DNA of 36,710 bases from Phycisphaerae bacterium (lineage in GTDB: Bacteria > Planctomycetota > Phycisphaerae > SM23-33): NCBI GenBank assembly GCA_011050235.1, contig DRGC01000057.1:1-36710 (forward strand), read 5' to 3'. Of the stretch, positions 1 to 36,710 are shown piece by piece. The stretch's first letter is position 1; each line of letters opens with the position of its first letter. The translations under genes were made by a program, and so were the position numbers. The notes beneath the pieces are model-generated. The model was not told where the DNA came from, did not search any database, and saw only the letters and a program-made list of their open reading frames with translations.

Positions 1-891
1 ATCGTGGCGATTGCGGCCGGGCGCGCTGACCTGGTTCACATCCACACATGCAGCGGGCGGACGTTCTGGCGGGACTGCGTGCACGCGCTGGTCGCCCGGC
101 TGATGCGGCGGGGGGTTATTTGGCACGTTCACGGCGGGCGGTTCGCCGAGTTTGCCGCCGGGTGCGGGCCCGTCGGCCGGGCCGTGATGCGGCGCGCGTT
201 CGAATCGGCCTCAGCCGTCATCGTCCTTGGCGACACCTGGCGCCGCCAACTTATGCCCTATGCCCCGCGCGCCCGCTGGCGAGTCGTTCCCAACGGTGTG
301 CCGCTTGCCGAGGGCCCGCTCGGCGAGCGCGGCGAGACGTTCCTGTTCCTGGGGCACTTCGGCCGCGACAAGGGCGCCGCCGAGTTGGTTCAGGCGGCAG
401 CGCTGGCCGCGGGCCGCGGGCGAAAGTTGCGGGTCGATCTGGCCGGCCATGAGACAGCCCCCCATCAGCGGGACAAACTCGCCGACGTCGCCGCCCGGGC
501 GGGCCTGGAGGACCACGTTCGTTTCCTGGGCGTGCTGGCCGGCCCGGCCAAGCAGGCGGCGCTGGCGTCGGCGGGGTGTGTGGTGCTGCCCAGCTATGTC
601 GAGGCCATGCCGATGGCGCTGCTGGAGGCGATGGCGCACGGCCGGGCCGTGATCGCCACCCATGTCGGGGCGGTCGCGGAGGTCATCACCGACGGCGTGG
701 AGGGGTTCCTGATCGCCCCCGGCGACGCCGACGCCCTGGCCGATGCGATGACGCGCCTGGCCGAGGACCCGTCGCTGCGTCAGCGGATGGGGCGTGCGGG
801 CCGGCGACGGGCCGAGCAACGCTTCAGCGCCGATGCGATGGGCAAGCGGGTGTTGGCGATCTATAATGACGTGCTCGAGGCGCGGCCATGA
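1..891 (+). CDS. Glycosyltransferase family 4, 5'-truncated by window edge
   Basis: The product is a retaining GT-B glycosyltransferase that would transfer a sugar from a nucleotide donor during surface or exopolysaccharide assembly in the cytoplasm. The visible 296 residues contain the late N-terminal domain (LVHIHTCSGRTFWRD) and the C-terminal donor-binding domain. The GT4 signature is near residues 195-225 (SYVEAMPMALLEAMAHG, then AVIATHVGAVAEVI), where the first E and the E of LLEAM match the usual EX7E motif. The reading frame is open to base 1, so the true start is upstream. The GTG at base 4 is unlikely to be the start because most of the N-terminal Rossmann domain is missing. The gene overlaps the next one by four bases (ATGA), which indicates translational coupling. 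The family call is strong; the sugar specificity is unknown. Confidence 0.9.
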   Translation: MVAIAAGRADLVHIHTCSGRTFWRDCVHALVARLMRRGVIWHVHGGRFAEFAAGCGPVGRAVMRRAFESASAVIVLGDTWRRQLMPYAPRARWRVVPNGVPLAEGPLGERGETFLFLGHFGRDKGAAELVQAAALAAGRGRKLRVDLAGHETAPHQRDKLADVAARAGLEDHVRFLGVLAGPAKQAALASAGCVVLPSYVEAMPMALLEAMAHGRAVIATHVGAVAEVITDGVEGFLIAPGDADALADAMTRLAEDPSLRQRMGRAGRRRAEQRFSADAMGKRVLAIYNDVLEARP

Positions 892-2255
892 ATCCCTGGT
901 TGGTGCGACAGATCGTCTTTCCGCTGCATGAAATCCTGTGCGGGCGCCGGACCATGCGCGTATATCGCCGGCTCCGGCGGTCGCAGTGGTGGTCGACGGA
1001 CCAGTTGCGCCAACTGCAGTTGGACAAGCTTTGCCGGCTCGTCGGGGTCGCGCTGAGCAACTCGGACTTCTACGCCGACTTCGCGGGTCTCGACAGAAGC
1101 TGGCGGCCGCAAACGCTGGACGACCTGCAGCGCCTGCCGCTGCTGGACAAAGCAACGATCTCGGCGCATCGGGGGGACCTGGTCAACCGCGGCGTCCCGG
1201 GCGGGGCCAGACGCTATCGGACGGGCGGCTCGTCGGGCGAGCCGATGATCTTCTACTTCGACAAGCTCCGCCAGGCCTTCGACAAGGCCGCCCGCATCCG
1301 CGCCCACGATTGGTGGGGGCTGCGGCTGGGCCAGCGGGAGGCGCACATCTGGAACGCGCCGATCGAGCTGGACGGCACGGGCCGGCTGAAACGGCTGCGC
1401 GACACGCTGACCAACGAGCGGATCTTCCCGGTCTCGACGCTGGGGCCCAAGACGATCCACGCATTCACAGCGGCGCTGAAACGCTTCGCTCCGCGGTGTG
1501 TGTTCGGCTATCCCAGTGCGATCGAGATGCTGTGCACGCTGTCGGCTGCGGCGGGCATCCGGCTGGACGAGATGCCCGTAAGGGCGGTCTTTCTCACCGG
1601 CGAGGTCCTCTACGATCACCAGCGCACGATCATTTCCGAGGCGTTCGGCGGCGCGGCGGTGGCGAACAACTACGGCAGCCGCGAGGCGGGATTTGTCGCC
1701 CACGAATGCCCGCAAGGCCGAATGCACATCACCAGCGAGAACGTCATCGTCGAGGTCCTCCGCGACGGCCGACCCGCCCAGCCGGGCCAAGACGGCGAGA
1801 TCGTCGTGACGCAACTGGACTGCCTGGCGATGCCGTTTATCCGCTACCGGACAAGCGACGTGGGGCAACTGTCCGATGACCCCTGCCCCTGCCAGCGGGG
1901 GCTGGAGATCATGACGGTCGTCAAAGGTCGCAGCAACGACTTCCTCGTGGCGCCCGACGGCCACATCGTGCACGGCTCGGCCGTCCATGCGGCGCTGAGC
2001 GGGACACCCGGCATCGTGCGGTTCCAGTTGCTCCAGCAGGCCGATTATCACGTGACGATCCTGCTGACGACCGACGACCAGTTCACCCCCGGCAGCGAAC
2101 GGGCTATCGCCGACGAGATCGCCCATCGCCTCGGCGACCGGGCGAGCGTCTCGGTGGAGTTCCGCGATGAGATAGCGCCGGGGCCGGCGGGCAAGTATCG
2201 ATACATCATCAGCGACCTGTCGAGCCTGACCCGCCGCGCGGCGCCCGCGCGCTGA
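888..2255 (+). CDS. PaaK/CapK-like phenylacetate-CoA ligase family protein
   Basis: This is an adenylate-forming enzyme of the phenylacetate-CoA ligase superfamily (455 residues, normal for the family). Visible signatures are the phosphate-binding loop YRTGGSSGEPM (about residue 105), NNYGSREAGFVAHEC (about 262), which corresponds to the A5 motif, and IRYRTSDVG (about 317), which contains the ATP-ribose-binding Asp. Members next to glycosyltransferases are usually annotated CapK-like and are found in capsule or exopolysaccharide clusters, where they may activate an acyl group for sugar modification. Here the gene overlaps a GT4 gene and precedes a polysaccharide deacetylase by 17 bases, so a role in polymer decoration is more likely than aromatic catabolism. 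The substrate cannot be read from the sequence. Confidence 0.85.
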   Translation: MNPWLVRQIVFPLHEILCGRRTMRVYRRLRRSQWWSTDQLRQLQLDKLCRLVGVALSNSDFYADFAGLDRSWRPQTLDDLQRLPLLDKATISAHRGDLVNRGVPGGARRYRTGGSSGEPMIFYFDKLRQAFDKAARIRAHDWWGLRLGQREAHIWNAPIELDGTGRLKRLRDTLTNERIFPVSTLGPKTIHAFTAALKRFAPRCVFGYPSAIEMLCTLSAAAGIRLDEMPVRAVFLTGEVLYDHQRTIISEAFGGAAVANNYGSREAGFVAHECPQGRMHITSENVIVEVLRDGRPAQPGQDGEIVVTQLDCLAMPFIRYRTSDVGQLSDDPCPCQRGLEIMTVVKGRSNDFLVAPDGHIVHGSAVHAALSGTPGIVRFQLLQQADYHVTILLTTDDQFTPGSERAIADEIAHRLGDRASVSVEFRDEIAPGPAGKYRYIISDLSSLTRRAAPAR

Positions 2256-2272
2256 CCCGTGAGAGACCCGGG

Positions 2273-3139
2273 ATGACGATGCACATGCTCAGCTTCGACG
2301 TGGAGGAGTACTTCCAGACCCAGGCCGCCGCCGAGGGCGGTGTGCGCGTCGAGGATTGGGCAACCTACGAGCGGCGGCTGCCGGCGTCGATCGAGAAGGT
2401 CCTGGCCATCCTGGCTGACCAAGATGTGACCGCGACGTTCTTTGTCCTTGGGTGGGTGGCCCGGCACGAGCGGGCCGTCGTCGCGCAGATCGCCGCAGCC
2501 GGGCACGAGATCGCCTCGCACGGGATGACGCATCGAATGCTGGGCGAGCTGACGGCCGATGAGTTCCGCGCCGAACTTCGCGACAGCCGAAAATTGCTGG
2601 AAGATATCTCGGGCAAGCCGGTCGTCGGCTTCCGCGCGCCGACGTTCTCGATTACCCGCCGAACAGCGTGGGCGTTGGACGTGTTGGCCGAAGAGCTGTT
2701 CCGCTACGACTCGTCAATCTTCCCAATCCGTCACGACCGCTACGGCATCCCCGACGCGCCGCGATGGATCCACCGGGCCATCGGGCCGGCCGGCGGGGAG
2801 ATCGTCGAAATTCCGCCGCTGACGGCCCGGGCCTTTGGCGTGAACCTGCCCGTCGGCGGGGGCGGGTACCTGCGTCTGCTGCCGACGTCGCTGATTCGCC
2901 GCGCGATCCGGCGCGCCGAGCGGGCGGGCCAACCGGCCATGATCTACCTGCACCCCTGGGAACTCGACCCCGACCAGCCCGTCCTGCCCATGACCCGCAC
3001 CAGCCGCTTCCGCCACCGCGTGAACCTCAGCCGCACAGAACCCAGACTGCGCGACCTGCTAAGCCGCCACCATTTCTCCACCGTCGCCGCCGCGCTGGCA
3101 CACGCGACCTGTCCGACCACCCACGAATACGCTGCCTGA
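2273..3139 (+). CDS. Polysaccharide deacetylase, exosortase (DUF3473) type
   Basis: This is a NodB-fold carbohydrate esterase of 288 residues that would remove N-acetyl groups from a polysaccharide. The opening MLSFDVEEYFQ supplies the metal-binding D-E pair typical of the PEP-CTERM/XrtA-associated deacetylases. TATFFVLGWVARH follows at about residue 53, the HxxxH metal motif is in EIASHGMTHRML (about 80), and GFRAPTFS (about 120) is the catalytic-base and substrate motif. The C-terminal segment with IYLHPWELDPDQP is characteristic of DUF3473. No signal peptide is visible, as is usual in this subgroup. It ends the GT4-PaaK-deacetylase run. The association with exosortase systems fits the PEP-CTERM protein found further along in this window. 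Confidence 0.9.
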   Translation: MTMHMLSFDVEEYFQTQAAAEGGVRVEDWATYERRLPASIEKVLAILADQDVTATFFVLGWVARHERAVVAQIAAAGHEIASHGMTHRMLGELTADEFRAELRDSRKLLEDISGKPVVGFRAPTFSITRRTAWALDVLAEELFRYDSSIFPIRHDRYGIPDAPRWIHRAIGPAGGEIVEIPPLTARAFGVNLPVGGGGYLRLLPTSLIRRAIRRAERAGQPAMIYLHPWELDPDQPVLPMTRTSRFRHRVNLSRTEPRLRDLLSRHHFSTVAAALAHATCPTTHEYAA

Positions 3140-3163
3140 TCCCCCTGGCAGCAACGGGCCGGA

Positions 3164-3311
3164 AGTTCCAAGAGACAAGATACAAGTTCCAAGAGACAAG
3201 TTCCAAGTTCCAAGATGCAAGAAACAAAGGCTGGCCGCATCGCCGGTGGACGCCCAATAGGGGGGATTCTGTTTCTTGGAACTTGCTTCTTGGAACTTGG
3301 AATTTGCAGAA
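3164..3311. repeat. Inverted repeat built of 7-base AGNNNCA units
   Basis: Starting 25 bases after the deacetylase stop, nine consecutive 7-mers of form AGNNNCA run from 3164 to 3226: AGTTCCA, AGAGACA, AGATACA, AGTTCCA, AGAGACA, AGTTCCA, AGTTCCA, AGATGCA, AGAAACA. After 43 unrelated bases the complementary form TGNNNCT follows from 3270 to 3304 as TGTTTCT, TGGAACT, TGCTTCT, TGGAACT and TGGAATT, then a degenerate TGCAGAA. The two halves can pair as a long imperfect hairpin. The seven-base phase is exact in both arms while the middle three bases vary. The function is unknown. Confidence 0.85.
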
Positions 3312-3349
3312 ATTGTATTTTGGCAGTTGATGTTTTTCTCCCAAAACTC

Positions 3350-3378
3350 TTGACACGCCTGCTGTTGCGCTCTAACAT
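3350..3378 (+). promoter_or_regulatory. Sigma-70-like promoter of the giant surface protein
   Basis: A perfect -35 box TTGACA (3350-3355) is followed by a 17-base spacer and TAACAT (3373-3378, four of six matches to TATAAT). The predicted transcript would start near 3385 and give a leader of about 90 bases before the ATG at 3477. It lies directly downstream of the inverted 7-mer repeat, so the repeat separates this promoter from the upstream polysaccharide operon. Confidence 0.55.
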
Positions 3379-3476
3379 TTACTCGGTTAGCTCGCGATGG
3401 GGCCTGTCTGTCCTGGGGCTCGCCACGGATGGGAGTGCCTCAGACAGCGGCCGCCTTGAAATGAAGAAGGCGCCTT

Positions 3477-6400
3477 ATGAGGGACACGGACAGTTGGGGC
3501 ACACTCCACCGGCCGGCGTTCGAACCGCTCGAACCCCGCCTACTGCTAAACGGCACAATCGAAGGCCAAGTCTGGGAAGACCTCAACGGCAACGGCCTCC
3601 GGGACCCCGGTGAGCTTGGCCTGAACGGCTGGACGGTCGAGTTGGTCGATCAGCTGACGAACACGGTCGTCGATACGCAAGTCACAGCCGACATCGACCT
3701 CGACGCCAGCGGGACCATTGATCCGTTTACCGAGTCCGGCCTCTACACCTTCACCGGCGTTGTCGATGGGACCTATGAAGTCCGTCAGGTCGTTCCGCCC
3801 GATTGGTCGCAAACCGCTCCGGTCTTTGACGCACAGGCATTCGAAGTAGCTGACGGCCGCGTATCGGCCATAGCCATGAACAACGCGGGGGCGTTTGTCG
3901 TTGCCTGGCATGCCCACGGCGACAGAGACGACATCTTCGCTCGTTTCTACAACCCAGACGGTTCGCCTGGGTCCGAACCGTTCATTGTGAACACGGCAAC
4001 CACGGGCCTCCAACGCTATGCGGGTGTTTCGATCAATGATGCAGGCGATTTCGTCGTTACTTGGGCGAGCGTGGAAGAGACGTTCGGGATCTCTGCGCAG
4101 CGCTATTCCGCTGACGGCGCCACAATGGGCAGCGAACTGCAGATCAGCGCCACCGGCATCGACCCCGAGGTCTTCCTTGAGGACGATGGCAGTTTCCTGG
4201 TCTGTTGGTCGGATGAGGATGGGCCACGGGGCCAGTACTTCGACAGTAACGGGGCGGCCAGCGGCGCTGAGTTCGCTCTTCAGATCGACGGAGCAGGTTG
4301 GGTCAATTTCTCGGAAGAGTGGATCGACCAGGCCGATGACGGGACGCTGATTGTGACTTGGCGGGGGCCCGCCGGGGGGGCAAACAGCTGGCATGTTCAA
4401 AGGCTTGCCCCTGATGGTACTTCCCTGGGGACGTCGCTGGAACTGGATACGTATAGTAGCGGGGACACGTTTCCGGAAAGTACGGTGGCCGCCAACGGGG
4501 CTGGGGAATATGTGGTCGTCTGGAAAGACGCGTACAACATGTACGCCCGCTCCTTCGGCCCCGATGGTGTCCTTCGCGGCGAGCACGCCGTGCCAAGTGG
4601 CGGCCGTGCACGGTTCGCCGTGGATATGACAGCTAACGGCCAATTCGTTGTGATTTGGGGCGACTTTGCCGTGGATGACGGCTGGTACCAAACGTTCGCG
4701 CAGTGGTTCGAAGCGGACGCTACGCCTATTGGCGCCGTTTTCGAGGTGAGCGATTGGCCTCGCTGGAGCGGTGGGGATCGAACCGTCGCGGTCAGTGACG
4801 CCGGAAGCATGGTGGCACTATGGGACGGGGACCATCCCGCACAGGACGGAATGATGGCCAGGCGCTACCCGGGCCTTGGGCCCGTGGACGCCTACACTGT
4901 CTCGCTTAGGGACGGTCAACGACTTGTTGACTTGAACTTCGGCGGCTTCGAATTGGGCGTCGTCGAGGGCCAGATCTTCGAGGATCTCAACGTCAATGGC
5001 ATCCGTGATGGAAGCGAGGTCGGGCTCAACGGTTGGACCGTCGAATTGCTCGATATCCAGACGGGGCAGGTTGTGGCCAGCACGACATCGGCTGCTGATG
5101 ATCTGGACGGAGACGGGTCGATCGATCCGGTTACTGAAGCCGGGCTGTATTCATTTACGGGCCTGGCCGGCGGCGACTATCGCATTCGCCAGATTCGTCA
5201 GGTCGGTTACGAACAGACGACGCCTCTGCCAATAGCGGACACATACGAGCATGCCGAGACGGTCTACGAGGTGCCGAGAGATCCGTCGGTACTCGTCGAG
5301 TTTGATTTCCCTGTCGATTTGCTGTCGATGCCGTTGGGGGTTGATGGCGCGACGCTGACTATGGAGTTGGCGTACCGGGACATGTGGCATTGGCATTACC
5401 AACTAAGCGCCGAAGGGCAGGACCTGGGCATTGTGTTTAATGACGTCCTGACCGACGAGATCCACGTCAGTTACGACCTTCTGACGGCATTGGCTGCCGA
5501 CGGTACGATCTCATTCGCTCTGCAGGACACCTACGGGCTTGATCGACACAGAGACTTCATAACGTTGTCGCTGGCGTTTTCCGGCGTGATCAACCCGGCC
5601 CTGCACGATGTCAGCATCGTTAGCGGATCGGTCATTGATACGACCAATTTCGGCCTGGTCTCCACGGATTCGACGATCTCCGGTCAGGTTTTCGAAGACA
5701 CTGACGGCAACGGCGCCCGCGACGGGGGCGAGGTCGGTCTGAACGACTGGCACGTAGACTTGATCGACGTAGGCACGGGCCTGACGGTAGCCCGGGCTAC
5801 AACGGCGGACGAGGATATCGACGGCGACGGCACGATCGACCCGGAGACCGAAGCGGGACGCTATGCCTTCCATCCTGTTCTCCCGGGGACATATGAAGTG
5901 CGGCAAGCCACGCCAACGACGCATCATCAAACACTACCGGGGACCCTATATCAGCTTGTCGTTGGCACGACCGATGACGTGACCGGGATCGACTTCGGAA
6001 GCCAACTTACCCCCGTCGTCATAGACGGCCAGGTCTTCGTGGACGCTAACGTCAACGGACAGCACGACGTCGGCGAGGTCGGCCTGAACGGGGTCACGAT
6101 CGAACTGCTGGACTTCTGGACGAACGCCGTGGTGTCCACGACCGTCACGGGCGACATCGATCTGGACGGTGACGGCGTCATCGATCCGTTGACCGAATCG
6201 GGGCGCTACGAGTTCGCTGGTTTGCTCCCCGAAGACTACCGTGTCCGGCAGGTATTGCTGGGTCCCAACTGGGAGTGGACCGGGCCCTTGCCTGATCTGC
6301 AGATGATGAGCCCGATCAGACGCGTCAGTGATCCTGCCGAGGGCTTGCAGGAAGACCCAGACATCGCGATGGCCGCTGACGGGAGTGTCGTGGTGGTCTG

Positions 6401-9400
6401 GGAAAGCGCCAATGATTCCGGGATGGGTGGCATTTGGGGGCGGGCCCACGACGCCAGTGGCACGCCGGTGGGCAGTCAATTCCCCGTCTATGTCGATCCA
6501 GCCTTCAATGGAGGACAGCCCGGAGTAGCCATGCTCGATACCGGCCGGTTCGTCGTGACTTGGGTCGATAAGGCCGTTGACTCAGATTATGGCATTCGCG
6601 CCAGCGTCTTCGAAGCAGACGGCACGCCTGTCGTTGGACCGTTCCTGGTCAACACACATGTCGATGACACGCAATCATTTCCTGCGATTGCCACTAACGG
6701 CGATCACTTCGTTATCGTATGGCGCCAAGATGGAGCCACCGAGGACGGTGCTTTCGGGCGTGTGTTCGAGTCTGATGGTACGCCCATTAGCGGTGAGTTC
6801 CGCGTCAACGCCGATGCGGGAGAGTACGCCTTTGACTTGTCTGTCGCGATGTTGCCCGACGGCGATTTCATGGCTTCCTGGTGGGAAGACTACTACGATC
6901 GGCGTGCGTACATCCGGGGCTTCAATGCAGATGGCACACCGATCAATGATCCCGTGGAGATCGTCATTCCCGGCCAAAGTGAAGCATCAAGTCCTTCTGT
7001 CATCGCTTCGGGGACGGATTCGTACCGTCTGTTCTGGAACGCGCAGATTTCCGGGGCCTGGTATCACTACACGCAACAGGTCGGAGTCGATGGATTGGTC
7101 CTGGGCGATCCGGCTGACTTCGGCTATGGGCGCAGCGATATTGCTCCTGCAAGCAACGGCGGATTCGCCACATCGAACTCACCCGCGTACGAAGGGGTCG
7201 GGGGTCAGCTCTTCGGCGCTGACGCAGCGCTGGCGAGCAACTTCACCTTTGTGACCGACGTTTATACCCCCCGGCAGCACGTCTCGGCCGTGGGAGTCAA
7301 CGATATGGGGCTCGTGGCGGTCACGTGGCACGAAGGGGAGGAAGACGATCCTGCCAACGGCATCTTTGTCCGATTGGCTGGCGGCGGCCTACAGCCGCGT
7401 GAGACTGTCCTGACGACGACGTGGGGGGACCGGGCAGCGGGTGATTTCGGGAACGTTCTGCCGGGTGACGTAAGCGGCCAGGTGTTCGACGATCTGGACG
7501 GCGACGGGTCTCGCGGGGCCGGGGAGACGGGCCTCAACGACTGGGTGGTTAAGCTGGTGGACGCCGCAACCGGTCAGGTCATCGCCAGTGTGCTGACGGC
7601 CGAGATCGACCTGGACGGTGACGGCAGTATCGATCCCGAGACCGAAGCCGGTCTGTATACCATCGAGACGCTCTGGTCGGGTGATTTTCAGCTTCGAATA
7701 ACGTGGCCGGACGACTATTGGCCAACGGTCCCGGCTGACGGCATTCACACGCTGACACTCCCCCCGGGGGCGTCGCTGAGCGGCTACGATTTCGGCGCCG
7801 TCGAGTTCGCCAGCGTCAGTGGGCAGGTCTACTACGACCTCAACGGCAACGGGCAGCAAGATGGCAGTGAACCCCTGCGTCACGGTTGGCTGGTACAGGT
7901 GCTCGATCCCGACACATGGGAAGTCGTGGCCTTCACTGAAGCCGTGGGAGGCACTTACCAGATCGAGGGCCTGGTACCCGGGGACTATCGACTCGAGCTA
8001 ATGCCCATTGTCGGCTGGGCGATAAGCGAACCTTTGGCCGGCTACTACGACGTGATGCTGTCGATCAGTGAAGATCGGACCGACTTGGACTTTGGCGTCG
8101 AACTCGCCGATGCCCGGATCGCCGGGCAGGTCTTTGGCGACCTCGACGGCAACGGCGTGCGGGATGGGGATGAGGTTGGCATTGACGGGTGGACGGTGGA
8201 GTTGGTCGATCCGGCGACTGGCGGTGTGATTGCTGCGGCCACGACCGCAAGCGAGGACCTCAACGGCGACGGCATCATCGACCCCGCGACCGAACGCGGG
8301 CGCTACCGCTTTGCAGGGCTGGTGCAGGATGACTACGAAGTCCGTCAGGTCGTGCCCGCCGGCTGGCAGCAGACGGCCCCGATGGGTGTGGAGGAGCGGG
8401 CGTTCGCCGCTGAGGTGGTCGGCGGGGCTGTGACAGTCCACGAGTTCGATGTCGCTACCGGGGCGATCCTTAACAGCTTCGCCGGGCCGCAGGCAGTGGC
8501 CATGGCCGGCTATCAGGGCCTGGCCGTCGGGCCGGACAGTCTGTTCTACGTCGACGCCAGCGACTGGTTCACGCCCACGCTGTGGGAGCTGGACCTCGAT
8601 ACAGGCGCGGTGATCGACTCCGACCCGCTGACGTTTGGGGCTATCTATGTCATCAAGGGGCTCGCCTACCTCGACGGGCTGCTTTACATCCAGTACATGC
8701 CCGACCAGGTGGCTGTGTGGGATCCCGCCAGTGATAGTTTCATCCGGACGCTGACGATAGCGGCTGTGGTGACGGGCGGGCTGACGGGCGCGGGTGATCT
8801 GGGTGTGTTGTTCGACAGCAACGCCGCGGGCGAGATCATCGCCATTGACCCGACGGATGGTTCGGTGCTCAGCACCTTCGCCACCGGCCTGGGCGCGCTG
8901 GACGGCGGGTTGGCCTATGTGGGCGGCGAGCTGCTGGCTATCGGTTTGGGTCTCGGCAGTTTGGTCCATCGCATCGACCCGGCCACGGGCGCGGTTCTCG
9001 ATAGCTTTGCTCTCGGCGTAACCGGCAGCATTGTCGGCCTGGGCGGCGACCGGCCGAACCTGCCGGTCCCGGTGAACTACGCGATGTCCCTCGGCCCAAG
9101 TGACGTCGTTGACGGCCGAGACTTCGCCAACCTGGCCCCAGCCGTCGCGGGCGACTTCAACGGCGACGGGCTGGTCGACAGCCTGGACATCGATCTGCTC
9201 TACGCCAACCAGGGCGACGCTGCCTTCGACCTCGACGGCGACGGCGACGCCGACAGCGACGACATGGACGTGCTGATCCACGATATCCTCAACACCGAAT
9301 ACGGCGACATCAATCTCGACGGCCTGGTCGATGGGACCGACCTGGCGATCCTCAAGACCAACTTCGCCTCTCAGGGCGTCGGCTGGTCCGGCGGCGACCT

Positions 9401-10004
9401 CAACGGCAGCGGCCTGGTCGACGTAACGGACCTGTCGATCATGGCCAAGTACTTCGGCTTCGAAAGCCCGGGCGGCGCATTACCCGTCAGCGCAGCGGCC
9501 CTGCTCGCCGGCAGCGACACCCAGGCCGAACCGATCCTGGCCAGCGGCCAGGCGTTGGTCGTGTCCTCGGCGCTGAAGCTCGCGCCAGAGGCCACGTCGA
9601 TGCCGGATGCGCCTCAGCCAGCCGAGCCCGTGACGCTGTCCTCGCCTGGGCTGGCCGCCCCGGAAGCTGCGCCCATGCTGCAAAGCGCGCCGCCACAGCT
9701 TCGCGATGACGTGTTGCCGGCAGTCGCCATCGTCGATAGCCTCGGACGCCCAGCGTGGCCTTGGAACATTATCGCCGATGTTGCGTCGGACCATTCGGTT
9801 CCCGCGCCCCGTGGCCTGCGTTTCGCTCCGGCTGGCCCCCGCAACGGAGACGCCCATCCACACGCCGCGCCCCCCATGGCGGGGATATTGCCGGCCTCCG
9901 CGGGAGACCTTTCGGAGCCCGAGGATGAATTGGACGACATCCTCGCCATCTCATCGATGGACATCAGTCTGACACCCGCCATCGGGAGGTCGTTTCGAGG
10001 CTGA
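3477..10004 (+). CDS. Giant LEPR-motif surface protein with SdrD-B repeats and dockerin-like end
   Basis: This is a 2175-residue secreted or surface protein. AFEPLEPRLLLNG at residues 14-26 is the LEPR-XLL motif found at the start of very large planctomycete and some proteobacterial repeat proteins; it has no ordinary hydrophobic signal peptide. Seven SdrD/SpaA B-like beta-sandwich modules follow, each starting with a calcium-type motif such as GQVWEDLNGNGLRDPGE, near residues 30, 498, 736, 851, 1334, 1449 and 1550. Between them are segments with repeated VVVW/FVVTW strands (about 120-470 and 940-1300) and a third repetitive segment (about 1620-1860), all propeller-like. EF-hand/dockerin repeats (GDFNGDGLVDSLDID, GDINLDGLVDGTDLA, GDLNGSGLVDVTDLS) lie at about 1892-1996. 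A 180-residue Ala/Pro-rich tail ends the protein. The ATG at 3477 has GAAGG seven bases upstream. A structural or adhesive role is inferred. Confidence 0.85.
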   Translation: MRDTDSWGTLHRPAFEPLEPRLLLNGTIEGQVWEDLNGNGLRDPGELGLNGWTVELVDQLTNTVVDTQVTADIDLDASGTIDPFTESGLYTFTGVVDGTYEVRQVVPPDWSQTAPVFDAQAFEVADGRVSAIAMNNAGAFVVAWHAHGDRDDIFARFYNPDGSPGSEPFIVNTATTGLQRYAGVSINDAGDFVVTWASVEETFGISAQRYSADGATMGSELQISATGIDPEVFLEDDGSFLVCWSDEDGPRGQYFDSNGAASGAEFALQIDGAGWVNFSEEWIDQADDGTLIVTWRGPAGGANSWHVQRLAPDGTSLGTSLELDTYSSGDTFPESTVAANGAGEYVVVWKDAYNMYARSFGPDGVLRGEHAVPSGGRARFAVDMTANGQFVVIWGDFAVDDGWYQTFAQWFEADATPIGAVFEVSDWPRWSGGDRTVAVSDAGSMVALWDGDHPAQDGMMARRYPGLGPVDAYTVSLRDGQRLVDLNFGGFELGVVEGQIFEDLNVNGIRDGSEVGLNGWTVELLDIQTGQVVASTTSAADDLDGDGSIDPVTEAGLYSFTGLAGGDYRIRQIRQVGYEQTTPLPIADTYEHAETVYEVPRDPSVLVEFDFPVDLLSMPLGVDGATLTMELAYRDMWHWHYQLSAEGQDLGIVFNDVLTDEIHVSYDLLTALAADGTISFALQDTYGLDRHRDFITLSLAFSGVINPALHDVSIVSGSVIDTTNFGLVSTDSTISGQVFEDTDGNGARDGGEVGLNDWHVDLIDVGTGLTVARATTADEDIDGDGTIDPETEAGRYAFHPVLPGTYEVRQATPTTHHQTLPGTLYQLVVGTTDDVTGIDFGSQLTPVVIDGQVFVDANVNGQHDVGEVGLNGVTIELLDFWTNAVVSTTVTGDIDLDGDGVIDPLTESGRYEFAGLLPEDYRVRQVLLGPNWEWTGPLPDLQMMSPIRRVSDPAEGLQEDPDIAMAADGSVVVVWESANDSGMGGIWGRAHDASGTPVGSQFPVYVDPAFNGGQPGVAMLDTGRFVVTWVDKAVDSDYGIRASVFEADGTPVVGPFLVNTHVDDTQSFPAIATNGDHFVIVWRQDGATEDGAFGRVFESDGTPISGEFRVNADAGEYAFDLSVAMLPDGDFMASWWEDYYDRRAYIRGFNADGTPINDPVEIVIPGQSEASSPSVIASGTDSYRLFWNAQISGAWYHYTQQVGVDGLVLGDPADFGYGRSDIAPASNGGFATSNSPAYEGVGGQLFGADAALASNFTFVTDVYTPRQHVSAVGVNDMGLVAVTWHEGEEDDPANGIFVRLAGGGLQPRETVLTTTWGDRAAGDFGNVLPGDVSGQVFDDLDGDGSRGAGETGLNDWVVKLVDAATGQVIASVLTAEIDLDGDGSIDPETEAGLYTIETLWSGDFQLRITWPDDYWPTVPADGIHTLTLPPGASLSGYDFGAVEFASVSGQVYYDLNGNGQQDGSEPLRHGWLVQVLDPDTWEVVAFTEAVGGTYQIEGLVPGDYRLELMPIVGWAISEPLAGYYDVMLSISEDRTDLDFGVELADARIAGQVFGDLDGNGVRDGDEVGIDGWTVELVDPATGGVIAAATTASEDLNGDGIIDPATERGRYRFAGLVQDDYEVRQVVPAGWQQTAPMGVEERAFAAEVVGGAVTVHEFDVATGAILNSFAGPQAVAMAGYQGLAVGPDSLFYVDASDWFTPTLWELDLDTGAVIDSDPLTFGAIYVIKGLAYLDGLLYIQYMPDQVAVWDPASDSFIRTLTIAAVVTGGLTGAGDLGVLFDSNAAGEIIAIDPTDGSVLSTFATGLGALDGGLAYVGGELLAIGLGLGSLVHRIDPATGAVLDSFALGVTGSIVGLGGDRPNLPVPVNYAMSLGPSDVVDGRDFANLAPAVAGDFNGDGLVDSLDIDLLYANQGDAAFDLDGDGDADSDDMDVLIHDILNTEYGDINLDGLVDGTDLAILKTNFASQGVGWSGGDLNGSGLVDVTDLSIMAKYFGFESPGGALPVSAAALLAGSDTQAEPILASGQALVVSSALKLAPEATSMPDAPQPAEPVTLSSPGLAAPEAAPMLQSAPPQLRDDVLPAVAIVDSLGRPAWPWNIIADVASDHSVPAPRGLRFAPAGPRNGDAHPHAAPPMAGILPASAGDLSEPEDELDDILAISSMDISLTPAIGRSFRG

Positions 10005-10077
10005 GGGCAGCGGCACCTTTCGGCGGCAAGAGCGGCTTGGGGGTTTGCTGGATGGATGACGTGAGCGGCCGGCGCAA

Positions 10078-10111
10078 GAAGAACGCCGCCCCGCGAAGGG
10101 CGGCGTTCTTG
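10078..10111. terminator. Rho-independent-type hairpin after cspA (possibly bidirectional)
   Basis: The arms AAGAACGCCGCCC (10079-10091) and GGGCGGCGTTCTT (10098-10110) form a perfect 13-bp stem with a six-base loop. It sits 18 bases beyond the minus-strand cold-shock gene stop and about 75 bases beyond the plus-strand giant gene stop. The two genes converge here, so it could serve both. The T-tract is short (TTCTTCTTG) on the cspA strand. Confidence 0.7.
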
Positions 10112-10128
10112 ATTCACATCCAAGCAGG

Positions 10129-10329
10129 TTAGACCTTGCGGACGTTGATGGCCTTGGGGCCCTTGGGCCCTTCGGTCAGTTCGAACTCCACAGTCTCGCC
10201 TTCGGTGAGCGACTTGAAGCCTTCGCCCTGGATGTCGGCGTGATGAACGAACGCGTCCGTGCCGTCATCGGTCGTGATAAACCCAAAACCCTTGGAATCG
10301 TTGAACCACTTCACTTTACCTGTTGCCAT
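10129..10329 (-). CDS. Cold-shock-domain RNA chaperone (CspA family)
   Basis: This is a 66-residue single cold-shock domain protein that binds single-stranded RNA or DNA and melts RNA secondary structure. RNP1 is present as KGFGFIT (residues 14-20) and RNP2 as DAFVHH (about 27-32). The N-terminus [17 protein letters not shown] is typical. I chose the ATG at 10329-10327 because AAGGAG lies eight bases before it and family homology begins there. A longer in-frame start at 10380 would add 17 residues without family similarity. A strong hairpin follows the stop. Bacteria usually carry several copies, so the specific paralogue name is not assigned. Confidence 0.95.
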
Positions 10330-10853
10330 TGTTATGGCTCCTTGAGAGATCAGCACACTAGATTCGCCAGCGTCATCCAAGCCGACTCATCCGCTGCAGT
10401 GAAGTGGTAAACACTCCCGAGATGCGGTAAACCTGGGTGCAAGCTGCAAACGAACAGCGATGCTAACCGTGCTTGCTGGCGGCCATGAGAGAACTCCTCT
10501 CACCCCCGTCAGCCCTAATTTGCCTAATTTTCCCGTCGGCCCTTACGGAAGTCAAAGGAAATTATGGAAATATCCCCAGCCCTGACTTTGGACTGCCCGC
10601 CCTTCCCCCGCGGCGCGCACGCTTGCATCAGGCCGGGCGATCCGATACACTATTGGGCTCTCATGATGATGCGGACTCACACATCCGGTCTGGGCGTCTT
10701 TGGGAGGCTCTTCACGAGCCTGCTGCGGACGCTGCGCGCCGTTCATTGGCCTGCTGCTGCGGCCTGACCTCTGCGGCTGACCCCGGGCCTTGCGGCTGGG
10801 GCGCCGACACCACCTGACCCCATCGATGCAAAAGGGGCCTCCCGGAGTATCCT
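10330..10853. other. Divergent intergenic region between cspA-type gene and typA
   Basis: These 524 bases contain no convincing gene; the short open frames have no recognisable family features. A direct repeat of GGTAAAC occurs at 10406-10412 and 10426-10432, a start-to-start spacing of 20 bases. It would lie in or near the leader of the cold-shock gene and could be an operator or RNA element. A small hairpin, AGGCTC/GAGCCT, is at 10705-10721. No clear typA promoter was identified. Confidence 0.5.
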
Positions 10854-12698
<1,845 letters not shown>

Positions 12699-12785
12699 AT
12701 CCCCCGCGAAAGAACGGAGAGCGGGATTGAAACGGCGAGCGGAATTAGAGGATTGATGGGATTTCAGGATTGTGTGTTGTTGTAT

Positions 12786-12820
12786 CCCGGTTCCCAGCTC
12801 CCGATTGCCGGTTCCCCTCT
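12786..12820. repeat. Five-unit 7-base repeat array abutting a stop codon
   Basis: Five consecutive 7-mers occur here: CCCGGTT, CCCAGCT, CCCGATT, GCCGGTT, CCCCTCT. The array ends at 12820, directly against the stop codon of the minus-strand isomerase gene (12821-12823). Upstream, at 12729-12740, is GAAACGGCGAGC, a 12-mer found again at 16736-16747 beside another 7-mer array. The remaining bases between typA and this array hold no gene. Confidence 0.7.
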
Positions 12821-13699
12821 TCAGGGCATGCGCGGGGCGAAGGATGTGCCGACGACCCGGGCGATGTGGTGGAGGCGGGCGAAGTTTAGAGCGTAGTCGG
12901 CTTCGGTTGCGAGGTGTTCGCAGTAGCAGGGGGTGTCGGCCGGCAGGTGGGCCAGGCGGCGGAGGTAGGTCTCGTAGTCCATCGACCCTTCGCCGATGAG
13001 CACTTCCTTAAAGGCCATGAAATCGCCCGGCCCGCGCGTGAACAGGACGTCTTTCAGGTGGACGCTGAACACTTTGTCGGCCAGCAGGTCGAAGGTGCGG
13101 TCGATCAGGTCGGTCGTGCGGTAGTAGTGGTCCTGGGAGACCATGTTCATCTGGTCGAGGTGCAGGCCCAGCATGGGGTGGTCGACGCTGTCGATGAACT
13201 CCCGTATGTCCTCGGGCTGGTAGAAGAACGTGTTGTTCCACGGCTCGATGATGTATTTGACGTTCGCCAGGTCCAGGCCGTCGAGGATGCGAAGCACGAT
13301 CTCGCGAAACTCGGCGGCCGCCGCGGGCGAGAACATGTACGGATCGGTCGGGTGCGGGTGCGTGGGGTTGTCGGATGGATGGTTCGTCCCCACCAGCGTG
13401 ATCACGCTGCCGCACCCCATCCGCTCAGCCTTGGCCAGCGCCGAGCGAACATGGTCGATGTGCTGCGACCGCTGCTGCTCGTCGCGGGTCAGCATGTTGG
13501 CGAAGTAGAATGCCTCCCCGATCGTCAGCCCCAACGACCGCGCCTTGGCCCCGTAGGCCTCGCACTGGCCGTCCGTCATAGCCCAAAGCGGCGGCGCGAT
13601 GATGGCCGACAGGCCGTAGGTGTCCAGCTTCTCGCACAGCGGCGACAGGTCGTCGACTCGCGGCGCGGCAAAGGTCCCGTCGGCGGCTCCCAGTCTCAT
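12821..13699 (-). CDS. Sugar phosphate isomerase/epimerase-like TIM-barrel protein
   Basis: This 292-residue protein belongs to the xylose isomerase-like / AP endonuclease family 2 superfamily, whose members isomerise or epimerise sugars or keto acids using a metal held by Glu, Asp and His. Candidate ligands and barrel strands are in YIIEPWN (Glu, about residue 152), MLGLHLDQMNM (Asp, about 180), FSVHLKD (His, about 213) and LIGEGSMDYETYLRRL (Glu, about 235). The ATG at 13699 is preceded by AAGGAG at about eight bases. It converges on typA and stands alone, so the substrate cannot be inferred. The fold call is good; the exact reaction is unknown. Confidence 0.8.
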   Translation of the reverse strand: MRLGAADGTFAAPRVDDLSPLCEKLDTYGLSAIIAPPLWAMTDGQCEAYGAKARSLGLTIGEAFYFANMLTRDEQQRSQHIDHVRSALAKAERMGCGSVITLVGTNHPSDNPTHPHPTDPYMFSPAAAAEFREIVLRILDGLDLANVKYIIEPWNNTFFYQPEDIREFIDSVDHPMLGLHLDQMNMVSQDHYYRTTDLIDRTFDLLADKVFSVHLKDVLFTRGPGDFMAFKEVLIGEGSMDYETYLRRLAHLPADTPCYCEHLATEADYALNFARLHHIARVVGTSFAPRMP

Positions 13700-14006
13700 G
13701 GGCCGGTCTCCTTATCACTCCCGCAAGCATACCCGCAGCGGGGCCGGGCGGGCAATCGCATCTCAAGGCTTGTGGGGCGCCCGGCCGAATCATCCACAGT
13801 TCCGGAGGGACGACCAGACGTTAGCCGGGCCCGTGAGGGCCCGGTGGGCGAGCTCGCAATTGGGCAGAGCCCCGGCGGGGCGATAGAGGGAATCTCATTC
13901 GGCCCAGCCCCCGGTTCCCGGATCCTTTTTCGGTGGGGGCCGGGCCAAGGCTGCGGTATGCTTTGTACGGCAGTCGCGCAGCACGCGGCCGTAAGAGGAA
14001 TCACGG
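13700..14006. other. Gene-free divergent region with GC hairpin
   Basis: No coding region is supported in these 307 bases. A perfect 8-bp stem, CCGGGCCC/GGGCCCGG with loop GTGA, lies at 13826-13845. It has no T-tract and could be a regulatory or REP-like element. AGAGGA before 14007 is the ribosome-binding site of the next gene. Confidence 0.5.
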
Positions 14007-14720
14007 ATGAGCACACAGCAGCCGACAGACCCCTCACAATCGCGACCGCCCCAGCAACCGCCCCAGCCGCTACGGCCGGAGCTCCGACCTTTTGGGCAAG
14101 CCGACGCGCCGCCCGTCGCTGCCGCCGCCGACCGGCCTCTGTCGCCTGAGCATCTCCTGCAGGTTGAACAGGCCGACGTCCGCGCCCGCACGCTTCGCAA
14201 GGCGGGCGGCGTGGCGATGTTCAACGGCGTCACCTTCGCGATCTTCGCCGCCGGCTCGGGCCTGTTCGCACTGGTCAACCTGATGTTTGGCGAGTTCGAT
14301 GCCGCGTCGGTCGTCATGACCGTCGGGCTTGCCGTGGTGGCGAGCAACGAGTTCAAGGGGCGCCGGCTGATCCGCAGCTTCGACCGCCGGGCCCCGAAAC
14401 TGCTTGGCTGGAACCAGATCGGCCTGATGGCGCTGCTGGTCGCCTACGGCGCGTGGATGATCGCCAACGCCTACCTCGGCCCGGACCCCTACGCCGAGCA
14501 GATCGCCGAAAATCCGAGCGTGGCCGATCAGTATGCGTGGATGAGCCAGATAGACATGGCGGTGAAGCTGGCCGTCTACGGCGGGCTGATCGCGGGAACG
14601 CTGATCTTCCAGGGCCTCAACGCCCGCTACTACTTCTCCCGCGCCAAACTCCTGACCGCCTACCTCGACGAAACCCCCGACTGGGTCGTCGACCTCCAAC
14701 GCCGCTCACCCGGAGCGTGA
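14007..14720 (+). CDS. Small integral membrane protein, unknown function
   Basis: I do not recognise the family. The 237-residue product has a Pro/Gln-rich, probably cytoplasmic N-terminus (residues 1-45) and a short charged segment. About four hydrophobic helices follow, near residues 75-97 (VTFAIFAAGSGLFALVNLMF), 98-112, 133-153 (IGLMALLVAYGAWMIANAYL) and 185-205 (LAVYGGLIAGTLIFQGL). The conserved-looking end TAYLDETPDWVVDLQRRSPG is striking because the last 23 codons are repeated, at about 87% identity, as an isolated fragment two kilobases downstream (16750-16818). The ATG at 14007 has AGAGGA about eight bases upstream. The stop lies ten bases before a 7-mer repeat array. Confidence 0.75.
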   Translation: MSTQQPTDPSQSRPPQQPPQPLRPELRPFGQADAPPVAAAADRPLSPEHLLQVEQADVRARTLRKAGGVAMFNGVTFAIFAAGSGLFALVNLMFGEFDAASVVMTVGLAVVASNEFKGRRLIRSFDRRAPKLLGWNQIGLMALLVAYGAWMIANAYLGPDPYAEQIAENPSVADQYAWMSQIDMAVKLAVYGGLIAGTLIFQGLNARYYFSRAKLLTAYLDETPDWVVDLQRRSPGA

Positions 14721-14729
14721 GGCAGAGCA

Positions 14730-14757
14730 ATTGCCGATTGCGGATTGCCGAATGCGC
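14730..14757. repeat. 7-base ATTGNCG-type array
   Basis: Four successive 7-mers, ATTGCCG, ATTGCGG, ATTGCCG and AATGCGC, start ten bases after the membrane protein stop. The lead-in GAGGCAGAGC is shared with the array at 16704, where it is again followed by an ATTG unit. A related trace, GATTGAACTG, is at 14809. Confidence 0.75.
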
Positions 14758-14805
14758 CCGAAGGACGTCCCTTGTTGGGGCGCCCGAAGGGCGTCCCTTC
14801 TTGGG
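14754..14805. repeat. Two tandem 26-base repeats
   Basis: Bases 14754-14779 and 14780-14805 are adjacent copies of a 26-base unit that begins GCGCCCGAAGG and ends in TTGGG, with 24 of 26 bases identical. The unit has partial dyad symmetry (GAAGG...CCCTT). It overlaps the end of the preceding 7-mer array. Confidence 0.8.
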
Positions 14806-15097
14806 AGCGATTGAACTGAAGAAGCAGAAGGGGGCCTGGGGCTTGAGGTCTGCAGCCGACCGCAGTCTCGGTGTGTAAGATCGGGCTTTGCCCGACCGAC
14901 GACGTGAGGCTTGGCGGCATATCTTTCGCCGATTTCTATGGACGAGCTGAAATGGAGATAGCTGTGCCTACAATTATGTAATACTCGGCGGGCGATCGAG
15001 GGCGTCGGCGACATGTGCAGCCGCGCCCGCCTGAGACCGCTGCTGAAGAAGCTGCTCGCGCGAATCCCGGCGGTTTGGCCGCAAGAAGGATCAGGCA
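14806..15097. other. Gene-free region upstream of the phosphatase gene
   Basis: No gene is supported here. It contains a short 7-base-phased stretch (GCCTGGG, GCTTGAG, GTCTGCA at 14834-14854) and a 6-bp hairpin, TCGGGC/GCCCGA, with loop TTT (14881-14895). GAAGGATCA just before 15098 gives the phosphatase ribosome-binding site. Confidence 0.5.
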
Positions 15098-16687
15098 ATG
15101 ACCCATGCGGAACACATCACTCAAGAAGGGGCCTCTCCGCGGGAGACCGACCTACCCTTTGGCCACTATTGTCGCTACAAGCTTTCCACGATGCGATGTC
15201 GGATCAGATCGCTCGGCAAGCAATCGCTGCGGTTGGGTCGCTGGTTGGAGTCAGACGTATTCCCGGCTGCGAGCCAGGCTGGGCACGAGGTCGTTCACCT
15301 GGAGGCCCGGCCGGAAGGCGTGATCCGTCTGGAACCGAAAGAGGGCATGGACACGACGCTGGAGCTGACCGATTGCCACGAGCTCTGTGCATTTCTGGAA
15401 CGGATAGCCATTCGCAGCTTGGAACTGGAGACTCGGCTGGAGAGTAACCAGATCGTGGACGTGCTCATGTTCCTGTACACCTATCGTCGGGCGCTATCCC
15501 CACGTCACGACGGCAGCAAGCCGGCCACGGGTGTGGGCGGGCAGTTACTCAGTGACCACGGCGTGCACTTCTGTTGCACCCAAATACGGGTGCGTGACCA
15601 AGCTCTGATGGTCGAGTACAGCTACTGCGTCACCCGGCTGAGCCAGCTTGTCCGATGGTTTGAGCGGAAGCATCTTCACTTCAGCGATCATCGGGCTCTC
15701 TTTCACGCGGCGCCACGTTATGGGGCATTGGCGGTGGCCCTGTCGCTGGCCGTCCTTTTGGCGTTCGTTCTCACCAACAGCCTGCAACTCCTGATTGTCG
15801 CCGCGCTGGTCCAAGGGGCGGTCTTGTTTGCAGCCGTTTACTTGTTCTTCCGGGGAATGGGCAGCATCGAGTACGACAACGAAGAGAAGGCCTACCGACT
15901 TGCCAGGGCCCATGCAGACCTGACGCGCCATGCAGCCCGAATTCACGATGACCTTGCATCCGCACGCACGGTCCAGCGAAAACTCCTACCCGACCCGCGG
16001 CAGATGCCTCTGGCCGAGACGCTCGAATGGATCAGTAGCTTCGCGCCGGAAACCGAGGTGGGCGGCGACTATTTCGATGCCGCCCAATTGGGCGACCACA
16101 AGGCCGCGATGGTGTTCGCCGATGTCAGCGGCCACGGCATGGCCGCGGCGCTCATCACCGTGATCGTCAAGATGGCATTCCGGTCATGGGTCGAGGGCGA
16201 GTGGTCCTTGAGCGATTTTGCCCGCCGTGTTAACCGCGACCTCTGCCAATTCACCCCCGACAGCAGTTTCGTCGTGCTGGTGGCGGCGATTTACGACCAC
16301 GCGAACGAACGTCTGGACTTCGTTAACTGTGGACATGCCCCTGAGCCCTTCCATCTGCCGGCCGACCTGTCCCAGCCGGTGGTCGGTCTTCCGAGAACCG
16401 GCTCGATGCTCCTGGGGCTGGAAGACTATATTGAGGTCCATGAGGCCGCCCTGTCGCTCGCCCCCGGGGATGCCATCCTCTTGGCCACCGACGGCCTGAC
16501 CGAAGCCATGAACGATCAGGGCGAATTGTACGGTGATGATCGCCTTGTGGAGTTCCTGACAACCCATCGTTCGAAACCCGTGGCGGACCTCGTGGCCTCT
16601 CTCGTGGAAGATGTCTCCCGATTCGTAGGAACCGCCCAACAGAGCGACGACCGCACCGTACTGGCCTTTCGCGTCCGCGGGGGCTGA
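15098..16687 (+). CDS. Membrane-anchored SpoIIE/RsbU-type PP2C serine phosphatase
   Basis: This 529-residue protein probably acts in a partner-switching signalling pathway, dephosphorylating a serine on an anti-sigma-antagonist. The N-terminal 200 residues match no domain I recognise. Two hydrophobic helices follow (about residues 208-254, YGALAVALSLAVLLAFVL and LLIVAALVQGAVLFAAVYLF), then a helical linker with ASARTVQRKLLPD. That motif is the typical start of SpoIIE-family phosphatases. The catalytic domain shows VGGDYFDA (about 320), FADVSGHGMAAAL (about 340), LLATDGLTEA (about 464) and SDDRTVLAF at the end; their aspartates match the PP2C manganese ligands. AAGGAT precedes the ATG. No kinase or STAS partner is nearby. 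An unusual feature is that the putative sensor domain is N-terminal and cytoplasmic. Confidence 0.88.
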   Translation: MTHAEHITQEGASPRETDLPFGHYCRYKLSTMRCRIRSLGKQSLRLGRWLESDVFPAASQAGHEVVHLEARPEGVIRLEPKEGMDTTLELTDCHELCAFLERIAIRSLELETRLESNQIVDVLMFLYTYRRALSPRHDGSKPATGVGGQLLSDHGVHFCCTQIRVRDQALMVEYSYCVTRLSQLVRWFERKHLHFSDHRALFHAAPRYGALAVALSLAVLLAFVLTNSLQLLIVAALVQGAVLFAAVYLFFRGMGSIEYDNEEKAYRLARAHADLTRHAARIHDDLASARTVQRKLLPDPRQMPLAETLEWISSFAPETEVGGDYFDAAQLGDHKAAMVFADVSGHGMAAALITVIVKMAFRSWVEGEWSLSDFARRVNRDLCQFTPDSSFVVLVAAIYDHANERLDFVNCGHAPEPFHLPADLSQPVVGLPRTGSMLLGLEDYIEVHEAALSLAPGDAILLATDGLTEAMNDQGELYGDDRLVEFLTTHRSKPVADLVASLVEDVSRFVGTAQQSDDRTVLAFRVRGG

Positions 16688-16703
16688 GGTTTGAGGCAGA
16701 GCG

Positions 16704-16731
16704 ATTGTCGAATGCCGATTGCCGATTGAAC
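16704..16731. repeat. 7-base ATTGNCG-type array after phosphatase gene
   Basis: Four successive 7-mers, ATTGTCG, AATGCCG, ATTGCCG and ATTGAAC, begin 17 bases after the phosphatase stop. The array is preceded by TTTGAGGCAGAGCG, matching the lead-in of the array at 14730, and followed by TGCAGAAACGGCGAGC. Confidence 0.75.
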
Positions 16732-16749
16732 TGCAGAAACGGCGAGCAC

Positions 16750-16818
16750 CTGGCCGCCTACCTCAACGAAACTCCCGACTGGATCCTCGACCTCCAACAC
16801 CGCTCACCCGGAGGATAA
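16750..16818 (+). pseudogene. Duplicated 3'-end fragment of the 14007-14720 membrane gene
   Basis: Twenty-three codons ending in TAA read LAAYLNETPDWILDLQ, then HRSPGG. They align without gaps to the last 23 codons of the membrane protein gene at 14652-14720, with 60 of 69 bases identical. There is no start codon or upstream reading frame homologous to the parent. This is a remnant of either a lost paralogue or a local duplication, lying between a 7-mer array and the ATPase operon. Confidence 0.85.
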
Positions 16819-16841
16819 AGCCGAACGCAGTTCGACCGACG

Positions 16842-16862
16842 GCTTGAGGCTTGGGGCTTGCA
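16842..16862. repeat. Short 7-base GCTTGAG-type array
   Basis: Three 7-mers, GCTTGAG, GCTTGGG and GCTTGCA, lie 24 bases after the duplicated gene end. The unit resembles, in the same orientation, the reverse complement of the CCTCAAG units at 23483-23517. The following bases up to 16985 form the leader of the ATPase operon and hold no other gene. Confidence 0.6.
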
Positions 16863-16985
16863 TAAAGCGGCCCAGGACAATAGGATGCCTGTGCAGAGAT
16901 TCTCAGTCGGGTGCCGATGAAATGGCATGGTCACTCAATAGCCGGATGGGTCACGAGTGGCACCCCTACTGGAAGAACATGTCCC

Positions 16986-18626
16986 ATGACGAAGACAGTG
17001 ATTGTTCCAATTAACGTTAGCTCCAGGGTACTGCGCCATATCAGCCGGGGAATTTACAGAACGCCGGCCGGCGCCCTCAAAGAGCTGGTCAGCAACGCTT
17101 ACGATGCGGGTGCGCGGCACGTTACGGTCAACACGGGTTGGCCTGTGTTGCGTGAGATCGTCATCACCGATGACGGCAAAGGAATGACGAGGGATGAATT
17201 CATAGATTTGGTCAAGCACATCGGGTTCACCAAGAAACAGGCAGGCAAGGCATTCACCATCCCAGGCACTCGCATCAAGCGCCGCACGATCGGTCACTAC
17301 GGGATCGGTCTGCTCGCGGTTGGACAGCTTGCGAAGGTCATGCGAATAACCAGCAAGACTGCTGGGACGCTTGGAGGATTCGTCGCCGAGATCGGCTTTG
17401 AGCAATTCGAGGAAGTTGAGGAGGACGGTGTAAGTCGCTCGACAGTGAAAGATGAGGCTGCGCTGGAGGAGGTCGATCACAGGTCGCGCAATGCGCCATC
17501 CGGTCTCAAGATCGGCGAATGTAAGATAACGACAACACGCTATGGTTCGGATCAGAAGGACGAGGCCTTCACACGCATTGCGTTGTCTGGGATCAGGGCA
17601 TTTGTCCAGAAGCACCTTGCAGGTGACCTAGCCGACCTCAATCCAGATCGGTCAAAAAGCAAAGCTTACTCACCGAATTACCAGCGATTGCTGGAACTGC
17701 TTCGAGTTAACGAGAGAGACATGACTCTCGGATGGTACCCTTATGAGAGGCTCGTCTGGGAAATGGGGGTGTACTGTCCGGTCAGGTACCCTGACGTTGG
17801 AGAGTACAAAGAGGGGGGGAAACTTCACAGCATTGCACGCCTGGCAGCTCGAGCGAAATTCGAACTGAGAATCGACGGGATTTTAGTTACAAAGCCCTTC
17901 GAAAAATCGTTCTTCAACGATAGCGATTACCCCGTTGAGGGGGTCTTCACTTGGGATAACGAGCCATTCCTACGTGGACGCCCCGAGTGCCGAACGAGTG
18001 GTTACATTATCTACAAAAGGAGAATACGGCCCAAGATACTGCATGGGATCCTGGTCAGAGAGGGGGGAGTGGCAATTGGGGGCTACGATTCTACGTATCT
18101 TCGGTATCCGTTCAATGAAGGCCAAAAATTCAACCAACTCACTGGAGAGATATACGCAGAAGGGCTCTCTGGCGCGCTCAACATCGATCGGAACAGCTTC
18201 AACGAGACTGATGACGTCTACATGGCCCTATCGAAATGGGTGCACAAGAAACTCCAACAGCAGGTTTTTTCCACGATCAAGAAGCTCCAGAGAGCTCCGG
18301 GGTCTGCGCGCCGAGCAGCGAACCGGCGTGACATTCAGGAGACGTTGTGTCTGGCTACCGAGCTGACAGACTGCGAATTCCGTAGGGTGCGATTTGAGGC
18401 CCTTGGCAAGTCGGAGCTGCTTCTTCGGATTCGCGGGAAAACGTTGATTATTAATCAGGACCACCGGGACGGCGTTGGCAGTTCATCAAGGCAAGAAAAG
18501 GCGCTATTGGCTGCCGCGCTCGTACTGACAGGGATTACTGAACCGGACGAAATTCAAGAAGCCGAGAACATCGTCCAGCAGGCTAAGAAAGCGTTGAAAG
18601 CCAGGGGTGATGTCGAAGAGCTTTGA
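16986..18626 (+). CDS. MORC/MutL-like GHKL ATPase, candidate defence component
   Basis: This 546-residue protein has an N-terminal Bergerat (Hsp90/MutL-type) ATPase fold. The N box is LKELVSNAYDAGA with Glu33 and Asn37; motif I is DDGKGM (62-67) and the glycine-rich lid is GHYGIGLLAVGQ (103-114). ATP binding probably drives N-terminal dimerisation around DNA, as in MutL and MORC. An S5-like transducer probably follows (to about residue 350), then a C-terminal part of unknown nature. Bacterial MORC-like ATPases are known from restriction-modification operons. I prefer ATG 16986 (GGAAG upstream); ATG 16911 would add 25 residues lacking family character. The stop overlaps the next gene by 17 bases. 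Base composition is visibly lower in GC than typA (45% versus 65% in two 60-base lines counted), suggesting transfer. Confidence 0.85.
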   Translation: MTKTVIVPINVSSRVLRHISRGIYRTPAGALKELVSNAYDAGARHVTVNTGWPVLREIVITDDGKGMTRDEFIDLVKHIGFTKKQAGKAFTIPGTRIKRRTIGHYGIGLLAVGQLAKVMRITSKTAGTLGGFVAEIGFEQFEEVEEDGVSRSTVKDEAALEEVDHRSRNAPSGLKIGECKITTTRYGSDQKDEAFTRIALSGIRAFVQKHLAGDLADLNPDRSKSKAYSPNYQRLLELLRVNERDMTLGWYPYERLVWEMGVYCPVRYPDVGEYKEGGKLHSIARLAARAKFELRIDGILVTKPFEKSFFNDSDYPVEGVFTWDNEPFLRGRPECRTSGYIIYKRRIRPKILHGILVREGGVAIGGYDSTYLRYPFNEGQKFNQLTGEIYAEGLSGALNIDRNSFNETDDVYMALSKWVHKKLQQQVFSTIKKLQRAPGSARRAANRRDIQETLCLATELTDCEFRRVRFEALGKSELLLRIRGKTLIINQDHRDGVGSSSRQEKALLAAALVLTGITEPDEIQEAENIVQQAKKALKARGDVEEL

Positions 18627-19659
18627 TGAAAGAATGGCGCGATGTCCCCTGAAGCAGGACATTCGCGACAAGCTGTGGGTGCCCTATGCAAGGAAACTTG
18701 CAGGCAGGGGGGTTCTTTCCAAGTATTTGACGCTGTACTCACCACCGATGATGGACATCAAGCATCTTCAGCGAAAAGGACTCCTTGCCTACGATGGCGA
18801 GACTTTCAATGGAGTCGTAACGGTTGCCTACGAAGAAGCCCATTTTGGTGATGCCATATCGCGAAGCAGTGGGCGCCCGGAGCTGTTTCTTGAGGGTGAT
18901 ATCAACCACCTGCTCACTGAAAAGAAGACGCGCCGCGCGAAACAGCTCAGAAACATGTTCCCCTTTCAGGTAATCAATCTTGATTACAACAACTCCGTCT
19001 TCTTTCGGGAAGATGACAAGCGAATATCGGAGAACCTGAAAGGTATCGGGGAGATTTTTCGTCTGCAACGCCAAGCGAATTGCAGGGAATTCGTCTTGTT
19101 TGTAACGACCCGCGCTGACGCAGGTGCTCGGGGAAGCAGAGGCCAACTCAGTGGTAGCTTCCTTGACGACTTGTCGAAGAGGATCACGGAGAACGTTAAG
19201 ATGAGCCAGGCATTCTCTCGAGCCTACCGGGCCGCCTTTGGCGACGTGTCGGCAAAGGCTCTCCAGAGGGAGAAGTACCGTGATTTCGTGCCGGTTGGCA
19301 TCGCGAAACTGGTTGCTGGCATGCTGGCCGTACAGAGATATGAAATCATTTCTGCGGACGCCCACATGCTGGTGAGGGATGACAAATCGCCCGAGATATG
19401 GCTCTTGCATCTCGCGTTTCGTGTTCGGTTAGAGCAAGTGCCACGGGCCACAACGCTGGGGGGGCTAGGCCGCCCAAGGAAGCTGGATTTTGAGCGGAAG
19501 CTTGCCCGCTTCGTGAGGACGGTCGGGGAAGGTGGCGTCACGTGGCTGAGGGAGACTGCTGACAGGGAGCGCCTAGAAACGCAGCATGGCGAATACATGC
19601 GTGAGTTGGCATCGCAGACGGTCGACTTGCCAATTCCGGAGCATCGAGAAGATGCCTAA
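18610..19659 (+). CDS. Unrecognised protein in ATPase-methyltransferase operon
   Basis: The 349-residue product matches no family I can name with confidence. Hydrophobic strand-like stretches alternate with helices: KYLTLYSPPMMDI (about 38-50), VVTVAYEEAHF (about 69-79), ELFLEGDI (about 90-97), PFQVINLDYNNSVF (about 118-131) and EFVLFVTTRAD (about 160-170). This is the order expected of a Rossmann-like methyltransferase fold, but there is no glycine-rich SAM loop, so the resemblance is an inference. No nuclease motif is evident. The start could be ATG 18610 or GTG 18607; both lie inside the ATPase gene. The stop overlaps the methyltransferase start by eight bases. Strict coupling in both directions implies stoichiometric expression with its neighbours, perhaps as effector or specificity subunit. 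Confidence 0.75.
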   Translation: MSKSFDERMARCPLKQDIRDKLWVPYARKLAGRGVLSKYLTLYSPPMMDIKHLQRKGLLAYDGETFNGVVTVAYEEAHFGDAISRSSGRPELFLEGDINHLLTEKKTRRAKQLRNMFPFQVINLDYNNSVFFREDDKRISENLKGIGEIFRLQRQANCREFVLFVTTRADAGARGSRGQLSGSFLDDLSKRITENVKMSQAFSRAYRAAFGDVSAKALQREKYRDFVPVGIAKLVAGMLAVQRYEIISADAHMLVRDDKSPEIWLLHLAFRVRLEQVPRATTLGGLGRPRKLDFERKLARFVRTVGEGGVTWLRETADRERLETQHGEYMRELASQTVDLPIPEHREDA

Positions 19660-21289
19660 ACGTGCTAAGATAGCATGTTTTGATCTGTGCTGCGGGGCCG
19701 GGGCCCTTTCAGAGGGATTCCGCCAAGGCGGGGCTACCGTCCTCGGCGGAATCGACACGGACGCGCAGGCGCTTGCCACAGCCAAGACCCACTGCCCGAC
19801 GGGAACTTGGGAACGGACGTCGATAGAGGAATTCGCGGAGTCCCTCAAGACGCTCAACGGCCATCCGATACGGGCGGCCAATACGCTGCTTGCGGGACTC
19901 CCATGCCAAGGGTTCAGCCGGGCGGGGAGGCGAGATCCTGCGGACGCCCGGAACTTCCTTTACAAACACCTGCTGAGAATCGTCAAAGAGCTTTCGCCTG
20001 ATCACGTGGTCTTCGAGAACGTCACAGGGATGGCAACCGTCCGGACTAGGCATATGCTGGACTCTCTGATCAGCGGCCTTCGGCGAGCCAAGTATGACGT
20101 CGCAAGTAGGGTCCTGGATGCGTATGATTTCGGGGCGCCCCAGCACCGCAAACGGCTCTTCCTTGTCGCGGTCAGAAAGGGCCGGGCCAGCGGGGTTTTC
20201 GAGGCTCTGCGGCCATCAAATGACAAGCTTACGGTCCGTGATGCATTCCGTGGCCTGCCGGGGACCCAAGAGCGAAAGAGCATATCGCACGTATTCATGA
20301 AGCATGGGTCGCGTGTCAGGGCAAAGCTGCGGAGAATAAAGCCAGGGGGCCCGATTTCCTACCGTAGATTAGTATGGGAATCGCCCGCTGATACGCTGAT
20401 CTCCGGGCACAGGGCGTTGCCTGTTCATCCGCGGCATCCGAGAGCCATCTCCGTTCGCGAGGCAGCGCGACTGCAAGGGTTTGACGATCTCTTCCTCTTC
20501 GAAGGCTACATATCTTCCCAAATAGACCAGGTTGCCAACGCAGTGCCGCCTCCTCTCGCTCGCGCTTTATGCAGCGCTCTGAGGCGAGCCGGTGAACACG
20601 AAAAGAGAATCCATGGGCGGGTGTTCCGGAAACTTCTTCCCGAAGCTACCCCAGGACTCCGAAAGCGATTGACCGCAGCTTTTCGCCGGAGCTTTACCCG
20701 CCGGTATCCCTGGCGGAATACCCGTAATCCATACCGTATCTTAGTCACTGAGCTACTGCTGCAGCGCACCAACGCTGACCTGGCGAAGACAGTCTGGCGG
20801 GATGTCATTGAGCTCTGCCCTTCGTCTCGAAAGGCTGCTTCAGTTGATCTTCGTTCGCTCGGCGCACTGACGAGACGCATCGGCATCCGTTCAAGGTGCC
20901 AGACCATCAAGGAACTCGGCACTGTTATCCAGAAGAGGCACCGGGGCAACGTCCCTCAAGCATTTGACGACCTGCTTCGTCTCCCGGGAGTCGGGCTCTA
21001 CATCGCGTCAGCTGTTCGCGCAATCTGCTTCATGGAACAGGACTTTCCGGTGGATACCAATGCTTTTCGATTTGTCTCTCGCTACTTCGGCCTGACGCTG
21101 AAAAGAACGAAAGCCGAGGGCCGACAGCTGAGGGAGTTCTTATCGCGGCTGGTGCCCAAGTCAGGGGTCCGAGAGTATGTCTACGGTTTCTTAGACTTTG
21201 CGGCACAAGTATGCCGGCCCGTCAAACCGAATTGCTCCGAGTGTCCCTTGCGCGGGAGCTGTACATCTCCGCCGGCACGCCGGGCGTGA
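19652..21289 (+). CDS. Cytosine-5 DNA methyltransferase fused to HhH-GPD (Mig/MutY-like) DNA glycosylase
   Basis: This 545-residue protein has two enzymes in one chain. Residues 8-315 are a C5 methyltransferase: motif I FDLCCGAGALSEGF (10-23), IV GLPCQGFSRAG with catalytic Cys85, VI FENVTGM (121-127), VIII QHRKR (164-168), IX SVREAARLQGF and X QVANAVPPPLA. The region for target recognition is short (about 175-262). Residues 325-545 are a HhH-GPD glycosylase: RYPWRNTRNPYRILVTELLLQ, hairpin LPGVGLY (444-450), catalytic Asp468 in PVDTN, and a [4Fe-4S] cluster C521-X6-C528-X2-C531-X5-C537. Tyr450 occupies the position that is Lys in EndoIII, Ser in MutY and Tyr in the Mig T:G glycosylase. Self-contained repair of deaminated 5-methylcytosine is inferred. 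ATG 19652 is chosen because motif I follows; the upstream 22 residues look spurious. Confidence 0.92.
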   Translation: MPKRAKIACFDLCCGAGALSEGFRQGGATVLGGIDTDAQALATAKTHCPTGTWERTSIEEFAESLKTLNGHPIRAANTLLAGLPCQGFSRAGRRDPADARNFLYKHLLRIVKELSPDHVVFENVTGMATVRTRHMLDSLISGLRRAKYDVASRVLDAYDFGAPQHRKRLFLVAVRKGRASGVFEALRPSNDKLTVRDAFRGLPGTQERKSISHVFMKHGSRVRAKLRRIKPGGPISYRRLVWESPADTLISGHRALPVHPRHPRAISVREAARLQGFDDLFLFEGYISSQIDQVANAVPPPLARALCSALRRAGEHEKRIHGRVFRKLLPEATPGLRKRLTAAFRRSFTRRYPWRNTRNPYRILVTELLLQRTNADLAKTVWRDVIELCPSSRKAASVDLRSLGALTRRIGIRSRCQTIKELGTVIQKRHRGNVPQAFDDLLRLPGVGLYIASAVRAICFMEQDFPVDTNAFRFVSRYFGLTLKRTKAEGRQLREFLSRLVPKSGVREYVYGFLDFAAQVCRPVKPNCSECPLRGSCTSPPARRA

Positions 21290-21353
21290 GCTTACATCCG
21301 CGAACTCAGGATAAGGGGGGCGTTGTGCGAGCAGAGCTGGAACAGAAACGGGG

Positions 21354-21527
21354 TCAGGTGCCTCTTCTTACAGTGGCTACGATGCCGGCCTGGAGAATCG
21401 TGTTGTTGGCCACGGCCTTACCGTCTATCCAATTGAACACGGCTGCTTGGCCGTCGGGGTCGATGCGAGCGAAGTTGTTGCCGGAGGTCGACCATGAGCC
21501 GGTGTTGAAGTACCAATCTCCAATGCG
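21354..21527 (-). pseudogene. Possible remnant of an exported protein
   Basis: A minus-strand open segment ending in TGA (21356-21354) reads RIGDWYFNTGSWSTSGNNFARIDPDG, followed by QAAVFNWIDGKAVANNTILQAGIV. The low-complexity, Asn/Gly/Trp-rich composition is that of planctomycete secreted repeat proteins and unlike chance translation of this GC-rich DNA. There is no credible start codon and no ribosome-binding site. It lies directly downstream of the PEP-CTERM gene on the same strand. The call rests on composition alone. Confidence 0.35.
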
Positions 21528-21556
21528 GCCTGTCTGCTGCCGATGCCCGGCTGCCG

Positions 21557-21613
21557 CTAGGCAGGCTTGCGCCTGTGCCTTCGCAGCATCGTCAGCCCGC
21601 CCAGGGCCAGCCC
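21557..21613 (-). pseudogene. Orphan PEP-CTERM-like membrane tail
   Basis: Just beyond the stop of the PEP-CTERM gene, in another frame, the minus strand reads GLALGGLTMLRRHRRKPA followed by a TAG stop. A glycine/leucine-rich helix followed by a basic cluster and stop is the classic end of a PEP-CTERM or similar sorting signal. The preceding VPEP box is absent, so this seems to be the end of a lost second anchor or a former read-through end of the present gene after a frameshift. Confidence 0.45.
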
Positions 21614-21617
21614 CGAG

Positions 21618-22754
21618 TTACGCTCGGGACTTCCGCTTGCGCTTCAGCAATAGAGGAAGGCCTGCGGCCGCCATGACGAGAAGCGTGGCCGGTTCGGGGA
21701 CTTCGCCGAGGCGGAACCCGCGGGCGAGGTGCTCGTCCGCCGGGTTGCCGGTGCCGCGGTACGACGCGTGCATGTTGTCGTCGATGACGCTGTAATCCCC
21801 GCCCCGCCGACCGCGAGACAGCCACGACTCGGAAGGGATCCCCTCGTTCCACTCTTGGACGTTGCCGCCCATGTCGAACGTGCCGTAGGGACTGTCGGAG
21901 TTCTCAAACTCGCCGACCTCCGTCCGATAGTAGGGATGGCCGGTCGCCCATTTTATGCCCCCGTCAGGTGTGCCGTAGAAGTTGGCGCTGTTCCCCGGAT
22001 CGGGATCAATCACATCGTTGCTGGGCGTGCTATCCCAGCCCATGGGATAATCGTAGTATACGCCGCTATCTCCGTCGTAGTAGGCAGCCTTGTACCATTC
22101 ATGCTCTGTGGGAATCACATACCGGGCGTCCGCCTCGCGCGTTACGGCCATAAGCGCCTGACGCAGGGCATCGTAATCCGGGGTGCCTTGTGCAGGGATC
22201 CCTCCATCCGCATCGTAATATGCCTGCGTACCGGAAAGGTCATACGATCCATCCTCTGTCGTCGCCGCGCCCTGCACACCGGTCGGCATGCCGTTAGTCA
22301 GCCAGTTGGCGAAACGGGCCGAATCGCCCCAACTCACCCAGTTGACCGGACGGTCCTCCCAGTCGGTGGCCACGGAGTAGGTGTAGCTGCCCGATGAACC
22401 GGTCCGCTGGATATTGCAGCCCCACCAGCCCGAAGGGTCACCCATGTCGGTGTTGTACAGGCCATACGTGTCAGTGTCGGCCACCGCATTGAGGAACTCG
22501 GTGTACTGACCGGTGGTGACCTCGAACTTGCCGATGTTGTAGGCGTAGTCCACACCGCCGACGATCCCATCCGGCCCGTGGCCGGTGCCGGAGAGTTCTC
22601 CTGCATTGCCGACATCGCCCACGTTCATGAACGGCATGTTCATCGTCGTGGCGAAGTCCACCACGGTGTCGCCGGACAGGTCCGCGCGAATGCCGGCTTG
22701 GGCCAGGCCCACAGATACGACGAGAACGGTTGCTGCGATAATAGAGCTTCTCAT
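21618..22754 (-). CDS. Exported SUMF1/FGE-like domain protein with PEP-CTERM anchor
   Basis: The 378-residue product starts with a signal peptide (MRSSIIAATVLVVSVGLAQA, cut after residue 20). The formylglycine-generating-enzyme-like fold shows YNIGKFEVTTGQYTEFLNAV, PVNWVSWGDSARFANWL, RYVIPTEHEWYKAAYY, YGTFDMGGNVQEWNE and RGFRLGEV. The paired catalytic cysteines of true FGE are not visible near the end of the domain. It is therefore probably a non-catalytic, carbohydrate- or surface-associated member. The C-terminus VPEPATLLVMAAAGLPLLL, then KRKRK, is a complete PEP-CTERM signal for exosortase sorting. I chose ATG 22754 because it opens the signal peptide and has AAGGGA upstream; an in-frame start at 22838 would bury it. 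It is unlikely to mature the sulfatase at 26866, which lacks an export signal. Confidence 0.88.
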   Translation of the reverse strand: MRSSIIAATVLVVSVGLAQAGIRADLSGDTVVDFATTMNMPFMNVGDVGNAGELSGTGHGPDGIVGGVDYAYNIGKFEVTTGQYTEFLNAVADTDTYGLYNTDMGDPSGWWGCNIQRTGSSGSYTYSVATDWEDRPVNWVSWGDSARFANWLTNGMPTGVQGAATTEDGSYDLSGTQAYYDADGGIPAQGTPDYDALRQALMAVTREADARYVIPTEHEWYKAAYYDGDSGVYYDYPMGWDSTPSNDVIDPDPGNSANFYGTPDGGIKWATGHPYYRTEVGEFENSDSPYGTFDMGGNVQEWNEGIPSESWLSRGRRGGDYSVIDDNMHASYRGTGNPADEHLARGFRLGEVPEPATLLVMAAAGLPLLLKRKRKSRA

Positions 22755-22892
22755 GATGCGTTCCCTTTCAATCTCCCGGCTGTTATGGCCTGCGCCGTGG
22801 CCGATGCCCCGTCTTCCCTGACAGCCGGATGATACCACATCCGGCAGTTGGCCGTCAATCGGGTGAACACCTTACTTCCGCAAGATTTCGTC

Positions 22893-22933
22893 GGTCAGCG
22901 GAGCTGACCTTACACGACGAAGCTCCGCTTCGT
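22893..22933. repeat. Twin small hairpins
   Basis: GGTCAGC/GCTGACC (22893-22909, loop GGA) is followed by ACGAAG/CTTCGT (22917-22933, loop CTCCG). Both stems are perfect and lie upstream of the PEP-CTERM gene. They may be REP-like or part of its leader. Confidence 0.6.
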
Positions 22934-22939
22934 CCGCTG

Positions 22940-23065
22940 GTATGTGGGTGTAAAACCGTTTCGAGGGGGACTGTTGGGGGATGGTAGAATGGGGGGGGGA
23001 TTGTCGAAGGCTAGGAGGGGCTTGGGCGGTATGTGGGTGTAAGACCGTTTGTGGGGACTGTCGGG
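22940..23065. repeat. Pair of approximately 40-base direct repeats
   Basis: GGTATGTGGGTGTAA, ACCGTTT and GGGGACTGT appear in the same order at 22940-22979 and 23028-23065, with a few substitutions and a short deletion. The start-to-start distance is 88 bases. Between them lies a G-run (nine G) followed by ATTGTCGAAGG. Confidence 0.7.
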
Positions 23066-23072
23066 CGATCGG

Positions 23073-23126
23073 ATTGTCGAATGTCGAATGCCGATTGTCG
23101 ATTGAACCGCAAACCTCAGACCTCAA
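23073..23126. repeat. 7-base array of two families
   Basis: ATTGTCG, AATGTCG, AATGCCG, ATTGTCG and ATTGAAC run from 23073 to 23107. After five bases ACCTCAG and ACCTCAA follow (23113-23126). The first family matches the arrays at 14730 and 16704; the second matches the array at 23483. Confidence 0.75.
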
Positions 23127-23138
23127 GTCGCGGATGTC

Positions 23139-23169
23139 GCTTGAGCCCTTCGATGTACTCAGGACGAGC
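23139..23169. repeat. REP-like dispersed element
   Basis: The segment containing GCTTGAGCCCTTCGA and ACTCAGGACGAGC resembles an interspersed palindromic repeat that I recall from many environmental bacterial genomes (CTTCGACAAGCTCAGGACGA type). This is recognition from memory, not a search. No gene is supported from 23170 to 23386. Confidence 0.4.
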
Positions 23170-23386
23170 ACGCGTGGTGAGACATGCTGGTTTTTCGGGC
23201 GTAAGTGGTGCGGCTGCGTTGGGGGTATTGGGAGAATGGGCCACTTTCAGCGGTTTTCGGCAAAAGATTCGGGGCGGGAATTCTGATGAAATCGGGGCGG
23301 CTGTAGGTGATGGTGCGGCCGTGGGTTGGGGGGGCGATGAGGGTTACATGGCGGTGAATGAGGCGCGCGATTTGTGTGCTGCGAAA

Positions 23387-23517
23387 AGGTTTGAGGTTTG
23401 AGGGGTGAGGTTTGGGGAGAGCGGTTTTCGATTTTCGGACCTGCCTGTCCGGCAGGCAGGTTGCGGATTGAGAAGAAGTAGACCTCAAGTCTCAAGCCTC
23501 AGGCCTCACGCCTCACG
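23387..23517. repeat. Composite inverted element: 7-base arrays around a palindrome
   Basis: Left arm: AGGTTTG, AGGTTTG, AGGGGTG, AGGTTTG, GGGAGAG, CGGTTTT, CGATTTT (23387-23435). Centre: a 9-bp stem, ACCTGCCTG/CAGGCAGGT, with loop TCCGG (23439-23461), then TTGCGGATTG. Right arm: CCTCAAG, TCTCAAG, CCTCAGG, CCTCACG, CCTCACG (23483-23517), which is the reverse-complement family of the left arm. The right arm ends nine bases from the recQ stop codon on the minus strand, so the whole could fold at the 3' end of the recQ transcript. Confidence 0.8.
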
Positions 23518-23526
23518 CCGATGGCG

Positions 23527-25338
<1,812 letters not shown>

Positions 25339-25716
25339 TGGCCCTTACCCCGCCCTCTGGCAGCGACGCTCGATCGCGTTGACTGAGATGTTTGCTCGGA
25401 TTTGCACGGAGGTCAACTCCTGGTCCCGAGGCCATGGTAATCGCCATGGGCCGGTGAAGTCCACACTGCAGGCGAGGTCGGATGATGGAAAGGCAAGCGG
25501 CCGCGCACGCTGAGAGCGGGCCCCGCGTTCGCCAAAGGCTTCCGGCTTCGGTATTGTGTCCTGAAGATTGAGAGCATGCTGCCTCCTATAAGGAGGCCGT
25601 GAGTCAACGGAGGGCGCTCTGCGATGCCTCTTTAAACGAGCGCCGAAACGTCGCATAATTGCGAAACAGAACGGGTCGGACGCTCGACATAACGCGACCA
25701 TGAAGGTGGAAATCAA
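25339..25716. other. Divergent intergenic region, recQ / enolase-superfamily gene
   Basis: No gene is supported. It holds several small inverted repeats: CCATGG twice around TAATCG (25432-25449 area), GCCTCC/GGAGGC near 25580, and GGCGCTC/GAGCGCC near 25613-25645. AAGGTGG shortly before 25717 is the likely ribosome-binding site. No confident promoter was found. Confidence 0.45.
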
Positions 25717-26844
25717 ATGAACGAAGTTCGAATCGACCGTATTGAATGGGCTCCGCTCAATGGGCGGCGGGCCCGAGAAGCCCGCGGCAATGCCTACACA
25801 AGAAGCCACGGACAAGACTTTTTAATGCCGATTGCCCGTGTCACTACCAGCGACGGCCTGATGGCGTTCGGTTGGTCACGGATTGATCGGCAGAAGGCAG
25901 ACTCACTTGTGGGGTTCTCTTTCCAGGACGCGTTTCATCCTCAGCGCGGCGTATCAACAGATTACCTCGCTCTGGATATGCCACTGTGGGATCTCGCAGG
26001 GAAGTTGGCTGACAGACCCGTATACGAACTGCTGTCCGGCGAGACGAATACCACAGCCCTCCGCGCACCGTGCTACGACACGTCATTGCTGATGGACGAC
26101 CTTGACCTCGAAGACGATGATGAAGCCGCGTCCCTGATTGCGTCCGAGGCAGTCAAGTGCGCCACGCGGGGGCATCGATCCTTCAAGATCAAGATAGGGC
26201 GTGGAGCCATGCATATGCCGGTTGAAGAGGGGCTCCGGCGGGACATCCGCGTCATCAAGGCCGTCCGCGAAGCCCTCGGGGCCGAGGCCAGAATCCTGAT
26301 CGACGCCAACAACGGCTACAATCTGAACTTGGCGAAGCGCATGCTCACCGAGACCGCCGATGCGGACATATACTGGATCGAGGAGCCCTTTCACGAGAGT
26401 TGGCAATGGAACGGGCCTTTCAAGAAATGGCTGCAGCAGCAGGGCTTGGATGTTCTCGTTGCCGATGGTGAAGGCGTCGCTTCCGAGCAACTCCTGACCA
26501 TGGCAGAGAACGGATTCATCGACGTTGTTCAGTACGACATCTTTGGCTTTACGGACTGGGTTGTGCTGGGGCCAAAACTCGACGCCATCAACATTCGCAC
26601 GGCACCGCATAACTATGCTGGTTTATATGGCAACTGCGCCGCCTGCCATCTTGCGGGCGGCATCCGCCGATTCGAGATGGTGGAATGGGATGAAGCATCC
26701 GCGACGGGCCTGGATGCGTCGGTGTATTCAATTGCAGATGGACATGTGAATGTGCCCCGCTTGCCGGGCTTTGGCCTGCAGCTTGATCCCGACGTGTTTC
26801 AACAGGCCGTTCGCGACAGGGGTTTCACGGTATCGAACACGTAG
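25717..26844 (+). CDS. Mandelate racemase / enolase-superfamily enzyme
   Basis: This 375-residue TIM-barrel enzyme would abstract the proton next to a carboxylate with Mg2+, as in sugar-acid dehydratases and racemases. Likely catalytic residues are the KxK pair in FKIKIG (Lys157, Lys159), the metal ligands Asp196 (IDANNGYN), Glu222 (WIEEPF) and Glu252 (ADGEG), and His298 in RTAPHNYA. The N-terminal capping domain covers residues 1-115. With the downstream sulfatase, amidohydrolase and GH16 genes, a role in breaking down an acidic sugar is plausible. The exact acid is unknown. Confidence 0.88.
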   Translation: MNEVRIDRIEWAPLNGRRAREARGNAYTRSHGQDFLMPIARVTTSDGLMAFGWSRIDRQKADSLVGFSFQDAFHPQRGVSTDYLALDMPLWDLAGKLADRPVYELLSGETNTTALRAPCYDTSLLMDDLDLEDDDEAASLIASEAVKCATRGHRSFKIKIGRGAMHMPVEEGLRRDIRVIKAVREALGAEARILIDANNGYNLNLAKRMLTETADADIYWIEEPFHESWQWNGPFKKWLQQQGLDVLVADGEGVASEQLLTMAENGFIDVVQYDIFGFTDWVVLGPKLDAINIRTAPHNYAGLYGNCAACHLAGGIRRFEMVEWDEASATGLDASVYSIADGHVNVPRLPGFGLQLDPDVFQQAVRDRGFTVSNT

Positions 26845-26865
26845 CTCGCGGCCTGTTGTCTGTGG

Positions 26866-28569
26866 TCAGACACGCTCAACGGTTAGGTAGTAGGCTCCCG
26901 CAAGGCGGTCTCCCTGATCGTCATACCACCAGGTCTGCACCTGCGTGGGGCCACGTTCGAGCTGGAGTTGGAGCGTGACATCAGTTGACCCTTCCGGCAC
27001 GGCCGTGCGCTGCTCGGCCCGTCCCGCTCTAAGCCACGCCGACGCCACGGGCAGGGCCTTGCCTTCCGGCCACTCGCCGTCGACGCCGCGCATGACCGGA
27101 GCCGGAGCGGCAATTCCAAGGCCGGATTCTTTCGGCCACCGCCGCAGCGTGAAGTCGTACACGCCTTCGGTTGCTGCGTCCACGTGCCAGGTGCCGCTTT
27201 CGGTCGTGCAGTCACGGATGTTCTGTTGGTTGTCGGCGTAGGCCCATGCCCAGTCGGGGCTGCAGAGCCTCATGGGGTTCTCGCGGGGGGAACCGATGAT
27301 CAGGGGCTGGTAGGTCTCCAGTGTCGACCCGTTGGCGTCCCACCATTGGTCATAATAGCCCAGCATCCTGGCGACAACGTCGGGATGCTTCCCGGCGAGG
27401 TCCTCCAGTTGGCCGGGGTCTCTTTCAATGTCGAAAAGCTCCTCGCCGTAGACCAGGCGCCAGTGTTTCCACAGCACGGCCCGCTCGCGCTGGTCGGTGT
27501 AGCCCCAGACGCCTTCGTTCGAATGGCCGTATTGTATGACCGAGAACCGCTCGGGAACGGGTTCGTCAGGATTCCGTATTGCACTTGCCAGTGACATGCC
27601 GTCGAACTGCAGGCCATCGTCCACGGCCAGATCGCACAGGTCGATAAGCGTCGGCAGGACGTCCGTGCTTCGGGTCATGCCCGGCACGTCTCGGCCTCCG
27701 CCGATGCCGCCGCTCGGCCACCTTACGAACAGGGGGACGCGGTGCCCGCCTTCGTAGAGGGATCCTTTATGCCCCCTCATTCCCGCATTGAACACGTTCA
27801 TGCCGGTTGCGGTGCCGTTGTCGGTCATGAAGATCAGGATCGTGTTCTCGCCAAGCCCGGTCCCTTGCAGGAAGCGTTCCAGCCGTCCCATGTTCTCGTC
27901 GATATTCGCGATCATCCCGAAGAAGCTGGCCTCGTGCCACTCGACGCCGGGCAGGTAAGGCCGTCGGTATTCGTCCGGGACCCACAGGGGGCCGTGGGGA
28001 GCGTTGGTGGAGATGTAGGCGAAGAACGGATCCCCGTCCTTGTGGCATTTGCCCATCCACGAGATGGCCTGCTCGAACCACACGTCCGTGCAGTAGCCCT
28101 TGTACTGCTCTATCTCGTCCTTGTGGCGGTAGTGGTCGTCGAAGTAGTCATTCTCGAAGACGTCCGGGGCCGATGTGATGCCCCAGGCGGGATGGTAGAT
28201 GGTTTCGTGAAAGCCCCTGTCCTGCGGCCGATAGGGGTAGTTGTCTCCCAGGTGCCACTTGCCGAAGTGGCCCGTGGTGTAACCGCTGGCCGCGAAGATG
28301 TCAGCCATGGTCGGCAGGTCGGCTCGCAGCAGGCTTCGGCCCATGCACACGAACGTTGCGCCGTTGCACATGGCGTCCCGGCCCGTCATCAGCTCCCCCC
28401 GAGTCGGCGTGCAGACCGGTGCAGCGTGAAAATCCGTCAGCCGCACGCTCTGACCGTGCAGCCTGTCGATGCAGGGGGTCCGGAGCACCGGGTTGCCGAG
28501 GCATGACAGGTCCCCGTATCCCTGGTCGTCAGTCAGGACGAAGATAACGTTCGGTGTCTCATTGCTCAT
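26866..28569 (-). CDS. Cys-type sulfatase without visible export signal
   Basis: This is a 567-residue alkaline-phosphatase-superfamily sulfatase that would remove sulfate esters from carbohydrates. NVIFVLTDDQGYGD (residues 7-20) carries the paired Asp metal ligands. VCTPTRGELMTGR (52-64) is the sulfatase signature in which Cys53 would be converted to formylglycine. GKWHLGD and FMTDNGT (metal-binding Asp-Asn) are also present. The C-terminal 150 residues form the usual small domain. The chain starts directly at the catalytic domain (MSNETPNVIF), so it appears cytoplasmic, unlike most planctomycete sulfatases. An FGE or anaerobic maturase would have to be encoded outside this window. It ends 21 bases from the convergent enolase-superfamily gene. 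Confidence 0.92.
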   Translation of the reverse strand: MSNETPNVIFVLTDDQGYGDLSCLGNPVLRTPCIDRLHGQSVRLTDFHAAPVCTPTRGELMTGRDAMCNGATFVCMGRSLLRADLPTMADIFAASGYTTGHFGKWHLGDNYPYRPQDRGFHETIYHPAWGITSAPDVFENDYFDDHYRHKDEIEQYKGYCTDVWFEQAISWMGKCHKDGDPFFAYISTNAPHGPLWVPDEYRRPYLPGVEWHEASFFGMIANIDENMGRLERFLQGTGLGENTILIFMTDNGTATGMNVFNAGMRGHKGSLYEGGHRVPLFVRWPSGGIGGGRDVPGMTRSTDVLPTLIDLCDLAVDDGLQFDGMSLASAIRNPDEPVPERFSVIQYGHSNEGVWGYTDQRERAVLWKHWRLVYGEELFDIERDPGQLEDLAGKHPDVVARMLGYYDQWWDANGSTLETYQPLIIGSPRENPMRLCSPDWAWAYADNQQNIRDCTTESGTWHVDAATEGVYDFTLRRWPKESGLGIAAPAPVMRGVDGEWPEGKALPVASAWLRAGRAEQRTAVPEGSTDVTLQLQLERGPTQVQTWWYDDQGDRLAGAYYLTVERV

Positions 28570-28641
28570 GGCCTCCCTTTACCATGGCAGGTTCTGATTT
28601 GCACGCCATCTGCTGTGCGACGGCGATCTGCCCCAGCCGGA

Positions 28642-29871
28642 TCAGAGGTCCAGGCTGTAGAGATCCTTTGGGTTATCCCAGAACCATTTGCGGGTCAGCT
28701 CCAGGGCCTGTGATTCTGAGATCAGGCCTCGCCTGATCCTTCGGGCGAGGACTTCGGCGATGTCCTCGCGGGCCATGACGAGGTGGCCGTAGACTTTCTC
28801 GACGGCCATGCTGTAATCGCCGCCGAATATCAGGATCTTGCTCATCGGCACCAGATCGATGGCTTCGTCCAACCCGGCCACGGCGAAACGCTGAGAGATG
28901 ATGTGCGTCCAGCAGAAATTGAGCCACACGTTCGGGAAGCCCTTGCCGAGCATGAGTGCTTCCCTCATCCACGGATAACCGAGGTGATAGATGTCGAACT
29001 TGGCCTTCTCGTGACGCTGAAGCATCGGGATCATGTGGAGCGGATCCAACTGGCGGAAGTCACCCCAGTAGCCGGTATGCACGGCGATGACCATCCCCTC
29101 CTCGGTGCCGATGGCGATCGCCTGGTCGGCCAGGTAGTCCTTGAGAGGATTAGGATCGGCGAGGTACATCTCGCTGTCGGCCCGGAGGGCGTCGAAGGCG
29201 GCGGCGGCCTCTTCCCGGTTGGGCGTGCCGTAGGGATTCGAGACCATCTTCAGGCCGACCGCGCCCTCGGACTTGACGCGAACGACATAACGCCGCACAG
29301 CCTCAACGTAGTTGTCCAGTGAGCTGACCTCTGTATCCGCCACACAGGGCTCGTTCGACAAAAACTCCCATGATCGGGTATCGAAGAACACCGGCATCAG
29401 GGGCTTAAGCAGCGGGGTGCCCACGTCGGTCGAGCCGCATTGTGTCAGCGCCGCGCGGATGTTGCAGGTGTCGGCCAGGACGCGCTGATAGATTCCCGGC
29501 GTGTTGGCCTGCTGCATTCTCTCGGAAAGCAGCTCGAAGGTGCTGTCGTTGATATCGTCGATCTCGTAGAACTTCTGGGCGGCCAGTAGGGCAGCGCGGG
29601 CGTAGGACCCCCAACGGATTTCCTGCCAGTACGGGCGGAAGAGCTCCCATCGGCGCTGTAGCGGGATGTCGTGGTCGGACAGGGACCGGAAGTCGGGCTC
29701 GCTCATGCCGGCCACCAGCAGGTCGCCGCGAGTGTAGTGGGAGAATAACGTGAACACATCGACCTGCGATTCGACTCGGTCTTTCTCGGGACCGAGGTGT
29801 TCATGACAGTCGATGATGTCGAGTGCCGCCATCGCATCGTAGAGGCTGGTTTCAAGAGCGTCGGGTTGCAT
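28642..29871 (-). CDS. Amidohydrolase-superfamily metal-dependent hydrolase
   Basis: This 409-residue TIM-barrel protein of the amidohydrolase_2 type has an HxH metal motif in IIDCHEHLGPEKD (His23, His25), another His in VIAVHTGYWGDF (about residue 262), FDIYHLGYPW (about 297) and a late Asp in LIFGGDYSMAVEK (about 353). Family members decarboxylate, hydrolyse or isomerise small acids; uronate isomerase-like reactions are also possible in this superfamily. It lies 72 bases upstream of the sulfatase on the same strand, so the two probably form an operon, and it is divergent from the UroD-like gene. The substrate is unknown. Confidence 0.82.
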   Translation of the reverse strand: MQPDALETSLYDAMAALDIIDCHEHLGPEKDRVESQVDVFTLFSHYTRGDLLVAGMSEPDFRSLSDHDIPLQRRWELFRPYWQEIRWGSYARAALLAAQKFYEIDDINDSTFELLSERMQQANTPGIYQRVLADTCNIRAALTQCGSTDVGTPLLKPLMPVFFDTRSWEFLSNEPCVADTEVSSLDNYVEAVRRYVVRVKSEGAVGLKMVSNPYGTPNREEAAAAFDALRADSEMYLADPNPLKDYLADQAIAIGTEEGMVIAVHTGYWGDFRQLDPLHMIPMLQRHEKAKFDIYHLGYPWMREALMLGKGFPNVWLNFCWTHIISQRFAVAGLDEAIDLVPMSKILIFGGDYSMAVEKVYGHLVMAREDIAEVLARRIRRGLISESQALELTRKWFWDNPKDLYSLDL

Positions 29872-30015
29872 GGAGGTTTCTCCTTGAGGCTGTCGCAGGG
29901 GACCTTCGACGGCATCTTAACAATTCGCTTGAGGTGCCGCACAGAATCTTGCTTACTTTGGGGCAATGGGTTACGGAATTGTCGCCAGAGGCAGGATGTG
30001 AAGGAGCCAGTGTCC

Positions 30016-31179
30016 ATGACGTCGCGCGAACGCTTCAAGGCAGCATTGAACCATCAGGAACCGGATCGCGTGCCGCTGGATCTGGGCACATGCGAGACCG
30101 TCATGGCCCGGGAGGTCTATGAAGGCCTCGCCGAATTGCTGGGCATCGAGCCCACAGCCGCTGAAGGGGTGGAGCATCCCGGCACGTTTGTCTGTCCTGA
30201 CGAGAAGATGCTCGAAGCGCTCGGGATTGACACGCGCCACGTCGACGTCGTGTCCAAGCCCGATACTGTCGATGCCGACAGTCCCTGGCCCAAGAAGGAG
30301 GTCCACCCCGACGGTGCGATCGACTGGACACAAGCCAGCGGCGCCATCTATCGCCTGCCGGCTGGGGAGTCGGACACGCAACTCTATCGGCCGGCGATTA
30401 CGGGCGAGCTGACGGCGGAGGAAGTGGACCGCGCGTTTCCGCCGGACCCGACGCCTCGCGACTGGGCCGACCCCGAGGCTACGCGCACGGCCATCTCGGC
30501 CGTTCACGAGCAAGGCAAGGCGGTTCTGATTAACCATGTGTTCATACCCATGATGGCCACGTGGGGCGCGGTGGGCATGGAGCGGTCGCTGGTCGAGATG
30601 GTCCTGCAACCCGAGCTGTACTGCCGGATCATGGACAACTCGATCGCGGGCACGTTCGCCACGGCCGAGTCGTTCTTCGCCGCAGCCGGCAGCGAGGCCG
30701 ACTGTGTCTACGCCATCGCCGACGACGTGGCAACGCACACCGGCATGCTGATGAGCCCGGACGACTACCGCCGCTACGTCAAGCCCCGGCACGCCGAGAT
30801 CGTGCGTTTCGTCAAGGCCCGCACGAACTCAAAGTTCATGCTTCACTGCTGCGGCGCGATGAAGCCCATTCTGCCGGATCTGATCGAGATCGGCGTGGAC
30901 GTACTGAACCCCACGCAGACCTCAGCGGCCGGCATGGATCCGTTCGAACTGAAACGTGAGTTCGGCAACGATATCATCTTCTGGGGCGGGATTGACGTCA
31001 TTGAGTTGTTGCCCTTCGGCACTCCGGCCGACGTGGAGCGGGAGGTGAAGCGGCATATCGACGCCCTGGCTCCCGGCGGAGGGTACATCTTCTCCCCCAG
31101 CCATATGATCCAACGCTTCACCCCCCCCGAGAACGTGCTGACGATGTACCAGACGGCTCTGGAATACGGAAGGACCTAG
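30016..31179 (+). CDS. Uroporphyrinogen decarboxylase (UroD/MtaA/CmuA) family protein
   Basis: This 387-residue protein opens MTSRERFKAALNHQEPDRVPLDL, the usual beginning of UroD-family proteins in catabolic clusters of planctomycetes and clostridia. Other family features are FMLHCCGAMKPILPDLIEIGVD (about residues 277-298, with possible zinc ligands His and Cys) and YIFSPSHMIQRFTPPENV near the end. These catabolic paralogues are not heme enzymes; relatives act as corrinoid methyltransferases. There is no corrinoid protein next to it. I chose ATG 30016 because AAGGAG lies nine bases upstream and homology starts there; a longer frame from 29797 overlaps the divergent gene. It precedes the GH16 gene by nine bases. 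Confidence 0.87.
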   Translation: MTSRERFKAALNHQEPDRVPLDLGTCETVMAREVYEGLAELLGIEPTAAEGVEHPGTFVCPDEKMLEALGIDTRHVDVVSKPDTVDADSPWPKKEVHPDGAIDWTQASGAIYRLPAGESDTQLYRPAITGELTAEEVDRAFPPDPTPRDWADPEATRTAISAVHEQGKAVLINHVFIPMMATWGAVGMERSLVEMVLQPELYCRIMDNSIAGTFATAESFFAAAGSEADCVYAIADDVATHTGMLMSPDDYRRYVKPRHAEIVRFVKARTNSKFMLHCCGAMKPILPDLIEIGVDVLNPTQTSAAGMDPFELKREFGNDIIFWGGIDVIELLPFGTPADVEREVKRHIDALAPGGGYIFSPSHMIQRFTPPENVLTMYQTALEYGRT

Positions 31180-31188
31180 ACCACAGGT

Positions 31189-31956
31189 ATGCGCAGATTC
31201 TTCACCATCATGGCGATCTGCCTGCCGCTGCTGGCCGGTGCGTGTTCGCCGCTTCAGCAAGTCACGGATATCCCCGTGCAGGGATACGTCCTGGTGTGGT
31301 CGGATGAGTTCGACGGGGCCGAACTCGACACACAGAAGTGGCGCCACCGCCGCCCCGGCCCCAGACGCGACGCAATCAACGTCGAGGACACCGTCACGGT
31401 CGACGGAAAGGGCCACTTGGTCCTGACCACCAAGCGCAGCGGGGAGGCGTATCACACCGCGATGATCGGGACTGATGAGACATTCGCGACCACCTTCGGC
31501 TATTTCGAATGTCGGGCCAAGCTTCAGACACAAGTGGGCCACTGGTCGGCGTTCTGGATCCAGTCCCCCACGATCGGCGAGGAACTCGGCAACACCGAAG
31601 TGTCGGGCACGGAAATCGACGTCTACGAGTATCTGCGAAACTTCGGCGATGACGTCGTGCACAATCTCCACTGGGACGGCTACGGAGAGCATCACAAGGT
31701 CGTCGGCGGGCGGGCAACGGTGGCGGGGCTCTCTGCGGGATGGCACACGTTCGGCGTGCTGTGGACCCAGGCAGGCTACATCTTCTACGTTGACGGCAAG
31801 GAGACCTGGCGGACGAACAAGGCGATCTCGAAACGACCGCAGTATATGATCCTCAGCCTGGAAGTTGGCCCGTGGGCGGGCGACATCGCCGAAGCCACCT
31901 TGCCGGACAGGCTCTATGTGGACTACGTGCGCGTCTACCAAAAGGCCGACGACTAA
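31189..31956 (+). CDS. GH16-family glycoside hydrolase, probable lipoprotein
   Basis: This is a 255-residue endo-acting beta-glucan or galactan hydrolase candidate. Residues 1-19 form a signal with LLAGAC, so Cys19 is a plausible lipidation site. The GH16 core opens with LVWSDEFDGAELDTQKW (35-51). The catalytic signature EIDVYE (Glu142 nucleophile, Asp144, Glu147 acid/base) is complete. GYFECRAKLQTQVGHWSAFW and RLYVDYVRVYQK are standard core strands. The length is typical of a lone catalytic domain. It follows the UroD-like gene by nine bases and probably shares its transcript. The specificity (laminarin, agar, porphyran or carrageenan) cannot be decided by eye; a nearby sulfatase favours a sulfated galactan. 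Confidence 0.92.
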   Translation: MRRFFTIMAICLPLLAGACSPLQQVTDIPVQGYVLVWSDEFDGAELDTQKWRHRRPGPRRDAINVEDTVTVDGKGHLVLTTKRSGEAYHTAMIGTDETFATTFGYFECRAKLQTQVGHWSAFWIQSPTIGEELGNTEVSGTEIDVYEYLRNFGDDVVHNLHWDGYGEHHKVVGGRATVAGLSAGWHTFGVLWTQAGYIFYVDGKETWRTNKAISKRPQYMILSLEVGPWAGDIAEATLPDRLYVDYVRVYQKADD

Positions 31957-31959
31957 CGA

Positions 31960-33780
31960 TCACTCGGCGGGCGCTCCGTCAGGCCAGGTTGTCCCGCATG
32001 CGACGCTCTGCACCAGCGGGCCGGGGGGTTTCGTCAATGTTGACCCGTTGTACGCAATCAGTGTCGGATCGAGCTGAAGGTCTTGGCCGCTGGCAAGGGT
32101 CTGATGGTCACGGTGAAAGAAGGCCTTGACGTTGGGCGGGGTCGGATCGAGCAATACCCAGCGATCGAACATTCGAACCGTCGTCAATGCGTGCCCCCCG
32201 CCCCCAAGGTTGACCTTCCGAGCGTGAAAGCGATTGCCTGTCCCCACGCTGGTCATGCGAGACAGCACTCCTACGTGCGACCGAGCGAACTCTCCGCACA
32301 TCCCGCCGCCCAGCCTCAAGTTCGACAGTGGGTCCAGCAGAGCGGCAAAATGAGCCCGTCGCGACGCATAGACATACACAGCCTGTTGGGCCATGAAGAA
32401 CGTCGAGCCGATGACGCGATCGATGTCGCTATCGTACAGCGAGCATAGCCAGTCGGCGATTGTCTGCATGACGCCATCCTGCATCAGATCAAACTCGATC
32501 GATCCATCCACGGCTTCAATGGTGAAATCGCTTGGCGCGCCCTGGCGCGTGGTTCGGCGGCGCAGGAGCGGCTGGCGCGATACGATGTACCGATGGCGTT
32601 TCTCGACAAAATCGGGATCGTCCAGGTGCGGCGTTGTCATGCCGGCCTCCTGCCCGAACGGGTACACCACCGCACACGTGCCGAGATTGTATGACACGCG
32701 CAGCAACCGATCTCCCTGGGCATGGTCGCGCAGTTCCAGTTCGATGGTCTCGGGCATGAATCGTACGGGCATGTGATACTCGAACGTCGTCGAGATGCTT
32801 GTTTGCGCAGGGATCTCCACCGGGCCGGATTCGACGGGAGGGTTGGTATGCGTATTGCCCGGCTCTGAGCCGCAGACGCCCCGCGAAATCATCTCCGCCC
32901 TTATCGTGCGCTGCGAATTGTTCCTAAGCCGCACCGACGCGTTGTTGATGCCCCAACTGCAATTCGGAAAATCGATTGCTTCCAGGCTGACCGGAGCGGG
33001 GCCAAACGACATGGCCCCCATCTTGATCGGCGAACACAGTACGCCCGGGTATTGCGGCATCCAGGTGAAATGGTAGTTGAAGCTCTCGGCCGGCAGTTCT
33101 GTCGCAGTCCGAATGATCTCCAAGCCCATCGTCTGACCGGGAAAAGGAGTCTCGACATTGAGGCTGGCAAGCGGAATCGCCATCTCGGCGGTCCATTCCC
33201 TATCCCCGACAACCGCGGCGCCGCGCAGGCCCATTTCCCTGGCCCTGGCCGACGGATCAGGATTCATATCGTTCAGGCTCCACCAATAGTACTGAAAGCC
33301 CGCTTCATCCGAGAAGCCCGCCATCTGGGAGGCGTCGTCATACCACTCAAGCTCTCCGCGGGCATTGATCGAGATCGTCTGCATTTCGCAGTGGTTGTGC
33401 CGCACATCGATGGCCAGCGCCACTCTCTCTTCGCCGAGGCGATCATGTTCAGCATCGCTTCCGGTCTCGACAGCATCGGGTAGCGCCGGCAGGGCGGCGC
33501 GAATGCCGACATACAAGGCCGCGGCATCCCAGGCCAAATACACCTTTGTCGAGACAAAGGAACTGTCATGATGAAACGGCGCCTGGGGCTCGATGTAATG
33601 CACACCATGCCAGAGCGGATCGCTTAGCGTTCCCTCCAACGCTGGCGGTCGCTCCACATGGGTCGCGACGACGTGCCGGATGTGTTCCGGCCAGCCCCGC
33701 TTCATGCCCGGAATGATGTTGTGCGGTTCCCATGGTTGAAATTGGATCTCGGTGATGCTGCGCAGAACAGACATAACCAT
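31960..33780 (-). CDS. CBM9-like domain / transglutaminase-like protein
   Basis: The 606-residue product combines two recognisable regions. Residues 25-235 resemble family 9 carbohydrate-binding (DOMON-like) domains: PALEGTLSDPLWHGV, STKVYLAWDAAALYVGIRA, REWTAEMAIPLASL and TMGLEIIRTATEL are typical strands. Residues 430-560 look like a transglutaminase/peptidase fold with a likely triad of Cys495 (GGMCGEFARSH), His530 (GGHALTTV) and Asp545 (VLLDPT). The middle part is beta-rich and unassigned. No signal peptide is visible (MVMSVLRSITEIQF). GAGGG precedes the ATG. It converges on the GH16 gene with only three bases between the stops. It may process or bind carbohydrate-linked material, but its role is unknown. 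Confidence 0.75.
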   Translation of the reverse strand: MVMSVLRSITEIQFQPWEPHNIIPGMKRGWPEHIRHVVATHVERPPALEGTLSDPLWHGVHYIEPQAPFHHDSSFVSTKVYLAWDAAALYVGIRAALPALPDAVETGSDAEHDRLGEERVALAIDVRHNHCEMQTISINARGELEWYDDASQMAGFSDEAGFQYYWWSLNDMNPDPSARAREMGLRGAAVVGDREWTAEMAIPLASLNVETPFPGQTMGLEIIRTATELPAESFNYHFTWMPQYPGVLCSPIKMGAMSFGPAPVSLEAIDFPNCSWGINNASVRLRNNSQRTIRAEMISRGVCGSEPGNTHTNPPVESGPVEIPAQTSISTTFEYHMPVRFMPETIELELRDHAQGDRLLRVSYNLGTCAVVYPFGQEAGMTTPHLDDPDFVEKRHRYIVSRQPLLRRRTTRQGAPSDFTIEAVDGSIEFDLMQDGVMQTIADWLCSLYDSDIDRVIGSTFFMAQQAVYVYASRRAHFAALLDPLSNLRLGGGMCGEFARSHVGVLSRMTSVGTGNRFHARKVNLGGGGHALTTVRMFDRWVLLDPTPPNVKAFFHRDHQTLASGQDLQLDPTLIAYNGSTLTKPPGPLVQSVACGTTWPDGAPAE

Positions 33781-34026
33781 ACCCTCATCTTTCTGAACGA
33801 GAACCGGCCAGCCCTAATGCCTGCATGCTGGCACTCGACGAGGCCAAGAAGCAGAGGAACTGCCACCATTGCGGCCGGAATCGTTCGTCTTCGTAGTATT
33901 CGTTTCACAGGGATGGACAAGGAACGACAAAGGATATCCATCGCCGGATCGTGTGTCGATGCGATCGTCAGTAACATTGACGAGCTCAAATGAGGACAGC
34001 TTGGGGACAGTGGGCTTCAGGGACGA

Positions 34027-34078
34027 ACACCCCCGCCAGCGAAGGCCTATGAACAAAGGCTTTCGTTGACAGGGGTGT
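34027..34078. terminator. Long hairpin downstream of tRNA-Ser
   Basis: ACACCCC (34027-34033) pairs with GGGGTGT (34072-34078), and AGCGAAGGCCT pairs imperfectly with AGGCTTTCGTT around an eight-base loop. It begins nine bases past the 3' end of the minus-strand tRNA and is a likely transcription stop or processing structure. The stretch 33781-34026 between the CBM9-like gene and this hairpin holds no supported gene. Confidence 0.5.
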
Positions 34079-34086
34079 CAACATAA

Positions 34087-34173
<87 letters not shown>

Positions 34174-34335
34174 GAACATTTCGGGTGCGGCGATCTTGGG
34201 AAATCGCCGCTGCGGCAGTGGTCGGATTGTATCGGTCGGTGCGACCGGTCGCAAGCCGTCGGCCGACCCTTTGTTGCCTGCAACAGGCGCGTCCGTGATA
34301 CCCCCGGAAACATTGACTTTTCTGAACTTTTTATC

Positions 34336-34365
34336 TTGACCGGTGCGCTGCGATGCTTCCATAAT
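34336..34365 (+). promoter_or_regulatory. Sigma-70-like promoter of HU gene
   Basis: TTGACC (34336-34341) is followed after 18 bases by CATAAT (34360-34365); each box matches the consensus at five of six bases. The predicted leader is about 115 bases. The remaining bases between the tRNA and the HU gene (34174-34486) hold no other recognisable element. Confidence 0.55.
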
Positions 34366-34486
34366 CACCCGGAAATCAGGTCGCGTGGCCTGATCGCCCG
34401 GATCGCCGGTCGCGGCTATTGGTTTGGCCGTCGGCTTCAGGGCGTTCACGAAGCAGATTGGTCCATAGTCCTGAAGGAGCGAGCAC

Positions 34487-34768
34487 ATGGCCAAAGCAAT
34501 GACGAAGTCACAGATTATGTCGACGTTGGCTGACAAGACGGGCCTGACCAAGAAGGAAGTAATTTGCGTGGTCCAGACGCTGGTGGAGTTGGCTTACAAG
34601 GAGGCAAGCAACGGCTTTACGGTTCCTGGACTGGGGAAACTCGTCAAGCGCCGACGGAAGGCCCGCATGGGCCGCAACCCCGCCACCGGTGAGGCGATCA
34701 AGATTCCGGCCAAGACGGTCCTGAAGTTCCGCATCGCCAAGGCCGCCAAAGACTCCGTGATGGGCTAA
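34487..34768 (+). CDS. HU-family nucleoid DNA-binding protein
   Basis: This 93-residue HU/IHF-fold protein bends and compacts DNA as a dimer. The helical N-terminal half (MTKSQIMSTLADKTGLTKKEV) is followed by VPGLGKLVKRRRKARMGRNP, which matches the HU signature (GFGxF...RNPxTG with FGxF replaced by LGKL), and by NPATGEAIKIPAKTVLKFRIAKAAKDSV. The Pro in RNPATG is the DNA-intercalating residue at the tip of the arm. AAGGAG lies seven bases before the ATG, and a promoter and a terminator flank the gene, so it is monocistronic. Confidence 0.95.
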   Translation: MAKAMTKSQIMSTLADKTGLTKKEVICVVQTLVELAYKEASNGFTVPGLGKLVKRRRKARMGRNPATGEAIKIPAKTVLKFRIAKAAKDSVMG

Positions 34769-34802
34769 GCGCGCCGACGGTATTGCTGCGAGCGTAAACG
34801 AA

Positions 34803-34834
34803 AACGGGCCGGCCCATCTCTGGGTCGGCCCGTT
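34803..34834. terminator. Bidirectional terminator between HU gene and rho
   Basis: AACGGGCCGGCCCA (34803-34816) pairs with TGGGTCGGCCCGTT (34821-34834) with one G-T pair and a four-base loop. It lies between two convergent genes (stops at 34768 and 34861). The short T stretches on each side (TATTTC; TTTTCG on the opposite strand) fit intrinsic termination in either direction. Confidence 0.75.
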
Positions 34835-34860
34835 CGTATTTCGGTGCTGCGGTCAATCGT

Positions 34861-36030
34861 TTAGTCGCGCACTTCCAGCGACCGCAAGAAGTCCTCGTTC
34901 GTTTTGAACTTATCGAGGGCCTTGAGCAGTTGCGGCATTTCGTCATCGGCATTCAGGCTGGACAGGAACCGCCTGAGGACGTGCAGCTTGGGCAGGACCC
35001 AGGGCTCGACGAGCAGTTCTTCTTTTCGCGTGCCGGACTGGGGGATGTTGATCGCCGGCCAGATGCGACGCTCGGCGAGCTTGCGGTCCAGCGAGATCTC
35101 CATGTTCCCGGTGCCCTTGAACTCCTCGAAGATCAGGTCATCCATTCGGCTGCCGGTTTCGATCAGCGCGGTGGCGAGGATCGTCAGGCTGCCGCCGCCT
35201 TCCAGCTTGCGGGCCGCGCCAAACTGGCGCTTGGGGGTCTCCAAGGCGCGGATGTCCACGCCGCCGGTCATCGTTCGGCCTGAGCCTTCGATGTATCGGT
35301 TGTAGGCCCGGCCCAGGCGGGTGAGGCTATCCAGCAGGATCACGACGTCCTGGCCGCATTCGGCCTTGCGCTTGGCCCGTTCGAGGGAGAACTCGGCCAC
35401 GCGAACGTGGCTGCTGAGATCCTGGTCGTTGTTGGAGGCCACCACCTCGGCGTCGGGGCACTTGCGGCGAAAGTCCGTCACTTCCTCTGGACGCTCGTCC
35501 ACCAGGAGAATCATGATCGTGCACTCAGGATTGTTCTTGGTGATCGAGTTGGAGATCTGCTGCAGCAGGATCGTCTTGCCGGCTCGCGGGGGGGAGACAA
35601 TCAGGCCGCGCTGTCCCTTGCCGATCGGACAGATAAGATCGAGAATGCGCATCTCAGGCGGCCCGTCGGGGGTCTCGAGCTTCAGATGCGGGTGCGGGTC
35701 GACAACCGTCATTTCGTTGAAGGGAATGATGTCGGCGTATTCGTCGGCCGGCTGACCGTTGATCTTGGTGATCTGCTCGAGCTTCGGGCCGCCCTTGCGT
35801 TTGGTCGGGGGCGCCGCAAGGCCTTCGACATCCAACCCCGTGCGCAGGCCGCCCTGGCGGATGAAATCCTTTCCGACGAACACATCGCCGGGCGTAGGGC
35901 GGAAATTGTTTTGGGCCTGTCGGAGGAACCCATAGCCCTTCTCGGTGATTTCGAGCACGCCGTCCGCTTCCTCAAGCGTCTTGCCGTCGCGACCTTGCTG
36001 ACTTGTTTGAGTGGATGTTTCCTCGTTCAT
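34861..36030 (-). CDS. rho: Transcription termination factor Rho
   Basis: This is a 389-residue hexameric RNA-dependent ATPase that ends transcription at C-rich sites. The N-terminal RNA-binding domain (GVLEITEKGYGFLRQAQNNFRP, DVFVGKDFIRQ) is followed by the RecA-like motor with GLIVSPPRAGKT (Walker A), VVILLDSLTRLGRAYN (Walker B), the Q-loop region SGRTMTGGVDI and ERRIWPAINI. I place the start at ATG 36030 because AAGGAAGG lies just upstream and the family begins there; a frame start at 36123 would add 31 unsupported residues. The N-terminal helical extension found in some Rho proteins is absent, so this is a compact form. Confidence 0.96.
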   Translation of the reverse strand: MNEETSTQTSQQGRDGKTLEEADGVLEITEKGYGFLRQAQNNFRPTPGDVFVGKDFIRQGGLRTGLDVEGLAAPPTKRKGGPKLEQITKINGQPADEYADIIPFNEMTVVDPHPHLKLETPDGPPEMRILDLICPIGKGQRGLIVSPPRAGKTILLQQISNSITKNNPECTIMILLVDERPEEVTDFRRKCPDAEVVASNNDQDLSSHVRVAEFSLERAKRKAECGQDVVILLDSLTRLGRAYNRYIEGSGRTMTGGVDIRALETPKRQFGAARKLEGGGSLTILATALIETGSRMDDLIFEEFKGTGNMEISLDRKLAERRIWPAINIPQSGTRKEELLVEPWVLPKLHVLRRFLSSLNADDEMPQLLKALDKFKTNEDFLRSLEVRD

Positions 36031-36294
36031 TCCAGAACCTTCCTTATACCTGCACCTGTCCATGGCGCCCGTCTGGGCCAAGCTTACAACGGGACCCGCG
36101 GGTGCGACGCGGGCGTAGTGCAATCACGTCCGAACGGACAATTCTTTGCCGAAACCTTCTTCGAGTGCCCCTCTCGACGTCAATGATAGCGATTGAGGGC
36201 GCGAACGCAAAACGATTTTTGAGATTTTTCAAAGACACCGGCGCGGTCTACACGACCGGCTGCTGCAGCGACGACAGCGTCCCGAATCGTGCCG
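36031..36294. other. Leader region of rho
   Basis: These 264 bases between the OmpA-domain gene and rho (both minus strand) hold no supported gene. On the rho-sense strand they would be rho's upstream leader; autoregulation through leader termination is known for rho in other bacteria, but no specific site was identified here. Confidence 0.4.
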
Positions 36295-36710
36295 TTACCG
36301 TATCGCGTAAATCTCGACGCGGCGGTTGCGGGCCTTGCCGGCAGCCGAACTATTGCTGGCGACCGGACGGGCCGGGCCCATGGCGATGGTCTCAAGCCGT
36401 TCAGTGTCGACCCCTTGGCCGATCAGATGACGCGTGACGGCCATCGCTCGATTCGCCGATAGATCGAGATTGTCTTGCCAGAGCTTCTTGGTCTTGCGGA
36501 TCGGGTCGCCGTCAGTGAAGCCATACACACGCACCGGTCGGCCCGAATAGGTCACCGTCAGATCGCGTGCAATTCCGTTGAGGGCCCGCTTGCCGGCGTC
36601 AGTGAGCTTGGCGCGCCCGGGCGAAAACAGAATGTTGCTGCCGACCGTGATCTTGTCGCCGGCGGGGGTGGCCGTCCAGCCGTCCGCTGTCGGACCGGTC
36701 GGCGCACCGC
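36295..36710 (-). CDS. OmpA-domain (peptidoglycan-binding) protein, 5' end outside window
   Basis: This is the C-terminal 138 residues of an OmpA/Pal/MotB-type protein. The domain starts with NILFSPGRAKLTDAGKRALN and continues with VRVYGFTDGDPIRKTKKLWQ, LSANRAMAVTRHLIGQGVD and NRRVEIYAIR at the stop. The Asp and Arg (FTD..., NRRVE) correspond to the diaminopimelate-binding residues. The frame remains open to the last base, so the N-terminus lies beyond the window. The GTG at 36555 is inside the domain and is not the start. The position of the OmpA domain at the end suggests an envelope-anchoring or MotB-like role. Confidence 0.9.
   Translation of the reverse strand, partial: GAPTGPTADGWTATPAGDKITVGSNILFSPGRAKLTDAGKRALNGIARDLTVTYSGRPVRVYGFTDGDPIRKTKKLWQDNLDLSANRAMAVTRHLIGQGVDTERLETIAMGPARPVASNSSAAGKARNRRVEIYAIR

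Follow-up and report, generated by a model that had tools for sequence, protein, structure and literature searches.

The element between the end of a polysaccharide operon and the promoter of a giant-protein gene belongs to a genome-wide class in which two mirrored arrays of 7-nt units form the arms. We favour, at roughly even confidence, a reading from sequence in which it is a gene-end hairpin that tolerates 7-nt slippage and probably marks or protects the end of the operon's transcript. The window, meaning the whole 36,710-nt stretch analysed, is one contig (C57) of a 4.01-Mb genome in 98 contigs (G000), and its genes were called with our own script based on codon usage. The element and its neighbours are laid out as follows.

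Positions 1-891: upstream glycosyltransferase gene, on the polysaccharide operon side of the element
Positions 888-2255: upstream gene between the glycosyltransferase and deacetylase genes
Positions 2273-3139, plus strand: XrtA-system polysaccharide deacetylase, final gene of the polysaccharide operon (TIGR03006, 315.8 bits, cut-off 276.2; DUF3473 and Polysacc_deac_1)
Positions 3163-3227, plus strand: left arm, nine AAGNNNC heptamers with centres TTC, AGA, ATA, TTC, AGA, TTC, TTC, ATG and AAA
Positions 3227/3228-3269, no strand: loop or central segment of about 42-43 nt, GC-rich, T-run absent
Positions 3270-3306, minus strand: right arm, about five inverted CTTG-type heptamers, with several 7-nt pairing registers to the left arm
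Positions 3350-3378, plus strand: sigma-70-like promoter TTGACA-17-TAACAT, a sequence match with 27 of 29 positions the same in the paralogue on contig C22
Positions 3477-10004, plus strand: gene for a giant 2,175-aa extracellular-type protein with seven SdrD_B stretches and a dockerin match (paralogue G000:C22:37097-44365)

The whole element (3163-3306) begins 23 nt past the deacetylase stop codon and ends 43 nt before the promoter-like site; the flanking operon end and perfect TTGACA box are those that the original prediction had named. Its count of nine AGNNNCA units in the left arm was correct, all of them exact (starts 3164, 3171, 3178, 3185, 3192, 3199, 3206, 3213 and 3220), and three consecutive AGNNNCA units matched nine times in the window, compared with a mean of 0.00 over 100 dinucleotide shuffles. 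Six TGNNNCT-type units had been counted on the right, where four are exact (3270, 3277, 3284 and 3291) and the fifth and sixth (TGGAATT and TGCAGAA) are imperfect. The arms lie 43 bases apart (3227-3269), as predicted, and their pairing is indeed partial and variable, with complementarity in several 7-nt registers (81% over 36 nt, 84% over 32 nt and 92% over 25 nt). Folded as RNA, positions 3140-3340 reached -75.9 kcal/mol (z = -4.30), and none of 200 shuffled sequences did equally well, which answers the proposed comparison of folding energies in favour of a structure.

A terminator had been among the suggested roles. Position and fold do support a gene-end structure, but a terminator-site scan of 3163-3349 found no Rho-independent terminator with its compact GC stem and trailing T-run, and the element had no match in Rfam at gathering thresholds. 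Because the T-run is absent, classical intrinsic termination is less likely here; the likelier role would be to protect or process the 3' end and to hinder read-through to the giant-gene promoter.

Several other features of the window were recorded along the way. An intergenic stretch at 23072-23519 carries heptad arrays with differing units (GATTGTC, AACCTCA, AGGTTTG and CCTCAAG), some of them opposed about 260 nt apart, and CGATTGC-type arrays with no mirrored partner lie at 14730-14755 and 16702-16728, 9 and 14 nt past stop codons. About 500 bp at 10069-10567, surrounding a small gene predicted on the minus strand (10129-10380), recur at G000:C2:103123-103625 with 91% identity, and 105 bp at 21597-21701 share 93% identity with G000:C22:83883-83987. 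The minus strand of this last stretch reads VPEPAT... close to a gene end, which we take to resemble a PEP-CTERM sorting signal and which fits the XrtA-type deacetylase in the window. Positions 13798-13844 match the Rfam Acido-Lenti-1 RNA (38.3 bits, cut-off 37).

A search of the genome for copies with the same centre returned a single further place matching most of the element, C22:36842-37000, behind a gene that we take from its sequence to be thiC and before the giant-gene paralogue. Similarity between the two places extends leftward as far as the C22 element's left edge and rightward through the promoter, leader and first codons of the giant gene (89% over 427 columns), so the C22 copy is a segmental duplication. 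Relative to the window element, its left arm is 21 nt shorter and its right side 14 nt longer (net), both multiples of 7: the arms vary by whole units and the fold is kept (predicted energies -59.5 for the C22 copy and -61.0 for the window element). A mobile palindrome had also been suggested and, as a REPIN- or MITE-like element inserting behind genes, finds no support in the source genome. The sole close copy lies inside the duplicated segment, and the window element's loop is common only to that paralogous copy. Among the loops of 15 own-genome elements, the best pair (window and C22_15000) reached p = 5e-4, a Bonferroni value of 0.1 over 210 tests. A mobile family defined by shared loops was not supported, the apparent loop sharing among same-unit elements having failed those 210 tests. 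The mirrored CAAG pattern described below also had no match in plasmid records and occurred in only 9 stretches among 2.9 million viral contigs, and we consider mobility unlikely, though observations in Pseudomonas that favour it are given below.

Tandem arrays between genes have a preferred period. In a 700,028-bp sample of the genome, 28 intergenic arrays had period 7, with three of period 6, five of period 9, four of period 12 and none of periods 4, 5, 8, 10, 11 or 13; as the sample includes contigs picked for holding hits (C2, C22, C30, C93, C47, C48 and the window), its array densities are biased upward and the comparison among periods less so. A same-family genome (G008; 385,992 bp) held 57 arrays of period 7 and 0-9 of each other period, shuffled sequence gave 1-3 arrays, and arrays holding N were dropped throughout the scan. 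Other members of the class vary: with the threshold unchanged, 80-kb samples of two of them (G039 and G066) had none. In addition, 300,000 bp of E. coli K-12 (55,434 intergenic) had no arrays of periods 4-13. With flanks of at least 150 nt required, 28 of 28 own-genome and 54 of 57 G008 intergenic arrays could be examined for a partner: an inverted one lay within 200 nt in 18 of 28 and 28 of 54, respectively (flank-swap null 3.8% and 3.3%), and a direct second copy lay nearby in 0 of 28 and 1 of 54. The arrays could be a neutral by-product, made at gene ends by fold-back copying and by slippage in 7-nt steps, functionless and persisting where coding sequence and promoters are unharmed. This serious rival, to which we assign a substantial minority of our belief, leaves unexplained, when taken alone, the nearly constant choice of an inverted over a direct partner.

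Unit words differ among the elements (CAAGNNN, GAAAGCT, CGGATTG or CGATTGC, AATGNCC and others). In this genome, variable centres were shared more between the two arms of an element (0.56) than between arms of different elements (0.31), a value equalled or exceeded in 98 of 5,040 permutations. Unit order agreed between arms better than in unit-shuffled controls in only 2 of 15 family elements and in 0 of 20 in a wider set.

The position of the arrays is biased as well. Within co-directional gaps, 16 of 19 arrays in the window's genome and 24 of 32 in G008 were closer to the upstream stop than to the following start, and 12 of 19 (4.0 at random) and 18 of 32 (11.5 at random) lay within 30 nt of the stop. 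Ten of 12 mirrored elements examined in the window's genome are no more than 30 nt from a stop codon; the exceptions are C22:54014, between divergent genes, and one on C21 at least 91 nt from both stops.

Mirrored heptads extend across phyla. We scanned genomes from 84,980 species for a pattern in which three CAAG heptads are opposed by three CTTG heptads; the pattern fixes the CAAG tetrads, and at least 118 stretches carried it. The 80 loci analysed include Pseudomonas (34 loci, by record title), Thiobacillus, Flavobacterium, Mucilaginibacter, Hymenobacter, acidobacteria, Hyella and one planctomycete. They held 81 elements, five in predicted genes, nine without a neighbour on one side and 67 that could be placed: 43 in co-directional, 18 in convergent and 6 in divergent gaps. 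Of 79 distances to a stop codon in these 80 loci, 70 were 30 nt or less. The 18 convergent and 6 divergent elements compare with 30 convergent and 55 divergent other gaps (Fisher p = 8.7e-4); placement counts were repeated with ATG/GTG starts, as predicted gene starts extend into CTTG units when TTG is allowed. Several elements reach from one stop codon to the other across a convergent gap, and the filling of many such gaps is again left unexplained by a neutral by-product alone, although avoidance of promoters would likewise deplete divergent gaps.

The loops of these elements differ by lineage. An A-tract/GC...GC/T-tract signature, defined after the Pseudomonas loops had been seen, was present in 27 of the 35 loops from Pseudomonas (shuffled mean 6.0, maximum 12) and in 10 of 46 others (shuffled mean 5.6, maximum 12), and by their sequence most Pseudomonas loops look like bidirectional terminators. 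The loop of one further genome (G088, locus L010) has a GC stem and then T6 within a few bases. Taken together, position at the stop codon, presence in convergent gaps and, in Pseudomonas, a terminator-like core suggest a role at the transcript end.

Copy number and polarity bear on two alternatives. Genomes of the P. putida group held 18, 85, 11, 10 and 4 overlapping matches, which count matches and not elements, and this abundance favours a mobile palindrome. (In P. putida HAI-2, the genome behind locus L191, the two-unit mirrored CAAG pattern had 138 overlapping matches.) Counted in the same way, five genomes found by way of P. putida-group and related loci had 333 inward matches and 1 outward, compared with 20 inward and 13 outward in 15 genomes from the class of the window, so polarity follows unit and lineage. 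Such near-absolute polarity would suit a protein-binding array, in which a candidate DNA or RNA reader recognizes CAAG at seven-base spacing, and so would the centres of Pseudomonas arms, which are unmatched between arms (0.193 for an element's own arms and 0.273 for those of others). We nevertheless find a dedicated reader very improbable: units are unrelated across elements and genomes (GAAAGCT, CGGATTG and AATGNCC), and the constancy of CAAG tetrads was set by the search pattern.

Pairing itself gave little sign of constraint. In co-directional elements, G.U accounted for 40 arm mismatches and A.C for 35, counts that are not independent between units; as G.U was not commoner, nothing here indicates that RNA pairing is under selection, and the missing wobble excess is in keeping with a neutral by-product. 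Turnover is rapid. At one gap carrying heptads in P. mosselii, for which 30 loci were compared, one of them without a frame, and 28 were readable besides the query's own, none of the 28 relatives had a period-7 array; other palindromes or short stems stood there instead, and in some relatives these are palindrome pairs that we presume to be REPIN-like. The absence of arrays from these 28 orthologous gaps again suits the neutral account, and heptads in one species with REPIN-like pairs in others would also suit a mobile palindrome. Behind thiC in the window's family, a period-7 array occurred in the next 260 nt for 6 of the 24 full-length genes counted (matches in 32 genomes yielded 30 loci, less one with no stop in reach, one with N behind the stop and four ending early); two arrays were mirrored and all units were different, which likewise favours a neutral by-product. 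Given the replacement at the Pseudomonas gap and the differing thiC arrays, the class recurs at gene ends while single elements appear short-lived. At one thiC locus (L174, genome G002), a mirrored GAGTGAC-type heptad element starts right at the stop codon TGA.

The gene-end hairpin that we favour could form and act as follows. Starting from an older gene-end hairpin, slippage and fold-back copying would lengthen the arms in 7-nt steps, with a terminator-like core perhaps retained inside the arms in Pseudomonas and in genome G088. Read-through RNA of the polysaccharide operon would then fold into a long hairpin just past the stop codon, which may mark, end or protect the transcript's 3' end ahead of the giant-gene promoter. 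Because the units share CAAG, loss or gain of a unit in either arm would still leave a pairing register, so that the structure may survive the slippage that makes it. In silico, cutting 7, 14 or 21 nt of the inner left arm cost 0.5 to 3.7 kcal/mol, compared with 16 to 32 kcal/mol for non-periodic hairpins, a tolerance helped by the left arm's spare units. We put forward only tentatively the wider proposition of a phylum-spanning gene-end class in which unit sequence is free, varying by lineage and even by gene, and in which step, inversion and place would be set by a 7-nt DNA process seeded at gene-end hairpins such as terminators.

Several known systems resemble these elements in part. Cyanobacterial STRR heptamers are short tandem heptamers between genes, with defined units. 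Bidirectional intrinsic terminators likewise occur just past stop codons and in convergent gaps; unlike them, the window element has no T-run and a much longer stem and loop. REP/REPIN elements are extragenic hairpins with conserved sequence and a GTAG tag (PMC3733652). The window element is likewise an extragenic hairpin, and similar-looking palindromes occupy the same Pseudomonas gap, but it has no common core and no GTAG tag (none at 3163-3306). By sequence, then, our elements fall outside both REP elements and intrinsic terminators. The TAACTGA heptamers of Beggiatoaceae, according to PMC4679880, are also intergenic in many sets per genome; they have one fixed unit in direct repeats, with one indirect repeat, mostly just upstream of start codons, and so differ from the window element in unit and position. 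Two further reports describe a bacterial enrichment of perfect inverted repeats after stop codons, in passages that do not deal with heptad arms (PMC13155455), and bacterial satellites derived from heptamers (PMC6749651). Searches of an open full-text library listed no paper on mirrored heptads in planctomycetes or Pseudomonas, judged by title and the opening of the abstract.

The closest known system is the inverted GGGAATC heptamers of Xanthomonas (Rehm et al. 2015, PMC4692102). These are heterogeneous (GGGANTN)n arrays, intergenic, on average 28 nt from the 3' end of the upstream open reading frame, with 70 and 75 inverted pairs in two genomes; the authors report no regulatory role and cite the idea that the heptamer step is the DNA segment held by polymerase. 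Common to both are tandem 7-nt units, close inverted pairs and a position nearer the end of the 5' neighbour than the next start. Our elements differ in that the window unit is AAGNNNC and not the G-rich GGGANTN, that several unrelated units occur within one genome and that Pseudomonas loops are terminator-like. Since the traits are common and the G-rich unit is absent, we class the present elements, from their sequence, as a variant of that kind outside the GGGAATC family. As units here are not G-rich, a G-quadruplex cannot be the general reason for such arrays. The bacterial excess of heptamers is known and is given no settled explanation in that report (PMC4692102); that unrelated units, not rich in G, show an identical step, inverted layout and gene-end position separates a common cause from the G-quadruplex proposal. 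Strains of the P. putida group, rich in these elements, would make both their formation and a function at the transcript end testable in culture.
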